This document shows, in pieces, positions 1-64,000 of a stretch of DNA of 64,000 nt. The DNA lies in contig NZ_QKNY01000009.1 of NCBI RefSeq assembly GCF_003605575.1, positions 62,001-126,000 on the forward strand, in the 5' to 3' direction. The notes beneath the pieces are model-generated. The model did not search any database. It saw only the letters and a program-made list of their open reading frames with translations, and had not been told where the DNA came from. This DNA is from Halonotius aquaticus. Its GTDB lineage: Archaea; Halobacteriota; Halobacteria; Halobacteriales; Haloferacaceae. Within the stretch, counting starts at the first letter, position 1; every line of letters begins with the position of its first letter. Made by a program: the position numbers and the translations under genes.

Positions 1-397
1 CGTCGTCCATCGCCACGCGGTTCTCCTCAGCGAAGGTCTTGCACTCCTCGATGAACGCCTCCATCCCGTACTCTTCGATGTCCTGCTTGCTCTCGAAGCC
101 GAGTTCCTCTTCGACTTTGACCTCGATGGGAAGGCCGTGCATGTCGTAGCCCGGCCGGTCGGTGACCTGGTGGCCGGTCATCCGCTTTTGGCGGATCACG
201 GCGTCTTTGAGCGTTTTGTTCCATGCGGTGCCGAGGTGCATCTGCCCGGAGGTGTACGGCGGGCCATCGACGAAAAAGAAGGTCGGGTCGTCGGCGTGGG
301 CCGCCTTGGTCGCCTCGTAGGCGTCGTGTTCGTCCCAGTGGGCTTCGGCCGCCGCCTCCACGTCGGCGGGCGAATACTGGTCGCTAACGTCGTCCAT
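1..397 (-). CDS. ileS: isoleucyl-tRNA synthetase, N-terminal part (cut by window start)
   Basis: Charges tRNA-Ile with isoleucine in the cytoplasm. Only about 132 N-terminal residues are present. The protein begins MDDVSDQYSP and contains VDGPPYTSGQMHLGTAWNK, in which HLGT is the class I HIGH signature. This is followed by DRPGYDMHGLPIEVKVEEEL, typical of the Ile/Val/Leu synthetase family. The ATG at 395-397 is the first in frame, and its position before the DGPPY motif fits IleRS. The rest of the catalytic core, the editing domain and the C-terminal domains lie outside the window. Nothing odd is seen in the visible part. Confidence 0.95.
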   Translation of the reverse strand, partial: MDDVSDQYSPADVEAAAEAHWDEHDAYEATKAAHADDPTFFFVDGPPYTSGQMHLGTAWNKTLKDAVIRQKRMTGHQVTDRPGYDMHGLPIEVKVEEELGFESKQDIEEYGMEAFIEECKTFAEENRVAMDD

Positions 398-495
398 GTA
401 TCACAGGAACGGGTCGGCGTATATCAAAACGGTGATCCGAGGGCGATACGAGATCGTGGATTCTTATTCAGCCACGACGGTCGAAACAGACACCG

Positions 496-611
496 CGAAA
501 GCCCTCGGCGCGCTCGGATCCCGGGACTCGCTGCGCTCCTCGTTCGCTTCGCTCACTGCGGTGCTTACGTCGTCCGGGTTCGCCCAGCGCGCCTCGCCCT
601 TTCAGTCCGCC
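496..611. repeat. candidate dispersed GC-rich haloarchaeal repeat
   Basis: The intergenic DNA between ileS and the DUF433 gene runs from a CGAAAGCCCTCGG block, through GGGACTCGCTGCGCTCCTCG and CTTACGTCGTCCGG, to a CCCTTTCAGTCCGCC block. It has no coding look. From memory, similar blocks recur between genes in halorubral and related genomes, but this window holds only one copy, so repetition cannot be shown here. The function is unknown. Confidence 0.3.
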
Positions 612-621
612 AGGGACGTAA

Positions 622-900
622 TCAGGTCAACTCTGCGCGAAGCCGTTCCGATTCCCGCTTGATCGCTCGCCGCCGCTCGGCCGCTTCGGCCTCGCGTTCG
701 CGCATCTCGTCGGCGTTATCGTAGTAGTACGCGAGCGCGTCGAACACCGCCGCGCCGTCGAGATCGTACTCGGCGGCGACCGCAAATGGATCCTCGTCGC
801 CGTCGATCACCCGACGTTTGATGTCGAGAACGGAGATTCGGGTTCCCTCAATGCACGGATCACCTGACCGAATATCGGAATCCGTGACGATTGATACCAT
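622..900 (-). CDS. DUF433 domain protein (antitoxin-like)
   Basis: A 92-residue protein starting MVSIVTDSDI. The core SGDPCIEGTRISVLDI followed by DPFAVAAEYDLDGAAVFDALAYY matches DUF433, a small helical DNA-binding-type domain often found as the VapB-like antitoxin half of PIN or DUF5615 toxin pairs. The C-terminus is a charged helix rich in Arg and Glu. The ATG at 898-900 is chosen because a TATA-like stretch lies at 921-929 on the minus strand, which implies a leaderless message. The in-frame TTG at 921 falls inside that box. No toxin partner is adjacent, so it may be an orphan. Family fair to good; function uncertain. Confidence 0.75.
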   Translation of the reverse strand: MVSIVTDSDIRSGDPCIEGTRISVLDIKRRVIDGDEDPFAVAAEYDLDGAAVFDALAYYYDNADEMREREAEAAERRRAIKRESERLRAELT

Positions 901-1003
901 ACGCTGAGTTGTGCGTCTCAATTGATAAACGCTCGGACGTGATCAAAGAGGGTTCGTTAGAATCTTGACGAATATTTATGAAAGCAGACAGTGATTACAA
1001 CCT

Positions 1004-1111
1004 ATGACAAAGGAGGAAATCAAGAAGACAGCCAAGAAGTGCCCGGATTGTGGTTCAATGGTGTTGAAACAGAGTTCAAAATGCGACTGTGGACACGATT
1101 TCAATGACTGA
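1004..1111 (+). CDS. tiny zinc-ribbon protein, 35 aa (first of a coupled pair)
   Basis: A 35-residue ORF, MTKEEIKKTAKK followed by CPDCGS and then KCDCGHDFND. The four cysteines sit as C-x2-C and C-x-C, so it could form one zinc ribbon. Small CPxCG-type zinc proteins are abundant in haloarchaea and mostly uncharacterised. A TATA-like AATATTTATGAA lies about 25-30 nt upstream, which fits a leaderless start at this ATG. The stop overlaps the next ORF's start (ATGACTGA), suggesting translational coupling. The patch is visibly AT-rich and Lys-rich compared with the neighbouring halophilic genes, a hint of transfer. Function unknown. Confidence 0.7.
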   Translation: MTKEEIKKTAKKCPDCGSMVLKQSSKCDCGHDFND

Positions 1112-1223
1112 CGACTCAAAAAAGGAAGCACTCAGGCAATGGAAGTGCCCAGATTGTGGTTCAAGTAACCTGACTCAACAGGGCAAGAAAAAATGTAGCA
1201 ACTGTGGATACAAAGTTGAGTGA
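1104..1223 (+). CDS. tiny zinc-ribbon protein, 39 aa (second of the pair)
   Basis: A 39-residue ORF, MTDDSKKEALRQWK followed by CPDCGSSNL and then KKKCSNCGYKVE. Two C-x2-C pairs form a canonical zinc-ribbon knuckle set. It shares the KCPDCGS block and the basic N-terminal helix with the 35-aa protein just upstream, so the two look like diverged tandem copies. Its ATG overlaps the upstream stop, and its own TGA (1221-1223) shares one base with the ATG of the downstream membrane-protein gene, so all three are probably co-translated. It could bind nucleic acid or protein; nothing shows which. Confidence 0.75.
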   Translation: MTDDSKKEALRQWKCPDCGSSNLTQQGKKKCSNCGYKVE

Positions 1224-1720
1224 TGTTTTCTCTCTTTCTGGAAATCATCGCACAGTGGTTTCTTTTGATTTTATTCTTGGTTGAATTAGGTGCGAAAGTA
1301 TACTTGAATAAGGAACATCAGATGGCTACCGTGAGAGATCAATCTACGTATGATGAAATTTCTCAGCGTCAACGGGGGACTGCACTCTCAGTTGCAAGTC
1401 TTGTATTCGCAGGGATTACGCTGCTCCTATCTCAGAACGCACCTCAGTATGTTGAACAGATTGAGGTCTTCGTCGTCGCATTCGGGTTTTTACTGATTGC
1501 TGCGTTCGCCCACGAAATTACCCTTACACGTCGTATTATGCTAACAATTCAGGAGATGGCGCTGGAGTACGGTCTCCTGATGCTAGGATTCGGAGTCTAT
1601 CTCCTGATCAGTGAAATTGTTGAGGGTGCGAGTTTTGTGGCACTCGGTGTTTTCTCTGTAGTTATGATTATCCGATTCGCAAGCACTCCCGGAGAACTGC
1701 AGGCGCACCAAAACACATGA
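1223..1720 (+). CDS. polytopic membrane protein coupled to zinc-ribbon genes
   Basis: A 165-residue protein starting MFSLFLEIIA (a GTG three bases earlier would add one Met). Hydrophobic segments near residues 1-25, 53-70, 80-98, 112-132 and 135-153 suggest about five membrane helices. A charged loop between the first two carries KEHQMATVRDQSTYDEISQR. The ATG shares its A with the stop of the preceding zinc-ribbon gene, so the three-gene set behaves as one operon. The codon use and base composition are AT-rich compared with flanking ileS and thermosome genes. I do not recognise the family. The arrangement (two soluble zinc ribbons plus a membrane protein) is the only functional clue. Confidence 0.75.
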   Translation: MFSLFLEIIAQWFLLILFLVELGAKVYLNKEHQMATVRDQSTYDEISQRQRGTALSVASLVFAGITLLLSQNAPQYVEQIEVFVVAFGFLLIAAFAHEITLTRRIMLTIQEMALEYGLLMLGFGVYLLISEIVEGASFVALGVFSVVMIIRFASTPGELQAHQNT

Positions 1721-1910
1721 ATTCCGTTGAGTGTTGAATTTGTGCCCTGATCTTGTACGACACATCCTGACTGAATATAGAATAGACTGATTGCTATCGT
1801 AGGTAAGCGACTCAAATAAAAACAAGAATGGCCGCGGTCGCAACGCAGTCGATTCGAAGCCGGTACAGCGGTTAGGTTGGCGTGGGGGAGTGAGTAGGCT
1901 GTGACCTATT

Positions 1911-3605
1911 TCACATTGCGCCGCCCATGCCACCCATACCGCCCATGCCGCCCATGCCGCCGCCCATGCCGCCGCCACCGGGCATGTCTGGTCCGTCATC
2001 GTCGTCGTCGCCGACCTGGCCACCGGAGAGGTCGCCAGCGGCGATGACATCGTCGATGCGGAGGATCATCACAGCGGCTTCGGTTGCGGATTCGATCGCC
2101 TGCGTTTTGACTCGAAGCGGCTCGACGACGCCCTCGTTCTCCATGTCGATCACGTTGCCCGAGTAGGCGTCCAGCCCGGCGGTGAAGTCGCCGCCGTCGT
2201 GCTGGGAGCGCAGCGAGACGAGGGAATCAATCGAGTCCAGCCCGGCGTTCTCGGCGAGCGTGCGCGGGATAACTTCGAGTGCGTCGGCGAATGCCTCAAC
2301 AGCCAGCTGTTCGCGGCCCCCGACGGAGTCGGCGAAGTCACGAAGCTGGAGTGCGAGTTCGGTTTCGGGCGCGCCGCCACCGGGGAGCACCTTGCCGTCT
2401 TCGAGCGTGGCGCGAACGACACCGAGGGAGTCCTCGATTGCGCGTTCGACCTCGTCGACGACGTGGTCGGTGCTGCCGCGGACAACGAGGGTGACGCTTT
2501 TCGCGTCCTCGACGTCCTCGACGAAGAGCCGCTCGTCGCCACCGATGTCCTTCTGGGTGACGCTGCCGGCGAAGCCGAGGTCGTCCTCGGTCAGGTCGTC
2601 AAGGTTGGAGACGACGCGGCCACCGGTCGCACGAGCGAGTGCTTTGAGGTCGGAGTTCTTCGCGCGGCGGGCGGCGATGATGCCCTCCTGAGCGAGGTAG
2701 TGCTGGGCCATGTCGTCGATGCCGTCGCCGACGAAGACGACGTCGACACCGGCGTCGGCGAGCTGGTCGACCATCTCCTTGAGCTGTTCCTCTTCCTGGT
2801 CGAGGAATTCCTGAAGCTGGGAGGGGTCGGTAACGTTGACCTCGGCGTCGATCTCGGTCTCTTTGACCTCGAAGGCACCGTCGAACAGCGCGATGTTGGC
2901 GTCCTCGGCGAAGTACGGCATGTTCTCGTCGACGCGCTCTTTGTCGACGATGACGCCCTCGACGAGTTCGGACTCGTCGATGGAGCCGCCGACGACAGTC
3001 TCGACGTCGACGTTGTCGAGGTCGATTCCGTCATCGTCCTCGACAGCGAGTACGGCGTCGACGACGAGTTCGGCGAGGTGATCTTTCGCGCCTTCCGCGC
3101 CCTTGCCGGTCATCGCCGTGGTGGCGATCTCGACGAGGGTGTCGCGGTCGTCCGCCGAGACCTCGATGGCCTCGGTTTCGAGGATGTCTTTGGCCTTCTC
3201 GGCGGCCTCTCGGTACCCCTGGGCGATCGTCGTCGCGTGAATCTCGGAGTCGATCAGCTCTTCGGCCTGATCGAGGAGTTCACCCGCAACGACGACAGCG
3301 GAGGTGGTGCCGTCGCCAACCTCGTTTTCCTGGGTCTCGCTGACCTCGACGATCATGTTGGCTGCCGGGTGGTCGATGTCCATCTCCTTGAGGATCGTGA
3401 CGCCGTCGTTGGTGACGACGACCGAGCCCCCGGAGTCGACGAGCATCTTGTCCATGCCCTTCGGTCCGAGTGTGGTGCGTACGGACTCGGCGACCGCCTT
3501 CCCGGCGGTGATGTTCATCGACTGGGCGTCTTTCCCGGAGGTGCGCTGGCTGTCCTCCGAGAGGACGATCATCGGCTGGTTACCCATCCGCTGTTGTTGA
3601 GACAT
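1911..3605 (-). CDS. ths: thermosome subunit (group II chaperonin)
   Basis: ATP-driven cytosolic group II chaperonin that folds proteins in a double ring. The 564-residue length is normal. Visible signatures are [19 protein letters not shown] near the N-terminus, [34 protein letters not shown] (nucleotide-binding GDGTT), and GGGAPE with ENAGLD in the C-terminal equatorial domain. The C-terminus is the Gly-Gly-Met-rich tail typical of haloarchaeal thermosomes. The ATG at 3603-3605 is chosen because a strong Shine-Dalgarno GGAGGTGA sits just upstream; the GTG at 3611 overlaps that site. It is divergent from the Cdc48-type ATPase gene. Confidence 0.95.
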
Positions 3606-3607
3606 AG

Positions 3608-3642
3608 TCACCTCCGGATTGTTTGTGATTCTATATAAACCC
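3608..3642 (-). promoter_or_regulatory. thermosome promoter: TATA box and Shine-Dalgarno
   Basis: Reading the minus strand, GTTTATATAG (about 3631-3640) is a clear archaeal TATA box, followed by GGAGGTGA directly before the thermosome ATG at 3605. The TATA-to-start distance predicts a very short leader, so whether the Shine-Dalgarno is fully included in the transcript is unclear. No obvious heat-shock palindrome was recognised. Confidence 0.6.
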
Positions 3643-3899
3643 TTCGTATAGGATTACTGAGCGGGGCGCTGTCTGACAAATTCAAGCATGTGAGTTACTA
3701 CCAACCACGTGTTTTATATACTGCATCGAGCGGCCACGGCTCCCACCGGTCGGTGCTGGCGGAGGCCAGTGGTGACACCGACAGAGCGCAGGCGGGGCAG
3801 CAAGCACCCACCTATTTGACTCGGGTCGGCGTAGGGCTCTCATACACGTGGCCGTCGTGTCGCGCCGGGACGAACGCGACAGGATGGCGGTTCCAACCG

Positions 3900-6437
3900 A
3901 TGAAACTACGCGTCAAACCACTCGACAGGGAGACTCCGGGCAACGGGATCGCAACGATCGACCGCGAGTCGATGGCGACACTCGGGGTCAACAACGGCGA
4001 TTTTGTCACGATCAGCCACGGGAATCGGACGGCTGTTCTCCGGGCGCGACTCAGCCAAAACCGGGATCGACAGCGCGGGATCATCGGCATCGACGGCCAA
4101 ACACGGAAAACCCTCGGCACCCGCATCGACCAACTCGTCGAGGTCTCCTCGGCCGATGTGGAGCCAGCCGCCCGACTGGCGGTTGTCATCCCCGAGGGAC
4201 TCCGCATCCAAGGTGATATCGCCGCCTACATCCACGACAAACTCGCCAACCGGGCGGTCAGCCCGGGCAAAACGGTGTCGGTGACGATGGGGTTTCGCTC
4301 GCTGAACGGGAGTTCGAACCGCCGGATCCCGGTGAAGATCGTCGGCAGCGAGCCCGGCGGCACCGTCGTCGTCACCGACTCAACCACGATCGATATCGTT
4401 GAGGAGCCGACCGACCGAGACAGCGAGGAGACGGAGCCAGCCGACGCCGACCCGCCGGGGATCACCTACGAGGACGTTGGCGGCCTCGCTGCCGAACTCG
4501 ATGCGGTACGGGAGATGATCGAGTTGCCGATGCGCCACCCCGAGCTGTTTCAGGCCCTTGGGATCGAGCCGCCACAGGGCGTCTTGCTGCATGGCCCACC
4601 CGGCACCGGCAAGACCCTCATCGCGAAGGCCGTCGCCAACGAGATCGACGCGGATTTCCAGACCATCTCCGGGCCGGAGATCATGTCGAAATACTACGGC
4701 GAAAGCGAGGAGCGACTGCGGGAGGTCTTTGAGACCGCCGAAAGCGAGGAGCCCGCGATCGTCTTCATCGACGAGATCGACTCGATCGCGCCGAAACGTG
4801 GCGACACTGAGGGCAGCGTCGAACACCGCGTGGTCGCCCAACTGCTCTCGCTGATGGACGGGCTGGGCGATCACGGCCAGATCACCGTCATCGGCACCAC
4901 AAACCGCATCGACGCCGTCGACCCCGCCCTACGGCGTGGCGGCCGCTTCGACCGGGAGATCGAGGTCGGCGCGCCGGATGCCAGCGGGCGCGGGGAGATC
5001 CTCCGGATTCACACCCGCGAGATGCCGCTAGCCGACGATATCGATCTCGACAGCTACGCCAGCAACACCCATGGCTTCGTCGGCGCGGATCTCGAAAGCG
5101 TCGTGCGGGAAGCCGGAATGAACGCCCTCCGGCGTGTGCGGCCGACGCTCGATCTTGAGGCGGAGACGATCGACGCCGAGACGCTCGAACAGTTGGCCGT
5201 GACCGCGGCGGACTTCCGGCGAGCCCTCCGGGAGGTTGAGCCATCAGCACTCCGAGAGGTCTTTGTCGAAGCCCCGGATGTGACCTGGGACGATGTCGGC
5301 GGCCTCACGGAAACGAAAACCAGGCTCCAGGAGGCGATCCAGTGGCCACTCGCCTACCCAGCGGCCTACCAGCAGGTCGACCTCCAGTCGCCGACCGGCA
5401 TTCTCCTGCATGGGCCACCCGGCACCGGCAAGACACTGCTGGCGAAGGCCGTTGCCAACGAAGCCGACTCCAATTTCATCTCGGTGAAAGGGCCGGAACT
5501 GTTCGACAAGTATGTTGGCGAATCCGAGAAAGGCGTCCGGGAGATCTTTGCGAAGGCACGGGAGAACGCCCCGACAGTCGTCTTTTTCGATGAGATCGAC
5601 GCCATCGCAGCCCAACGCGGCAGCGGGAGCGACTCCCAGGTCAGCGAGCGCGTCGTCAGTCAACTGCTGACCGAACTCGATGGGCTCGAAGCCCTCGAAG
5701 AGGTGGTCGTGATCGCCGCGACAAATCGACCGGAACTCCTCGATGACGCCCTCACCCGGGCTGGCCGAATCGAAGAACAGATCGCGGTCGAGGAACCCGA
5801 CGAAGCGGCCAGACGCGAGATTCTGTCGATCCACACGCGCGACCGTCCGGTCGCCGGCGATGTCGACCTCGACGCGTTGGCAGCAGCGACCGAGGGCTTC
5901 GTCGGCGCGGAGGTGGCAGCGCTCTGTCGAACCGCGGCGACCGAGGCCGTGCGGGCCCACGTCCATGCCCGCAATGAGGGGCGACCGGCAGTCGTCGAGG
6001 AGATGCGGCTCACACGACCAGGATTTGAAGCCGCACTCAACGAGGTCAGCGACGAAGAACGAACGATCAACTGGCCCGCCCGCGACGACGACGCGACCGC
6101 TGTGACCGAGGCCGACAGCGAGGCCACAGCCGGCAACACCGCCGACGAAGCGACCGACAGCGCGGCTGGTGGCGACACAGACGACACCGCGGTCGCTGAC
6201 GACGTACCCACCGACGGAGCTGACGAAACACGCGAGGCTGATCCCGCTGATGCGGCGGTTCCACCGGAATCGGGTGTCGAAAGCGGCGGAAGCACGGTCG
6301 ACGCTGACGAGAGCCGTGAGGAGTCAGCTACGGACGCAGAGACACCGGCTGCTGTCAACGCCGAGACGACAGAGAGCGAAGCCGAACAGAAAACGGACAG
6401 CGACAGCGGCGACACAAACGAAGACGAATCGACCTGA
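3900..6437 (+). CDS. cdc48: Cdc48/VAT-type AAA+ ATPase with acidic C-terminal tail
   Basis: Hexameric unfoldase feeding substrates to the proteasome and remodelling complexes. The protein is 845 residues. The N domain ([20 protein letters not shown], double-psi barrel) is followed by two AAA modules, each introduced by YEDVGGL or WDDVGGL and each with Walker A GPPGTGKT and Walker B FIDEIDSI or FFDEIDAI. Arg-finger blocks [10 protein letters not shown] and [10 protein letters not shown] are present. Roughly the last 120 residues are a low-complexity acidic tail. The ATG at 3900 matches the usual VAT N-terminus. The frame stays open to 3690, but that stretch does not look like a folded domain. 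A TATA-like TTTTATATAC at about 3713-3722 would give a long leader. Confidence 0.95.
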
Positions 6438-6446
6438 CGCCGCCGA

Positions 6447-6980
6447 TCAGGCGAGATCCGGGCCGCGTGTCAACTCGCGGTGTTTCTCCTCAAGGAACGA
6501 GTAGACCGCGCCGTGAGGTGAGCCATCGAGAATCATCCCGACCGCCCGCCGAACCGCCTCAACCTCCTCAGATTCGCCGATAATCCCAACCGTCGAACCG
6601 TAGATGACGACATCGGCACCCGATAGCTCTTCCATAAGCTCCCGTGTACGGCCATCCTCGCCGATGATTCGGCCTTTCTGGCGGCGAAGGTCGTTGTCGT
6701 TGCGTGTCTGCTCGGAGAGATCGATCAGCTCGAAGCGTCGCATATCGCCATCCAGCAGCGACAACGCGGTTTCGGGCTTGAAGCCCCGGCCGATCGCCTT
6801 GACGATATCCGGGGCGACAAGCGCGGTCACCGGATCGCCAACGGATTCGATGGCGACCGAGCCGGACTCGGAGTCGATATCCAGCCGCACCTCCGCCCGG
6901 GATTCGATCTCCCGCATCATCTCGCCACCCTCGCCGATGAGGACGCCGATCCGATCCTGCGGGACTTTGACGTGTTGCAT
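6447..6980 (-). CDS. KH-domain rRNA-processing protein (Dim2/Pno1-like)
   Basis: A 177-residue RNA-binding protein with two KH domains. The first has VPQDRIGVLIGEGGEMMREI (GxGG loop), and the second has KGRIIGEDGRTRELMEELSG. The C-terminal SPHGAVYSFLEEKHRE is characteristic of the archaeal homologue of Dim2/Pno1, which binds the 3' end of 16S rRNA during small-subunit maturation and cooperates with Nob1 and Rio kinase. It lies on the same strand directly after Rio1 and aIF1A, a functionally coherent order. It converges with the Cdc48-type gene with a 9-base gap. Confidence 0.92.
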   Translation of the reverse strand: MQHVKVPQDRIGVLIGEGGEMMREIESRAEVRLDIDSESGSVAIESVGDPVTALVAPDIVKAIGRGFKPETALSLLDGDMRRFELIDLSEQTRNDNDLRRQKGRIIGEDGRTRELMEELSGADVVIYGSTVGIIGESEEVEAVRRAVGMILDGSPHGAVYSFLEEKHRELTRGPDLA

Positions 6981-7045
6981 ACGGTTGCTACCCCGCGGAT
7001 CTGTTTAAGCGTGTTCCTCGGCCCACGCGAGGCCACACATAGGGC

Positions 7046-7909
7046 TCACCACCGGACTCGATCGTCGTCACCGGCGATGTACTCAAAGAGGTCGTCGCCC
7101 GAGGTCTCCAGCCCTTGCCGGCTGAAGAAGGCGGCGACGTTTTCACAATCCCGGCGAAGCAGGTCGCCGGCGTTTGGGTGATGGATGGTGACGGCTTGCC
7201 CGAGATCAATGATCACGAGTTCGCCGTCGTGGATGATCATGTTGTACTCCGAGAGATCACCGTGAATCAGCCCCGCCGTGTGGAGTCGGCGCATGTACTC
7301 GCGGACGACCTCGTAAGCTGTTTCGGGGTTTTCAACGTTGACCTCAGCGAGCCGACGGGCGCGATCCTCGACCAGCCCCACCAGTTCCATCACGAGGACG
7401 TTGCGCTCGACGGCGATCGGATTGGGGACACGGACGCCGGCCTCCCGAGCGCGGCGGAGATTGGCGAACTCCTTGCGCACCCACGCGAGGACGACCTGTT
7501 TCTTGTTGTTGCCGATCCCCTCGAAACGGGGGTCGCCCTCCAGATACGTCCGCATCTGCTGGAACGGCGAGGCGTTGATCCGAAAGATCTTGACCGCGAC
7601 TTCGGTGTCGTCGGCGCCGAGGGCCTCGTAGACGTTGGCCTCCTTGCCGGTCGAGATCGGTCCGCCGAAGGCATCGATGTGGCCGTCGGCGATGAGTTTG
7701 TACAGCGCACCGAAGGTCGCATCGTCGAAAACCGACTGTTCGACCTTGAACTGCTCGGCGTCTTTGATCTGCTCCTCGAACTGCTCGAACTCCCGGTCGC
7801 GCTCGCGGGCGATCCGGTCGGCCTCGGTGTCGGTGACATCGATCTCTTCCCACTCGTCGCCGATGGCGGCCTCGGGATCGGTATCGAGCAGTCCGTACTC
7901 GTCGGTCAT
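7046..7909 (-). CDS. rio1: RIO1-type serine/threonine protein kinase/ATPase
   Basis: Atypical kinase of late 30S ribosome biogenesis. The protein is 287 residues with an acidic N-terminal extension, then the RIO1 core: flexible P-loop STGKEANVYEA, catalytic Lys in VAVKIFRI, hinge VLVMELVG, catalytic loop LIHGDLSEYNMI (HGDxSxxN) and metal-binding IIDLGQAV in place of DFG. The central KEFANLRRAREAGVRVPNPI is family-typical. It sits between aIF1A and the Dim2-like gene with short gaps, probably one transcription unit devoted to the small subunit. Confidence 0.96.
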   Translation of the reverse strand: MTDEYGLLDTDPEAAIGDEWEEIDVTDTEADRIARERDREFEQFEEQIKDAEQFKVEQSVFDDATFGALYKLIADGHIDAFGGPISTGKEANVYEALGADDTEVAVKIFRINASPFQQMRTYLEGDPRFEGIGNNKKQVVLAWVRKEFANLRRAREAGVRVPNPIAVERNVLVMELVGLVEDRARRLAEVNVENPETAYEVVREYMRRLHTAGLIHGDLSEYNMIIHDGELVIIDLGQAVTIHHPNAGDLLRRDCENVAAFFSRQGLETSGDDLFEYIAGDDDRVRW

Positions 7910-7959
7910 TGCCGATGGTTACATGCGGCAGCGGGAAAAGAGTCGCCGGTCGGCCGCCG

Positions 7960-8244
7960 TTACTGAATGTGGCCTTCGTTGCGGAGCTGATCGGCCTCGC
8001 TTTGCTCGTAGCGGTGGACGATGTCGGCTTTCTCGTCTTGCCAGTCCCATGGATCGACGATGACGAGGTCATCTTCGCGGATCCAGACGCGTTTCTGCAT
8101 CCGGCCCGGGATGCGGGCCGTGCGCTCGACACCGTCGGCACAGCGAACGGTCACGCGGTTGGCACCGAGCATGTCGGTTACCTCGGCGAAGACCTCCCCG
8201 TCGTCGGGCATACGGAGGTCACGTCGCCCCTCGTTGTCGCTCAT
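7960..8244 (-). CDS. eif1A: translation initiation factor aIF1A
   Basis: Cytoplasmic initiation factor that binds the ribosomal A site and supports scanning or initiator tRNA placement. The 94-residue length is normal. The OB-fold core contains [38 protein letters not shown] and [20 protein letters not shown], all signature blocks of eIF1A. The basic N-terminus and acidic C-terminus are short, as in archaea. It is the first gene of the aIF1A-Rio1-KH run. Confidence 0.96.
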
Positions 8245-8296
8245 ACGCGAGCGTTGGGATGCACGTGTGTAAAAATCGTGGGATTACAGCCGAGGG

Positions 8297-9403
8297 CTAC
8301 GCACACCCGCCAGCCGTCGATTCGACGGTTTCGGGGGCGTCGTCATCGACCACCCCTTTTGTCAGCGTATAACAGATATCGCCGGTGACCGCTGGATCGG
8401 AGCCATCCGGTACTGTGAACGATGTCTCCGGGCTGTCGTAGTCGCTGTCGTTGTAGACCCAGACCGTCGTCGCGTCGGCGATGCGATCGTTGTACCGGTT
8501 CCGCACGTCGACTGGGAACGGCCAATCATCGTCAGCGGTGGCGTTTCGGAGGTAGGTCGGCGACGGCTCGGTAGCGTTCGTCCCGATATCGATCTTGTGA
8601 ACCGTCAGCTCGTAGGTTTCTGAGCTGTCGAGGGTGATGGTGGCAACGTCGCCAGCGACGGCGACAGAATCGACAGTCGACTGTCCATCGAGGATTGTTT
8701 CGCGCCACGTCTCGCCGGATAGGTTGGTCGGAAGCCGCAGGCGGATCGGATCGCTGCTGGCTTCGATGTCGATCGTCGTCGAGTCGGTGACGCGGTCGGG
8801 AACGACGGATTCGGTAGCGACGCCCGACGCCGTCAACTCACCGTCAACAACGGTCAGCGTGATCGCCGTCTCGTCAACGACCGGTTGGCGATTTGCTGCG
8901 ATCTCGATTCGGCTGTTCGAGTCGTACCGGGCAGCGAGTACGCCGTGTTCAAGCCGGTAGCGCGGCGCGGCGTCGAGTTCCCGGTAGGCTGGCTCGTAGG
9001 TGATCGCCCGTGTCGGGTAGCTCCGTGTCGTCCCGTTCCAGTAGGTGTCAAACGCTTTGTCGTCGCCGACGGCTTCGGCGTTATCGATGCTGAGCGTCGC
9101 CGGGTCAGTCGTACGGAGCGTGCCGGCTCGGGGTGGCGGATAGACGAACAGCAGCCGGTCGTCGTACTCGGCCCCGAGATCGAGCGTCGTCGGCTGCGGG
9201 CGGCCGGTCACGCTGGTCTCGAAAACTGCTGTCTCAAGGCCGACCAGCTGATCGGCCACTCGCTGGCTGTGATCGAGTTCCACGCGGCTGATATCCGCCG
9301 GAACGAGCTGTGCTTGGGCGGTCGTCAGCGCGATCAGGAGGAAGCCGAACAGGAGGATCGCGCCGATCTGCAGGGACTGGCCGCGACTGTCGGAGAAACG
9401 CAT
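8297..9403 (-). CDS. pilin-like surface protein of unknown function
   Basis: A 368-residue protein starting MRFSDSRGQSLQIGAILLFG. The RG-Q junction followed by a hydrophobic helix (residues 9-30) resembles a prepilin signal cleaved by PibD, so it may be a type IV pilin-like or membrane-anchored extracellular protein. The rest is acidic, Thr/Asp-rich and beta-strand-like, with several N-x-S/T sites and two Cys near the C-terminus. Haloarchaea carry many such pilin-like DUF proteins. There is no operon link to the neighbouring tyrS beyond shared strand. Function not assignable. Confidence 0.65.
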   Translation of the reverse strand: MRFSDSRGQSLQIGAILLFGFLLIALTTAQAQLVPADISRVELDHSQRVADQLVGLETAVFETSVTGRPQPTTLDLGAEYDDRLLFVYPPPRAGTLRTTDPATLSIDNAEAVGDDKAFDTYWNGTTRSYPTRAITYEPAYRELDAAPRYRLEHGVLAARYDSNSRIEIAANRQPVVDETAITLTVVDGELTASGVATESVVPDRVTDSTTIDIEASSDPIRLRLPTNLSGETWRETILDGQSTVDSVAVAGDVATITLDSSETYELTVHKIDIGTNATEPSPTYLRNATADDDWPFPVDVRNRYNDRIADATTVWVYNDSDYDSPETSFTVPDGSDPAVTGDICYTLTKGVVDDDAPETVESTAGGCA

Positions 9404-9469
9404 TGCGCTGCGTGGTCTCGGTATCCGACAAAAAGTATCGGCTGTGAGGGAGCGTCGCGTCGATGGAGA

Positions 9470-10456
9470 TTAGGCGTTCAATTGCTCGCGGCCGGGTTCG
9501 ATGAGCGCGTTGAGTTCCGCGGCCAGCGCAGATTTCGCGTCCATCGGGTGGAGCTCGCCGGATTCGAGGTCGGCTTCCAGCGTCTCGTAGCCGTCGTATT
9601 CGAGGTCGCCGCCGTACTCCTCGGGCCGTTCGACGACGACCGTATTGACCCGCGGGAAGACGTGGTACTGGAACAACTGGAGGACAGGGTTCTCACGCTC
9701 GTTGCCGTCGCCGTCAGGATCGGGATCGGCCGTGGGCGGACAGTAGGCGTCGTTGATTTTTGCCTCAATGTCGTCCTCGCTGTCCTCCATCGAGATCGTC
9801 ACGCCGGAACTGGAGGCCATCTTGCCGACGCCGCTTGAGAGATCGGCGATGATCGGCGTGTGCAGGGCGGGCCGCACATCGTAGTCGAGTTCCGGCAGCG
9901 TTTCGCGGGCCAGCATGTGAACCTTCCGCTGGTCAAGGCCGCCGACCGCGAGATCGACATCGAGGTATTCGATATCGAGCGCCTGCATGAGCGGGTAGAC
10001 CATCTGTGAGACCTTCGCGTGGTCGCCGCGGGCGATCTCGGCCATCGCGCGTTTGGCCCGCGAGAGCGTCGTTTCGAGCTCAGCAGCGTGGAGGTCGAGG
10101 GTGTACTCCTCGTCGAGTTGGAACTCCGAGCCGAGGACGAACTCGGTTTGGCTCTCGTCGAGGCCGTAGGCGATGAACTGCTCTTGCATCCGGTCGGCGG
10201 TCTCCCGGATTTCCGCGAAGGTGCCCTTGTCGTTGAGGTAGGCGTGCACGTCAGCCAAGAGAACGGTCACATCGAAGCCGGCCTCTTGGAGGTCGATCAG
10301 TTTGGTGGCCGTCAGCATGTGGCCGATGTGGAGAACGCCGGAGGGTTCGTAGCCGACATACGCGCGCTTGCCCTCGGGGTCGTCGGCCAACTCCTCTAGT
10401 TCCTCCTCGGTGACCACCTCGGCGGCGTTCCGGGTGATCAACTCGTAGGCGTCCAT
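9470..10456 (-). CDS. tyrS: tyrosyl-tRNA synthetase
   Basis: Attaches tyrosine to tRNA-Tyr. The 328-residue length and architecture are archaeal. Visible are YVGYEPSGVLHIGHML (HIGH motif, residues 43-46), VLLADVHAYLNDKGT, tyrosine-pocket region YPLMQALDIEYLDVDLAVGG with DQRK, and KMASSSG as the KMSKS equivalent. The start ATG 10454-10456 gives a normal N-terminus. It is followed on the same strand by the pilin-like gene, with no evidence of functional linkage. Confidence 0.95.
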   Translation of the reverse strand: MDAYELITRNAAEVVTEEELEELADDPEGKRAYVGYEPSGVLHIGHMLTATKLIDLQEAGFDVTVLLADVHAYLNDKGTFAEIRETADRMQEQFIAYGLDESQTEFVLGSEFQLDEEYTLDLHAAELETTLSRAKRAMAEIARGDHAKVSQMVYPLMQALDIEYLDVDLAVGGLDQRKVHMLARETLPELDYDVRPALHTPIIADLSSGVGKMASSSGVTISMEDSEDDIEAKINDAYCPPTADPDPDGDGNERENPVLQLFQYHVFPRVNTVVVERPEEYGGDLEYDGYETLEADLESGELHPMDAKSALAAELNALIEPGREQLNA

Positions 10457-10516
10457 GCACGCCCGTCGGGTCAGCGGTGTAAAATGACTTCTGAATACGG
10501 CCGGAAACTGACCGAG

Positions 10517-12490
10517 TTACGTGCCGCCGCTTTTCGTATCCGCTCGGTGTTCGGTGATGAGCTCATCGACCATGCTCGCTTTCTGTTCGCGTTCGCGCGC
10601 TTCGGCACGCTCCTCCCAGTCGTCGATGACGGCCTCGATCTCGTCGTCGTCAACGACAGCCAACTCGTCGATCTCCTGAATCGAGACGGCTTCAGCGGGG
10701 CCGACGGGAATGCCGGCCTTGAACAACACTTCGTCGGCCGCATCCGAGAGCCCGCCGCCGCGGATGACAACCCGCGGTTCGATCTCGGCGACGCGTTCGG
10801 CCGTGCTCCGGCCGGCTCCCGAGGCGTCGCGGAAGTAGATGATGTCGCCACGCGTGAGGCCGACTTCGTCTTCGGCGTCGTCGAGGGCGCGATTGGTAAA
10901 CTGTTCGACGATTTTTACCGACACAAGATTTCGATCGCCGGTGACAGCGGCATCCGAGTGATCCAGCTTCCAGAGCTCCTTGAGACGGTCGAGTTTGGCT
11001 TCGAGGTCGGCGGCGCGTTCCTGTGCCTCGTCGCGTTCGCGCTCCAGCCGGTCGGTTTCGCGTTTGAGCCGCGAAACTGCGCGTCGCTCGCGGGCCTCAC
11101 GTCGCTCCTCGCGTTTGGCCTCGGAGAGTTCCTCCTCGTATTCTTCGATCGTCTCCTCCCGATCGGCGAGTTCGGCCTGTAGCTCCTCGTTGTGGGACTG
11201 CAACCGATCGACCTGTGCTTCGAGGTCTTTGATGCGCTGTTCTTCGGTTGTGAGTTCCCGCGGTTCATGCGTCGACTCCTCATCGTCGCCATCGTCTTCG
11301 TCCGAAAGCTCCGCCAGCGCGGCCTCGACTGATGATTCGTTGGCGACGACGTGGGCGATGACCTCCTCGCGGTCGAACTGCGGTGGCGTCTTGTCGCTTA
11401 TACGGTCGAACTGATCCTCGCGGTCATCGTAGGCGTAGAGGGCGGCCGCCATGGCGTCGCGTTCGTGATCGTTGTCGTACTCGTGATCACGGGTGCGGTG
11501 GAGCTTCTCGTCGACTGGCAGATCGCTCTCTGGTGTCCACGCGGTCGCCTCGAAACTCCGGCGGAACGCTTCGACCGTCTGGGGGATCGGCGTCACGTCG
11601 GCGGCGACGATCAGCGGCCGACCCTGTTCGATCAGCCACTCTGTCACCTCGGCGGTGTCGGCCGTCCGGCTGGAAAACCGCGCCAACACGCGACCGTCCA
11701 GCGAGACGACCGCCGCCGCTGTCGTCGTGCCGGGATCAATGCCGACAATCACGCGGTCGCGCCGCTTGACGAGCGGTTCATAGCTGATTCCGTCGCGCTG
11801 CTCGCGCTCGATCTCGATGCGGGTGTCGCCGGCGCGATGCGTGGAGACGGGGAGTTCGTCCGGCGTCGCTTCGACGGTGAAGATCGCATTCGAGTAGCCG
11901 CCGTACTTCTCGGTCACGTCCTGCTCGTAGTCGAGATTCGCGCTGTCGAGTTTGGATTCGACCTCGCGGGCGACCTTCTTGACGTTGCCGTGGATCCGCC
12001 GCGTGTAGCGATCCTGACTCCAGCCGCCGCTACCGGTCGAGCGGCCGCGGGCGACCTTGACTGTCGTGGTGTCCGTGAACGCCGAGACCTCACAGCCGAC
12101 GTTGGCGGTCGCTAGCCGCGCGGCGGCCTCGGCTTCGGCCATCGGTTTCTTGTCGTAGGGGACGCCGTGTCTGGAGGCGACCCGCGAGAGGGGTTCGGGG
12201 CGTTCGTCACCGGTCACCTGCACAAGCTTCGTCGCCGACGGCAACGACCGCAGAAAGCCGACGAGTTCGTTTTTGTCGGCGGCGAGTTCGTAGGCGTTGT
12301 CGGTGGCGACGAGGGCCGGCTCCTCGTCGTCGATGAGTCGGCAGAGCTTCCGGAAGGAAACGACATCGCGCTCGATCTCGTCGTCATCGAGGACGACCAA
12401 CGCATACGCTGGCGCGTCGCCCCGGATATCGCCGCTTTGGATGTCGACGCCGAACACCGGCGCGTCGATGGCGTTTGTCCGGACGGTCAC
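10517..12490 (-). CDS. DUF460 protein (RNase H-like fold plus coiled coil)
   Basis: An archaeal conserved protein of about 657 residues. The N-terminal half contains FGVDIQSGDIRGDAPAYALV and a central RNase H/RuvC-like region IVGIDPGTTTAAAVVSLDG with DHERDAMAAALYAY, suggesting a nuclease or nucleic-acid-binding role. A long coiled coil (about residues 410-510, Glu/Arg-rich) follows, then a C-terminal DUF460 block. The GTG at 12488-12490 is chosen over the ATG at 12547 because relatives begin near this point and a TATA-like TATTTAG lies about 25-30 nt upstream. The true start is not certain. The biological role is undetermined. Confidence 0.85.
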   Translation of the reverse strand: MTVRTNAIDAPVFGVDIQSGDIRGDAPAYALVVLDDDEIERDVVSFRKLCRLIDDEEPALVATDNAYELAADKNELVGFLRSLPSATKLVQVTGDERPEPLSRVASRHGVPYDKKPMAEAEAAARLATANVGCEVSAFTDTTTVKVARGRSTGSGGWSQDRYTRRIHGNVKKVAREVESKLDSANLDYEQDVTEKYGGYSNAIFTVEATPDELPVSTHRAGDTRIEIEREQRDGISYEPLVKRRDRVIVGIDPGTTTAAAVVSLDGRVLARFSSRTADTAEVTEWLIEQGRPLIVAADVTPIPQTVEAFRRSFEATAWTPESDLPVDEKLHRTRDHEYDNDHERDAMAAALYAYDDREDQFDRISDKTPPQFDREEVIAHVVANESSVEAALAELSDEDDGDDEESTHEPRELTTEEQRIKDLEAQVDRLQSHNEELQAELADREETIEEYEEELSEAKREERREARERRAVSRLKRETDRLERERDEAQERAADLEAKLDRLKELWKLDHSDAAVTGDRNLVSVKIVEQFTNRALDDAEDEVGLTRGDIIYFRDASGAGRSTAERVAEIEPRVVIRGGGLSDAADEVLFKAGIPVGPAEAVSIQEIDELAVVDDDEIEAVIDDWEERAEAREREQKASMVDELITEHRADTKSGGT

Positions 12491-12558
12491 AAAGAGAGGT
12501 AGGGAATCAACCGCTAAATAGGCCACGCCGAGTGGGAGCGTCGCCAACGAGAGTACTG

Positions 12559-12957
12559 TTATTCAGCCGACACCGACGGCGACGCCTGTCGGCAGTTCGT
12601 TGTGGTGACAACGCGAGCGAGTTCGGGAACGATGCCGGGGTCAGCCGTGTCGACACGCGCATGGATCGACAGCGACGCTGGCAGTGTCGTCACCGCGGCT
12701 GCGGCGACGATGACAGCCAGTGTGGGGTGGCGGGTGCGGAGGGCTGCCCGAAAATCAACCAGCGAGAGGCCGTCGGTGTCGGCGTCGATGAGCACACAGT
12801 CAGCGGGAGCCACAACACGGGCCGGCTGGCTGTCGTCAGGCACCACCGTCGCTGTCAGGGTGAGATCCGGACAGGGATCGACGGCGTCGGCCACGGCCTC
12901 GCGGTAGGATGTGTCGTCTGAGACCAACAGCAGGCTGATCGCTGGGGTGATACCCAT
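12559..12957 (-). CDS. degenerate receiver-like protein
   Basis: A 132-residue protein whose pattern follows a CheY-like receiver: ISLLLVSDDTSYREAVADAV (beta-1 with an Asp pair) and DCVLIDADTDGLSLVDFRAA (beta-3 with an Asp at the phosphoacceptor place). The usual Thr/Ser after beta-4 and the invariant Lys of beta-5 are not apparent; the matching region is TLAVIVAAAAVTTLPASL. It is therefore probably not phosphorylated conventionally. There is no output domain and no adjacent histidine kinase. It could be a stand-alone pseudo-receiver; moderate confidence. Confidence 0.55.
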   Translation of the reverse strand: MGITPAISLLLVSDDTSYREAVADAVDPCPDLTLTATVVPDDSQPARVVAPADCVLIDADTDGLSLVDFRAALRTRHPTLAVIVAAAAVTTLPASLSIHARVDTADPGIVPELARVVTTTNCRQASPSVSAE

Positions 12958-13052
12958 ATCTGAGCGTGGACAGCGAGCGACAAAACCGCTGCTAGGAGGG
13001 CTCCTGTGAGAACAACCCTCGTAGGCACATCCGCGGCGTCCAGCCGGGAATG

Positions 13053-13997
13053 TTACTGCAGCTCCGACTCGTCATCGGGGTACGGAACCGCAACCTGCTG
13101 GCCGTCACTGGCGATGAAGACCTCGCCGTCGAAGGCGTCGGCAGCACTGGCTTTGATCGGCGACGGATCAGCCCCATACCGCGAGGAGATATGCGTCAGC
13201 GCGAGCCGTTTTGCGCCGGCCGCCGCGGCGAGTTCGCCGGCCTCCCGGCCGGTCGCGTGTTTGGTCTCGCGAGCGCGGGCGGCGTGATCGTCAGCGAACG
13301 TGGCATCGTGTACCAAGAGATCAGCGTCGGCGGCGACCGATTCGACGGCTGCCGTCGGGCGGGTGTCGCCGGTGTAGACAACCCGGCGGCCGGGACGTGG
13401 GTCGCCGACAACATCGTCGGGTTCGATTACCCGACCGTCATCGAGTTCGACCGACTCGCCGTTGTGGAGTTTGCCGTACATCGGACCCGGGGGGATGCCT
13501 AACTCATCTTCGGCTTTTTCGCGGTCGAATCGGCCCGGCCGGTCGGCCTCAATGAGCGCGTAGCCGACGGAGGTGACGCGGTGGTCAGTTTCGACGGCGC
13601 GAACAGTGTACTCGTCGGTCTCGTGGGCAACGTCGCCCGCGGTGACCTCGTCGATGTCGATCGAAAACGACGGGGTGTAGCCGCCGACACCGAGAAGCTC
13701 ATCGATATCGCTGTAGGTACCGCGAGGACAGTGGATCGTCAGCGGCTCGCTGCGGCCGTTGAAGTCCCAGCTTTGGACGAGGCCAGGGATGCCAAGCACG
13801 TGGTCGCCGTGAAGATGCGTGACAAAGATATCTGAGACGGTAAAGCCGGTGCCGTGGCGCATCATCTGCCGCTGGGTGCCCTCCCCGCAGTCGAACAGCA
13901 GGCGGTCGCCCTCGCGGTTGACCATGATCGCACTGGGGGCTCGCTGGGTCGTCGGCACGGCCCCGCTGGTTCCGAGAAACGTCACGCGTAACGACAT
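13053..13997 (-). CDS. rnz: ribonuclease Z (tRNA 3' endonuclease)
   Basis: Zinc metallo-beta-lactamase-fold endonuclease that removes the 3' trailer from pre-tRNAs. The protein is 314 residues. Visible are VTFLGTSGAVPTTQRAPSA, LLFDCGEGTQRQM, the metal motif FVTHLHGDHVLGIPGL (HxHxDH), later ligands in VVYTGDTRP and LLVHDATFADDHA, and a C-terminal LALTHISSRY. Length and motif order are canonical for the short RNase Z form. The ATG at 13995-13997 is the only sensible start. Confidence 0.96.
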   Translation of the reverse strand: MSLRVTFLGTSGAVPTTQRAPSAIMVNREGDRLLFDCGEGTQRQMMRHGTGFTVSDIFVTHLHGDHVLGIPGLVQSWDFNGRSEPLTIHCPRGTYSDIDELLGVGGYTPSFSIDIDEVTAGDVAHETDEYTVRAVETDHRVTSVGYALIEADRPGRFDREKAEDELGIPPGPMYGKLHNGESVELDDGRVIEPDDVVGDPRPGRRVVYTGDTRPTAAVESVAADADLLVHDATFADDHAARARETKHATGREAGELAAAAGAKRLALTHISSRYGADPSPIKASAADAFDGEVFIASDGQQVAVPYPDDESELQ

Positions 13998-14070
13998 GGG
14001 CGGGGCTCAACCACCGAGCGATAAACCCCCTTCGGAACGCCAGCCGAGAGCAAGCGGGGCGGAGCGACGA

Positions 14071-14238
14071 TCAGCTACCTGCTGAGGCGGTGTCACCGCC
14101 ACCCGGGAGGGAAATCGTCCGATTACTGGCGAACAACGCAAACAGCGCGAACAGCGCGTACAGTTCGGGCTCGTTCGTCCACAGGCCGATCACCCCAAGG
14201 ATACCAAGGCCACCAAGCCGGTTTGCTGGTACCTCCAT
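14071..14238 (-). CDS. 55-aa putative membrane protein with LFA repeats
   Basis: A short ORF reading MEVPANRLGGLGILGVIGLW then TNEPELYALFALFALFASN. One hydrophobic segment is followed by a three-residue Leu-Phe-Ala/Ala-Leu-Phe repeat that should form a second membrane helix. I recall small haloarchaeal proteins of this general pattern, but no function is known. The longer reading frame upstream to 14412 would overlap rfcC and is not credible. The ATG at 14236-14238 is the natural start. Confidence 0.5.
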   Translation of the reverse strand: MEVPANRLGGLGILGVIGLWTNEPELYALFALFALFASNRTISLPGGGDTASAGS

Positions 14239-14386
14239 ACGGTGATATCTGCAGTATTGATAGAAATGAGTGACGCTTCTCACACCCGACAGATCACCGA
14301 TCCACGCGACCACCGGCTGGGCGAGGACAAGCGACCCCGACCCAATAACCGACCGATTCTTACGCCACCGGCCCCCAGCGTCGCCA

Positions 14387-15418
14387 ATGGACGCACCGCT
14401 GTGGATCGACACCTACGCCCCCGAACTGGCCGACCTCCCACAGCCGGAGGTGCGCGATCGCCTGCAACGAACCGTCGGCGAACCGATGAACCTCCTGCTG
14501 CAGGGGCCGCCGGGCGTCGGCAAGACAGCCGCCGCCCGCGCGCTGGCCCGGGCAGTCCACGAGGATCCCGACGCCGATCTGATCGAGCTCAACGTGGCTG
14601 ACTTCTTCGGTCGCAGCAAAAAGGAGATCAAAAACGATCCCCGATTCGAGGGGTTTCTCGCCGGCAAAAGTCGGATGGCGAAAGCCGATATGATCAACCA
14701 CGTGCTCACCGAGTCGGCGAGCCATGCCCCTGTCTCGGGGGCGTTCAAAACGATCCTGCTTGATAACGCTGAGGCGATCCGGGAGGACTTCCAGCAGGCC
14801 CTGCGGCGGGTGATGGAACAACACCACCGGACGACACAGTTTGTCTTCACGACCCGCCAGCCGACAAAGCTGATCGCGCCGATCCACTCGCGGTGTTTTC
14901 CGGTGCCGATGCGAACGCCGACGACCGACGAGATCATCGCCCGGCTAGAAACCATCTGCGACGCCGAGGACATCGCGTACGACACCGACGGGCTCGAATT
15001 CGTCGCCAGCGCGGCCGACGGCAACCTCCGGGAGGCGATCCTGACCGCCCAGACGACCGCCGAGCAGGAGGGCGAGCTGACGATGCAAACCGCCTACGAA
15101 ACGCTGGGGGATATCGGCGACGACGAGGCGATTGCCGCCGCCCTGACCGCCGCCCGAGCCGGCGAGTTCAGCGATGCCCGTGGGACGCTGGATGACCTGC
15201 TGTCGGATGGCGGCTACGACGGCAAGACGCTCCTGACCGAGTTGCTGCGGGTCGCCCGCTCACAGTCGGCCCTCGACAGCGACGAGATTGCCCGCCTCCA
15301 CAAACTCGCCGGCGCGGCCGACCACGAACTGAGCGAGGGCCTCGACGACAAGCTCCATCTCATGCATCTCTTGACTGCATGGGCTGATGGCCGAACTGAG
15401 CTTCGGGCGATGGCCTAA
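14387..15418 (+). CDS. rfcC: replication factor C small-subunit paralogue (RfcC)
   Basis: Clamp-loader AAA+ subunit helping load PCNA. The protein is 343 residues from the ATG at 14387, starting MDAPLWIDTYAPEL. Walker A GPPGVGKT and the SRC Arg-finger motif (PIHSRCF) are intact. Walker B reads LLDNAEAI instead of LDEAD, and the sensor-1 region reads FTTRQPTKLI without the usual Asn, so ATP hydrolysis by this subunit may be lost while it still donates an Arg finger. The helical C-terminal collar domain is complete. The stop is 2 bases before the start of the decarboxylase gene, so the two are likely co-transcribed. Confidence 0.88.
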   Translation: MDAPLWIDTYAPELADLPQPEVRDRLQRTVGEPMNLLLQGPPGVGKTAAARALARAVHEDPDADLIELNVADFFGRSKKEIKNDPRFEGFLAGKSRMAKADMINHVLTESASHAPVSGAFKTILLDNAEAIREDFQQALRRVMEQHHRTTQFVFTTRQPTKLIAPIHSRCFPVPMRTPTTDEIIARLETICDAEDIAYDTDGLEFVASAADGNLREAILTAQTTAEQEGELTMQTAYETLGDIGDDEAIAAALTAARAGEFSDARGTLDDLLSDGGYDGKTLLTELLRVARSQSALDSDEIARLHKLAGAADHELSEGLDDKLHLMHLLTAWADGRTELRAMA

Positions 15419-15420
15419 CC

Positions 15421-16053
15421 ATGCTCCCGATGCTCCCTACCACTGCTGTCGCACCCGGCGCGTGGCGATACGCCGCGGCCTGTTTTGTCGCTGCTGTCAT
15501 CGCCGTCATCGTGTTTCCGCCGCTTGCGGGCGTCGCGCTCGCGCTCGGCATCGCCGTCCTGTGGTTCCACCGCGATCCCGGTCGGAACCCACCGGAATCA
15601 GGGATCGTCGCCCCCGCCGACGGCCGGGTCTCGGTGCTGCGCGAGGAGGGCGACGAGCTCCGCGTTGGGATCTTTATGAACGTCACCGATGTCCACGTAA
15701 ACCGCGCGCCAGCCAGCGGCACGGTGCAATCCGTCGACCACCGCCCCGGCGCGTACAAGCCGGCGTTTTCGAAGGACTCCGATCGCAACGAGCGCGTCGT
15801 CATCGACTGTGGCGACTACCAGATCGCGCTGATCGCCGGCTGGTTCGCCCGCCGGATTCACCCCTACGTTGCCGGCGGCGACGACCTCGTTCGCGGGCAA
15901 CGAATCGGCCATGTCTCCTTCGGGAGTCGGGCTGACGTGGTGTTGCCGCCGCGATACGACCGCGAGGATGTGCTCGTCGCCGTCGACGAGACAGTCACCG
16001 CCGGGAAAACGCGTCTCGTTGCGACCGAGGCCGCAGAGTCGACAAGGAGATAG
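15421..16053 (+). CDS. asd: archaetidylserine/phosphatidylserine decarboxylase
   Basis: Pyruvoyl-dependent membrane enzyme converting archaetidylserine to archaetidylethanolamine. The protein is 210 residues, the short form. The N-terminal hydrophobic stretch (residues 14-48) anchors it. Then come FHRDPGRNPPESGIVAPADG, MNVTDVHVNRAP and the autocleavage site HVSFGSRADV, where Ser169 would become the pyruvoyl group. The ATG is at 15421, with a second Met at codon 4. It follows rfcC at 2 bases. The CDP-archaeol synthase gene lies about 600 bp downstream on the other strand, so two steps of polar lipid synthesis are close neighbours. Confidence 0.92.
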   Translation: MLPMLPTTAVAPGAWRYAAACFVAAVIAVIVFPPLAGVALALGIAVLWFHRDPGRNPPESGIVAPADGRVSVLREEGDELRVGIFMNVTDVHVNRAPASGTVQSVDHRPGAYKPAFSKDSDRNERVVIDCGDYQIALIAGWFARRIHPYVAGGDDLVRGQRIGHVSFGSRADVVLPPRYDREDVLVAVDETVTAGKTRLVATEAAESTRR

Positions 16054-16138
16054 CCGACAGCAACTGATGGCGACAGCCGGCAGTATCGACGGGCTGGGAC
16101 GGAATTTTATACCGTGGCTGGGTAACGAATCCTAAGCC

Positions 16139-16657
16139 GTGGACGACGCAATACTGGGCACCGGGGCGATCGGCGCGGTCAGCGTGCCACCCAGCAAACC
16201 CCCGATCGAGATCGTTGCCGACGGGCGAGAGAGCGTCGTCCGAGAGTTTGTCAGCGATGATGAGACCGACCCTAAAGTGTTGTCAACCTACGAGAACCGG
16301 CGGCTGGCCGAACGGGCCGTCCGCAAACAGCTGTCGACGAGTCGCTACCCCTGTGCGTTGGTCTGGGAGACCGACCACAGCGTCGGCGGCCTCCTGTGGA
16401 ACGACCAGTTCAAACGCCTCCGGGTGTCGTACAGTCAGTTGCAGCGGGCCTGGACTGTCGCCCCGGTGACCGACGAGTTCATGTTTTGCTCGCTGCAGGA
16501 GCATCGACACGCCTGCCGGTTCGCCAGATCGATCCAGCGAATATATGAGTTCAAGCATCTCGAAATACGGACAAAAGCCGGTGCGGTGGATCGGCTCATC
16601 GACCACCGCTTTCTCCGGCAGTCGATTACGGACTCAGGTGTGCAGTTTACGCGATAG
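16139..16657 (+). CDS. conserved hypothetical protein, GTG start
   Basis: A 172-residue protein beginning with GTG, read as MDDAILGTGAIGAVSVPPSK. A TATA-like TTTTATAC at about 16105-16112 sits some 30 nt before it, which supports a leaderless GTG start. The middle is rich in aromatic and basic residues (RYPCALVWETDHSVGGLLW, FARSIQRIYEFKHLEIR), unusual for such an acidic proteome. No domain was recognised. It is convergent with carS (8-base gap). Confidence 0.65.
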   Translation: MDDAILGTGAIGAVSVPPSKPPIEIVADGRESVVREFVSDDETDPKVLSTYENRRLAERAVRKQLSTSRYPCALVWETDHSVGGLLWNDQFKRLRVSYSQLQRAWTVAPVTDEFMFCSLQEHRHACRFARSIQRIYEFKHLEIRTKAGAVDRLIDHRFLRQSITDSGVQFTR

Positions 16658-16665
16658 CAGGGCGA

Positions 16666-17208
16666 CTACCACGGCTCGTTTTTCGCACCGATGAGGTAGG
16701 CGATGATGTTGGTGCCAACGTGTAACACCGGAGTCACGACGACGATGACCGCGAGCACGCCAAGGGTGAACGTCGCCTGTGCCCACCCAGGCGCGAGGAC
16801 GAAGGCAAAGAGGATGGCACCCACCACAAAATCGAGTTGATCAAGCCCGGGAAACGCCGCCCCACGGGCACGGCCGCTCCGGCGTTTAACAAAGGAGGCT
16901 GCGATATCACCGGCCATCGCGCCGGCTGCAAGGCCGAGCGCCCCCGCCGGCGGAAACGTTGGCAGCGAGAATCCGATGGCGGAGCCCAGCGGCGCGGCAG
17001 CGACATTGAGCCCGGCGGCAAGGGTGATCCCGACGAGCGTGCCGACTGCGGTTCCGCGCCACGTCTTACCGTCGCCAAGCAGTCGCCGATCGCCCCAGGT
17101 TCGACCGCCATCGATCGGGCGGCCGCCGCCGGCAAGTACCGCCGCGTTGTTTGGCACATAGGCCGGCAGCATCGCCCAAAACGCTGTCACAACGAGCCCG
17201 ACTACCAT
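16666..17208 (-). CDS. carS: CDP-archaeol synthase
   Basis: Integral membrane enzyme that activates digeranylgeranylglyceryl phosphate with CTP to CDP-archaeol, the precursor of archaeal polar lipids. The protein is 180 residues from the ATG at 17206-17208 ([10 protein letters not shown]). The family blocks are [35 protein letters not shown] and [15 protein letters not shown], plus several membrane helices. An upstream ATG at 17271 would add a Pro/Arg-rich leader unlike the family and was not chosen. It is near asd, another lipid headgroup gene. Confidence 0.94.
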
Positions 17209-17302
17209 ATCCGAGGGAGGCGGCGGCGCGCCTAAAGAGACACTGGTTCGGCGACAGGGGGTGATCCACATGACCTAAGCGTCCACACACCAACCATAGG
17301 AC

Positions 17303-17998
17303 ATGTCCTCGTGGAAACGTGATGTCGCCAGCGGACTGGTGGTGCTGCTGCCGCTGGGCATTCTCCTGTTTGTGCTCAACTATCTCTACGAACGAGTTAT
17401 CGCCCTCCCGCTGATCAGCAGCCTCGATTTTATCGGCCTCGGCGTCCCTGAGAGCCTCGTCCCGCTGGCCCGGATCGTCGTTGCCCTCCTCCTCATTATC
17501 ACGTTGATCCTCGCGGTGGGCTATCTGATGCGAACGACCGCCGGCCGGCTCTTTGAGTCGGCGTTAGACGGCGCGATCAACCGGATGCCTGGGCTCCGAG
17601 TCGTCTACAACGCAACGAAACTTGCCGTCGAAACCGCACTCTCCGGCACCGACGACCTGCAAGAGCCCGTCCGGCTTGAAACCTGGCCCGGCATCCGGAT
17701 GACCGCGTTCAAGACCGGCAAAAAGACACAGGACGGTCGGATCGTGCTCTTTCTGCCGACCGCGCCGAACATTACGACCGGATACGTCATCGAGGTCGAG
17801 GAAGATCGCATCGAAGAGACAGGCGAACGCGTCGAGGAAGCACTGACACGCGTGCTGAGCGCGGGGTTTGCCGAGTCAGCCCACCAGATCCCCGTCGAGG
17901 AAGCCGAAAATCCGGCGCGAACTGATGACGACACCACCACGACCGTCAGAACTGAGTCGTCGGACGCCGGTGGTGACGGCGCGGCAACTGACGACTAA
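17303..17998 (+). CDS. DUF502 family membrane protein
   Basis: A 231-residue protein with two N-terminal membrane helices (about residues 9-29 and 52-76) followed by a soluble domain. The order matches DUF502: VASGLVVLLPLGILLFVLNY, then INRMPGLRVVYNATKLAVET, then WPGIRMTAFKTGK, then VLFLPTAPNITTGYVIEVEE. The C-terminus (about 50 residues) is acidic and Thr-rich. Family members are widespread and uncharacterised, sometimes linked to membrane homeostasis. It starts about 95 bp from the divergent carS. Confidence 0.85.
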   Translation: MSSWKRDVASGLVVLLPLGILLFVLNYLYERVIALPLISSLDFIGLGVPESLVPLARIVVALLLIITLILAVGYLMRTTAGRLFESALDGAINRMPGLRVVYNATKLAVETALSGTDDLQEPVRLETWPGIRMTAFKTGKKTQDGRIVLFLPTAPNITTGYVIEVEEDRIEETGERVEEALTRVLSAGFAESAHQIPVEEAENPARTDDDTTTTVRTESSDAGGDGAATDD

Positions 17999-18007
17999 CG
18001 TGGCTGC

Positions 18008-18463
18008 TTACTTGGAATCGGTCAACGGCGATGTCGACGCATGCGCCGAGAGATGATGTCGACGCGCAACGACGCTGCCGGCGACCGCGGCGGTGAGCAG
18101 TCCGGCGGGCAACGCGACAATAAGTATCGCGGTTGCGAGGCCGATCGGCTGCGTCATCGCAACGACGAACGCGAGCCCGCTACCGACGCCGAAGCCGCCG
18201 ACAGCAGCCACCGTGACCGAGAGGTTGCGGCGCGTGCGATCGCTCGCCCGGCCGGTTTGCCGTCGCTCCGCCCAGGCGGTGAGCCCAAAGAAGACCAGCG
18301 GGACGGCAGCGATACCGGCGACACCACCGGCCGGAACCCCCAGCATGAGCGATGGCCAGACGTAGGGGGCGAGCCCCTCCGTGACCGCAACCGTTAGGAC
18401 ACCGAAGACAACGATGCCGACAGCGACGCTGGCGAGGGCTCTTGGAAGTCGATTCACACCCAA
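18008..18463 (-). CDS. four-helix membrane protein, unknown
   Basis: A 151-residue hydrophobic protein starting MGVNRLPRALASVAVGIVVF. Four membrane segments are seen near residues 10-30, 37-62, 82-104 and 110-135, separated by a basic loop (ERRQTGRASDRTRRN). The Gly/Ala/Val-rich helices give no family match I can name. It converges with the DUF502 gene with a 9-base gap. No regulatory signal was recognised. Confidence 0.6.
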   Translation of the reverse strand: MGVNRLPRALASVAVGIVVFGVLTVAVTEGLAPYVWPSLMLGVPAGGVAGIAAVPLVFFGLTAWAERRQTGRASDRTRRNLSVTVAAVGGFGVGSGLAFVVAMTQPIGLATAILIVALPAGLLTAAVAGSVVARRHHLSAHASTSPLTDSK

Positions 18464-18574
18464 GAAAGGCTCGCTGAGCGCATAACGATGCCGGCGTATC
18501 GATCGCCTACGTGGGTGTATTAACAGGCTCAGATGAGAGAACCGACCGTCGCTAATGGAGGAGATCGGTCGTCG

Positions 18575-19519
18575 TTAGACGTACGTAAACCAGTCGTCGT
18601 GGGCGTCAGTTTTCCGTTCGACGAGATCGAAGAACGCTGACTGGATCTCCTCGGTGACGGGGCCGCGGTCGCCATCGCCGATCTCAACGTTGTCGACCTT
18701 GCGGATCGGGGTGACCTCGGCGGCCGAGCCGGTAAAGAAGAGTTCGTCGGCCGTGTTGAGCTCGCCGCGGCTGATCGTCGCCTGATCGTGGACGGTGTAG
18801 CCAAGTTCCCGGGCCAGCGTGATCACCGTATCACGGGTGATGCCATCGAGGATGCTCTGGGAGAGGCCGGGCGTGTAGAGCTCGCCGTCACGGACGAGAA
18901 ACAGGTTCTCGCCGGGGCCTTCAGCAACCTGGCCCTCCTTGTTGAGGACGATCGCTTCCTGGTAGCCGTTGCGGCGGGCCTCCTCGCCGGCCAGTAGGCT
19001 GTTGACGTAAAGCCCGGTTGTCTTGGCGTTCGTTGGGATCTGACTGGAGGCGTGTTTCCGCCACGAGGAGACCATGACCTCAATACCGTGTTCGAGGGCA
19101 TCCTCGCCAAGATAGGCCCCCCACGGCCAGGTGGCGATGGCGACATCCGTCGGGCAGTCGTCGGGGCTGATCCCGAGACTGCCGTAGCCGAAGTAGGCGA
19201 TCGGCCGGATGTACGCACTGTCGTGATCCTGCCGGCGGAGGAGTTCGAGGGTTGCCTCGGTGAGTTCCTCGCGGTCGTAGGGGATCTCCAACTCGTAGGG
19301 ATCCCCCGAGGCGAAGAACCGATCGAGGTGTTCCTCCCACCGGAAGATGGCCGTCCCGTTTTCGGTATCGTAGGCACGGGCCCCCTCGAAGATCCCCGTC
19401 CCATAGTGGAGGCCGTGGGTGAGGACGTGGATCGTCGCATCGTCCCAGTCGACGAACTCGCCGTTCTGCCAGATCGTCTCGATATCGCCCGCCTCGCGCA
19501 TCTCGTCGAAGGATGCCAT
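18575..19519 (-). CDS. ilvE: branched-chain amino acid aminotransferase
   Basis: PLP-dependent fold type IV enzyme for the last step of Leu, Ile and Val synthesis. The protein is 314 residues from ATG 19517-19519 (MASFDEMREAGDIETIWQNG). Visible blocks are VLTHGLHYGTGIFEGARAY, FRWEEHLDRFFAS, AKTTGLYVNSLLAGEEARRN (with the PLP lysine) and VLNKEGQVAEGPGENLFLV, the diagnostic E-G-x-G-E-N-L-F motif. Eighteen extra in-frame codons upstream contain no family sequence. It appears monocistronic. Confidence 0.95.
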   Translation of the reverse strand: MASFDEMREAGDIETIWQNGEFVDWDDATIHVLTHGLHYGTGIFEGARAYDTENGTAIFRWEEHLDRFFASGDPYELEIPYDREELTEATLELLRRQDHDSAYIRPIAYFGYGSLGISPDDCPTDVAIATWPWGAYLGEDALEHGIEVMVSSWRKHASSQIPTNAKTTGLYVNSLLAGEEARRNGYQEAIVLNKEGQVAEGPGENLFLVRDGELYTPGLSQSILDGITRDTVITLARELGYTVHDQATISRGELNTADELFFTGSAAEVTPIRKVDNVEIGDGDRGPVTEEIQSAFFDLVERKTDAHDDWFTYV

Positions 19520-19609
19520 TGCTACTCTGAACCTTCGGCTACCGATTCTTAACAGTTTGCAACCACCGATCAAAACAGATCGTCTCGCGGCTAAGCAGGC
19601 GGCCGGCGG

Positions 19610-20350
19610 CTACCCCAGTCGGTCGAGGAGGGCCGATCCCTCAACGTAGACAAGGTCGTTGCGCGCCGCGTAGGCGGCCGCATCAGCCGGTGACAACGCG
19701 GTGCCGGTGTCGTCGTCGAGCATCTCACAGACAACGGCTGCCGGCGGCTGGTCGGCCGCCTCGGCGAGGGCGATCCCCAACTCGGTGTGGCCGGCCCGGT
19801 CGGCCAAGAGATTCGGGGCCGCCCGCAGCAGGTGGACGTGACCGGGGCTGCGGAACTCAGTGGCGAAAGTCTCGCCGTCGTAGTCGGCTGTCGCCGCAGC
19901 TGCGCCGAGTTCACTGATCGTCGTTGCCCGGTCTCGGTCGGTGATCCCCGTTTCCGTCGTCCGGTGGTTGACCGTAATCGAGAACGACGAGCGGTCGTCG
20001 TAGCTCAGTTCGTGGTTCTCAGTCGCCGGATGAGTCAGTGCATCTTGGAGGAAGGGCAGGTCGAATCGCTCGGCAACGCTGTCGCCGAGAGCGACACAGA
20101 CGAGCCCGCCGGCGTCGTTGCGGAGTCGCCGAACCGCTGCGGGATCGACCGCGGTCGCTGGATAGACGATATCGGTTTCGCCCTCACGATCAGCAAAATC
20201 GTGGATCAATACCGGCTGGCCCGCACGGAAAGCGTCGATCGCGGCGTCGACACTGTTGGCTGCCTCCCCGTTTTCCATGGGCACACTGCGTGAGGCGTCG
20301 GCGTCAACCCCAGGCGCGTCGCTGTCGGCGTCAGCAGTCGGCGGGCTCAT
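19610..20350 (-). CDS. ribB: 3,4-dihydroxy-2-butanone 4-phosphate synthase
   Basis: Converts ribulose 5-phosphate to the four-carbon precursor of riboflavin. The protein is 246 residues. An acidic N-terminal extension of about 30 residues precedes the family core: [52 protein letters not shown] and [20 protein letters not shown] with the HTELGIALA block. The ATG overlaps the rbkR stop by four bases (ATGA), so it is translated right after the riboflavin kinase/regulator. Confidence 0.94.
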
Positions 20351-21057
20351 TTGAGCTCCGCCTCCGCGACGTGGATGGCCAGCATCTCGCCGTCATCGAG
20401 ATCGAGTTCGTCTCTGAGCTTGATGGGCGCGATCAGTTCGAGGTTTTCCTCGTCGTGGTGGGTGCGATCGGGCACGATGATGTGAGCGGGCTCGAAGGCT
20501 CGGCCATCACGTTCGACCGTCGCCGGATAGCAGGTCGCCGCGCCGTAGGTGCGGTCGTCGTCCTCCCAGCTATCGATCGGCACCGACGCCTGCCCCGGGA
20601 GGTCGGCCCGGGCGTGAATGCTTGCGGTATCAAGCTCGACGTTGAGCGTGCCCGGAAACGGCGTGTAGCCGAGGCGGGAGTCGAACTGGCGTTCATACCC
20701 CGGCAGCGAGATGTAGTGTTTGCCCTCGCCCATGCCCGTCGTTACGGTGCCGGTCAGCGTCAACTCCGTCGGCGACTCGAACAGTTGGCGGTAGTCGGCG
20801 TACTCCGAGCGAAGGGCCTGCTCGCCGCCGTCGGTGACCGAAACCAGTTGGCCGTCGGCGACGCGCTCGCGGTCGAGATAGCCGCCGGCCTCAAGCGCCT
20901 GCAGCCGACGGGAAGCGGTCTGTGTCGAGGCATCGAGGCGGTCGCCGAGGCCGCTACAGGAGACGGTCACCGTGCCCGTGAGGCCACCGTCAAGGGCGAC
21001 ATGCTTCAACGCGAGCAGTTCGTCGTGGGTGAGGCTGCCCGCTGCCGATTCTGACAT
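20347..21057 (-). CDS. rbkR: HTH-fused CTP-dependent riboflavin kinase and regulator RbkR
   Basis: A 236-residue two-domain protein. Residues about 1-80 form a winged HTH ([38 protein letters not shown]). The remainder is the archaeal CTP-dependent riboflavin kinase domain (DUF120): [55 protein letters not shown] and [14 protein letters not shown]. In other euryarchaea such fusions are bifunctional, making FMN and repressing riboflavin genes. The ATG at 21055-21057 is chosen over one at 21108. It overlaps ribB and has a candidate operator just upstream. Confidence 0.93.
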
Positions 21058-21077
21058 AGCTAGGGGAAGGTGATCGA

Positions 21078-21097
21078 GTGTGATAAGCATATCGCAC
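21078..21097. promoter_or_regulatory. candidate RbkR operator (imperfect palindrome)
   Basis: The half-sites GTGTGATA and TATCGCAC are inverted repeats with one mismatch, separated by AGCA. They are centred about 30 bp upstream of the rbkR start, where a TATA box or transcription start would lie. The position suits autoregulation of the rbkR-ribB unit by the HTH of RbkR. The assignment is inferred from position and symmetry only. Confidence 0.45.
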
Positions 21098-21239
21098 ATG
21101 GAACGCATCTCAAAATTGTTATAGATTGTCCGTCGAAATCGGCTTCGTTACCGTCGTTTAGGGAGCCTGCGTTGAAGACCCCTCTGATCGCGGGTGTCGC
21201 TTCGGAAGGCCCTTTAGCACCGACCGGAAACCCGACGGC

Positions 21240-22997
21240 ATGTTCAGAGCCTTTCGCGCGGAGGTCGCCGACGCCCTGACGGCGGGCTTGGAGTCACTTG
21301 AGTTGCCGACCGGCGACCTTGGGATCGAGGAGCCGCCCGAAGATCTTGACGCGACGCTGGCCTCAAGTGTCGCCTTCCGACTGGCCGGCGAGTTGGAGAC
21401 CGCACCGCCACAAGCCGCCGCCGAACTGGCTGCCGCCATCGACTCGGCTGACTACGAGTACATCGGTGCGGTGACCACGAAAGGCCCATACATCAACTTT
21501 CGGACGACCGACCGATACCGACAGGAGACGGTTGAGGCCGCACAAGCCGACGACTACGGCCACCTCCCAGAACGGGACGAATCAGTCGTCGTCGAACACA
21601 CGAGCGCGAATCCGACCGGCCCGGTACATGTCGGCCGCGCCCGGAACCCGATCCTCGGCGACGCAGTCGCCAACACCCTCGATATGGCGGGCTACGACGT
21701 GGAACGCCACTACTACGTCAACGACGCCGGCCGCCAGATGGCCGTCTTCACCTGGGCCTACGAGAAGTTTGACGAAAGCGACCTCGACAGCGAGCCGGCC
21801 CGCGACCGCGCGGAGTATGATCTGGTGCGGTACTACCGCAAAGGAAACTCGTTCCTCGAAGACGCCGACGAGGCCACGACCGAGGCCGCCGAGGATGAGA
21901 TCGCCGCGATCATGCAGGGACTGGAAGCCGGCGACGAGGACACCTACGAGCGCGTCGGCGAGGTCGTCGACACCGTCCTCGGTGGAATGAAAGACTGTCT
22001 CGCCCGCCTGCCCGCCGAGTTCGATGAGTTCGTCAAGGAGACGCGATTCATGCGAGACGGCTCGACCGACGATGTCGCCGCCCGGCTCAAAGACAGCGAG
22101 TACGCCGTCTACGACGAGGAGGCCTGGCAGCTCGAATTGGATGCGTTCGGCATCGACAAAAACCTCGTCTTCCTGCGCTCCGACGAAACGAGCCTCTATA
22201 CAACCCGTGATCTCGCCCACCACGAGTGGAAGTTCGCCAACTTCGACCGCGCGGTGACCGTCCTCGGCGAGGATCACAAACTCCAGGCCAGCCAGCTCCA
22301 GGCGACGCTGGACATCCTCGGCAACGATCCCGACCGGCTCGACGACGTGATCTACTCGTACGTCAATCTCCCGGAGGGGAAGATGAGCACCCGCCGGGGA
22401 ACCGGCGTCATGCTCGATGATCTGTTGGACGAGGCGATCGACCGCGCCCGCGAGGAGGTCGAGGATCGCCTCGGCGACCGCATCCGCGACGACGACCTCG
22501 ACGAGGAGGATATCGAACGCATCGCCCACCAGGTCGGAATCGGCGCGGTGCGCTACGATATCGTCTCGAAACAGCCGACAAAGGGGATCACGTTCAAATG
22601 GGATGAGGCACTCGACTTTGAGGCCCAGTCGGCTCCCTACGTCCAGTACGTCCACGCCCGCTGTTGTGGGATTCTCGACGAAGCCGACGGCGAGCCAACC
22701 GCCGAGGACATCGACAGCACGGCGTTGTCGACACCGGAGGAAGCCGCGTTGATCGATGCGATCGCCCGGTTTCCGGCAGTCATCGAAGACGCGGCCGACG
22801 AATGCAAACCCCACCGCGTGGCGACCTACACCCGCGAGGTTGCCGACGCGTTCAACGCCTTCTATCGGTCGTGTCCGGTGTTGTCAGCCGACACAGCAGC
22901 GACCCGTCGCTCGCGGCTCGCGCTTGTCGCCGCCGCACAGCACGCTGTCGCCAACGCGTTGGCCGTCCTCGGCGTCGAGGCCCCCGACTCGATGTAG
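21240..22997 (+). CDS. argS: arginyl-tRNA synthetase
   Basis: Attaches arginine to tRNA-Arg. The protein is 585 residues. Family blocks are the N-terminal additional domain ([17 protein letters not shown]), [20 protein letters not shown] with HVGR as the HIGH motif, [29 protein letters not shown], and [20 protein letters not shown] with KMSTR as the KMSKS equivalent. The C-terminal anticodon-binding domain ends with [20 protein letters not shown]. The start ATG 21240-21242 fits. A tiny antisense gene begins immediately after its stop. Confidence 0.96.
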
Positions 22998-23126
22998 CTA
23001 GGCGACCGGCAGTAGGAAGAAGATGCTCCCGCCGACAAAGTTGATCGCGCCGATGGCACCGCCAAGCGACAGTAAGAGGAAGAACACGATCCACCACAGC
23101 GGAACACTCCCATCGTTGTCTGCCAT
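22998..23126 (-). CDS. 42-aa single- or double-pass membrane peptide
   Basis: A short ORF, MADNDGSVPLWWIVFFLLLS then LGGAIGAINFVGGSIFFLLP and VA. A short acidic N-terminus precedes a WW-anchored hydrophobic stretch, a Gly-rich turn and a second hydrophobic stretch. Its stop abuts the argS stop with no gap, and the frame holds no internal stop. Coding potential rests on the sensible membrane pattern. A minus-strand location upstream of the MinD-like gene's terminus gives no functional hint. Confidence 0.5.
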   Translation of the reverse strand: MADNDGSVPLWWIVFFLLLSLGGAIGAINFVGGSIFFLLPVA

Positions 23127-23165
23127 ACGCCGGTGTGGCCACGCCGTGAGTAAGAACGTATCGCT

Positions 23166-24863
23166 CTAGCCGAAAAACAGCCGCCGGAAGAAGCCCTTTG
23201 TCTCATCGTCATCGTCGTCCGATTGTTCATCGGCGGCTGGCTCATCGGTGCCACCACCGAGTTCGGTCGTCATCGTCGAGGGCTCGTCGGGGGTCGGCGA
23301 CGATCCACCTTCGGCGTCGGGGATCAGCGGCTCATCGCTCTCACTATCGTCGCTATCGGCTGGCTCGTCGGACACCGCAGCCGTCGACTCACTGCCGGCC
23401 GACTCGGCCGGTTCGTCGTCGACCTCGTCGCCGACATCCTCGTCGCGGAACGGGATGGCTTCCTCTGCCGGGGCGGCTGCGTCACCTGTTTCGGGATCAG
23501 GCGTCGGCTCGGCGTCGTCAGCGAAGTCGTCGTCAGCCGATGGATCAGGCGTGATCCCCTCGGCTACGTCGGCAACCGGCGAGGACGCGTCGGGCTCGCC
23601 CTCAGTGATCGTCTCGGTTGTCGGCTCCGGTGTCACCCCATCGTCGGTATCGGCGTCGGCCGCTGCCGGTTCTGTGTCATCACCCTTATCGTCCGTATCA
23701 GCCGCGTCGACCGATGGCTGGTTAGTCTCGGGGTCGTCGACGTCTTCTGGGGCTGTCGTCGACTCGTCGTCGGCATCCGACATGGCCGCCGCCTCGTCGG
23801 CCAACTGCTCGTCAACATCAATTCCGGTGCCGGTGGCCGCTTCTGCCCACTTCGATTCAGCTTCGGGCACCTGTCGCTCGTCGCTATCGGCGTCGGTGTC
23901 GGCTTGATCGGCTGCTGACGCAGCCAGTTCTGGATCGGTGTCGACTTCGGCAGTTGCGTCAGTTGATGTGTCAGCGGTCGCTGCTGTGTCGGCTGGCTCA
24001 GTGTCGGCTGCATCTGTGTCGGCTGGCTCAGTGTCGGCTGCATCAGTGTCGGCTGGCTCAGCGTCGGCTGCGTCAGTATCGACTGTCTCGGCGTCGACCG
24101 CGTCGGCGTCCGCTGGCGAATCAGGGGCTGTCGCCGCGGGCTCGGATTCGGGCGGAGCCTCGGGTTCGATGCCGGTGAGTTCGGCGACGAGTTCGCGGTA
24201 GGCCGCGGCGGCGGGGCTGTTGGGGGCGTACGTCGACAGCGGTTCGCCGACCGCCAAGGAATCGCGGACTGCCTCGTCTTCCGGAATCGACGCCAGCACC
24301 GTCGCCGCGAGGGTTCCGGTCGCAAGCTCAGAAACCGGCGTCGATGCGTCGGTGCGGGTCATGACCGCGCCGGCGACGGTGCCGCCGAGCTGTTCGGTGA
24401 GCTGGCGGGTCTTTTCGGTGTCGCGGAGCGCGTCGCGCTCGGGCGTCGACACCAACAGGACTTCATCGGCAAGCGACAGCGGAAGGCTCGTCTCGTGGCT
24501 GACGCCCGCACCGACATCGATCAGGACGTAATCGGCCTGTGAGTGGGTGCGGAGCACCGAGGGAAGATTTTCGGGCTCAGCCGAGGCGTACGAGGAGAGG
24601 GCGGTGTCACCGGGGACGACGTAGACGCCGCCAGGGCCTTCGTAGGTCGCTTCAGAGGTCTTGGCGGTGCCACTGAGGACATCGTGGAGCGTTGTCGGTG
24701 GAGACTCGATCCCGAGGGCCGCTCCGAGATTTGCCATGCCGATGTCGCCGTCGATCACTACGACATCAGCTCCGGTCTCGGCGAGGATCGCTCCAAGGTT
24801 CGCCGTTGTCGTCGTCTTGCCAACGCCCCCTTTCGCGCTGGCGACCGCGAAGACCCGTGCCAT
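23166..24863 (-). CDS. MinD-family ATPase with long acidic C-terminal extension (MinD4-like)
   Basis: A 565-residue protein. Residues 1-235 are a ParA/MinD ATPase with deviant Walker A KGGVGKTTTT (residues 11-20), switch VVVIDGDIGMANLGAALG and YVLIDVGAGVSHE. The next 300 or so residues are low-complexity and Asp/Glu/Thr/Ala-rich, including a tandem decapeptide repeat. The last residues KGFFRRLFFG form a basic-aromatic amphipathic tip likely to touch the membrane. Haloferax MinD4, which positions archaella and chemosensory arrays, has a similar extended C-terminus. The equivalence is an inference from architecture. No motility genes are nearby. Confidence 0.8.
   Translation of the reverse strand: MARVFAVASAKGGVGKTTTTANLGAILAETGADVVVIDGDIGMANLGAALGIESPPTTLHDVLSGTAKTSEATYEGPGGVYVVPGDTALSSYASAEPENLPSVLRTHSQADYVLIDVGAGVSHETSLPLSLADEVLLVSTPERDALRDTEKTRQLTEQLGGTVAGAVMTRTDASTPVSELATGTLAATVLASIPEDEAVRDSLAVGEPLSTYAPNSPAAAAYRELVAELTGIEPEAPPESEPAATAPDSPADADAVDAETVDTDAADAEPADTDAADTEPADTDAADTEPADTAATADTSTDATAEVDTDPELAASAADQADTDADSDERQVPEAESKWAEAATGTGIDVDEQLADEAAAMSDADDESTTAPEDVDDPETNQPSVDAADTDDKGDDTEPAAADADTDDGVTPEPTTETITEGEPDASSPVADVAEGITPDPSADDDFADDAEPTPDPETGDAAAPAEEAIPFRDEDVGDEVDDEPAESAGSESTAAVSDEPADSDDSESDEPLIPDAEGGSSPTPDEPSTMTTELGGGTDEPAADEQSDDDDDETKGFFRRLFFG
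23986..24075. repeat. 3 x 30-bp tandem repeat within the MinD-like gene
   Basis: Three consecutive 30-bp units begin GTGTCGGCTGGCTCAG on the plus strand. Units one and two differ at one base and the third has drifted further. On the coding strand they give three acidic Ala-Asp-Thr-Glu-Pro decapeptides in the linker. They are probably variable in copy number between strains through slippage. Confidence 0.8.
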
Positions 24864-24948
24864 ACAGTCGTTGTACCACGACGCGACTATAAAAGGTGTC
24901 CCTCAGTGCAACGTGGTGCACATCACAATCGGCTGTTCAGTTCGAAAA

Positions 24949-25122
24949 ACGTCCTGACGGAGCGACTGCTGAGCGAAGCGAAGCCGTCCGAAGGAATGAA
25001 CGTCCTGACGGAGATTTGAACTCACTCGCTCACTCCGTTCGCTCGCTGCTCAAATCTCCGCGTACTCCGTTTTCGCCGACACGGACGCCTCGCTGCGCTC
25101 GGCGTTATTGTGTCGGCGAAAA
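24949..25122. repeat. tRNA-Arg 3'-end fragment copies and two inverted repeats
   Basis: Downstream of tRNA-Arg, the tRNA's terminal sequence recurs. A 12-base copy (GTCCTGACGGAG) starts at 24951, and a 22-base copy (GTCCTGACGGAG plus ATTTGAACTC) starts at 25002. The second copy also starts an 11-bp perfect inverted repeat, CGGAGATTTGA at 25009-25019 with its complement at 25050-25060. A second inverted repeat pairs TTTTCGCCGACAC at 25070-25082 with 25110-25122. These look like remnants of integration or tRNA-derived duplication. One hairpin might also act in 3' processing or termination. Confidence 0.6.
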
Positions 25123-25124
25123 AC

Positions 25125-25196
25125 GTCCTGACGGAGATTTGAACTCCGGTCCCTGGCTCCGCAAGCCAAGAGGATAGTCCACTACCCTATCAGGAC
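25125..25196 (-). tRNA. tRNA-Arg (anticodon GCG)
   Basis: A 72-nt cloverleaf on the minus strand. The acceptor arm GTCCTGA pairs with TCAGGAC. The anticodon stem is TTGGC/GCCAG around loop TTGCGGA, giving anticodon GCG for Arg CGC codons, which are common here. The T arm is CGGAG-TTCAAAT-CTCCG. No 3' CCA is encoded, so CCA must be added. A TATA-like CTTAAGTAAAC lies about 25-35 nt upstream. Its 3' end is partly duplicated twice within 175 bp downstream. Confidence 0.92.
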
Positions 25197-25400
25197 TCAC
25201 CTCTTCGTACCCGTGGTTTACTTAAGACGGTTACGGTACGGCGGCCACCCACCTGAGGTTTTTATCTGATACCGACACACCCCCGCCATGCGCACCCAAA
25301 ACACGGCGACTGGCGGCCGATCGAGGTCAACGTCGACCGCCCACGAACCGAGCCAAGGACAACGCTTAACCGGGAACTACCCCTGCCACTGTGTATACCT

Positions 25401-26924
25401 ATGGGTGTCATAGCGGACGAATACGAGGCCCTCGACACCGACGTGTCGCTCGAAGAGTTCCGGGAAGCCGTCGAGGACAAGGTCGAACAGATGGGTGGGC
25501 TGGCCGACGAGGAGACAGCCGCGAAACTGATCGCCCACGAGCTGAAAGACGAGGAGGTCAACGGCATCGCCGATATCGAACCCGGCATGGACGAGGTGAA
25601 ATTCCTCGGCAAGGTCGTCTCGATCGGCGAGCTCCGAACGTTCGAACGCGACGAGGAAGACGCAGAGGATGGCCGGGTCGTCAACCTCGAAGTCGCCGAC
25701 GAGACAGGCCGGATCCGGATCTCGATGTGGGACAAGCTGGCGGTCTCAGCAGTTGGCGACCCAGAAGCCGACACACACGGCGAGATCGAGGTCGGCGACG
25801 TGTTGCGGATCGCCGGCCGGCCGAAAGAGGGGTACAACGGCGTTGAGGTCAGCGTCAACAAGGCCGAACCCGACGATGACGCCGAACTCGACGTGGAAAC
25901 CCAGGAGATGTATCGCGTCGAAGATCTCTCGATGGGAGTGTCGGATGTCAACCTCAAGGGAACTATTCTCGATGTGGGCACGGTTCGAACCTTCGACCGC
26001 GATGACGGCTCCGAGGGGCAAGTATCAAATCTGTCGGTTGGCGACCCCACAGGCCGGGTTCGCGTGACGCTGTGGGACGAGCAGGCACCCCTTGTCTCTG
26101 AGTTCACCGACGGCCAATCGGTCGAAATCGTCGACGGCTACGTCAAAGAACGGGACGGCAGCCTCGAACTCCATGTCGGCTCCCGCGGCGCGGTCGAGAC
26201 GATCGATGAGGAGATCGAATACGTTCCTGAGACGACCGACATCGAGAGCGTCGAGATCGGCCAGACGGTCGACATCGCCGGCGGCGTCATCGAAGCCGAC
26301 TCGAAACGTACCTTCGACCGCGACGATGGCTCTGAGGGCCAGGTTCGCAACATCCGCCTCCGCGATGAGACTGACGACATGCGGGTCGCGCTGTGGGGCG
26401 AGAAGGCCGACAAAGACATCGAGTTGGCCGACCACGTGCTTGTGACCGACGCAGAGATCCAGGAGGGCTGGCAGGACGACCTCGAAGCCTCCGCCGGCTG
26501 GCAGTCAACGGTGACCGTTCTTGACAGCGAGGCCGACGCCGGCGACACGGCCGAAACAACAGGCTCGGCTACCGACTCAAGCGCAAGTGCGGAAACCGGA
26601 CTTTCGGCGTTCGAGGACGCCGACGGTGACGAGACCAGCGAGGACTCAACGGCTGCCGATGATGCCGCCGCTGAGGCCGCGGCTGCGACGGCAGGAACCG
26701 ACACAACGACCGGCGGCGAAGCCAGCGGGGCCGCGGCGACCACACAGGTCAGCGAGACCGTCGAGTTCACCGGCACCGTCGTCCAAGCCGGCAGTCCAAT
26801 CATCCTCGACAACGGCACCGAAACCCGACAGATCGAGGCCGACACCGACCTCCGACTCGGCGAAGAGGTGACCGTCCGCGGCACCGAAACCGACGGCACG
26901 ATCGACGCCGACGACGTCTTCTAA
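25401..26924 (+). CDS. rpa2: replication protein A, multi-OB single-stranded DNA-binding protein
   Basis: Coats single-stranded DNA in replication and repair. The protein is 507 residues with at least three OB-folds. Each has a repeated signature: FLGKVVSIGELRTFERDEED, LKGTILDVGTVRTFDRDDGS and GGVIEADSKRTFDRDDGSEG, each followed by a V-x-L/I-x-D-x-T-G-R-I/V-R-x-x-L/M-W pattern. A helical N-terminus precedes the OBs, then an acidic Ala/Thr/Asp linker and a small C-terminal OB-like block. There is no zinc finger, as in haloarchaeal Rpa2. The histone and deacetylase genes follow on the same strand, an order I recall from Haloferax. Confidence 0.92.
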   Translation: MGVIADEYEALDTDVSLEEFREAVEDKVEQMGGLADEETAAKLIAHELKDEEVNGIADIEPGMDEVKFLGKVVSIGELRTFERDEEDAEDGRVVNLEVADETGRIRISMWDKLAVSAVGDPEADTHGEIEVGDVLRIAGRPKEGYNGVEVSVNKAEPDDDAELDVETQEMYRVEDLSMGVSDVNLKGTILDVGTVRTFDRDDGSEGQVSNLSVGDPTGRVRVTLWDEQAPLVSEFTDGQSVEIVDGYVKERDGSLELHVGSRGAVETIDEEIEYVPETTDIESVEIGQTVDIAGGVIEADSKRTFDRDDGSEGQVRNIRLRDETDDMRVALWGEKADKDIELADHVLVTDAEIQEGWQDDLEASAGWQSTVTVLDSEADAGDTAETTGSATDSSASAETGLSAFEDADGDETSEDSTAADDAAAEAAAATAGTDTTTGGEASGAAATTQVSETVEFTGTVVQAGSPIILDNGTETRQIEADTDLRLGEEVTVRGTETDGTIDADDVF

Positions 26925-27040
26925 AATCGGTCGGCAGCGGGCGCAGACTGTCATCAACGGGATGAAGCCGACAGCCGCGACCGTCGGCAACAGCGAGGAC
27001 AACGGAAAGCATTATACGACCCACAACCGGGTATGTGGGT

Positions 27041-27472
27041 ATGAGTGTCGAGTTGCCGTTCGCCCCGGTTGATGCGATTATTCGGCGCAACGCTGGCTCA
27101 CTCCGGGTGAGCGCCGACGCCGCCGAGGCGTTGGCCACACGTGTCCAACAACACGGGGCAACCCTGGCGGTGGGAGCCGCCGAGGCGGCAACCGCCGACG
27201 GCCGGAAAACGCTGATGGCGACCGATTTCGGCGTCGAAACGGTCGTCGATCGTGAGAGCCTCGAACTCCCGATCGCCCCCGTCGATCGGATCGCCAGACT
27301 GGAAATCGACGACAGCTACCGGGTGTCGATGGACGCCCGGATCGCCCTGGCAGATATTCTTGAGGATTACGCCGACAACGTTGCCGCCGCCGCTGTCACC
27401 CTCGCCCACCACGCCGACCGACGCACCGTACAGGCCGACGACATCGAGACCTACTTTTCGCTCTTCGAATAA
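27041..27472 (+). CDS. hstA: doublet archaeal histone (two fused histone folds)
   Basis: A DNA-packaging protein of 143 residues with two histone folds in one chain. Fold 1 is LPFAPVDAIIRRNAGSLRVS to about residue 65, and fold 2 is LPIAPVDRIARLEIDDSYRV to TVQADDIETYFSLFE. Both carry the PxAPVxRI/AII start and the R-T/K-x-x-x-D end block. The acidic composition is typical of halophiles. The ATG at 27041 is preferred over a GTG six bases upstream. Its TAA shares one base with the ATG of the deacetylase gene, so the two are translationally coupled. Confidence 0.95.
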   Translation: MSVELPFAPVDAIIRRNAGSLRVSADAAEALATRVQQHGATLAVGAAEAATADGRKTLMATDFGVETVVDRESLELPIAPVDRIARLEIDDSYRVSMDARIALADILEDYADNVAAAAVTLAHHADRRTVQADDIETYFSLFE

Positions 27473-28479
27473 TGCAGTTCGGCTACAGCGAGGTGTGTCT
27501 GGAGCACGATACGGGCGAACGACACCCCGAGACGGCTGATCGACTCCGGGCGATCCGGCGAGCCCTCCAACACAAACACCACGTCGACTATCAGGATGGC
27601 CCAGCAGCAACCCGCGAGCAGATACAGGCTGTCCACCGCGGTACCTACCTCAACGAACTCAAGCGATTCTGCGAGGACGACGGCGGCAGTTGGGATCGCG
27701 ACACCGTCGCCTCCGAGGGCACCTGGGATGCCGCCCGCAAGAGTGCCGGCCTCGCGCTGTGGGCCGCCCGGCAGGCCCTCGATGGGGCCGATGGCCGCCA
27801 AACCCCGTTTTCGCTCGGGCGACCGCCGGGCCATCACGCGGTCAGCCACAAAGCGATGGGGTTCTGTTTCTTCAACAACGCCGCCGTCGCCGCCCAGACG
27901 CTGCTCGATGAGGGCGAGGTTGATCGGGTCGCCATCTTCGATTGGGATGTCCACCACGGCAACGGCACACAGGATATCTTCTATGACCGCGAGGACGTGT
28001 TCTATGGCTCGATCCACGAGGAAGGGATCTACCCGGGTTCCGGCGATGTTGACGAAACCGGCACCGGTGACGGCGAGCAGGCAACCCTGAATGCGCCGCT
28101 GCCGGCTGGGGCTGGCGATGCCGATTTCCTCCACGTCGTCGATGCGGCGCTTGGGCCTGCACTCGCCGACTTTGATCCGGATCTCGTCATCGTCAGCGCG
28201 GGGTTTGACGCCCACGAACACGATCCGATCTCCCGACACCGTGTGACGACAGAGGGGTACGCGCTGTTGACCGATCGGTTGCGGTCGATCGCCGACGCCA
28301 GCGACGCCGCCCTCGCGTTCGTCTTAGAGGGTGGCTACGGGCTAGATACGCTCTCGGAGGGCGTTGCGATGGTACACGAAACCTTCGACGGCCGGGAGCC
28401 GATCGCCTGCGAGGACGACCCGGAGACAGCAACGGTCGAGATCACCGACGATATTCGGAGCCGGCTCGATATCGAGTAG
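27472..28479 (+). CDS. hdaI: histone deacetylase family protein
   Basis: Zinc-dependent deacetylase of 335 residues (class II/HdaI-like). Active-site blocks are RPPGHHAVSHKAMGFCFFNN (general-base His pair 121-122), IFDWDVHHGNGTQ (zinc ligands Asp159 and His161), VSAGFDAHEHDP (Asp246) and VLEGGYGLDTL with the catalytic Tyr. All key residues are present, so it should be active. Its start overlaps the histone stop, implying co-expression. Whether the substrate is this histone, another acetylated protein, or a small molecule such as a polyamine cannot be read from sequence. Confidence 0.93.
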   Translation: MQFGYSEVCLEHDTGERHPETADRLRAIRRALQHKHHVDYQDGPAATREQIQAVHRGTYLNELKRFCEDDGGSWDRDTVASEGTWDAARKSAGLALWAARQALDGADGRQTPFSLGRPPGHHAVSHKAMGFCFFNNAAVAAQTLLDEGEVDRVAIFDWDVHHGNGTQDIFYDREDVFYGSIHEEGIYPGSGDVDETGTGDGEQATLNAPLPAGAGDADFLHVVDAALGPALADFDPDLVIVSAGFDAHEHDPISRHRVTTEGYALLTDRLRSIADASDAALAFVLEGGYGLDTLSEGVAMVHETFDGREPIACEDDPETATVEITDDIRSRLDIE

Positions 28480-28519
28480 CGCTGCTGTCGGGTGGTATTT
28501 GTATCGCTAGCTGTCGTTG

Positions 28520-29875
28520 TTAGGGCGTTGGCTGGAAATACGCCGCCAACTCGGTCCCGAACGCATCGGCCAGCGTCGCCACCGCCTCATCCCACAGGAG
28601 TTCGTAGCCGTCCGCAAGCGCCGTCTCGATCTGTGCGCCGAGGGCGACCTCGAAGATGGCGTCGCTGTCGAGGTATGCGCGGGCGTCAGTCACCGCGCGT
28701 GGACGTTCGACCACGTAGCGATCGCCGTCGAGAAACGGCCCATACACCGTGTCGTCATCGACATAGCTCTCGAAGAAGCCCACAGCGTGATCGCGGACGG
28801 CCACCGGCGGCCCCTCGTGGCGTTCGATCGCCGGCCGCGTCGTGTCGGCGAGTTCGACAAGCAGGACACTCCGATCGGTATCGGCGATGGTCGTCGATCG
28901 GACGACGCCGAAGTCGTGGCGTTCGAGGCCGTCAACAATCCCAGCCAGTGATTTGCGGAGTTGGGGATACAGTTGATCCTCGACGATAGCCGGTGTTTCG
29001 AAGACGATGGCGGCGGCGGTCGTCTCGCGGTTGGCGAGATGCGTCCGGACGCTCTCGCGGTCGAGCGGCGATGGTTCTGAAGGGGTGAATATTGCGTCGC
29101 GAGGGTCGGCAAGCAAGTCGCGGGCATAATGCTGGAGCCGAGCGAGATTCGTCGCCGAGAGCACGGCCGCGACGTTGCGCTCGGGATCGGTTGGATCGAT
29201 AACGGTGAGCGGGTCGTCGAAGGATTCGGTGCCGTGCTCCTCGGGGTCGAGCGTGAGCGGTGGCTGCCAGTCGGCGGCCGCCCGGAGCAGAGCGTCGACA
29301 CCGTCGTATTCGAGAACGAGCAGTTCGGCCAGATAGCCCGAAAAGCCCTCTGTGCGGAGGTCACTGCCGTAGGCACCGATCCCTTTCAGGAAGCATTTGA
29401 ACAGGCGAACATCGCGGGCGAGGGCGTCGTCGAGGTGAGATTCGATATATTGGGTGTGAAACGGGGTACGATCGACCGCCGATCGGATCTCGGTCGCGCG
29501 CTCGACAGCATAGCAGGGGACGAGATCGACAGCGAATCCCTCGTGGGTGCCGGTGACGTAGGGGTGTTCGGCGTACTCCTCGTGGCCCTCGGGGAGTACC
29601 TCGTGGCCGATGGCAAGCCCGAGGCGTTCTAACGCGGCGCGGTCGTAGTCGGTTGGAAATCGAACGAACAGGTCGATATCGCGGTCGCCAGCGAGCCAGG
29701 TACCGCGGGCCGTCGAGCCGACCTGGAGTACGTCGCCGTCGATGTCGCGATCGGCGAGGGCGGCCCCGGCGCGGTCGGTCAGCGTCGCTGCTGCGTCGGC
29801 CAGCCGCTCTCGTTCGTCGCGTTCAGGGGTGACGCGGTCGGCGACAGTATCGAGGACGCTGTCGAGGCTCGGCAT
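28520..29875 (-). CDS. cca: CCA-adding enzyme (class I, archaeal)
   Basis: tRNA nucleotidyltransferase that builds the 3' CCA, needed here because the tRNA genes in the window do not encode it. The protein is 451 residues. The nucleotidyltransferase signature VGSTARGTWLAGDRDIDLFV contains G-S and the D-x-D metal pair. Then FAVDLVPCYAVERATEIRSA provides the third carboxylate, with LKGIGAYGSDLRTEGFSGYL downstream. The C-terminal domains are complete. Two tRNA genes lie about 100 bp beyond its start on the other strand. Confidence 0.96.
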   Translation of the reverse strand: MPSLDSVLDTVADRVTPERDERERLADAAATLTDRAGAALADRDIDGDVLQVGSTARGTWLAGDRDIDLFVRFPTDYDRAALERLGLAIGHEVLPEGHEEYAEHPYVTGTHEGFAVDLVPCYAVERATEIRSAVDRTPFHTQYIESHLDDALARDVRLFKCFLKGIGAYGSDLRTEGFSGYLAELLVLEYDGVDALLRAAADWQPPLTLDPEEHGTESFDDPLTVIDPTDPERNVAAVLSATNLARLQHYARDLLADPRDAIFTPSEPSPLDRESVRTHLANRETTAAAIVFETPAIVEDQLYPQLRKSLAGIVDGLERHDFGVVRSTTIADTDRSVLLVELADTTRPAIERHEGPPVAVRDHAVGFFESYVDDDTVYGPFLDGDRYVVERPRAVTDARAYLDSDAIFEVALGAQIETALADGYELLWDEAVATLADAFGTELAAYFQPTP

Positions 29876-29974
29876 ACGCGCCGTTTCAGTACCAGCCGTC
29901 GAAAGGATGTCGCTTCCGTCGGGGGAAAAACGAAAGCCCTATTAAAACGATCCGACTACCCTGTGACGCGTCGG

Positions 29975-30047
29975 GCCGTCGTAGCTCAGATGGTAGAGCA
30001 CCTCGCTGTTAACGAGGTGGTCCCAGGTTCGAGCCCTGGCGACGGCG
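29975..30047 (+). tRNA. tRNA-Asn (anticodon GTT)
   Basis: A 73-nt cloverleaf. The acceptor arm is GCCGTCG/CGACGGC with discriminator G. The D arm is GCTC/GAGC. The anticodon stem CCTCG/CGAGG encloses loop CTGTTAA, giving anticodon GTT. The T arm is CCAGG-TTCGAGC-CCTGG. No CCA is encoded. The 3' part from the T loop onward, with flanking DNA, is perfectly duplicated about 150 bp downstream. Confidence 0.95.
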
Positions 30048-30240
30048 TGCTTTCTGCCCCGACAACTACGCGAGGAGCGTTGGCTCCGAGTACGCACTGT
30101 GGGGGGCTGTAGTCGCTCAGAAAGGGCTCGTGCAGACAAGTCGCAGCACCCGAGCGAAGCGAGGGTGACCGTCTTGGCGAGTTCGAGCCCTGGCGACGGC
30201 GTGCTTTCTGCCCCGACAACTACGCGAGGAGCGTTGGCTC
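30027..30240. repeat. perfect 60-bp direct repeat starting in tRNA-Asn
   Basis: Positions 30027-30086 and 30181-30240 are identical over 60 bases. The repeat starts in the tRNA-Asn T arm (GTTCGAGCCCTGG) and continues 39 bases past the tRNA 3' end. The copies are separated by 94 bp. A shorter third piece (TGGCGAGTTCGAGC) recurs at 30257. tRNA-3'-end direct repeats are what tyrosine-recombinase integration leaves behind, but no integrase is present. Local tandem duplication is the alternative. Confidence 0.85.
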
Positions 30241-30332
30241 TGAATATTCACTCTCATGGCGAGTTCGAGCATCACCGCTCGTGTTCGAAAACTCGATACT
30301 CTCATATGGGGGCAGTCGGTATCACTCGGGTA

Positions 30333-30407
30333 GGGCCCTTAGCTTAGTCTGGTAAGAGCGCCGAGCTCATAACTCGGTGGTCATTGGTTCAAATCCGATA
30401 GGGCCCA
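30333..30407 (+). tRNA. tRNA with CAT anticodon (elongator Met or Ile2)
   Basis: A 75-nt cloverleaf. The acceptor arm is GGGCCCT/AGGGCCC with discriminator A. The D arm is GCTT/GAGC. The anticodon stem CCGAG/CTCGG encloses loop CTCATAA, giving anticodon CAT. The T loop is TTCAAAT. The anticodon stem lacks the three G-C pairs of an initiator tRNA, so it is an elongator Met tRNA or an Ile2 tRNA whose C34 is modified to agmatidine. Sequence alone does not settle which. No CCA is encoded. Confidence 0.92.
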
Positions 30408-30509
30408 TTTCTCAGACGCCAACAACGGATGATAAAGAGCCGCCGGCAGCCATCCTGCTACGGCGGGACGACGCCCGACCGCAGAGTGGCATCAGGGGCA
30501 CCGACGGAT

Positions 30510-30777
30510 GGTGTCTCGGTTCTCAGTGCTGAACATCGCAAGCCTGTGTCCGTAGGCCACTTTCACAGGCTGTATCCGACACAAACGGGATGAGAGCATT
30601 AAACCTGTGTATCAAATTATCAGCGTTGAAAACACCCACGGCGAATAAAGGCTAGAGAGGCGACTATGCAATCCCCCGCGACCCCCGTAGAAACTCCCCC
30701 GACGAAACGAAAGTCAGGGGTCGCCATCTGGCATCGGGATCAGGCGTTCCATGTTCAACACTGATAACCGAGACACC
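30510..30777. mobile_element. MITE-like element with long terminal inverted repeats
   Basis: A 268-bp gene-free block. Its ends, 30510-30552 and 30735-30777, are inverted repeats matching at 35 of 43 positions, with only 2 mismatches in the outer 27. The ends begin GGTGTCTCGG. A direct, partly matching copy of the inner motif (TTATCAG-C/T-GTTGAA) occurs at 30617-30630. There is no transposase ORF, so it would be a nonautonomous or decayed insertion. No convincing target-site duplication is visible. It lies just past two tRNA genes, a common insertion site. Confidence 0.5.
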
Positions 30778-31013
30778 AGATAGGCACTAACAACTTGATT
30801 CTCATATGTATTAAATTCAACGGTCACCACAACGGGAAACCGGCAGGCGAGGGCGACATAGTGTCCCCGGACACACGACAAGCAGATTTCTCGCGGCCAG
30901 CAGGCGAGCAGAAATCAACTCGGGAGCCAGCCCACAGCGCGAGCGTTCGACCTGTCGGGTTGTGATGGTCACACAACCCCGAATGGTGGCCACGATTCGG
31001 CGCGCGGTGGCCG
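30778..31013. other. intergenic DNA without a recognised gene
   Basis: No credible ORF or RNA was recognised. The left part is AT-richer (CTCATATGTATTAAATTCAA near 30801). The remainder is GC-rich and ends at the 3' end of the beta-propeller lipoprotein gene. Together with the flanking MITE-like block, the gene-free stretch from the CAT tRNA runs about 600 bp. Confidence 0.5.
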
Positions 31014-32324
31014 TTATTGATTGGTCGCAAGCGTGTGTCCACAGGCACACTTCCCGATACAGTAGGTTGTCTCCGCTGTCGACGCCGCAATCCCGAGGCG
31101 TGCGAGGGCGACCGCCATCGTCGACGCCGAGTCGGTTGCGGGTCGAACTGTCGCGGCGGTCGCCCCGTAGGGGCTCGGGCCGACATCGATCCGCTCGACG
31201 ATTTCGCCCGCCGCGTGGTCGATGACCGCGACCTCGTCGTTTGTTTGTACCGGGATGTAGAGGCTCGTCTTTGATGGATCCCAGGTGCCGACAAACGCCG
31301 AGCCGCCAAGATCGAGGCGGTCGGTGACGGTGCCCGCCGCGAGGTCGATGATGCTCACGTCGTTGCTCCCGGGCGTGAACACGTAGCCCGTCTCGCTGTC
31401 GGGGCCGATCTCGCTGGTGAGCGCGCCGCTCCCGAGGCCGTCGTCGGTCGTCAGCCGAACCCGCTCGCTCGGATTGGCGGGATCGGTCACGTCCCAGATA
31501 CTCTCGGTGCCGCTGTCGCCCTCGTTGTGTTCGACCAGCATCGTCTCGCCATCAGGGGCGATTGTCGCCATCCACGGTGCGGCCGCGTCGGCGACGACCG
31601 GCTCAACATCGATCTGTGTCTCGATTTCGAAGGGGTCAACGCTGAGAACCGTCAGCGTGTCGCCAAAGAGATCTGGCACGTAGGCGTACTCGCCGTCTGG
31701 GTGGATCGTCACGTCACACGGGCCGGGGCCGTCGGCGTCGCCGCGGCCGCCCTCGTCAGTTCGATCGAGTTCGCCCGTCACCTCGCCGAAGGTTTCGGCG
31801 TCGCGGTCGGCGTCGATCCGGTAGTTCGTGTGGCTCGGCTCCCGCGCGCTGACAACGACGTGGCTGCCATCGGGCGTTTGCTCCTGCCAGTTCGCCCCGG
31901 AACCGGTGTCGACACGAGAAACTTCCTCCAGCGTCCCAGCGGTGAGTGCGCGCACTCCCTGTTCGACGTTGAGCCACAGCGCGTCCTCGGACTCGTCGGT
32001 CAGATCAGGGGTGTACTGGTTTGACGGAAACGACGAGGAAAGCCCGACCGCCCGGGAGCCGACGACCTCGTTGCTCGCGGGATCAATCAGGCTCACCGTC
32101 CCGTCGCCGGTGTTAAACACGAAGATGGTCGGCTTCCCTGTCGACGCCGCGTCCTCGTCGTCGCCGGCCTCGCTGCCGCCATCGCCGGCACAGCCCGCGG
32201 CAGCGACCGCGCTCGCGGTGGCTCCGCTGGCCAACAGATGCCGGCGGGACAGCCCCTCGCGGCCGTCGCCGTCGCCGTCGGTGCCGCGGTTCGGATAGAG
32301 TCGATCGGGTGGCGACTGTGTCAC
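31014..32324 (-). CDS. YVTN-type beta-propeller lipoprotein with Cys-rich C-terminal tail
   Basis: A 436-residue secreted protein. A GTG start gives MTQSPPDRLYPNRG. A twin-arginine signal SRRHLLASGATASAV ends in lipobox AAGCAGDGG. Beta-propeller repeats follow (IFVFNTGDGTVSLIDPASNE, GEYAYVPDLFGDTLTVLSVD, VSIIDLAAGTVTDRLDLGG, EVAVIDHAAGEIVERIDVG). The C-terminus, past the last repeat, has C422, C426, C428 and H430 (YCIGKCACGHT), which looks like a metal site. The longer frame upstream overlaps nosL in antisense and is rejected. It is divergent from NosL, which suggests a shared extracellular metal or redox task. Confidence 0.82.
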   Translation of the reverse strand: MTQSPPDRLYPNRGTDGDGDGREGLSRRHLLASGATASAVAAAGCAGDGGSEAGDDEDAASTGKPTIFVFNTGDGTVSLIDPASNEVVGSRAVGLSSSFPSNQYTPDLTDESEDALWLNVEQGVRALTAGTLEEVSRVDTGSGANWQEQTPDGSHVVVSAREPSHTNYRIDADRDAETFGEVTGELDRTDEGGRGDADGPGPCDVTIHPDGEYAYVPDLFGDTLTVLSVDPFEIETQIDVEPVVADAAAPWMATIAPDGETMLVEHNEGDSGTESIWDVTDPANPSERVRLTTDDGLGSGALTSEIGPDSETGYVFTPGSNDVSIIDLAAGTVTDRLDLGGSAFVGTWDPSKTSLYIPVQTNDEVAVIDHAAGEIVERIDVGPSPYGATAATVRPATDSASTMAVALARLGIAASTAETTYCIGKCACGHTLATNQ

Positions 32325-32486
32325 AGTTACAGTCTCACACTGGAGTGCCGAAGTGGTACCGGTGGTGGCAGCATCCGCGACGATCACCCTGATCGCAACG
32401 GTCGTCGCGCCGTGGGTGGCCGTCGTCGGGCTTGTTTCGAATAATACACCAGAGAAATTAACGGCATATCGCTCAAACGGCTGTCT

Positions 32487-33134
32487 ATGGCACGATCCGG
32501 TCTCACGGATAGACGGACAGTGCTTCGAACAGCCGCAACCGGCGCGATCCTCGGAGTTGCAGGGTGTATGGGACAAACTGACCCCGAAGCCGACGGCAAC
32601 ACGACCGACGGCGAGGCGGCTGACGACGAGACAGCCACACAACCGGCAGCGATCCCGGCGGATGCAAACTGTGAGGTCTGTAACATGGTCGCCGCCGACT
32701 ATCCGGCGTGGAACGCACAACTCACCCACGACACCGGCGACAACGCGTATTTCTGCTCGTCGGGCTGTCTGGCAGCCTACATCGCCGAGCCATCGCGGTT
32801 CGGTGGGCCAAAGGCTTCGATCGACACGGCGTGGGTGACCGAATACGAGACGGAATCGTTCCTTCAGGCGAGCGAGGCGTTCTTTGTGCGGGTGGCGAAT
32901 CCCGACCACGTTGATGACGTGATGATGAAGAATCCGACGCCGTTTGCGACTCGTGAGGATGCTGTCGCGTTTACGGAGTCGTTTGATGCCTACGGCGAAG
33001 ACGACATCCTCCGATTCAGCGACTTCGACATGGAGCTGGCGACGTTCTACCGTGGCAAATTCTTCAAGGACGACGAGTCGATGAACAGCTCTGAGGGGAA
33101 CGAGAGTGCTGAGAATACAACCAGCACAGCGTAG
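32487..33134 (+). CDS. nosL: NosL family copper-binding lipoprotein
   Basis: A 215-residue exported lipoprotein. The Tat-like DRRTVLRTAATGAILGVAGC contains the lipobox cysteine. The NosL core is CEVCNMVAADYPAWNAQLTH then NAYFCSSGCLAAYIAEP and DTAWVTEYETESFL. NosL proteins bind Cu(I) and serve nitrous oxide reductase maturation, but NosL-like proteins also occur without NosZ. No nosZDFY genes are in this window. The C-terminal 20 residues are a Ser/Asn/Glu tail. A TATA-like AGAAATTAACG lies about 30 nt upstream. Divergent partner: the beta-propeller lipoprotein. Confidence 0.9.
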   Translation: MARSGLTDRRTVLRTAATGAILGVAGCMGQTDPEADGNTTDGEAADDETATQPAAIPADANCEVCNMVAADYPAWNAQLTHDTGDNAYFCSSGCLAAYIAEPSRFGGPKASIDTAWVTEYETESFLQASEAFFVRVANPDHVDDVMMKNPTPFATREDAVAFTESFDAYGEDDILRFSDFDMELATFYRGKFFKDDESMNSSEGNESAENTTSTA

Positions 33135-33155
33135 TTATCAACCAGTACAGCGTAG

Positions 33156-34403
33156 TTATACGCCAGTCGAGTACCGCAGGATGCCAGCGATCCCACCGAA
33201 GGCGTTGTAGAGCTGTTCACCCTTCTCGAAGTCACTGGAGATGAATTTGACCTCAGTGCCACGCTGTTGGGCGATTTCGATAAGGTGATCGATGGCGTCT
33301 TCGCGCTCAACGACGTCTGCCGTCGCGCCGTCGTCGCACTCGTGTGTTGGTGTCTCATGCCGGCGGTCGACGAGCTCGTACTCCTCGGTGCCGTCACAAT
33401 CGTAGACGACCACGTCCTGTCGCAGATCTTCGGAGATGAGCAGCCGATCGACCGACCCCATCACGAGGTTTCGGCGGGTCGGCTCGAAGCCGTAGGTCGC
33501 CTCGTCGCCGTCGTGGAGGTTCTCGAAGAACTCCTCCATCTGTTTTTTATCCTTGACGACCTCCTGGTCGGCCAGCACGTCGCTGGCGGCGTCAACCAGG
33601 TCGTGGAGGCCGGACTCGTCGGTGTAGGCAACATCGAATTTACCTAAGACCATATCCTGGAGTTCGTGGTGGAGATAGTCGCCGTCGACGAACTCATCTT
33701 TCGTCGGCGAGGGGCCACCGATGAGGATGCCGTCGAGTTCGTGGCGTTTCGGCACCATCATCTCGTCGGCCATCTCGGCGATCTCCTGATAGAAGTTGTC
33801 GATCGCTTCCAGCCGCAGGCGGGCGAATCGCTGGGCGGACTGCCCACCCTTTCGCTGCTTGCCGGGCACCAGCGAGGAGGCGGATTTGACCGGCTCGACG
33901 CGTTTGCCCTTCAACCAGCCGACGTTGGCCTCCCGGCGGTCGAGGACAATCAGACCGAAGAGGCCCTTGTCGAGCAGCATGTTTTCCAGCGGCTCGGTCA
34001 GGAAATCAGAATCGCAGTGATACCGGAACGACTGGATCGGTTCGGACGGCGACTCCAGTACACGAGTGACCATCTCGGTTTGGCCGCCGCCGGAATCGAC
34101 CGCCCCAGAGAAGATGACAATCCCGTTTTCGGGTGGGTAAGTGTCGTAGTACCGCAGACGGTCTTTGATCGAGGTAAGCGCGTCTTGGACGTTCGTCCGC
34201 GTCTGTTTGGACTTGATATTCGAGGCCTCGGAGTGTTCCTGGATGACGTGTTCGACGACCGAAGAGATCTGCTTGTCGTCGGGAATGTAGATCGTGACGA
34301 GCTGGGTGCCGGAGCCTTCGAACTCCTGGAGTTCTTCGATAACCTTCTTAAACTCGTATTTCTGCCGGTCGTCACCGGCTTGCTCGTCGGCGTCCGTGCT
34401 CAT
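33156..34403 (-). CDS. prf1: peptide chain release factor aRF1
   Basis: Recognises all three stop codons and triggers peptide release. The protein is 415 residues. Domain 1 has the NIKS motif (residues 62-65) and YHCDSDF (128-134), the YxCxxxF element. Domain 2 has the catalytic GGQ in GKQRKGGQSAQRFARLRLEA (186-188). Domain 3 ends FGGIAGILRYSTGV as in archaeal and eukaryotic RF1. Length and motifs are complete. It is convergent with nosL (21 bp apart). Confidence 0.97.
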   Translation of the reverse strand: MSTDADEQAGDDRQKYEFKKVIEELQEFEGSGTQLVTIYIPDDKQISSVVEHVIQEHSEASNIKSKQTRTNVQDALTSIKDRLRYYDTYPPENGIVIFSGAVDSGGGQTEMVTRVLESPSEPIQSFRYHCDSDFLTEPLENMLLDKGLFGLIVLDRREANVGWLKGKRVEPVKSASSLVPGKQRKGGQSAQRFARLRLEAIDNFYQEIAEMADEMMVPKRHELDGILIGGPSPTKDEFVDGDYLHHELQDMVLGKFDVAYTDESGLHDLVDAASDVLADQEVVKDKKQMEEFFENLHDGDEATYGFEPTRRNLVMGSVDRLLISEDLRQDVVVYDCDGTEEYELVDRRHETPTHECDDGATADVVEREDAIDHLIEIAQQRGTEVKFISSDFEKGEQLYNAFGGIAGILRYSTGV

Positions 34404-34467
34404 TGTGGCTACATCGCCCGGCGGCGGGTAAGTATGCTTTGGCTCCGTGTTTTACGCCGCCCGAGGA

Positions 34468-35022
34468 TTACGCAAGGAGATTAGTGACGCTGCTGTCGTC
34501 GAGTTTCTCGATCGTCTCGTCGAACTCGGCTTCCAACTCCGCCATGCGGTCTTCAAGCTCAGCAAACTCCTCGTTGCCCTCAAGCTCAGAGCGGGAGTAC
34601 GCCTCCCGCAGGACATCGTAGGTCTCGGCGGCCGCGTTGTACTCGGCGACAAGCTCCTCGTATCGCTGCTTGAGAAACACCTGCTCGACGGCATCCAGCA
34701 ATTCATCCTTCGAGACGGATTTCGTGAGATAGCCATCGAACGGGAGATCGATGATGTCCGTGTCGGGATCAATCGCCGACACGAGGATAACCTGAAACTC
34801 AAGCTCCCAGTCGTCGATCCGCTTGATCACGTCGTCGCCGGCCATCCCCGGCATCCGCCGATCCAACAACACCAGATCGACATCCGGGCCGAGTTTCGTC
34901 AGTGCTTCGCCGCCGCTGGTTGCGGTCTTTGTCTCGTAGTGATCATCCAGCCGGAGGGCGTACGACTCCGCGAGATCGGCCTCGTCGTCGACGATAAGGA
35001 TCGTCTTCGCAGCCTCAGTCAT
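34468..35022 (-). CDS. response regulator with HalX domain
   Basis: A 184-residue cytoplasmic signalling protein. The receiver starts KTILIVDDEADLAESYALRL, with phosphoacceptor Asp in VDLVLLDRRMPGMAGDDVI, Ser in VILVSAID and the conserved Lys in YLTKSVSKDEL. The C-terminal 65 residues are a HalX domain with a coiled-coil look (QRYEELVAEYNAAAETYDVL). There is no DNA-binding output domain, as in other HalX regulators, and no cognate kinase is adjacent. The ATG 35020-35022 is chosen; the longer frame adds residues unlike a receiver. Confidence 0.92.
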   Translation of the reverse strand: MTEAAKTILIVDDEADLAESYALRLDDHYETKTATSGGEALTKLGPDVDLVLLDRRMPGMAGDDVIKRIDDWELEFQVILVSAIDPDTDIIDLPFDGYLTKSVSKDELLDAVEQVFLKQRYEELVAEYNAAAETYDVLREAYSRSELEGNEEFAELEDRMAELEAEFDETIEKLDDSSVTNLLA

Positions 35023-35116
35023 ACCTGAACACCCACGCAACACCCAAAAAATCTTGTTACTTTTCGCATCGGCGGCTGGACGGCAAGGGTTTGTATCGCC
35101 CGTCACAAACGCCTGC

Positions 35117-35728
35117 ATGGACGACGCCCTCCGAGCCGGTCTCGCCCTCTACACCGCCGGCGACTACCACGCCGCCCACGAGCCATGGGAGGCGGTGTGG
35201 CTGGAGTTGCCTGCCGGCGACGACAAACAGCTTCTCCAGGGGCTGATCCAGTTCACCGCGGCCGTCTATCACGCTCGCCAGCGCAACTGGGACGGTGCGG
35301 TCGGCCTCGCCGAACGGGCCCAGTCGTATCTCACCGCGGTGCCAACCCCTTACCGTGGTATCGACGTCGACAGTGTGGTGGCGGCACTCCGAGTACTCGA
35401 AGCCGACCCCGAGCGGGTCGAACGCGAGGCGATTCCGCCACTGCACTACCGAGGCCGAGAGCTGACCGCGGCCGACCTCGAAATTAAGGGGATCACGACT
35501 GCCGCCAGCGTCGTTGCCACGGAGTACGAGGGCTACGACTCGGAAGTCGTCGAGACCGCTATCGACTACGCACGCGAGGAGGCCACCGGCTCAGAGGCGC
35601 AGTTTATTCGGCTGCTGACCTCATTTGTCGACGACCGCGACCACCGCGGCATTGTCTACAACCGGCTTCGACAGAACGTTGAGCGACGGCAGGCCAAGCG
35701 AGACGATGTTGCCGGGCTGTTTGACTGA
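35117..35728 (+). CDS. DUF309 domain protein
   Basis: A 203-residue soluble helical protein. The N-terminal DUF309 signature is ALYTAGDYHAAHEPWEAVWL, then GDDKQLLQGLIQFTAAVYHA. The His and Glu pattern of H-x-x-W-E is invariant in the family, and the function is unknown. The C-terminal 90 residues are helical and charged. It is divergent from the HalX regulator gene with about 95 bp between starts, so their promoters may share control. The ATG at 35117 matches the family N-terminus. Confidence 0.85.
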   Translation: MDDALRAGLALYTAGDYHAAHEPWEAVWLELPAGDDKQLLQGLIQFTAAVYHARQRNWDGAVGLAERAQSYLTAVPTPYRGIDVDSVVAALRVLEADPERVEREAIPPLHYRGRELTAADLEIKGITTAASVVATEYEGYDSEVVETAIDYAREEATGSEAQFIRLLTSFVDDRDHRGIVYNRLRQNVERRQAKRDDVAGLFD

Positions 35729-35967
35729 TCGGTCGCAAGCAAGAGAGCAATCATAGAGACTCTTGATCGGCCTCCGGAAGTCGATGCGGGCCAGCCCAGA
35801 TTCTGCGGCGTCAGTGTCGACACAGCGAGCAGCCGGTCAGATGCGCAGTTCGATCGGCGAAACAGCGCGAAAATCGGCGAAAATGGGGGCAAGAGCACGC
35901 AGCTAACAGCAATTCGCGTCGACTGTCGACCCGGATTAAGTGTAGATCTGGCCATGGACAACACGCA

Positions 35968-36261
35968 ATGAACCGAACAACACTCCTCGCAGTCGGCGCG
36001 GGGCTGCTAGTGCTTGTCGCCGGACTCCCGGCGGCCGCAGCTGCCGCCCCCGCGGACGCACCGATCGACGCTCAAACGCCCGACGATCGATCTGTCGGCC
36101 CCAGCGACGGGCTGCCGGGACCGGTGCCGGATTTCGTGAGCGACATCCATAGCACGATCACCAGCTTCCTCAACGGCGATATCGACTCACTCGGCGAGTC
36201 GCTGCGTGGGCTGCTCTCAGATCGCGGCCCCGCTGACGCCGGCAACAGCACAGACGCGTAA
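35968..36261 (+). CDS. small secreted protein, unknown
   Basis: A 97-residue protein with a Sec-type signal (TTLLAVGAGLLVLVAGLPAA, likely cleaved within the Ala run near residue 27). The mature part of about 70 residues is Asp/Gly/Ser/Pro-rich with one amphipathic helix (DFVSDIHSTITSFLNGDIDS). No domain was recognised. It is followed 35 bp later by a lipoprotein gene on the same strand, so the two may form a unit of extracellular proteins. Confidence 0.65.
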   Translation: MNRTTLLAVGAGLLVLVAGLPAAAAAAPADAPIDAQTPDDRSVGPSDGLPGPVPDFVSDIHSTITSFLNGDIDSLGESLRGLLSDRGPADAGNSTDA

Positions 36262-36295
36262 ACAAAGACGTATCCCTCCAACAGAACCATACATA

Positions 36296-37171
36296 ATGAT
36301 GCCATCTTCACGCGAGCACCTTGATCGACGAACATATCTCAAAACAACTGGCCTTGCGACCGCCGGCATGGTTGGCCTTGCCGGCTGTACAGGCGACAGC
36401 GACAGCGGGAGCGACGGCGGCGACAGCGACGGAACCACCTACGGGACACTATCGACAGCCGTGACCGACCAGCCGAGCGCGATCGATGACTTCGAATCGC
36501 TCACAGTCACCATCGACGGGATCTGGATCACACCCGCTGGGAGCGACGAGGAAGACGCCGACGACAGCGACGAGGCGACAAACGAGACAGACACCAACGA
36601 GACCGAAACAAACGACACAGACACCAACGAAACCGAAACAAACGAGACCGACGACGACGCCGAAGAGATGGAGGAAGCGGATGACGACGGCGAAGACAAC
36701 GACTCTGGCCGACGGTACATCGAGTTCGAGGAGCCCCAAGAGGCCGACCTTGTGCAGCTACAGGGCAGCAGCACGAAACTCATCGACGAGACGGAAGTCG
36801 AGACCGGCGACTACGCGTTTCTCCAGATCAATGTCGCTGGCACCGAGGGCGTCCTGACCGACGGCTCCGAAGCCGAGGTCACCACCCCCGGGAACGCACC
36901 GCTAAAGTTCAACACAAGCTTCGAGATCCGCCCCGAGGAGACAACCCGATTTATCGCCGACTTCGCGCCGAACAAACGAGGGCGCAATGGCTACATCATC
37001 CGGCCGGTCGCGACGTCGACAACGGTGCTCTACGGTGACGAAGAGTACGACGGTGGCGACGGCGACACCACCGATGATGGCGGCAACACCACCGACGAGG
37101 AAACGATGGACGGCAATCAAACAGCCGACGGCGGCAGTCAAAACGAGACGACGACGAACCAGACCGCGTAA
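36296..37171 (+). CDS. DUF4382-type lipoprotein with acidic repeat insert
   Basis: A 291-residue exported lipoprotein. It has twin Met codons, then a Tat-like DRRTYLKTTGLATAGMVGLA and lipobox LAGCTGDSD. The body resembles DUF4382 (STAVTDQPSAIDDFESLTVT, VTIDGIWI, VQLQGSSTKLIDETEVETGD, YAFLQINVAGTEG). It is interrupted at about residues 82-140 by a Thr-Asn-Glu/Asp low-complexity stretch encoded by 30-bp tandem repeats (36578-36652). The C-terminus is another Asn/Thr/Asp-rich tail. It is probably displayed on the cell surface. Function unknown. Confidence 0.8.
   Translation: MMPSSREHLDRRTYLKTTGLATAGMVGLAGCTGDSDSGSDGGDSDGTTYGTLSTAVTDQPSAIDDFESLTVTIDGIWITPAGSDEEDADDSDEATNETDTNETETNDTDTNETETNETDDDAEEMEEADDDGEDNDSGRRYIEFEEPQEADLVQLQGSSTKLIDETEVETGDYAFLQINVAGTEGVLTDGSEAEVTTPGNAPLKFNTSFEIRPEETTRFIADFAPNKRGRNGYIIRPVATSTTVLYGDEEYDGGDGDTTDDGGNTTDEETMDGNQTADGGSQNETTTNQTA
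36578..36652. repeat. 30-bp tandem repeat inside the lipoprotein gene
   Basis: About two and a half 30-bp units starting ACAAACGAGACAGACACCAA encode alternating T-N-E-T-D/E. The units differ at a few third positions. The insert sits between two conserved parts of the DUF4382 domain and would form an extended acidic loop. Confidence 0.75.
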
Positions 37172-37209
37172 GCGGCGCTGTCAGTCCAGAACGTCCAGTT
37201 CCCAGACGA

Positions 37210-37770
37210 TTACCGCTTGTTTTCGAGGACGGCCCATCCGATGCCACCAAGCCCAGCACAAACAGCCGGATAGAGGACGCCCGCGAGGATGATCGCGGCC
37301 GTGAGATCCGGGGCGCCGGTGGCGCCACCGACAGTGATCTCGAACAGCAGCCCACCGATCACCGTCACCACCAGATAGCCCGGCACCACGCTCAGCCCAG
37401 CGAGACCGCCGGCTGTGGGATCGGTGGCGGCCTGCTGTCGGGAGATGAGCGCGCCGGCCGCGATCAGGAGCACCACCGGAACCAGATACAACGCTGGCGT
37501 GAATCCGGTGTCACCACCGATGTAGGCCGTCGTCTGGCTCCCGAGAATCGGGATATCGAGGACGACATCCACGAAATGGGCGTTGTAGAACACCCAGCCG
37601 ACCAACTCGTGGGTCGCCGGCGCGCCATCAAGCGTTTCGATGATCCGATTGAGCGGGGAGTCTCGGAGATTCGGTGCAACGAGGAGGTATGTGATCGCGT
37701 AGCCGACGACCCACGGAAGGGTACCGACGAGGCTGCCGGTCGCAATCGAGCGGGGAGTAATCGAGGGCAT
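37210..37770 (-). CDS. multi-pass membrane protein, unknown
   Basis: A 186-residue protein starting MPSITPRSIATGSLVGTLPW. Hydrophobic segments near residues 12-34, 80-105, 117-140 and 150-180 suggest four to five membrane helices. An extracellular loop carries LNRIIETLDGAPATHELVGW. Haloarchaea have many uncharacterised proteins with the opening PRSIATGSLVGTLPWVVGYA. The longer in-frame start at 37905 adds a Cys/Arg-rich stretch and is not supported. Convergent with the DUF4382 gene. Confidence 0.65.
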   Translation of the reverse strand: MPSITPRSIATGSLVGTLPWVVGYAITYLLVAPNLRDSPLNRIIETLDGAPATHELVGWVFYNAHFVDVVLDIPILGSQTTAYIGGDTGFTPALYLVPVVLLIAAGALISRQQAATDPTAGGLAGLSVVPGYLVVTVIGGLLFEITVGGATGAPDLTAAIILAGVLYPAVCAGLGGIGWAVLENKR

Positions 37771-37942
37771 CAATCGCCTGATGTGTCCCAGCGGCAAAAG
37801 GAGTGGCCTTACTGTCTCGTGATTCGTTGGCGGCGCGGTTGAGGCCAATGTGCGCCGATTGTCTCGCCACGTTTGGCAACTACTGACACCGAAACCGGCT
37901 GTCATAAGACCTTTATTCCGGCTAATTAGATATCATTACACG

Positions 37943-38914
37943 ATGTCAGCAGACTTCCCAGAGTACCTCGATGTCGATTACACCGACGGCGAGGGCGAAG
38001 ATCCAGCCGACTATCCGCAGTTACCCGATAAGATCGAAAAAGCCATCGACGTGACCAAAGCCGGCCTCGAACAGTACGAGAATCCGGCGGTCATGTGGAC
38101 CGGCGGCAAAGACTCGACGCTGACGCTGTATTTCATCAACCAGGTCGCCGAAAAGTACGGCTACGACAAGCCGACGGCGGTCTTCATCGACCACTACCAG
38201 CACTTCGATGAGATCACCGACTTCATCGAACACTGGGCCGAGGAGTGGGATATCGACCTCGTCTACGCCCGCAACGAGGACGTGGGCGCGTACGTCGATG
38301 AACACGGCCTCGAACCCGGCGACGACATCCCGATCTCGGAACTCTCCGAGCACAACCAACACCACGTGCGGGAGATCCTCGAATACGAGGACGAAACCTT
38401 CCCGTTCCTGCTGGACACCTACGTCGGCAACCACCTGCTGAAGACGGTCGCGCTCAACGACGCCCTCGAAACCCACGACATCGACGGTGTCATCTCCGGC
38501 GTCCGCTGGGACGAACAGGAGGCCCGCGCCGACGAGACGTTCTTCAGCCCACGACACGACCCCGACATCTACCCACCCCACGACCGCGTCCAGCCGATCC
38601 TCCAGTTCGACGAAAGCGACGTGTGGGGCGTATTCTGGAACTACGTCGTGCCGGACACCGTTGAGGCGTTCCCGGATGACGGCTACGTGCCGGAATCGGC
38701 CGACGACCTGCCGGACGGCGTCGAGCAGGACGACGTGCCGATCTCCCCGAAATACTTCGCCGGCTTCCGGAGTCTCGGCAGCGAAGTCAGCACCGAAAAG
38801 ACGACCGACGAGCCCGCGTGGCTGCAGGATCTCGACAACACGACCGAACGCGCCGGTCGCGCCCAGGACAAGGAAGACTTGATGGAGCGACTGCGCGATC
38901 TCGGCTACATGTAG
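37943..38914 (+). CDS. PP-loop protein of the PAPS reductase/CysD superfamily, cysteine-free
   Basis: A 323-residue soluble protein. The PP-loop is MWTGGKDSTLTLYFINQVAE. The later core is DGVISGVRWDEQEARADETF then FSPRHDPDIYPPHDRVQPIL and DESDVWGVFWNYVVPD, the pattern shared by PAPS reductases and CysD adenylyltransferases. It contains no cysteine at all, so the catalytic Cys of a true PAPS reductase is missing. An ATP-pyrophosphatase or adenylating role is more likely. The ATG at 37943 is chosen; the upstream extension is basic and unlike the family. No sulfate-assimilation genes are adjacent. Confidence 0.8.
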   Translation: MSADFPEYLDVDYTDGEGEDPADYPQLPDKIEKAIDVTKAGLEQYENPAVMWTGGKDSTLTLYFINQVAEKYGYDKPTAVFIDHYQHFDEITDFIEHWAEEWDIDLVYARNEDVGAYVDEHGLEPGDDIPISELSEHNQHHVREILEYEDETFPFLLDTYVGNHLLKTVALNDALETHDIDGVISGVRWDEQEARADETFFSPRHDPDIYPPHDRVQPILQFDESDVWGVFWNYVVPDTVEAFPDDGYVPESADDLPDGVEQDDVPISPKYFAGFRSLGSEVSTEKTTDEPAWLQDLDNTTERAGRAQDKEDLMERLRDLGYM

Positions 38915-39005
38915 ACGACGGCCGAACGGCGTTTCCGAGCGCGCGGTAGCGGTCAAACTGGTCAGCAGCATAACCCTTTTTTCTCATCTCGGTAAGGCTG
39001 ACTGA

Positions 39006-40448
39006 ATGTCAGATTCTGCGTCGACACAGACGGAAAAACTCTACATTGATGGAGCGTGGCAGGAGGGAAGCGAGACGATCGTTGTGTCCGATCTCGCAAC
39101 CGACGGGACAGCCGGCCAGATCGCGGCGGCCTCACAACAGCAGGCCGACGACGCGCTGGCGGCAGCCGCGGCGGCCCAGCCGGCGATGGCAGAGACGACC
39201 GCCGTCGAACGCGCAGGGTGGCTTGAGACGATCGCCGACGCTGTCGAGGCCCGTGCCGAGGCGTTCACCGACACGATCGTCCGAGAGGCCGGCAAACCGA
39301 TCTCCTCAGCCAGCGGCGCGCCGGCGGCGGCCGCCGAACGCTTCCGGTTTGCGGCCGCCGAGGCCCGCGATCTGGCGACAAACTACGGCGAGTACCGCGA
39401 GGGCGCGACCGCCGGCCACGAGGAGTGGACGGCTATCGTCAAACCCGAGCCGATGGGGACGGTGCTCTGTATCTCGCCGTACAACTATCCGCTCCAGACA
39501 ACCGTTCTGCAGATTGCCCCAGCACTGGCGGCCGGCAATACGATCGTCCTCAAACCTTCCTCGAAGACCCCGTTGACCGCGGCGATACTGACCGATGTGA
39601 TCACCTCGGCCGTCGACTTGCCTGATGGCGCGATCAACTTCGTGCCCGGCCACAGCAGCGAGATCGGCGACACACTGGCCGGTGACGACCGCGTTGACAC
39701 CATCGCGATGACCGGCTCCTCGGGCGCTGGCCAGCACGTCGCCCGCGAGTCCGGCATGGTCAACCTCGTGATGGAACTCGGCGGCAACGCTCCGGCGATC
39801 GTGTTCCCGGATGCGACCCTCGCCGACGCGGCGGGCTCCTGTGCGGCCGGGTCATTCAAATTCGGCGGCCAGCGGTGTTCCGCGGTCTCTCGGGTACTGA
39901 CCCACGAGTCGATCCACGACGAGATGGTCGAACAGCTTCGGCTGACAATGGATTCGTGGGTCGTCGGCGACCTCTTCCATGAGGACACCGACTTCGGGCC
40001 GCTTATCGACGTTGACCAGGCCAAAACGGTCGAGGAACTCGTCGACGACGCAGTCGACGCCGGCGCGGAGTTGATCGCCGGGGGCGACCGCGACGGCGCG
40101 TTCTACGAGCCGACGTTGCTGGCAAACGTACCCCACGACGCCCGGATCATCCACGAGGAGCAGTTCGGCCCTGTCGCCGCGGTCACCAGCTTTGCGGATG
40201 AGGCCGAGGCGATCGAACTCGCCAACGCCGGTGATCTCGCATTAGATGCCTCGGTGTTCACCACCGACCACGACCGAGCGATGCGGGTCGCCGAGGCCGT
40301 CGACGCCGGTGGGGTGCGGATCAACGGCGCGCCCTCCCATGGCTTGGGCGATATTCCCTTCGGCGGCAACGACGGCTCCGGAATCAACCGCGAGGGGATT
40401 CACGCCACCATCGAGCAGATGCTCCGCAAGAAGTCGATCATCCTGTAG
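39006..40448 (+). CDS. NAD(P)-dependent aldehyde dehydrogenase (GapN/lactaldehyde type)
   Basis: A 480-residue enzyme oxidising an aldehyde to the acid. Family blocks are the cofactor site MGTVLCISPYNYPLQTTVLQ, VLKPSSKTPLTA and ITMTGS-like IAMTGSSGAGQHVAR; the catalytic Glu in LVMELGGNAPAIVF; the catalytic Cys in KFGGQRCSAVSRVL; and the C-terminal EEQFGPVAAVTSF. The GQRCSAVSR context is typical of nonphosphorylating glyceraldehyde-3-phosphate and lactaldehyde dehydrogenases, but the substrate cannot be fixed here. Only 40 bp separate it from dph6. Confidence 0.9.
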   Translation: MSDSASTQTEKLYIDGAWQEGSETIVVSDLATDGTAGQIAAASQQQADDALAAAAAAQPAMAETTAVERAGWLETIADAVEARAEAFTDTIVREAGKPISSASGAPAAAAERFRFAAAEARDLATNYGEYREGATAGHEEWTAIVKPEPMGTVLCISPYNYPLQTTVLQIAPALAAGNTIVLKPSSKTPLTAAILTDVITSAVDLPDGAINFVPGHSSEIGDTLAGDDRVDTIAMTGSSGAGQHVARESGMVNLVMELGGNAPAIVFPDATLADAAGSCAAGSFKFGGQRCSAVSRVLTHESIHDEMVEQLRLTMDSWVVGDLFHEDTDFGPLIDVDQAKTVEELVDDAVDAGAELIAGGDRDGAFYEPTLLANVPHDARIIHEEQFGPVAAVTSFADEAEAIELANAGDLALDASVFTTDHDRAMRVAEAVDAGGVRINGAPSHGLGDIPFGGNDGSGINREGIHATIEQMLRKKSIIL

Positions 40449-40490
40449 CCGACCAAAGGGGGTATTACGCTCCCGGTTCTGCACCGGGGT

Positions 40491-41204
40491 ATGACAGACG
40501 ATTGGGTGAGCCTCTTTTCTGGCGGGAAGGACTCCTCGTGGGCGCTCTATCAGGCCCTTGCGGCGGGCCACAACGTGACGCGACTGCTGACCGTCCACCC
40601 CTCCGAGGACTCCTATATGTATCACGTCCCCGAGACACAACTCGCCAGTCTCGCCGCCGAGAGCATCGGCATCGACCTCATCGAAATTGATCCCGGCGAT
40701 CTCGACGCCCACGAGGCGACTGACTCGGCCGCCCAAGGCGACGCCGAACTCGAACCGCTGGAAGAAGCCCTGACTGCTCTCGCCGACGACATCGACCTTG
40801 CGGGCGTCACCGCGGGTGCCATCGAAAGCGAGTTCCAGACCAACCGGATTCAGGGCATGTGTGACCGCCTCGGGATCGACCTCTTTGCGCCGCTGTGGCA
40901 GCGCGATCCCGAGGAACTCGCCGCCGAGATGCTGGATGCTGGTTTTGAGATCACAATCCTTCAGGTGGCGGCCTACGGGCTCGACGAATCATGGCTCGGC
41001 CGCACGCTCGACGCCGACGCTATCGACGACCTCAGAGAACTCAATGCGGAGTACGGCGTCCACCTCCTTGGCGAAGGCGGCGAGTTCGAGACCTTTGTCA
41101 CCAATGGCCCACACATGGATCGGCGCATTGAGTTGGAGTACGACACAGAGTGGAACGGCGACAGCGGCCGCATCCGGATCACTGACGCGAAGCTAGTCGA
41201 GTAG
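40491..41204 (+). CDS. dph6: diphthine-ammonia ligase (Dph6-like ATP pyrophosphatase)
   Basis: Catalyses the final amidation in diphthamide modification of elongation factor aEF2. The protein is 237 residues. The PP-loop SLFSGGKDSSWALYQAL opens the protein. Family motifs VTAGAIESEFQTNRIQGMCD, APLWQRDPEELAAEML and LLGEGGEFETFVTNGP follow in the right order and spacing, the last being the most diagnostic. Length is normal for the archaeal enzyme. Confidence 0.93.
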   Translation: MTDDWVSLFSGGKDSSWALYQALAAGHNVTRLLTVHPSEDSYMYHVPETQLASLAAESIGIDLIEIDPGDLDAHEATDSAAQGDAELEPLEEALTALADDIDLAGVTAGAIESEFQTNRIQGMCDRLGIDLFAPLWQRDPEELAAEMLDAGFEITILQVAAYGLDESWLGRTLDADAIDDLRELNAEYGVHLLGEGGEFETFVTNGPHMDRRIELEYDTEWNGDSGRIRITDAKLVE

Positions 41205-41234
41205 CTGAGCCACGAAAAATCGATCCAGCGAACG

Positions 41235-41260
41235 TTTTTATGTGATACAGCTGTATCACA
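41235..41260. promoter_or_regulatory. toxin-antitoxin operator: perfect 20-bp palindrome plus TATA
   Basis: The halves TGTGATACAG (41241-41250) and CTGTATCACA (41251-41260) form a perfect 20-bp palindrome that ends four bases before the RHH antitoxin ATG. It overlaps a TTTTTAT TATA-like box at 41235-41241. A bound RHH dimer or tetramer here would block transcription, which is how such modules autoregulate. Confidence 0.75.
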
Positions 41261-41264
41261 GTAT

Positions 41265-41540
41265 ATGAGCACCGAGAGCGAGCAGGGCGACGACCGGATG
41301 GCGAAAATCAACGTTCGGGTTCCGGAATCGCTCCTCGATCAGATCGACGCAGCATGGGAACAACGCGGCTACGCCAGCAAATCCGAGGCGATCCGTGACG
41401 CACTCCGTGAGTGGGCCAACGAGCCGGCAGCACTCTCCGAGGAGACACTGGCTGCACTTGAGACGAGCCGCGAGCAGGTCGACAACGGTGAGACAGTCTC
41501 GGCCGCGGAAGCGCGCGAACGATTAGGGCTCGATGACTGA
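41265..41540 (+). CDS. ribbon-helix-helix antitoxin/repressor
   Basis: A 91-residue protein. After a short acidic leader, KINVRVPESLLDQIDAAWEQ then RGYASKSEAIRDALREW form a CopG/Arc-type ribbon-helix-helix. The beta-strand is KINVRV, and the helices carry the SKSEAIRDAL pattern. The C-terminal 40 residues (acidic, ALSEETLAALETSREQVDNG) probably wrap the toxin. It overlaps the toxin ORF by 8 bases and sits directly behind the palindromic operator. A Met at codon 12 is an alternative start, but the operator spacing favours the first ATG. Confidence 0.9.
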   Translation: MSTESEQGDDRMAKINVRVPESLLDQIDAAWEQRGYASKSEAIRDALREWANEPAALSEETLAALETSREQVDNGETVSAAEARERLGLDD

Positions 41541-41796
41541 GGTCAGCTACACCGAGAAAGCGATCGATCAGTTGGAAGATCTCGAAGCACAGACCGCGGA
41601 TCGGATTCTGTCGAAGGTCGACGACGCAGCCGAGTGGCCGGATCACCACCTTGCATCACTGCGTGGGTTTCCGTACTACAAACTCCGAATCGGCGACTAT
41701 CGTGCCATCATCTCGTGGGATCGCAACGACGAGAGCCTGCGTGTCGAAGCCGTCGGGCACCGGAGCACGATCTACGACCGACATCTTCCACCGTAA
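41533..41796 (+). CDS. RelE/ParE-family toxin
   Basis: An 87-residue protein, MTEVSYTEKAIDQLEDLEAQ. Later blocks are PDHHLASLRGFPYYKLRIGD then YRAIISWDRNDESLRVEAVG and HRSTIYDR. The K-L-R-x-G-D-Y-R-A-I core is the RelE/ParE superfamily signature, and the H-R-x-x-I-Y end is typical too. Target (mRNA on the ribosome or DNA gyrase) is not decidable. It is translated by overlap with the antitoxin gene, forming a complete type II module. Confidence 0.9.
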   Translation: MTEVSYTEKAIDQLEDLEAQTADRILSKVDDAAEWPDHHLASLRGFPYYKLRIGDYRAIISWDRNDESLRVEAVGHRSTIYDRHLPP

Positions 41797-41856
41797 CGAC
41801 AGCACAACCGAACCGTACTGGCTGTGTTTTTGATCGTCGGCGATAGAGGGGTATAC

Positions 41857-42150
41857 ATGACCGATTCAACGCGTCGTGAACGACTGGCCGACCGCCTCGG
41901 CGAGGGGCCAGCGACCGCCAGCGAACTCGCCGACGAACTCGATACACCGGTCTCGACAATCTACACCGATATCCAACACGTCGCCCGATCGACACGCTAC
42001 GCCGAACAACGGGAGTTCCTCGTCGCGCCACCGGAGTGTGTGAACTGTGGGTTCAGCGGCTACGATGATCCAATCAACTATCCCTCACGCTGTCCGGAGT
42101 GTCGCAGCGAAAATATCGAGGAAGCCGTCTTCAAAATCGACGCGGAATAA
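41857..42150 (+). CDS. HTH plus zinc-ribbon transcriptional regulator
   Basis: A 97-residue protein starting MTDSTRRERLADRLGEGPAT. The N-terminal winged HTH (TASELADELDTPVSTIYTDI QHV region, residues 18-40) is followed by a zinc ribbon with cysteine pairs in PPECVNCGFSGY and PSRCPECRSENI. It matches predicted archaeal regulators of the COG3357 type. The ATG at 41857 follows GTATAC. No clear link to the toxin-antitoxin pair upstream beyond proximity (60 bp). Confidence 0.85.
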   Translation: MTDSTRRERLADRLGEGPATASELADELDTPVSTIYTDIQHVARSTRYAEQREFLVAPPECVNCGFSGYDDPINYPSRCPECRSENIEEAVFKIDAE

Positions 42151-42182
42151 CGGAAAACGGTTGTGACGCGCCGGCGTGCCGG

Positions 42183-42875
42183 TTAGGCCGTCGCTTCGAT
42201 CCCGAGTTCAGCTAGGAGTGTCTCGGCGGCCGCCCCGGAGGAGCCCGGACCGCGGGCGGTGATTAGATCGCCGTCGATGGTGACACTGGTGTCGGCATCG
42301 AGTTCAGCATCCCAGTTCGCGCCGGCGGCGATAACCTCATCTTCGACCCAATAGGGGAGTTTCCGGCCATCATCCATCAGGTCGTGGTCATCGACGATCC
42401 CCTCCTCCCACTCGTTGGGGAAGCCGGTCACATCGCGGCCGTCGACAAGATACTCGCCGTCATCGGTGCGGGTGAAGCCGAGCAGCCCGACAGCGTGACA
42501 GACGACGAGCGCGGTGCCCTCGTCGCCAGCGACGGCGTCGGCCAGCAGATCGCGGGCGTGGCGATCCGTATTCACGTCCCACATCGTCCCGTGACCGCCG
42601 GGGAAAACGACAGCATCGTAGTCCGCGGCGTCGACAGTGGTGATCGAGACGGGGTTCTGGAGGCGCTCGTCGGAGCCGTCGCATTCCAATACCTGTTCGG
42701 CGAGTTCCTCGCCGACCTCCGCGGGATCGACCGACCGCTCATCGACGACCGGCGGCTCGCCGGTCGGCGTCGCCACATCAACCTCGACGCCGGCGTCATC
42801 AAGCCGGAGCAGTGGTTCGATACATTCTTCGCCCCAATAGCCGCGCTCGCTAACGACGAACAGTGCGTTTGCCAT
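42183..42875 (-). CDS. DJ-1/PfpI superfamily protein (Hsp31-like class I GATase fold)
   Basis: A 230-residue cytosolic protein. It starts NALFVVSERGYWGEECIEPL with a conserved Glu, then DAVVFPGGHGTMWDVNTD, then the nucleophile elbow ALVVCHAVGLL with Cys-His. The C-terminus is LITARGPGSSGAAAETLLAE. This arrangement fits Hsp31/YhbO-like proteins with deglycase, chaperone or hydratase activity. The extended frame upstream to 43166 is Arg/Pro-rich and antisense to intergenic DNA, so it is rejected. Confidence 0.88.
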   Translation of the reverse strand: MANALFVVSERGYWGEECIEPLLRLDDAGVEVDVATPTGEPPVVDERSVDPAEVGEELAEQVLECDGSDERLQNPVSITTVDAADYDAVVFPGGHGTMWDVNTDRHARDLLADAVAGDEGTALVVCHAVGLLGFTRTDDGEYLVDGRDVTGFPNEWEEGIVDDHDLMDDGRKLPYWVEDEVIAAGANWDAELDADTSVTIDGDLITARGPGSSGAAAETLLAELGIEATA

Positions 42876-43002
42876 CACGAGGTGTATGTACTCAGGCGTA
42901 AAAAGCGGCGGTGCAGCGTGACTGACAGCTTTGTCGGAACGGCAGAACGCGCCGATGTGCGGATGCAGTGGCCGAAACGACTGAGCCGGACAGCATGACC
43001 CG

Positions 43003-44316
43003 TTAGGCGTTCGGCACCGCAGCGTCGAGTTCCTCGCGGGCTTTCTCAAGTTCGGTCTGGACGACAAACGTCGCGTCGCTGCCGTGATCAACCGCGGCCT
43101 CAAGGGCGCGTTTGGTGCCGATCTGCCGGAGGGCCCAGGCGGCTTGGGCGCGGACGTTCGCGTCATCGTCGGCTTTCAGCGTCTCCGACAGCGGCTTGAT
43201 CGCGCGGGTATCGCCGATGAGACCCAGCGCGCGGGCGGCCTGCGGACGAACCACGTCGTTGTCCATCAGCAGTTTGTCGGCCAGCGGCTGGACGGCGCGG
43301 TCGTCGCCGATCTCACCGAGCGCCCGGAAGGTGACCTTCTGGAGCGGCGCGTCGCTGTCGGCGTCGACGTACTCGATCAGCGTCTCGACGGCCTCGGTCG
43401 CGCCCATCTTGCCGAGAATCCGAATGGCGGGTTTGTCTCGCTTTTCGGCGCGGGCGAGCATCGTCTCGATGGCCTCATCGGTCGCGGCGACCGGCCCCAT
43501 GCGTTCGAGGGCGTCGAGACAGTGTTCCTCCATGAAATCCGAATCGAGACTGTCGAGAGCCATGAGAACCATGTCCGTGTTGCCACGCTTTTCATGTTCT
43601 TTGAGGGCGGCCCACTCCATCGGGTAATCCTTGGTGTGGCCGAGGACATCATAGTAGCCCTCCGACTGCAGGGTCTCCCGCACCGAGAGGTCGGCCCACT
43701 CTTGGGCGGCCTCAATGTCGCTGTCGAGCGCGTCAGTTGCCTCAACCAGCGCGGCGATGGTTTCGTTGTCAGCATCGGGGTCGAGGCCGGCTGCCTCGAC
43801 TGCCGCCCCGACGGTATCGAGCGTCGTGGTCGCCTCGGCGAACGTCGCCGGTGATTCCGCCTCGACGTCAATCTGCTCGGCGACGGCGTCAACAAACGAC
43901 CCGACGGCGTCAACAACTTCGCCCTCTCCTTGTTCAGTCCAGTCGCCGTCGTCGATGGCGGCTGTCGCCGCCTCGATAGCGTCAGTTACGTCCTCGGCGT
44001 AGGGGCCACGCGCCGCTTCGAGGTCATCGCGGAGGTCAGCAAGCTGGGAGCGAGCTTCCTCGTGAGGATCGTCGGGGTCGTCTTCGTCGTCCTCGTCAGC
44101 CTCCGGCACTGGCGGGAGGTCAGCCTCGATGGCGTCAAGCGTCGCTGCTACGTCGTCGAGGTCGGCTTCTGTTGCTGCGGCATCGAGTGCCTCAGCGGCG
44201 GCCTCACAGCGTTCGTCAAGATCCTCGGTTGTGGCCAACTCACCGGCGTCGGCGTCAGCCGCATCCTCGGCGTCGACCTCGTCGGCGTCGGTCGGATCGT
44301 CATCGCCGTTGCTCAT
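43003..44316 (-). CDS. HEAT-repeat (PBS lyase-like) protein with acidic N-terminus
   Basis: A 437-residue protein. About the first 110 residues are very acidic, helical and Ala-rich, and probably coiled. The second half contains tandem HEAT/PBS-lyase repeats: DKPAIRILGKMGATEAVETL, VTFRALGEIGDDRAVQPLAD, PQAARALGLIGDTRAIKPLS and VRAQAAWALRQIGTKRALEA. These form a scaffold surface for protein contacts. Similar haloarchaeal proteins are uncharacterised. Upstream of idsA on the same strand, with only 56 bp between. Confidence 0.88.
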   Translation of the reverse strand: MSNGDDDPTDADEVDAEDAADADAGELATTEDLDERCEAAAEALDAAATEADLDDVAATLDAIEADLPPVPEADEDDEDDPDDPHEEARSQLADLRDDLEAARGPYAEDVTDAIEAATAAIDDGDWTEQGEGEVVDAVGSFVDAVAEQIDVEAESPATFAEATTTLDTVGAAVEAAGLDPDADNETIAALVEATDALDSDIEAAQEWADLSVRETLQSEGYYDVLGHTKDYPMEWAALKEHEKRGNTDMVLMALDSLDSDFMEEHCLDALERMGPVAATDEAIETMLARAEKRDKPAIRILGKMGATEAVETLIEYVDADSDAPLQKVTFRALGEIGDDRAVQPLADKLLMDNDVVRPQAARALGLIGDTRAIKPLSETLKADDDANVRAQAAWALRQIGTKRALEAAVDHGSDATFVVQTELEKAREELDAAVPNA

Positions 44317-44372
44317 ATGTCACACACTGCGGGCGATAGTCAAAAGAGCGTTTCCATTCGTGGGTTGGCAGG

Positions 44373-45215
44373 CTATCGCTCGCGGACGACAACAAACTCG
44401 GCGAGATCACGGAGATACGCTACAGCGTCGGTCTCCGGGAGGTCGACGCCGTCGAGGGCCTCCAAGGCGAGATCGGACTGTTTGCGGGCGCGCTGATCGG
44501 CCTCCTCGGGGGTGAGATCGGTGATCTGGATCAGCGAGGGCCGATCCATCGTCTCGTCTTGGCCCGCAGGCTTACCGAGATCGGCGGTGCTGGCGGTCGC
44601 ATCCAACACGTCGTCTCGGATCTGGAAGGCGACGCCGACCCGCTCGGCGTACTCGCCGAAGGCGTCGACCGTCTCCGCGTCGGCTTCGCCGGCGACCGCC
44701 CCGAGTTCCGCCGAGGCCCGAAACAGCGCGCCCGTTTTCCGCCGGGCCAAGGTCATATACTCGGCTTCGGTTGTCGGCTTTGCGGCGAGTTCGGTGCCTT
44801 CGCCCTCCCCGAGTTCGACCATCGCATCGGCAACGATCTCCATGGCGCGGTCATTGTCAGCAAACAGCGCGAAGGCTTCTCCGAGGAGGCCGTCGCTGGC
44901 GATGATCGCCGGCCCGTAGCCGTATTCGGCCCACGCACTCGGCGTTCCCCGACGGGTATCCGAGCGGTCGATGATGTCGTCGATGACCAAGGAGGCATTG
45001 TGGACGAGTTCGATGCCGGCCGCGAAATCGACCGCCTGCTCGCGGTCGCCACCGACAGCTTCACACGAGAGGATCGTCACCGCCGGCCGTACCCGCTTGC
45101 CGCCGGCGAGGACAACATGCCCGAGTTGGTCGCCTAAGGCGTCGGGATCGGCGGCCTCGATGACCGCCTCCAGCCGGTCGTTGACCAGCCCCACCCGACG
45201 CTCCAGATACTCCAT
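44373..45215 (-). CDS. idsA: polyprenyl (geranylgeranyl-type) diphosphate synthase
   Basis: A 280-residue isoprenoid chain-elongating enzyme supplying C15/C20 units for archaeal lipids and carotenoids. The substrate motifs are ELVHNASLVIDDIIDRSDTR (first Asp-rich motif D-D-I-I-D, followed by RR) and VGVAFQIRDDVLDATAS (second, D-D-V-L-D). AGGKRVRPAVTILSCEAVGG provides the diphosphate-binding Lys and Arg. The residue pair before the first motif (AS in HNASLV) fits long-chain selectivity loosely. Product length is not certain. Confidence 0.92.
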   Translation of the reverse strand: MEYLERRVGLVNDRLEAVIEAADPDALGDQLGHVVLAGGKRVRPAVTILSCEAVGGDREQAVDFAAGIELVHNASLVIDDIIDRSDTRRGTPSAWAEYGYGPAIIASDGLLGEAFALFADNDRAMEIVADAMVELGEGEGTELAAKPTTEAEYMTLARRKTGALFRASAELGAVAGEADAETVDAFGEYAERVGVAFQIRDDVLDATASTADLGKPAGQDETMDRPSLIQITDLTPEEADQRARKQSDLALEALDGVDLPETDAVAYLRDLAEFVVVRER

Positions 45216-45310
45216 ACAGTCGGTAGGTGAGCGTCAGCAAAGTAGGTGACGAAACCACGAACCACCTCGCTGAGCCCGCGAGTGATGCCTCATAAAAGCG
45301 GGGATCGGAA

Positions 45311-46522
45311 TCAGCGCGGCGGAGCGTCGGAATCGGAATCTGTCGAGGGATCGCCAGCACCGTCATCAGCAGTCCCGGTCGCGTCGTCGCCGTCAGCACC
45401 GCCGCCGGTCGCGTCGACACCCGGCAGCGTGATCAGATTCTCGCGGCCGATCCGGAGCTTCGAGATCCGCTCCTCGTCAGCCATCGACGACAACAGCTGT
45501 GAGACCTTTGCATCCGACCAGTCGGTCTCCTCGACAATCGCGGCCTGTCGCATCCGCCCGCCGTTGCGCTCAAGCAGGCGTTCGACCCGCTCATCATCGG
45601 CCAACAGCGAGAGATCTTCGTCGGGCGGATCGGCCGCAGCCGACTCCTCGATCGTCGCAGCCCCGGCTGTGTCAGGATCGTCGCCGTCGCCCGGGAGGAC
45701 GCGGTCGCGGACAGCGATACGATCGTTGCGGCGCAGCAGGACGGCAAGCGCGATAATCACCGCCGCAATGATCACGGCGATGCCGACAAACCGCAGTGAG
45801 CCGGCCCCAAGCACCGACTCCTCGAAGGTGATGCGGATGTGATCATCGGGACTGAATCGCCGTGGCCCTTCGAGCTCGACAGTGTTGTCGGCAAACGGGA
45901 CGTTTGCGCTCGTGATCGCGTAGCCGCGGGGCGTGGTGATCCGGAGTACCTGATTCTCGCTGAGTGTCGAGAGCCACGTGCCATCGGGCGTCGACAGCGC
46001 GTCGTTGAAGATGAGTCGCTCCTCGCCCGCGTCGGCAAGGAAGTTCGTCCACGTGAACGACAGCTCAAGCCGACCGGTCGTCCCGCGTCGAACCGCGTCG
46101 TAGCTCGGGTTCTCGACGCTCATCTCTCGGCCGGTGGCCTCGCTGGCGCGGGCTGCGAGATTCGCATACAGTGAGGCACTCGGGCCAAACTCAGCCTCGC
46201 CGTCTCGGTAGGCGGCCGCGAGGTCGGCAAAAGCAGCCTGTTGGTCGTCGGTACGGAGGTCGTAGGTGACCGTCACCGTCCAGTCGGCACTCCGGTCGGG
46301 CTGGAGGGCGAGTTCGAAGGTTGTCGTTGGCTCAGCAACACCCTCGGCGGCAAGCGCGCCATCCGGAGCGGTCGCTTGGGCGACCGGCGGAACCGGGGTG
46401 CTGGCAGCCGTCGTATCGACCGACGTGGCCGCGGCAGTGTCGCTTGGAACAGCGGCCACGGCGGCTGGAGGGGCGAGGGCGAGGCACACGAGGAAGACCA
46501 CCCCGAGGGCTACAAACCGCAT
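45311..46522 (-). CDS. membrane-anchored one-component HTH regulator with extracellular domain
   Basis: A 403-residue protein. Signal peptide (residues 1-24) is followed by an extracellular beta-rich domain (about 65-235; blocks ELALQPDRSADWTVTVTYDL, GRLELSFTWTNFLADAGEER). A membrane helix lies at 243-263 (RFVGIAVIIAAVIIALAVLL). The cytoplasmic part has an acidic linker, then a winged HTH (305-370; DERVERLLERNGGRMRQAAI, DWSDAKVSQLLSSMADEERI). The layout points to direct sensing outside and DNA binding inside. I recall haloarchaeal DUF7345/DUF7343-type proteins like this. Divergent from a secreted-protein gene 120 bp away. Confidence 0.8.
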   Translation of the reverse strand: MRFVALGVVFLVCLALAPPAAVAAVPSDTAAATSVDTTAASTPVPPVAQATAPDGALAAEGVAEPTTTFELALQPDRSADWTVTVTYDLRTDDQQAAFADLAAAYRDGEAEFGPSASLYANLAARASEATGREMSVENPSYDAVRRGTTGRLELSFTWTNFLADAGEERLIFNDALSTPDGTWLSTLSENQVLRITTPRGYAITSANVPFADNTVELEGPRRFSPDDHIRITFEESVLGAGSLRFVGIAVIIAAVIIALAVLLRRNDRIAVRDRVLPGDGDDPDTAGAATIEESAAADPPDEDLSLLADDERVERLLERNGGRMRQAAIVEETDWSDAKVSQLLSSMADEERISKLRIGRENLITLPGVDATGGGADGDDATGTADDGAGDPSTDSDSDAPPR

Positions 46523-46643
46523 TACCGGAGCCTCACAGTCGCCGCGGAAAACGCTTTCTATCACACCGACTGTGTGACAGGTGCCCGCCAACCCCCGTCG
46601 CCTGTAGATGGATTTTTGTCGATCCGGCAGAGAGTCCCGACGA

Positions 46644-47924
46644 ATGAGAGCCCTCCCGCTGTTCCTCGCCGCGCTGTTGGTCACAGCGACGGTCGGTGCC
46701 GGCGCGATGGTACCCGCCGAGAGCGATGCCGCCGGTGTGTCGGCTGCCACGACCGCCACAGCCACAGCAGCACCGCTGCAGGTCACGGCTGGCGGCGACC
46801 GCACAACCGAGACAGCGAACGCGACCCCACGAAACGTGTTGCCACTGCGAGCAGGGACGATCGATCGAAGCAGTCTGCGTCGCCACCACGTCGACATCGG
46901 GCCGGCCGCGGGCTTCGAGACTGCCGCCGCAACGGATGCGCTTGCCACCGGGGCGATCGAACAGAATCTCTCCGCAGAGAGTGTTGAGACCGATCGCCTT
47001 GCCGCCAGCGTCGACGCGATGGCAGCGACCGCCGACCGACTCCGCCAGCGAGAAGCCGACGCCATCACCGCCTTCGCCGCTGGTGACCGTGACCCGGAAC
47101 CCCTCCTCGAAGAATTGGTGCTGATCAGCCAGACCGCTGATCGGCTTCGTGATCGCGTGGATGTGATCGACGCACGGATCGAAGCCACCGCCAGAGATGA
47201 TCAACGCGCGCTGTCGGATCGACTCACCACCATCGATTACGAGCTTCGGATGCTCGATGGGCCGGTGCGGGCCTACGCCGCCGACGTGTTCAGCGGTGAG
47301 CGACCGGCCGGTCGGGTGTCGATCCAGGCCGGGCCGGAGAACTTCGAGCTCACAGCGATCGACGACGGTTCCTACCTCCGAGAGGCCTACCGATTCGACA
47401 ACCGCGCGACCGGCGGCCAGATCACCGCGGCGACCGCCGAGGATATCGTCGCCGACCAGTATCCGTGGTTCTGGGAGCGACGCAGCGGCGGCACCTGGAG
47501 TATCGGTGGGCCGGGCTCGCTGTCGCTCGTGTCGATCGAGATCGATGAGGGCTCGTTACAAACGTTCATCGATGGGACGACCGAGCAACGCTTCGTCGAA
47601 CACCAGCAGATTGCGCTGGATGAGATCGTTCCCGTGACACGAACGACGAAACGACAGGATGGGTTGGCCGTGACCGTCGAGCGCACCTACGTCGGCGGCC
47701 CGCTGGATGTGCGCGTCGTCGACGCCGACACCGGCCAACCGGTCGCCGCCGATGTGTCGATCGGGCAAAACGGCCAGGAAAGCGTCTTCGTCGGGTCGAC
47801 AAGCGACGGCGGCGACGTGTGGACGCTGACACCGCGAGGGACGTTTACGCTCACGATCCTTGCAGAGGATGACTCCGCGGCGTTCGTGGAACTCACCCCG
47901 CAGGACGCCGATAGCGTCCTGTAG
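46644..47924 (+). CDS. secreted or membrane-tethered coiled-coil protein (haloarchaeal DUF)
   Basis: A 426-residue protein with an N-terminal signal (ALPLFLAALLVTATVGAGAM). Residues about 100-205 are helical and charged (LAASVDAMAATADRLRQREA, ELVLISQTADRLRDRVDVID), like an extracellular coiled coil. The C-terminal half is beta-rich with a carboxypeptidase-regulatory-like end (VDADTGQPVAADVSIGQNGQ). There is no C-terminal anchor. The divergent arrangement with the membrane HTH regulator suggests a sensor/effector pair, possibly at the envelope. The ATG at 46644 puts the signal peptide at the very N-terminus. Confidence 0.75.
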   Translation: MRALPLFLAALLVTATVGAGAMVPAESDAAGVSAATTATATAAPLQVTAGGDRTTETANATPRNVLPLRAGTIDRSSLRRHHVDIGPAAGFETAAATDALATGAIEQNLSAESVETDRLAASVDAMAATADRLRQREADAITAFAAGDRDPEPLLEELVLISQTADRLRDRVDVIDARIEATARDDQRALSDRLTTIDYELRMLDGPVRAYAADVFSGERPAGRVSIQAGPENFELTAIDDGSYLREAYRFDNRATGGQITAATAEDIVADQYPWFWERRSGGTWSIGGPGSLSLVSIEIDEGSLQTFIDGTTEQRFVEHQQIALDEIVPVTRTTKRQDGLAVTVERTYVGGPLDVRVVDADTGQPVAADVSIGQNGQESVFVGSTSDGGDVWTLTPRGTFTLTILAEDDSAAFVELTPQDADSVL

Positions 47925-47998
47925 CTCTCGTTGAGCATTGGTATCAACAGATACTCGTTGTCCTCGTCGACGAGGATGTGCCGTTCGACACCACCGGC

Positions 47999-49090
47999 TC
48001 AGGCAGCCTCGAAACCGTCCTCGAAGACGAACGTGCCGTTCCGCTGGACGACCTCGCCGTCGAATTCGAGCCGGGCGTTCTCGCTCATGTCGACGATCAT
48101 GTCGACGTGTTCGGCTGATTCGTTGACCACGTTGTCGTCGCCGACGGTCTCGGGGTAGGCCGCGCCGACCGCAAGATGCACCGTCTCACCCATCTTCTCG
48201 TCGAACAGCATGTTGTAGGTGAACTGATCGATCGCGCGGTTCATCCCGATGCCGAGTTCGCCGAGGCGGTTCGCGCCGTCGTCGGTGTCGAGGATCTCGG
48301 TCAACAGTTCCTCGTTGCGGCCCGCGCTGTGGGCGACGACCTCGCCGGCCTCGAAGGTGAGTCGCACGTCACGGATCTCTCTGCCCTGCCGGTAGAGCGG
48401 CATATCAAAGTGGATCTCGCCGTCAACGCTGTCGACGACGGGGGCGGTGAACACCTCGCCACCGGGGAGGTTCTTCTCGCCGTAATCGTTGAGCGCGTGG
48501 TTGCCGGCGACCGATAGCGTCAGGTCGGTTTCCTCGCCGGCAGCGATGCGAACCTCGTCGGCATCCTCAAGTCGGTCGGCCATCTGGGCCTGAAACTCGC
48601 GTTGGGCGTCCCAGTCGAGACCCACGGCGTCCCAGACGAAATCCTGGTAGGCCTCGGTGCTCATCCCGGCGAGTTGGGCGTGGCCGCTGGTCGGGTACTG
48701 GGTGAGACACCAGCGTTTCGAGAGCCGTTCCTCCTGGACGGGCTTGTAGGCGCGTTTGAACGCCGCATTGTTTGCGGGCGGCACATCGCTGGTCTCGGTG
48801 ACGTTCGCGCCGCCGCGGGCGATGATGAAGGCGTCCGTTTCCTCGTAGAAGGCGAGTTGGTGGTCGGGCGTCTCGTACTCCTCGCCGGCCGCCCGGAGGT
48901 ACGCCCGGGAGGCGCGATCGGAGTGGGTGAGCCAGACGGGGATCGCGCCGATGTCGCCACACTGCTCGTAGAGGGCGACAGCGAGATCCTCGGCCTCGGG
49001 TGGGAGTTGGATGACGACACGGTCGCCGGCCGCCAGATCGACCGCGTGGTCGACGATGGTGGCGGCGTGCTCGCGGATGCGTGGATCCAT
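47999..49090 (-). CDS. M29-family metallo-aminopeptidase
   Basis: A 363-residue exopeptidase of the thermophilic aminopeptidase T/S family. Recognisable blocks are AAGDRVVIQLPPEAEDLAVA, the central metal and substrate region LPGGEVFTAPVVDSVDGEIH, TFEAGEVVAHSAGRNEELLT and the C-terminal GMNRAIDQFTYNMLFDEKMG with VHLAVGAAYPE. The ATG at 49088-49090 (MDPRIREHAATIVDHAVDLA) matches the family start. Upstream codons to 49132 are dispensable. It acts on cytosolic peptides. Confidence 0.9.
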   Translation of the reverse strand: MDPRIREHAATIVDHAVDLAAGDRVVIQLPPEAEDLAVALYEQCGDIGAIPVWLTHSDRASRAYLRAAGEEYETPDHQLAFYEETDAFIIARGGANVTETSDVPPANNAAFKRAYKPVQEERLSKRWCLTQYPTSGHAQLAGMSTEAYQDFVWDAVGLDWDAQREFQAQMADRLEDADEVRIAAGEETDLTLSVAGNHALNDYGEKNLPGGEVFTAPVVDSVDGEIHFDMPLYRQGREIRDVRLTFEAGEVVAHSAGRNEELLTEILDTDDGANRLGELGIGMNRAIDQFTYNMLFDEKMGETVHLAVGAAYPETVGDDNVVNESAEHVDMIVDMSENARLEFDGEVVQRNGTFVFEDGFEAA

Positions 49091-49479
49091 ACCGGTGTGT
49101 GGGTCGCCCGGTGGAAAAGCGTCATCGATCAATGGGTTCGGAGGAAACGAGATCGGTTAGCGTTTTGACAGCGACAACATGGCTGGAAGAAACACGAGAA
49201 ACGAAAACACAGTCTCTATTGAAACACTCAGAAACGGATACGAACCGGGTACTGAATACAGAGAATCGATTTAGCATTCGAATGGCGTTGATTCTACCTT
49301 ACCACTTAGGGGTTAATTGTATGAAGATAAATTCACAGAACAAACCTTGTAGCAAGCAGACCTCCCGTCAATGTAGTTATTATAAGATAACACAAAAATT
49401 TCGAAATATCCGATGGCCCGAAATGTGTGGTTGGATGCCTAAATTCGTCAGCTTTGTTTAATACTTGATTCGGTAGTAT
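49091..49479. other. AT-rich intergenic DNA, no convincing gene
   Basis: The stretch changes from GC-rich to clearly AT-rich after about 49160. An open frame on the plus strand from 49081 to 49461 exists, but its product is Cys/Lys/Asn-rich and not halophile-like, with no domain and a start inside the aminopeptidase promoter. I see no RNA gene or insertion sequence. It marks the left edge of an accessory patch reaching to alaS. Confidence 0.5.
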
Positions 49480-49860
49480 CTAATCCGAATCATACTCTTG
49501 ATCTTCCGTCTCTGGTAGTTGGAAAAAGTCGTTTGCCTCAAACTCTTGATCATCCATAGCCATGATTTCCGTTGTTAGTTGCATGGCAGCAGCGACGTAT
49601 ACTCGCCCCTCGTTTTTTAGGTCAAACTGGTTTCTTACGTACAGAAACACGAGCGTAGCCACAATCAGAATAAATGACGTATATAGGATATCATACGCAA
49701 TCTCATTTGGACCCCGTAATTGGATCGGCAGTAGTGTTCCCGCAAACAAGACATACAGAGCGACTCCCGCCCATGCTGATTTCTCTTTATGTTCATGATA
49801 GTTGTTGTAGTGCTCTCTGATATCCTGTAGATACTCGATTGCATCCTGTTTGGTTGTCAT
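49480..49860 (-). CDS. two-helix membrane protein, unknown
   Basis: A 126-residue protein. Helical acidic/basic N-terminus (DAIEYLQDIREHYNNYHEHK), two membrane segments near residues 29-47 and 58-76 (SAWAGVALYVLFAGTLLPI, ILYTSFILIVATLVFLYV), and a cytosolic acidic tail ending ETEDQEYDSD. The coding DNA is AT-rich compared with the neighbouring core genes, suggesting acquisition. A 25-bp tandem duplication covers its start region. Function unknown. Confidence 0.7.
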   Translation of the reverse strand: MTTKQDAIEYLQDIREHYNNYHEHKEKSAWAGVALYVLFAGTLLPIQLRGPNEIAYDILYTSFILIVATLVFLYVRNQFDLKNEGRVYVAAAMQLTTEIMAMDDQEFEANDFFQLPETEDQEYDSD

Positions 49861-49905
49861 ATATTAGAAATTCACCCCATGTCATATATTAGAAATTCAC
49901 CCCAT
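49856..49905. repeat. 25-bp tandem duplication over a start codon
   Basis: The 25-base unit GTCATATATTAGAAATTCAC plus CCCAT occurs twice back to back, at 49856-49880 and 49881-49905. On the minus strand each copy has an ATG preceded by GGGGTGAATTTCTAATAT. The second ATG, 25 bases upstream, is out of frame with the membrane-protein gene. The likely effect is a duplicated start/leader region. Confidence 0.85.
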
Positions 49906-50131
49906 GGAAGAATGTCGTTAGGTTACAAACGTACGGCTAATAAAATAACAATTACGCTAGTGATATCTATCAATTACTGCTCTCTTTGGGACCTCGTTTT
50001 AGATATAGACTGGTCACTGTGAACTCAATCACCGACGCGCGCTATGCGGAACTCGCGCTCTGTATTCAGCAGTTGGCGAATCATTCTACCCAGTCGTTGA
50101 TAGAGAGCCAAGTGACCGGTAGAGAGAAGCG

Positions 50132-50310
50132 ATGCAGCCCGACGACTATTTTTAGGGTGGGAATTAGTGGTCGAGGATGACGAGCCGACCAGCGCGGTGT
50201 TCGTCGTCGAACACCCGTTGCACGAGCCGTATATGGCGTGCCGGTTTCGAGTCGGCGAACTCCGTTCATTCGCGTTCAGCGATGGCACAGAATGGCGCAC
50301 CTGTCGGTAA
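50132..50310 (+). pseudogene. frameshifted small protein gene
   Basis: ATG at 50132 reads MQPDDYF and stops in a T-run at 50149-50153. Shifting frame by one base at that run restores LGWELVVEDDEPTSAVFVVE then HPLHEPYMACRFRVGELRSF and AFSDGTEWRTCR before TAA at 50308. The joined product of about 59 residues is acidic, halophile-like and reads as one small protein. Either the gene is broken by a one-base loss in the T-run or the base is a sequencing error. Function unknown. Confidence 0.5.
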
Positions 50311-50315
50311 GATTC

Positions 50316-50714
50316 TCAAGCCAGTGTGGGAAGACGAGGGAGTTCATCGCCAGTTCGGCGTTGATACGCATAGTATGAGAGTACTGGAACTGAAATAAGA
50401 AACAGTTCTGTGAAGAGAATACCTCCCAAGTGAACAACGCCTGAAACCCCCCACAGGAGACTCAGTAACCGCGCGCTATCCGTGTTGAGTGCCCACAGAT
50501 CTGCGAGTAAACAAACGAGGACGACGACCGCGACGAGAAGCCCGATCCCCAACGAGAGTGTTTGGAGAAGGAACCAGATAATGGAGATACCAGCAGTTGT
50601 GTCGGGTGATCGAGTCGTAAGGAAAAACGACTTCGACGCGAAATCGGAGATCAACGTCATCAAAACCACTATCGGGAAAAGAAGAATTCCGTACCACCAC
50701 GGTGACTGTGACAC
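50316..50714 (-). CDS. multi-pass membrane protein, unknown
   Basis: A 132-residue hydrophobic protein starting MSQSPWWYGILLFPIVVLMT. About four membrane helices lie near residues 7-24, 43-70, 80-98 and 99-116. A basic C-terminal tail (YQRRTGDELPRLP) is probably cytosolic. No family was recognised. It sits in the AT-richer patch between the aminopeptidase and alaS, opposite in strand to the broken small gene. Confidence 0.65.
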   Translation of the reverse strand: MSQSPWWYGILLFPIVVLMTLISDFASKSFFLTTRSPDTTAGISIIWFLLQTLSLGIGLLVAVVVLVCLLADLWALNTDSARLLSLLWGVSGVVHLGGILFTELFLISVPVLSYYAYQRRTGDELPRLPTLA

Positions 50715-50933
50715 GTCTCGTGGTTGCAGCTGAGTCGTATAAAATGAGCGAAATGTGGTATTCGGTTCGCTGGCCGTCCGCGGGGGCTATATCGGCGATG
50801 GATTCGCGGCGAACCGAGCGGTCGGGGCTCCGATTGTCAGCCTCACAGTGATTTGGATGAACCAACCAGGCAGTAGACTTCCGTAGTCAGCATACCAATA
50901 AGAACTACTCAACTGATGACAGTAGCCAAAACA

Positions 50934-51110
50934 ATGAGCGACGAACCGGACGCCGAGCCGACACAGCAAGACGGCACGGAGCGGTCACTGTGCGAACTGG
51001 CAGGGATACTCACAGACGAGGAAGCCGAAGCGATGCGCACAGCGATTCGAGACCGAAGACAGCGAGACGCCGAGGCAGCAAATCGGGTTGTAGACCTACT
51101 AGACAGCTAA
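50934..51110 (+). CDS. 58-aa acidic protein, possibly antitoxin-like
   Basis: A short ORF starting MSDEPDAEPTQQDGTERSLC, then ELAGILTDEEAEAMRTAIRD and RRQRDAEAANRVVDLLDS. The second half is an amphipathic helix with a D/E-E-A-E-x-M pattern seen in some haloarchaeal VapB-like antitoxins, but no PIN toxin follows and the DNA-binding part is not obvious. It is on the same strand 67 bp before alaS. Function unassigned. Confidence 0.5.
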   Translation: MSDEPDAEPTQQDGTERSLCELAGILTDEEAEAMRTAIRDRRQRDAEAANRVVDLLDS

Positions 51111-51177
51111 CTGGTAGCCGCCATTTCTCAGCCGTCGTCGGAATGCTTTTAGCGAATCGTAGGCCAACACAGGCGTA

Positions 51178-53946
51178 ATGAGTGATCTCGAAGCGGAGTA
51201 CCGTCTCGATTATTTTGCGGAGGAGGATTTCGTCCGGAAGGAGTGTCCCTCCTGTGGGGCGCACTTCTGGACACGCGACCACGATCGAGAACTCTGCGGG
51301 GAGCCACCGTGTGAGGATTACCGATTCATCGGCGAGGAAAGCTTCGCGGAGCCACGGAGCCTCGAGGAGATGCGAGAGGCCTTCCTCTCGTATTTCGAGG
51401 ACAACGGCCACGAGCGCATCACGCCCTACCCGGTCGCCGCCAACCGCTGGCGGGACGACGTGCTGTTGACGCAGGCGTCGATCTACGACTTCCAGCCGCT
51501 GGTCACCAGCGGGCAGACGCCGCCGCCGGCCAACCCGCTCTGTATCAGCCAGCCCTGTATCCGAATGCAGGATATCGACAACGTCGGCAAGACCGGTCGG
51601 CACACAATGGCCTTCGAGATGATGGGCCACCACGCGTTCAACGTTCGGGAGGACGCCGAGGAGGAGTACGCCTACGAGGGCGAAGTCTACTGGAAGGACG
51701 AAACCGTCGAATTCTGTGACGGCCTCTTCGAATCATTGGGTGCCGATCTTGAGGAGATCACCTACATCGAGGATCCGTGGGTCGGCGGCGGCAACGCCGG
51801 CCCGGCCATCGAGGTCATCTACAAGGGCGCGGAGCTGGCGACGCTGGTCTTCATGTGTATGGAGCAGGATCCCGACGGCGACTACGAGATGAAGGACGGC
51901 AACACCTACTCCTTCATGGACACCTACGTCGTCGACACCGGCTACGGGCTCGAACGCTGGACATGGATGAGCCAGGGGACGCCGACCGTCTACGAGGCGG
52001 TCTACCCCGAGATGATCTCGGTGCTCAAGGAACACGCCGGCATCGACCACACCGACAGCGAGGCCGAACTGATCCACCGCACCGCCAAGCTCGCCGGGCG
52101 GATGGATATCGACGAGGCCGAGGATATGGCGACCGCCCGCCGTGAGATCGCCGACCGCCTCGATGTCGATGTCGACCACCTCACCGCGCTGATGGAGCCA
52201 CTAGAGGATATCTACGCCATCGCCGACCACTGCCGGGCGCTGGCGTACATGTTCGGCGACGAGATCGTCCCCTCGAACGTCGGCACCGGCTACCTCGCGC
52301 GGATGGTGTTGCGACGCACCAAACGCCTCGTCGACAACGTCGGGATCGACGCACCGCTGGACGAACTCGTCGACATGCAGGCCGAGCGACTCGGGTACGA
52401 AAACCGAGATACGATCCGGGAGATCGTCCGCACCGAGGAGGCCAAATACCGCGACACCCTGGAGCGCGGCGGTCGCAAGGTCGAACAACTGGCCGCCGAG
52501 TACGCCGACAGCGACAAGCCGATCCCGACCGAACAGCTGCTTGAGTTGTACGACTCCCACGGGATTCAGCCGGATATGGTCGCTGAGATCGCTGCCGACA
52601 CCGACGCCACCGTCGAGGTGCCCGACGACTTCTACTCGCTGGTGGCCGCTCGCCACGACGACGCCGGCGACGACGGCGGCGATGCCGACCGCGACGAGCG
52701 GTTTGCCGACCTGCCCGAGACAGAGAAGCTCTACTACGACAATCAGGAGCGCACCGAGTTCGAGGCCGTCGTCATCGACGTCTTTGAGGCCGAGGATGGG
52801 TACGATGTCGTCCTCGATCAGACGATGTTCTACCCCGAGGGCGGTGGTCAGCCCGCCGACCACGGGACGCTCGCCAGCGATGAGACGGTCGCGGAGGTAA
52901 CCGATGTCCAACTCGTCGACGACGTGGTGCTCCATCGCACCGACAGCGACCCCGGCAAAGGCGAGTTCGTCCGCGGACAGATCGACGCCGACCGCCGCCG
53001 ACAGCTCATGGCCCACCACACCGCGACCCACATCATCGGCCACGCGACCCGCCAGGTCGTCGGCGACCACATCCGGCAGGCCGGAGCCCAGAAGAGCACC
53101 GATTCTGCCCGCCTCGATGTGCGACACTACGACCGGTTAGCCCGCGAGGACATCAAGGAGATCGAACGCGTCGCCAACGAGATGGTGCGGGCAAACCACT
53201 CGGTCAGCCAGGAGTGGCCCCACCGCAACGACGCCGAAGCCGAGTACGGCTTTGACCTCTATCAGGGCGGGATTCCGCCGGGAACCAACATCCGGCTCAT
53301 CCACGTCGGCGACGATGTGCAGGCCTGCGGTGGCACCCACGTCAGCCGCACCGGCGAGATCGGCGCGATCAAGATTCTCTCGACAGAGCCGGTACAGGAC
53401 GGGATCGAACGAATCACCTTCGCGGCCGGCGAGGCCGCAATCGAGGCAACCCAAGCCACCGAAGACTCGCTCTACGATGCGGCCGACGTACTCGATGTCA
53501 ACCCCGAGGATGTCCCCGACACCGCCGAGCGGTTCTTTACCGAGTGGAAACAGCGCGGGAAGGAACTCGACCGGCTCAAAGATGAGCTCGCGGAGGTGCG
53601 GGCGACCGCCGGGGCCGAGGAGGTCGAAATCGACGGCCAGTCGGTCGTCGTCCAGCGACTCGACAGCGATATCGATGAGCTCCGGGCGACCGCTAACGCC
53701 CTCGTTGAGGAGGGCTCGGTCGCCGTCCTCGGCAGCGGCGCGGGCGGCAGCGCGCAGTTCGTCGTCGGCGTCCCCGACGACGCCGGGATCAACGCCGGCG
53801 AGGTCGTCAGCGAACTCGCGGGACGGGTCGGCGGCGGCGGTGGCGGCCCGCCGGATTTCGCCCAGGGTGGCGGCCCGGATGTCGACGCGCTCGACGACGC
53901 ACTCGATGACGCGCCCGAAATCCTGCGCGGCGTGTTGAACGCTTGA
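51178..53946 (+). CDS. alaS: alanyl-tRNA synthetase (archaeal type)
   Basis: Attaches alanine to tRNA-Ala and edits mischarged Ser/Gly. The protein is 922 residues, archaeal architecture with an N-terminal zinc-like block ([20 protein letters not shown]). The class II core has ALTSGQ-like [20 protein letters not shown] and [10 protein letters not shown]. The editing domain has the [11 protein letters not shown] motif (HxxxH) and [12 protein letters not shown] (C-x-x-x-H). The C-terminal domain ends in a Gly-rich [19 protein letters not shown] stretch typical of AlaRS. ATG at 51178 is the sensible start. Confidence 0.97.
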
Positions 53947-53949
53947 GTG

Positions 53950-54288
53950 TGTCATAGAGTTGAATTGAAACAGTGATCCAAGATGCAGTCGGATGCTGTA
54001 GAAGACGGCATGCTGCCTTGACAACGCTCACCGTCCAGTCGGCCTCAAAGCGACCACATTGACTAGTAGGCGGCAGCGATATTTTTTGTTTTAGACAATA
54101 CTATCTGTCCGCGACAGGAGTGAGGAGCACGGGTTGTATTTGTTCGATGTGAGTTATGAGCTATTTCAGGGGGTATTCTCGCGTGCTCAAACGGTTATTG
54201 TGTCCATAGAGCGCATATGGTCTCTTCGATTACGCAGTGCAGCAGGTTTAATACTGTGTAGCTAGTATTGTGCTTAAATCCCTATACT
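53950..54288. other. intergenic DNA between alaS and the COG1361 gene
   Basis: No gene or RNA recognised. A T-rich stretch at about 54081-54092 (ATTTTTTGTTTT) is a plausible alaS terminator. Nearer the next gene, GGTTTAATACTG at about 54245-54256 is a TATA-like box for the downstream gene. The DNA is AT-richer than flanking coding sequence. Confidence 0.45.
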
Positions 54289-55584
54289 ATGGACGACCAC
54301 AACCGATCACGAGTCGGCCGAATTGTTGCAATAACGACACTATCAATACTGCTTATCATCGGAAGTACCGCTGGTATCGGAGCCGCTCAGTTCGTTCCTA
54401 GTGGCGACCCCGATCCAGAGGCGTATGTGCCAGAGCCAACGGTGGAGCCTGGAACAACGACGACGCTATCCGTGCAAATCGCAAACGATGCACATGTAAA
54501 CACTGGTGCACCAGCGAGGCGTGACCGGGTTACTATGGCGCGGAACGTCGTTGTCAAACTCAACGCTGGTGGCACACCAGTGACAGTTGAGACGCCGGAG
54601 CACTCTATCGGATCGGTAAGTGAAAACGAACCGCGGTCAGTGCCGTTCAAGATTGATGTGCCTGAGAGTGCCAAACCAGGACAGTATGAGGCAACCGTGG
54701 ACATCAGTTACTCATACACTGAAGCAATCGCGAGCAATACTGAGCGAGAACTAACCGAGACACGAACTGAAACGATCACCTTTGAAATCAGCGACGACCC
54801 ACAGTTTGAACTAACGCGGGCCGATGATACGCAGTTGCGAGCCGATGAAACAAGTCTCTTCCCGGTAACTGTGGAGAATACCGGGGGTAAAGCTGCGGAG
54901 GATATCGCCGTGTCACTCTCCTCACAGAGCCCAGAAATTAGATTTGGTAGTGGGACAGGTGCTGTTTCACGCATCGATTCACTCGAACCGGGTGAGACGA
55001 CAGAGGTCACCTACGAGGTCACGGTTGGATCGGGTGCTCCAGCGAGGTTATACAACCTCAACGGGCATGCTACATATACCGACAAACAGGGGATCGATGG
55101 CCGAGATGACGACCTCTCAGTCGGAGCCAAGGTTGGCCCACAGCGTAATGATTTCAACGTCGCTGTCGAAGATTCCACAGTCACAGTCGGTTCCGCTCGG
55201 CTAGTAGCGGTAACAGTAACCAACAACCGCGACCAGCGACTCACCGATATCCAAGCGAGTTTGGGTACGAGTGCCCCGCTTGATAGCGATGATGACGATG
55301 GCTATATCCCGTCACTTGACCCCGGTGAATCTGCGACTGTAACGTTTGGGCTATCCGCAACGACCGATGCCAACCCGAAAACCTACGCCGCAGACCTCGA
55401 CTTCAGCTACGAGGACGAACGGGGCATCTCTCGGATGTCCGAAACATATCAGCTACCGGTTGATGTGACAACCGACGATGGCGTCCAGCTGCTCTCGATC
55501 ATTCCCTTTGCGGGGGGTGGACTACTATTCGCAGGAGCAGCAGTGTACGCCCGGCGGCAACAGGAGATCCTCCCGTGGAGCTAA
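54289..55584 (+). CDS. COG1361/S-layer-like extracellular protein with C-terminal anchor
   Basis: A 431-residue protein. Signal or anchor (IVAITTLSILLIIGSTAGIG), then extracellular immunoglobulin-like repeats: LSVQIANDAHVNTGAPARRD, FPVTVENTGGKAAEDIAVSL, VAVTVTNNRDQRLTDIQASL, each with the NxG and PGE-x-(T/A)-T-V-x-(F/Y) ends of CARDB-type folds. A C-terminal membrane helix (SIIPFAGGGLLFAGAAVYAR) with basic YARRQQ follows. An RND/MMPL transporter starts 72 bp downstream on the same strand, a pairing seen in haloarchaea, suggesting a surface partner for export. Confidence 0.85.
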   Translation: MDDHNRSRVGRIVAITTLSILLIIGSTAGIGAAQFVPSGDPDPEAYVPEPTVEPGTTTTLSVQIANDAHVNTGAPARRDRVTMARNVVVKLNAGGTPVTVETPEHSIGSVSENEPRSVPFKIDVPESAKPGQYEATVDISYSYTEAIASNTERELTETRTETITFEISDDPQFELTRADDTQLRADETSLFPVTVENTGGKAAEDIAVSLSSQSPEIRFGSGTGAVSRIDSLEPGETTEVTYEVTVGSGAPARLYNLNGHATYTDKQGIDGRDDDLSVGAKVGPQRNDFNVAVEDSTVTVGSARLVAVTVTNNRDQRLTDIQASLGTSAPLDSDDDDGYIPSLDPGESATVTFGLSATTDANPKTYAADLDFSYEDERGISRMSETYQLPVDVTTDDGVQLLSIIPFAGGGLLFAGAAVYARRQQEILPWS

Positions 55585-55655
55585 CCATTGTGTCCCACGC
55601 TGTCGAAATAGTCGACACTAGTGACTCACCACCAGCAATACGCTATCGGTAATCT

Positions 55656-58031
55656 ATGAGCGATCCATCGCAGCTACTTCGTGACGGGCTCGAACAACTC
55701 GGCCGGTTTGCCGCAACAAACCGCCGAACGGTGTTTAGCGCTGTTGCCGTCGTCGCGCTGCTGTCGCTCGTTGTGGCCGGAGCGTCCGTCCAGATGAGCC
55801 TGGGGATGGAGCTGTACATCGATGATGATTCACAGACGAATCAAAACTGGCAGGAGGTGAAAGCAGATGACAGCTTCGACGTTGGCAACAACGTCTTTGT
55901 CATGGTCGAAACAAATCATCTGTACAGTCCAGAGACAATACGCACGATTGATCGACTCGATCAGAGCTATGCCGACTCCGGAACGTTCTCAAGCGTTACC
56001 AGTCTCGCAGATGTAGTGCGACAGGGGAATGGCGGCACCATTCCGAACACAGAAAGAGGGGTTCGGCGATCAATCGACCGCGTCGAGTCGATGGGGACGA
56101 GTGCCGAAGCATTGGTCAACAATGTCAATCCCGATGATGAGACGGCACTGTTGGTTGCGACATACGGTGAGGCTGATGTCCCTGACGCAAATGATCAGTA
56201 CTTCGGCTTCCTCCCGGGAACAGCAGCGGGATTCCTCACCGACACGGTGAATGATAAGACGGACGATGTGCAGATTCCGCCACACGTGGATGTCACTGTC
56301 ACCGGCGCGCCGGTCTTCGAGAACGCGGCGTTCGGGCTAATGTTGCCGGAGATGATCCAACTGTTTGCGGTCGCCTTTGCGATTATCTTTACCGTCGTCT
56401 TCCTCGTGATGCGCGGTCGGTTGCGACATACCTGGAAGGTATTCCTGCCGGTTGGAACGGCCCTTGTCGCACTCGTCTATATGTTGGGCATGATGGGACT
56501 TGTCGGCTTCAACTTCAATGCGATCATGCTCGGTGTGTTGCCGATCGCACTGGGACTTGGGATCGACTTCAGTCTCCAGTTGCAGACGCGGTATATCGAG
56601 GAACGAGAGGCAGGCCGCCAACCTGTTGAAGCCGCTGCCGCCGCCGCGCGAGTAACAGGCAACACGCTGCTGTTGGCCATGGCAACAACCTCGATCGGGC
56701 TCGGCGCGTTGCTTGTCTCTGCAGTGCCACCGACCCGACAGTTGGGCGCCACCGCGGCGTTCGGTGTCATTGCGGCGACGGGCCTCTCGTTGACACTGCT
56801 TATCGCCTTGCTTGTCCACTTCGATACCGACGAGTATCCGGCCGAGCGGCAGGCGACAGACCCGTCGAACGACGGAGCATCGACAGCGACTGACGGCGGG
56901 AAGCAATCCACCGCCGAGCAGCCGCTGTTTGAGCGGGTTGTGGGCTATCTTGCCGACGGTATCTCCGCCTCACCGGTGCTCGTGGTGTTGCTATTGGTTG
57001 CGTCGATCGGCGGTGGGGCAATGGTGTATCACGATGTTTCAACGACCCAGGAGATGCTTGACTACTGGCCGGATATCGAGGAGCGTGATGATCTGACCTC
57101 CCTCGAAGAGACCGCTGAAAGCCCGAATGTCATGTATCTCGTTGTCGAGGGGCAGGACACATACTCACCAACAACGTTCCAACGGGCCGCAGAGTTTGAG
57201 TCCGCGATCGAAGATCATGAGGATGTCAACGCCGCGATGAGTCCCGTCACGGCCGTCGAGATGACACACGGAAGCATTCCACGCGATCGTGAGACCCTGC
57301 AGACGATCGTCGATAGACAGGTCGAATCAGAGCTGATGCCAATCGGCTCGCGGGCAGCGACGCCGAACCGGTTTTTGATTCAGTTGTTCGTCGCTGATAT
57401 CGAGGGCAAGGAGGTTCGGCATCTTATCGACGATACGGAGGCGATCGCGGATCGCCATCTCCCAACCGAACGGACAGCAGTAACCGGGAAACCGGTTGTC
57501 AACCGAAACGTCATCGAGAACGTTACCTCCGGGCGCGACCCGATGACGGTGTTGAGCTTCGGGATGGCAACGCTGTTTCTGATTGTGGCGCTCCGGTCGG
57601 CTCGTGAGGCGGTGTTGCTCATCGTAAGCGTCGCGGTCAGTGCGGTGATGTTGATCTCGATGGCAATGTACGCGCTTGGCATTCCATGGAACCCCTTGAC
57701 CGTGGCGACAGGGTCGATCGCACTGGGAGCCGGGATCACATACGGGATCCACGTTCACCAGCGGTTCAAGGAGGAGCTATACGTCCATAATTCCACGCCG
57801 GCAGAGGCGATGTGGGAGGCGATGGTACAGAAATCACGGCCGGTTGTCGGCTCCGGGGCGACCACGCTGTTTGGCTTCGGCGCGCTCGGCATCTCACAGT
57901 TCCCGGTACTCGCCAACTTCGGGATCGCCGTTGCCCTCGCGATGACATTCGCGCTTGTGACCGCGTTCGTGTTCCTGCCCGCAACAGCACTCCTACTGGC
58001 ACGGTTGACAAACACCTACAAGGCCGTCTGA
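55656..58031 (+). CDS. RND/MMPL superfamily membrane exporter
   Basis: A 791-residue protein with two repeats of the RND core. Each half begins with one membrane helix (TVFSAVAVVALLSLVVAGAS), then a large extracellular loop, then a block of five helices. The first block contains LGVLPIALGLGIDFSLQLQT RYIEE and the second GSIALGAGITYGIHVHQRFK, both matching the G-x-x-x-D/T-Y-x-x-H signature at the fourth/fifth helices (Asp in the first, Thr in the second). Archaeal homologues belong to the HAE3 group, likely moving lipids or hopanoid-like amphiphiles. The substrate here is unknown. Confidence 0.92.
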   Translation: MSDPSQLLRDGLEQLGRFAATNRRTVFSAVAVVALLSLVVAGASVQMSLGMELYIDDDSQTNQNWQEVKADDSFDVGNNVFVMVETNHLYSPETIRTIDRLDQSYADSGTFSSVTSLADVVRQGNGGTIPNTERGVRRSIDRVESMGTSAEALVNNVNPDDETALLVATYGEADVPDANDQYFGFLPGTAAGFLTDTVNDKTDDVQIPPHVDVTVTGAPVFENAAFGLMLPEMIQLFAVAFAIIFTVVFLVMRGRLRHTWKVFLPVGTALVALVYMLGMMGLVGFNFNAIMLGVLPIALGLGIDFSLQLQTRYIEEREAGRQPVEAAAAAARVTGNTLLLAMATTSIGLGALLVSAVPPTRQLGATAAFGVIAATGLSLTLLIALLVHFDTDEYPAERQATDPSNDGASTATDGGKQSTAEQPLFERVVGYLADGISASPVLVVLLLVASIGGGAMVYHDVSTTQEMLDYWPDIEERDDLTSLEETAESPNVMYLVVEGQDTYSPTTFQRAAEFESAIEDHEDVNAAMSPVTAVEMTHGSIPRDRETLQTIVDRQVESELMPIGSRAATPNRFLIQLFVADIEGKEVRHLIDDTEAIADRHLPTERTAVTGKPVVNRNVIENVTSGRDPMTVLSFGMATLFLIVALRSAREAVLLIVSVAVSAVMLISMAMYALGIPWNPLTVATGSIALGAGITYGIHVHQRFKEELYVHNSTPAEAMWEAMVQKSRPVVGSGATTLFGFGALGISQFPVLANFGIAVALAMTFALVTAFVFLPATALLLARLTNTYKAV

Positions 58032-58075
58032 TCAGCTGACAGCTCGGGAACCCGCACCGACGCAAAAAAGCCGAT

Positions 58076-58741
58076 TCAGTCGTCGGCGCGGGCCTTGTTG
58101 AACCGGTCAGCCGGGAGTTTGAGATCGGCGAGATCATCCCGCTGTTCGAGGTTGTAGACGACCTCTAAGGAGTCGCTTTCTGGCTTGCCGTTACAGGAGA
58201 GTCGAATCCCTTCCTCGGTGAGTTCGTCGGGAAGAATGTGGTCGACGAGCTGGGAGAGTTCGCCATCAGTAACAGCGACCGCGCAGTTCGCACACGCCCC
58301 GCCCCGGCAGGCAAAGGGCCAAGCGTGGCCGCTGGCCTCAGCGGCGTCAAGCAAACTTTGCTCATCTTCAACGGTGAACTGGCCGTAATCGACCTCGTCG
58401 AGATCGGCGGCCGCGGCCTTCTCAAAGAGGTCGTCGTCATCAAGTGACCAGCCGTGGTCGGAAAGTACCGCGTAGTTGAGATAGGTGACCTCGGTATCAG
58501 GCTCCGGTTCGGGCTGTGGCTCTTGATCGACTGTCTCCGCGCCGAGGTCGTCGACGAAGGCCTCAGTGTCGTCGTCGACCTCGCCAGCCTGAATCGCCTC
58601 GTAGGCGTCTTTGACCCGTTTGAACTCAGCATCGCTGCCGCCGCGGTCGGGGTGGGTTTCCTTTGCCCGATGGCGGTAGGCCCGCTTGATTGTCTCGTCG
58701 TCAGCATCGCGGTCAACACCGAGCACCGCAAACGGATCCAT
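58076..58741 (-). CDS. DnaJ-domain/plant-type 2Fe-2S ferredoxin fusion
   Basis: A 221-residue protein combining a J domain and a ferredoxin. Residues 1-50 form the J domain (MDPFAVLGVDRDADDETIKR, HPD at 30-32 in KETHPDRGG). Residues 85-205 are a plant-type ferredoxin with cluster cysteines C145, C150, C153 (FACRGGACANC) and C183 (RLSCNG). The acidic linker carries EPQPEPEPD. Haloarchaea have such fusions. A J domain next to a [2Fe-2S] site suggests chaperone-assisted cluster insertion or delivery. All four cluster ligands and the HPD are intact. Confidence 0.92.
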   Translation of the reverse strand: MDPFAVLGVDRDADDETIKRAYRHRAKETHPDRGGSDAEFKRVKDAYEAIQAGEVDDDTEAFVDDLGAETVDQEPQPEPEPDTEVTYLNYAVLSDHGWSLDDDDLFEKAAAADLDEVDYGQFTVEDEQSLLDAAEASGHAWPFACRGGACANCAVAVTDGELSQLVDHILPDELTEEGIRLSCNGKPESDSLEVVYNLEQRDDLADLKLPADRFNKARADD

Positions 58742-58865
58742 TACTGTCAGATGGTAGGCGACAGACGGGGATTAAACGTTCGCTCACAGCCGATCGGTGC
58801 CGACGTTTCACACGCCCAACTCGGGAGTCGCGCCCTTTTCGTAGCTGGCCGACCAGCCCCAGGGT

Positions 58866-59651
58866 ATGCCTTCCGTCGACACCGGTGGCTGTGCGATCCA
58901 CTACACGCAGGCCGGCGAGAACCCCGACGCGCCAGCTGTTGTCTTCCTCGGCGACCTCGGCTTCGGCGCCTGGGGATGGAGCTGGCAGTACGGCGCGCTC
59001 GCCGGCCCCTGCCGGGTCGTCGTCATCGACACCCGCGGGGCAGGCCGCTCGGACGCACCCGAGGGCCCCTACGCGATGACCGATCTCGTCGGCGATCTCG
59101 AAGCCGTCTTGACCGACTGCAACATCCGAACGGCCCACCTCGTCGGCTGCGGGCTGGGCGGCGCGGTCGCGTTAGTGGCTGCCCGGCGGACGAACCGCGC
59201 GAAAAGCCTCACGCTGATCGGGACGCCGCCGAGCGAGGAAGCGTTCGATCCCGAACCACTCAGTCCCGATCCGACCGACGAGGCTGAGCTGCGGGCGTCG
59301 ACAACGACGCTGCTGTCGGCGGCGTTTTGCGAGCGCGAGGACGCGCCGATCGAGCAGATCATCGAATGGCGACGCGAAGAGGACGCGACGCCGGCCGCCA
59401 GGGAGGCCCAACTGGCCGCATTGGACGGATTCGATCCCGAACCGCTGTATGAGCTGACCCTCCCAGTTCGGATCGTTGCTGGCGGTGCTGATCCGGTTGT
59501 CGACCCCGAAGCGAGCCGGCGGCTGGCCGAGGAGTTGCCAAACGGAGAGTTCAAACTGTATCCGGAGGCGAGCCACCTCGTGACGGTCGAGCGATCGGCC
59601 GCGCTCAACGATTTTCTGCTTGGATTTATCGAGGCAGTCGCCGATCGCTGA
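58866..59651 (+). CDS. alpha/beta hydrolase with cysteine at the nucleophile position
   Basis: A 261-residue hydrolase fold. The oxyanion-hole region is VVFLGDLGFGAWGWSWQYGA and VIDTRGAGRSDAPEGPYA. The nucleophile elbow is HLVGCGLGGAVALVAARRT, with C95 instead of Ser in the G-x-S-x-G. The rest of the triad is D209 (VAGGADPVVDP) and H237 (YPEASHLVTVE). A Cys-Asp-His triad is known in dienelactone hydrolases, so it may still be active, or be a serine-to-cysteine variant with altered substrate. No partner gene is evident. Confidence 0.88.
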   Translation: MPSVDTGGCAIHYTQAGENPDAPAVVFLGDLGFGAWGWSWQYGALAGPCRVVVIDTRGAGRSDAPEGPYAMTDLVGDLEAVLTDCNIRTAHLVGCGLGGAVALVAARRTNRAKSLTLIGTPPSEEAFDPEPLSPDPTDEAELRASTTTLLSAAFCEREDAPIEQIIEWRREEDATPAAREAQLAALDGFDPEPLYELTLPVRIVAGGADPVVDPEASRRLAEELPNGEFKLYPEASHLVTVERSAALNDFLLGFIEAVADR

Positions 59652-59777
59652 TTTTGGCGGTTCACGGATTCCCGTCGGCGAATCCACGTGATCGAGCGAC
59701 ACTGGCTGGCTCCGAGGGACCGGCAGTCCTCGCGGGCGACGCAAGGCACTTGTCGCCGGGCGACCGAGAGGCTGGCA

Positions 59778-60494
59778 ATGCGACGACCGCGGATCGCGCT
59801 GCTGGAGGCAGCGCACAACGACGACAACAACCTCCGGAACTTCCGGCGGGAGCTCGACGCCGATCTCGTCGAGTTCGACGCCGCCAACGGCGACCTTCCA
59901 GCGTCGACGGCCGGCTACGATGCGATCGTCATCACCGGCTCGCGGGCTTCGGTGTACTGGGATGAAACGTGGATTGATCCGCTGATCGAGTTCATTGCGA
60001 CAGCGGTCGACGATGGTCTGCCGGCACTTGGCGTCTGTTACGGCCATCAAGCGCTCGCGGAGGCGTTGGGCGGCCGGGTCGCCGGCATGGACGACTTCGA
60101 GTTGGGGTACAACGAGATCGAACGCGTCGGCGACGACGAACTGTTTGCGGGGATCGACGAGCGATTCACCGTCTTCACGAGCCACGGCGACACGGTGGTC
60201 GACCTCCCACCGGGGGCGGAGCTGCTGGCGCGCAACGACCACGGTGTCCATGCCTTCCGGAAGGGCCACGCGTGGGGCGTGCAGTTCCACCCCGAGTACG
60301 ATATGCAGACCGCCCGTGAGATCGCTGAGGACAAACGCGAGCAGGTCGGCGACGCACAGGTCGACGCCGTCTTGGAGTCGATCACGCCTGACGCCTACGA
60401 GGCAGCCTGCGAGGCCAAGGGGCTCTTCGAGAACTTTACCCAGTATGTTCGTGAGGTCACCGCCGAAAAGAACCGCGCCGAGGCCACAGCCTGA
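59778..60494 (+). CDS. class I glutamine amidotransferase-like protein (GuaA N-domain type)
   Basis: A 238-residue stand-alone GATase domain. It starts RIALLEAAHNDDNNLRNFRR. The oxyanion strand is DAIVITGSRASVYWDETWID. The nucleophile elbow is PALGVCYGHQALAEALGG with Cys. The His and Glu are in WGVQFHPEYDMQ. The catalytic triad is therefore complete. GATases of this form in haloarchaea resemble GMP synthase glutaminase-like subunits, but the partner synthetase is not adjacent, so the acceptor is unknown. ATG at 59778 matches the family start. Confidence 0.87.
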   Translation: MRRPRIALLEAAHNDDNNLRNFRRELDADLVEFDAANGDLPASTAGYDAIVITGSRASVYWDETWIDPLIEFIATAVDDGLPALGVCYGHQALAEALGGRVAGMDDFELGYNEIERVGDDELFAGIDERFTVFTSHGDTVVDLPPGAELLARNDHGVHAFRKGHAWGVQFHPEYDMQTAREIAEDKREQVGDAQVDAVLESITPDAYEAACEAKGLFENFTQYVREVTAEKNRAEATA

Positions 60495-60522
60495 CGGCGC
60501 GTTTAAGTTGTTGACAGCCTGA

Positions 60523-60852
<330 letters not shown>

Positions 60853-60854
60853 GG

Positions 60855-61649
60855 TTAGCTGCTGGTATTGCTTGACTGCAGTCGTTTTGCGGTTCTCACC
60901 CACTCGTGATCCGGGAACGGGGCTGGCCGTACCTGATAGCTGTAGTTGGCGGTGGTGTCGTCGGCTTCGATCGTGAGATCGTAGGCGTAGATGAGGCCAT
61001 CGTCGACGCCGAGCCGCAGCGTTCCAGCCTCGGCTGGCTGAGCGCGATCAGCGTCCGGCTGCCGACCGGTGAGCCGATAAGTGATGACGGGAACGCCGTG
61101 GTGGGTTGTGGTGTTGACCGCCTCCCAGGTGTACGCTTCGACAATGTCGGTGTGGCGACCGATCGTTGTCGGCGCAAGCTGGCCGTAGCGTGGATCGTAC
61201 CGGTAGTACGTGTCGGTGGCGTTGTCGTAGCTGTATGCCTCGTCGTCGGCCAACTCCCCGCGGTGGCGGTCGGTCGGCAGCTCCCCGGCAGGCTGGCGGA
61301 ACGCGTAGGTCGATCCGTTGCGGTAGGCCGTCGCGCCGTGGAAACGGTCAGTGATGATCTCGCCGGTCGTGGCGTTGATGTAGTAGGTGCCTTCCACCGG
61401 CAGGGTGTCAGGCGTCTCCGTGAAGCCGAGAACATAGCTCTCCCAGTGGGCACGCGGCGTATGCGTGAGATTTGTCTCGGCAGCGTCGAGTGCGGTGAAG
61501 TTGATCGCATGTGGCCCCGCACCTGGTGGATATTGCTGGTCGTCGGAGAGAGCGTTGTCATCGCTCGTCGGTGCCGGCCCCACAGCAACGAGTAATCCGA
61601 CGCCGACAACGACGACGAGAGCGACGACAAGCAACCATCGACGCTGCAT
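60855..61649 (-). CDS. membrane-anchored extracellular protein, unknown
   Basis: A 264-residue protein starting MQRRWLLVVALVVVVGVGLL, a signal anchor. The extracellular part is Thr/Tyr/Asp-rich with several N-x-T/S sites (NLT, NAT, NGS, NYS) and beta-rich repeats (AHWESYVLGFTETPDTLPVE, GTYYINATTGEIITDRFHGA). It has the look of the many small haloarchaeal surface proteins of unknown role. The ATG at 61647-61649 is chosen; the frame stays open to 62081 but that part lies antisense to ecfT. Confidence 0.7.
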   Translation of the reverse strand: MQRRWLLVVALVVVVGVGLLVAVGPAPTSDDNALSDDQQYPPGAGPHAINFTALDAAETNLTHTPRAHWESYVLGFTETPDTLPVEGTYYINATTGEIITDRFHGATAYRNGSTYAFRQPAGELPTDRHRGELADDEAYSYDNATDTYYRYDPRYGQLAPTTIGRHTDIVEAYTWEAVNTTTHHGVPVITYRLTGRQPDADRAQPAEAGTLRLGVDDGLIYAYDLTIEADDTTANYSYQVRPAPFPDHEWVRTAKRLQSSNTSS

Positions 61650-61716
61650 ACCCCACTCTCTCCGGCCAGTAGTAAATGGGTGGCGAAGGTTCAAATCGGC
61701 GTTTGGGGAAGCGCAC

Positions 61717-62436
61717 TCAGAGGCCAAGCAGATCGACGACAGCAACAACGACAAAGGCGATCGAGAGGAGCCACACCGGAACGTCACGCCGGCTAAACTG
61801 GAGTCGTGGAAGCGTCGGATTCCACGCGAAACAGCGCGCCTGCAGCGCGATCGCCAGCTGATCGGAGCGACGAAGCGCACGATCGACCAGCAACACCGTG
61901 AGCCGCTGGCTGCGTTCCCACAGCGAGCGAGTGTCGCCGTTTCGTGCCCGGATCGCATCGCGCACCGATCGGAGATCCGCTCGCAACACCGGCACATACC
62001 GGAAGGTGAGCGCGACACCAACGCCGAGCAGTTGGCCCGGCCGTCCGGGGATCGTCCGCTGGATCGCCGCCCTCGTCTCACGGATCGGCGTGGTATGGAT
62101 GTAGGCCGCGCTCACAAACAGGATCGGGACGATCCGCGCGATCGAACGCAGCGAGACGAGCGCGGGATCGAGCCGAAGCCACGGCGGGCCGAGCGTCACG
62201 GCAGCAAGCACCGGGCCGAGCGCCAGGATGAGGAGTACGACCCAGTAAGCCCGCAGCACCGCCCGAACCGCCAGCTGGGCAAGTCGGAGTGATCCGAGTC
62301 CGACGACGAACAGCCCGATCAGTTGCGGCGCGGTCGACGCTGTGAACGCCACAAGTGCAAACGCAAACTGAACGGCCAGCTTCGTCCGTGGATCGAGCCG
62401 GTGGACGAGCGTCGATCCGGGCGTGTAGGTGAGCAT
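61717..62436 (-). CDS. ecfT: energy-coupling factor transporter membrane subunit EcfT
   Basis: A 239-residue integral membrane component that links the ATPase to the substrate-binding subunit. It starts MLTYTPGSTLVHRLDPRTKL, then hydrophobic helices (VQFAFALVAFTASTAPQLIG and so on). Coupling motifs near the C-terminus are LADQ-like SVRDAIRARNGDTRSL and ALQARCFAWNP, where a usual A-R-G is A-R-C. Together with EcfA and BioY on the same strand, it completes a biotin ECF transporter. It starts 3 bp after the ecfA stop. Confidence 0.88.
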   Translation of the reverse strand: MLTYTPGSTLVHRLDPRTKLAVQFAFALVAFTASTAPQLIGLFVVGLGSLRLAQLAVRAVLRAYWVVLLILALGPVLAAVTLGPPWLRLDPALVSLRSIARIVPILFVSAAYIHTTPIRETRAAIQRTIPGRPGQLLGVGVALTFRYVPVLRADLRSVRDAIRARNGDTRSLWERSQRLTVLLVDRALRRSDQLAIALQARCFAWNPTLPRLQFSRRDVPVWLLSIAFVVVAVVDLLGL

Positions 62437-62439
62437 CGC

Positions 62440-63141
62440 TTAGGGTGGCGGTCGCACGTCAATCTCTGGGAGGCGATCACGGGCGGCGTCCGGCGGGAGG
62501 TCGAAGCGAACCGAGCCCGCATGGAGCCCGATCACGCGATCAGCGCGGTCAAGGAGGTCACGGAGCTCATGGCTGACGACGATGATGCTCATGCCCGCAG
62601 CATGCCGGTCGTCAAGATGTTCCAACACCGACCGCTGGGCCGGCCAATCGAGGCCGGTAAACGGCTCATCAAGCACGAGATGATCCGGCTCCATCGCCAC
62701 CGCGGCGGCGATGGCGACCCGTGCCTGCTCGCCGCCCGATAAGGAATCGATGCGTTCGTCGTGGCGGCCCTCTAGATTCACCGCCGCGAGCGCGTCGTCA
62801 ACGCGGCGGTCGATCTCGTCGTGATCGAGTCCAAGGTTTTCGGGGCCGAAAGCCACGTCCGCGCCGATCGTCGCGCCGACGAATCCGTCCCGGGGCGACT
62901 GAAACACCATGCCGACGCTGGTGCGGGCGGCCACCGGCTGGTCGGCCGCAGGTGTTCCGTTGACTCGAACCGTCCCGGCGTCCGGTTCGAGCAGGGCGTT
63001 GAAATGCCGGACGAGCGTCGTTTTGCCGCTGCCGTTCGGGCCCGCGAGAACGACCCACTCGCCGTCATCGATCGTCAGCGACACGTCGTCGACGGCGGTC
63101 GTCTCGCCGAAGGTGTGTGTCAGGCCGTCGACGGTGATCAT
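62440..63141 (-). CDS. ecfA: biotin ECF transporter ATPase EcfA
   Basis: A 233-residue ABC ATPase driving biotin uptake. Walker A is LAGPNGSGKTTLVRHFNALL; the Q-loop region VGMVFQSPRDGFVGATIGAD; the ABC signature SLSGGEQARVAIAAAVAMEP; Walker B HLVLDEPFTGLDW with catalytic Glu; and the H-loop IIVVSHELRD. All ATPase elements are intact. Its ATG overlaps the bioY stop by 4 bases (ATGA), and ecfT follows at 3 bp, so the three genes are one unit. Confidence 0.93.
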   Translation of the reverse strand: MITVDGLTHTFGETTAVDDVSLTIDDGEWVVLAGPNGSGKTTLVRHFNALLEPDAGTVRVNGTPAADQPVAARTSVGMVFQSPRDGFVGATIGADVAFGPENLGLDHDEIDRRVDDALAAVNLEGRHDERIDSLSGGEQARVAIAAAVAMEPDHLVLDEPFTGLDWPAQRSVLEHLDDRHAAGMSIIVVSHELRDLLDRADRVIGLHAGSVRFDLPPDAARDRLPEIDVRPPP

Positions 63142-63725
63142 CGTCGGTCGGCGAAGAGTTCCGTCCCACCGGCAACGATCCCGGTCGTGATCGCCGTTTT
63201 GAGCAGATCACCGACAGCGAACAGCGCCATGAACGACGCCGCCCGGGTGAGTGTCCAGCCGTTGACGCTTGCAAGCCACGGCAACCCGATCAGATAGATG
63301 ACAACGAGGCCGGCAAGCAACGCGATTGCTGTCGGGATCGCCGAGAGTGACCCGATCGGGGTCGGCGTCAGCGACCGGTGGGCGACAGCACCGATGACAA
63401 CAGCGGCGACCGCAAAGCCGACCAGGAAGCCACCGGTCGGGCCAAACACGTAGCCAAGGCCGGCAGCCGCATTCGAGTACACCGGTGCGCCGGCCAGCCC
63501 GACGAGCACATAGAGGCTGATCGAGAACCCACCCCACACCGGGCCCAACAGGAGCCCGGCGAAGAAGATCCCAAACGGCTGGAAGGAGAATGGGACGCCG
63601 CCGGGCAGATCGATCGAAAACTGTGCGAGCACCGCGGTCAGGGCGGCGAGCATGACGGCCACGCTCAACTGCCTGACCGTCTCGGCATCAACAAGGTCTA
63701 TCGACGCGGTCTCTTCGCGTGCCAT
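63138..63725 (-). CDS. bioY: biotin ECF transporter substrate-binding subunit BioY
   Basis: A 195-residue membrane S-component that binds biotin. Typical BioY features are GVPFSFQPFGIFFAGLLLGP VWGG, LYVLVGLAGAPVYSNAAAGL and LFAVGDLLKTAITTGIVAG with five to six membrane helices. The ATG at 63723-63725 sits just behind a TATA-like box that lies inside a BirA-like operator. The unit is therefore likely repressed by biotin-bound BirA. The stop overlaps ecfA. Confidence 0.93.
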   Translation of the reverse strand: MAREETASIDLVDAETVRQLSVAVMLAALTAVLAQFSIDLPGGVPFSFQPFGIFFAGLLLGPVWGGFSISLYVLVGLAGAPVYSNAAAGLGYVFGPTGGFLVGFAVAAVVIGAVAHRSLTPTPIGSLSAIPTAIALLAGLVVIYLIGLPWLASVNGWTLTRAASFMALFAVGDLLKTAITTGIVAGGTELFADRR

Positions 63726-63740
63726 GTTGCATCCGGTGCC

Positions 63741-63768
63741 GTCAACCTGATTTAATCTATTGGTTTAC
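63741..63768. promoter_or_regulatory. BirA-like operator over the bioY promoter
   Basis: The half-sites GTCAACC (63741-63747) and GGTTTAC (63762-63768) are inverted repeats (one mismatch) separated by exactly 14 bp. This matches the layout of bacterial/archaeal BirA sites (GTAAACC-N14/15-GGTTTAC). The spacer holds the AT-rich TATA-like ATTAAAT, about 25-30 nt before the bioY start, so binding would block TBP. Inference from pattern; no BirA gene is in the window. Confidence 0.7.
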
Positions 63769-63827
63769 GGACGGGAGCTACACCACAGAGACAAGGTTTT
63801 ATATCCGCATCTGCTGGGCTTCGATCC

Positions 63828-64000
63828 ATGGACGAAAAGACGGAAGAGCTCCGGGACATCTTCATGGAGACCACCGACTCGGAGACCGTCACCGAAACCC
63901 AATCGGAGTCGCCGGGGTCGCTGACCGACGACGCGGCGGATGTTGGCGATCGACTCCGGACGCTCATCGAGCGAATGCGCGACCAGTACGACTTCGAGAC
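63828..64000 (+). CDS. conserved haloarchaeal acidic protein, N-terminal part (cut by window end)
   Basis: Only 57 residues are present, MDEKTEELRDIFMETTDSET, then VTETQSESPGSLTDDAADVG and DRLRTLIERMRDQYDF. It is acidic and helical. From memory this opening matches a haloarchaeal protein annotated as conditioned medium-induced protein 4, but the identification rests on recall alone. A TATA box GGTTTTATAT lies at about 63795-63804, some 25-30 nt before the ATG, consistent with a leaderless start. The promoter faces away from bioY. Confidence 0.7.
   Translation, partial: MDEKTEELRDIFMETTDSETVTETQSESPGSLTDDAADVGDRLRTLIERMRDQYDFE

Follow-up and report, generated by a model that had tools for sequence, protein, structure and literature searches.

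The window, by which we mean the whole 64,000-nucleotide stretch of Halonotius aquaticus DNA analysed here, carries a compact three-gene islet. ORF1 (1004–1111, + strand) is the first of two mini-genes and encodes a 35-aa zinc ribbon (CPDCG...CDCGH); ORF2 (1104–1223, +) encodes a 39-aa zinc ribbon (RQWKCPDCG...CSNCG); and MP (1223–1720, +) encodes a 165-aa membrane protein of an unnamed family, predicted to have five helices. ORF1 has orthologues in Natrinema limicola (locus L054) and Natrinema thermotolerans (L059), and ORF2 has orthologues in five genomes. The two mini-genes overlap by 8 nt (ATGACTGA, 1104–1111), a stretch that includes the TGA of ORF1 (1109–1111), and the TGA of ORF2 (1221–1223) overlaps the ATG of MP by a single base (1223). 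Both mini-proteins contain KCPDCGS, and repeat comparison finds beneath it a 23-nt direct repeat that is 96% identical between the copy in ORF1, at its first zinc knuckle (1036–1058, +), and the copy in ORF2 (1142–1164, +). The three ORFs, both overlaps and the common motif were thus confirmed where the original prediction had placed them. The leaderless-type TATA that it had proposed for the head of the islet also holds up: the TATA-like element TATTTAT (973–979, +) has its centre about 28 nt upstream of the first ATG, at the spacing expected of a leaderless transcript, and ATTTAT is found roughly 30–35 nt upstream of the ORF1 start in three relatives.

The islet lies between ileS and a thermosome gene. 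The stretch from 954 to 1760 (no strand assigned) is absent from the congener G001, the flanks of which align at about 91% identity; across congeners, the flanks are 85–94% identical and the islet is absent. In its place, G001 has about 400 unrelated AT-rich bases. Other sequence fills the slot in G003 (about 1.7 kb, with a 191-aa gene among others) and in G004 (about 2.8 kb, with a similar 191-aa gene and a histidine kinase). Because the congener flanks match while the content between them differs, the ileS–thermosome intergenic slot (398–1910) is a variable insertion spot in the genus. No insertion-marking direct repeats were found flanking the islet. A DUF433 (antitoxin-like) gene lies at the edge of the slot (622–900, minus strand), with no obvious toxin partner adjoining it. 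The islet had been described as an AT-rich patch among GC-rich genes, and its GC content is indeed 44.9%, compared with 62.5% for the window. However, the slot itself accounts for part of the low GC: in G001 it has 43% GC without any islet. With such an AT-rich empty slot, low GC by itself would not prove acquisition.

Zinc-finger ORFs and their membrane-protein partner

At each of the 16 loci counted for the MP family, MP is directly preceded by a small zinc-finger ORF, whereas the same position upstream of other genes, in the same and control regions, is occupied by a zinc-finger ORF in about 2 of 229 cases (Fisher p about 3e-23). The spacing is close: from the last zinc-finger stop to the MP start, the distance is −4 to +6 nt at most loci, and larger gaps (up to +29 nt) occur at loci with an uncertain MP start. 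The strict coupling originally proposed therefore stands as conserved close spacing, but not as a general overlap, because gaps of 2–3 nt separate the genes in the three closest relatives with both mini-genes. Two claims about the islet are well supported by these data: that the three genes work together, given the pairing at 16 of 16 loci, and that they were acquired together, given the same pairing and the absence of the islet from the same slot in congeners.

The zinc-finger content of the unit varies. There is one RQW ribbon in G139, and two ribbons in the window's order in N. limicola, N. thermotolerans and Natrialba chahannaoensis, the genomes in which the three-gene order has so far been recovered outside the window; in the N. 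chahannaoensis assembly, the ORF1 homologue (L055:7730–7846) is frameshifted, by decay or sequencing error. Four ribbons accompany an MP fused to a rhomboid domain in Halomicroarcula rubra; multi-ribbon ORFs are present in Natrinema gari, Natronoglomus and G366; a single double ribbon is present in G774 and G613; and arrays of two to five Cx4C...Cx2H mini-proteins are present in G188, G236, G027 and G291 and on plasmids. The closely related loci L042 and L045 have five and two Cx4C...Cx2H copies, respectively, and copy number therefore changes fast. Across 392 genomes, these mini-proteins were found only beside MP, with the remaining matches weak and inside proteins of around 1,100 aa. The latter (L065–L069) are haloarchaeal and DUF499-like by eye, and have a Cx4C...Cx2H finger resembling those of the arrays; the similarity is weak, and we took them to be unrelated. 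Mini-ORFs are absent from the gene tables of the L059 and L060 records, so annotation-based surveys would miss the arrays.

Relatives of MP were found in around 12 of 392 sampled Halobacteriales genomes by protein and profile searches, in three further genomes by family-wide searches and, at E about 1e-14 to 1e-16, in two genomes outside the order by a phylum-wide search. A scan of genome contigs with the single MP sequence found no relative, whereas an alignment-based scan did, adding N. limicola, N. chahannaoensis, H. rubra, N. gari and Natronoglomus mannanivorans as hosts. One family member is carried by a megaplasmid of N. thermotolerans, and 100% identical MPs (L042, L043 and L060) are encoded on plasmids of around 148 kb from Natronomonas marina (NZ_CP101155.1) and Halorarius halobius (NZ_CP101163.1), which reflects either recent transfer or a culture mix-up. 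G138 and G686 were left out of the locus count, their matches being partial or weak and without zinc-finger ORFs. The MP of G613 (L119) has one in-frame TGA, again through decay or sequencing error. The family comprises two main subfamilies that differ in finger chemistry and are homologous (hhalign 96.4%, E 1.2e-9, 160 columns). A viral origin is without support, because scans of viral contigs and a phage collection gave no relative of MP.

Both mini-proteins fall within the class of small CPxCG zinc-finger proteins, which are shorter than 100 aa and have two paired Cys/His patterns 7–40 aa apart, at least one of them CPxCG-like (PMC2253796). ORF2 has CPDCG and CSNCG; ORF1 has CPDCG and CDCGH, the second as C-x3-H only, and the L059 orthologue has CKCG at that position. 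Neither reached the cut-off of any HVO equivalog model. Haloferax volcanii has 49 predicted C(P)XCG zinc-finger proteins of less than 70 aa, and the majority of those tested bind zinc, although several do not (PMC11241148). Small haloarchaeal CPxCG proteins are regulators or stress and lifestyle factors (PMC2253796, PMC6562870, PMC10716476, PMC11241148). Two surveys searched for operons, tandem copies and tandem arrays mention none of them.

The islet had been thought to contain a tandem zinc-ribbon duplication. We searched 512 Cys-motif ORFs, drawn from all retrieved loci, with a profile built from the ORF2 orthologues. The profile's best match outside its own members was the double ribbon of G613 (E 6e-7), followed by other MP-associated mini-proteins, including ORF1 and its orthologues. 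In the double form, the second ribbon has RNW or RNM before CPxC, where ORF2 has RQW, and the ORF1 type (KK-CPxC) and ORF2 type (RQW-CPxC) are position-specific across genomes. The best interpretation of ORF1 and ORF2 is therefore as position-specific relatives of the halves of an old double ribbon, a form present outside the Halobacteriales, and we dropped a simple recent duplication. The 23-nt identity between them may have come from gene conversion.

Substitutions in ORF2 and MP are rich in third-position changes, with dN/dS of about 0.06–0.2 in pairs with unsaturated dS; third-position differences dominate in ORF1 too, for which few pairs were usable. These patterns show selection at the protein level, which for the small ORFs takes the place of ribosome profiling. 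A chance cluster of ORFs without joint function is accordingly so improbable that we reject it: AT-rich patches commonly contain small ORFs, and the slot is such a patch even without the islet, but the chance reading is contradicted by the pairing (16 of 16 loci, with a baseline of about 1%), the recurring gene order and the protein-level selection.

Predicted structure of the membrane protein

A profile or structure search had been suggested as a route to the identity of MP. Such searches delineated an unnamed family and its relatives, but matched nothing catalogued: MP had no significant match in Pfam or NCBIfam, and the protein encoded at 1223–1717 matched no family in PADLOC-DB 2.0.0 at E ≤ 0.01. 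When the MP profile was compared with sequences of solved structures, the sole match, with a subunit of succinate dehydrogenase (E 0.27), was at chance level, and a fold search of BFVD returned nothing significant.

The AlphaFold2 model of MP has five helices (pLDDT 82.7, pTM 0.80), of which helices 2–5 best match chains of Orai (Foldseek E 0.26, probability up to 0.99; VIA Z 10.9 over 125 residues). For a second, divergent MP (pLDDT 67), Orai was again top by VIA-align (Z 10.2 over 143 residues), with a Foldseek E for Orai above 4. Orai is therefore the top match for both models by VIA-align, but by Foldseek only for the better model, and for helix bundles a VIA Z below about 13 may mean little, so that Z values of 10–11 and Foldseek E values of at least 0.26 are in the range of unrelated bundles. 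NINJ1 and the plant immune channel WeiTsing stand lower in the list of structural matches. A comparison by hhalign of MP with a profile of human ORAI1 and Drosophila Orai gave a probability of 0.2%, that is, no similarity. We also noticed an R-x-x-A-L-x-x-A/G resemblance to Orai TM1, which was set aside because it is not kept across the MP family. The predicted Orai resemblance is a lead only, and may be just a shared helix arrangement.

The H. rubra MP (L056:7986–9212) is fused to a rhomboid domain that scores above the Pfam cut-off and has GxSG and H motifs by eye. One might therefore propose that the unit processes membrane proteins, with MP as a scaffold presenting substrates to a rhomboid protease and the zinc fingers as adaptors. 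We consider this very improbable: the fusion occurs in one member only, and no rhomboid gene was seen beside other MPs.

Genomic neighbourhoods and a candidate defence role

We scanned the neighbours of MP at nine loci and found defence-type genes at seven of them: a Dsr1-like gene (L055), a type IIG restriction enzyme and an HKD-SNF2 helicase (L058), a PLD nuclease (L057), a TIR gene on a plasmid (L060), a DUF1156 methylase with DUF499 and HNH genes (L032), a HamB-like helicase with an HNH gene (L099), and GmrSD with an integrase (L039). Mobile-element genes were a DUF1424 Rep (L032), the integrase (L039) and a TraC/TraG-like ATPase (L097). At E 1e-5, 12 of 19 neighbours had a PADLOC match, compared with 1 of 20 proteins taken as controls from elsewhere in these genomes (p about 1e-4), a comparison biased by the choice of large neighbours. 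The mad8 match at L097 was discounted as a defence gene, the protein being the TraC/TraG-like ATPase; without this match, p is about 4e-4. At L055, a 1,540-aa protein (2959–7581, minus strand) without a Pfam family matches PADLOC Dsr1 with its C-terminal half (E 7e-36). Directly downstream of MP at L058 is a 293-aa gene (8645–9526) that matches no Pfam family and, by eye, contains a Fic-like motif, and a 259-aa gene with no assigned family occupies the same position at L057.

The proposal of a membrane-linked signalling or defence unit draws its support only from this neighbourhood evidence, which is guilt by association. The enrichment is true of the MP family but not of the window copy, which lies among core genes with only the DUF433 gene beside it, and two loci in another order adjoin metabolic genes. 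The places where defence genes accumulate also attract toxin–antitoxin and other mobile genes.

The unit is a conserved, selected and mobile two-part module with variable zinc-finger content. Because it recurs at 16 archaeal loci, often beside antiviral genes, it is probably an undescribed archaeal membrane-effector module and not a chance cluster. The reading that we tentatively prefer, and that may well be correct, is a mobile defence-type module of two components, in which cytosolic zinc-finger proteins control MP as a membrane effector; we infer both this control and the role in defence. The first component would be one or more small cytosolic zinc-finger proteins from closely spaced mini-ORFs, and the second the predicted five-helix MP. 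The fingers would detect a signal related to infection, or attach to a partner of viral or cellular origin; they would then switch MP, probably through docking to it from the cytosol. Residues R51, T102, R104, Q110 and E111 of MP are invariant in the window's subfamily and would be cytosolic under positive-inside topology, forming a candidate docking face. Once opened or oligomerised, MP would perturb the membrane and halt the production of virus, in the manner of membrane effectors from other defence systems. Changes in the number or kind of fingers could change recognition while the membrane effector is kept. A bolder immune version is doubtful: tandem arrays of minimal zinc-finger proteins would be interchangeable recognition elements serving a single Orai-like membrane channel, and this channel would disturb or kill cells that are infected.

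Two further readings compete with a defence-type module. The unit might signal or regulate outside defence, with the fingers acting as Brz-like regulators or as zinc or redox sensors, and with tethering to MP controlling their activity. In haloarchaea, CPxCG mini-proteins have established roles in regulation and as stress or lifestyle factors (PMC2253796, PMC6562870), and the copy in the window, like the two from another order, has housekeeping genes around it. Yet a housekeeping regulator would not be expected to occur in only a few percent of genomes, to be carried on plasmids or to adjoin defence and mobile genes, as this unit does, and we consider this reading unlikely, if worth keeping in mind. 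We are also sceptical of a toxin–antitoxin-like addiction module that keeps plasmids or islands in place, in which MP would be a membrane toxin neutralised by co-translated zinc-finger proteins. Consistent with it are the translational coupling between a membrane protein and the small genes that precede it, carriage on plasmids and islands, patchy spread and a variable slot in congeners, and the arrays could be stacked antitoxins. However, one to several ribbons of two chemistries alongside a constant MP fold would be unusual for an antidote, and MP is larger than membrane toxins typically are.

Significance and comparison with known systems

Term searches of the literature found no paper on a zinc-finger/MP module. 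One class of small zinc-finger proteins has a fixed membrane partner. To our knowledge, the partners of small C(P)XCG zinc-finger proteins have mostly not been identified, and the fixed partner therefore gives a direct handle on the function of such proteins. If the defence reading is true, the unit adds to the membrane-effector systems of archaea one in which duplicating a gene of around 110 bases extends the recognition part.

Compared with Orai (CRAC) channels, predicted helices 2–5 of MP align with the four TM helices of Orai, of which TM1 lines the pore, but MP has an extra N-terminal helix, no sequence-profile similarity and no obvious conserved acidic filter residue. Kinship with rhomboid proteases is confined to the H. 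rubra fusion (L056), and by Pfam the window MP has no rhomboid domain. MP units lie beside restriction, TIR, Hachiman-like, Hma-like and GmrSD defence genes. Unlike membrane-effector defence systems of, for example, the CBASS or Thoeris type, the unit has no PADLOC model for its membrane protein and no cyclase, TIR, SAVED or ATPase as a constant part; it resembles them in combining, within one operon, a soluble component with a multi-pass membrane protein. The mini-proteins resemble haloarchaeal CPxCG proteins such as Brz, HVO_2753 and HVO_0758 (PMC2253796, PMC11241148, PMC10716476) in their length of less than 70 aa, their paired Cys motifs, their one-domain ribbons and their frequent lack of annotation, but, unlike those proteins, they are tied to one membrane-protein family and arranged in arrays.
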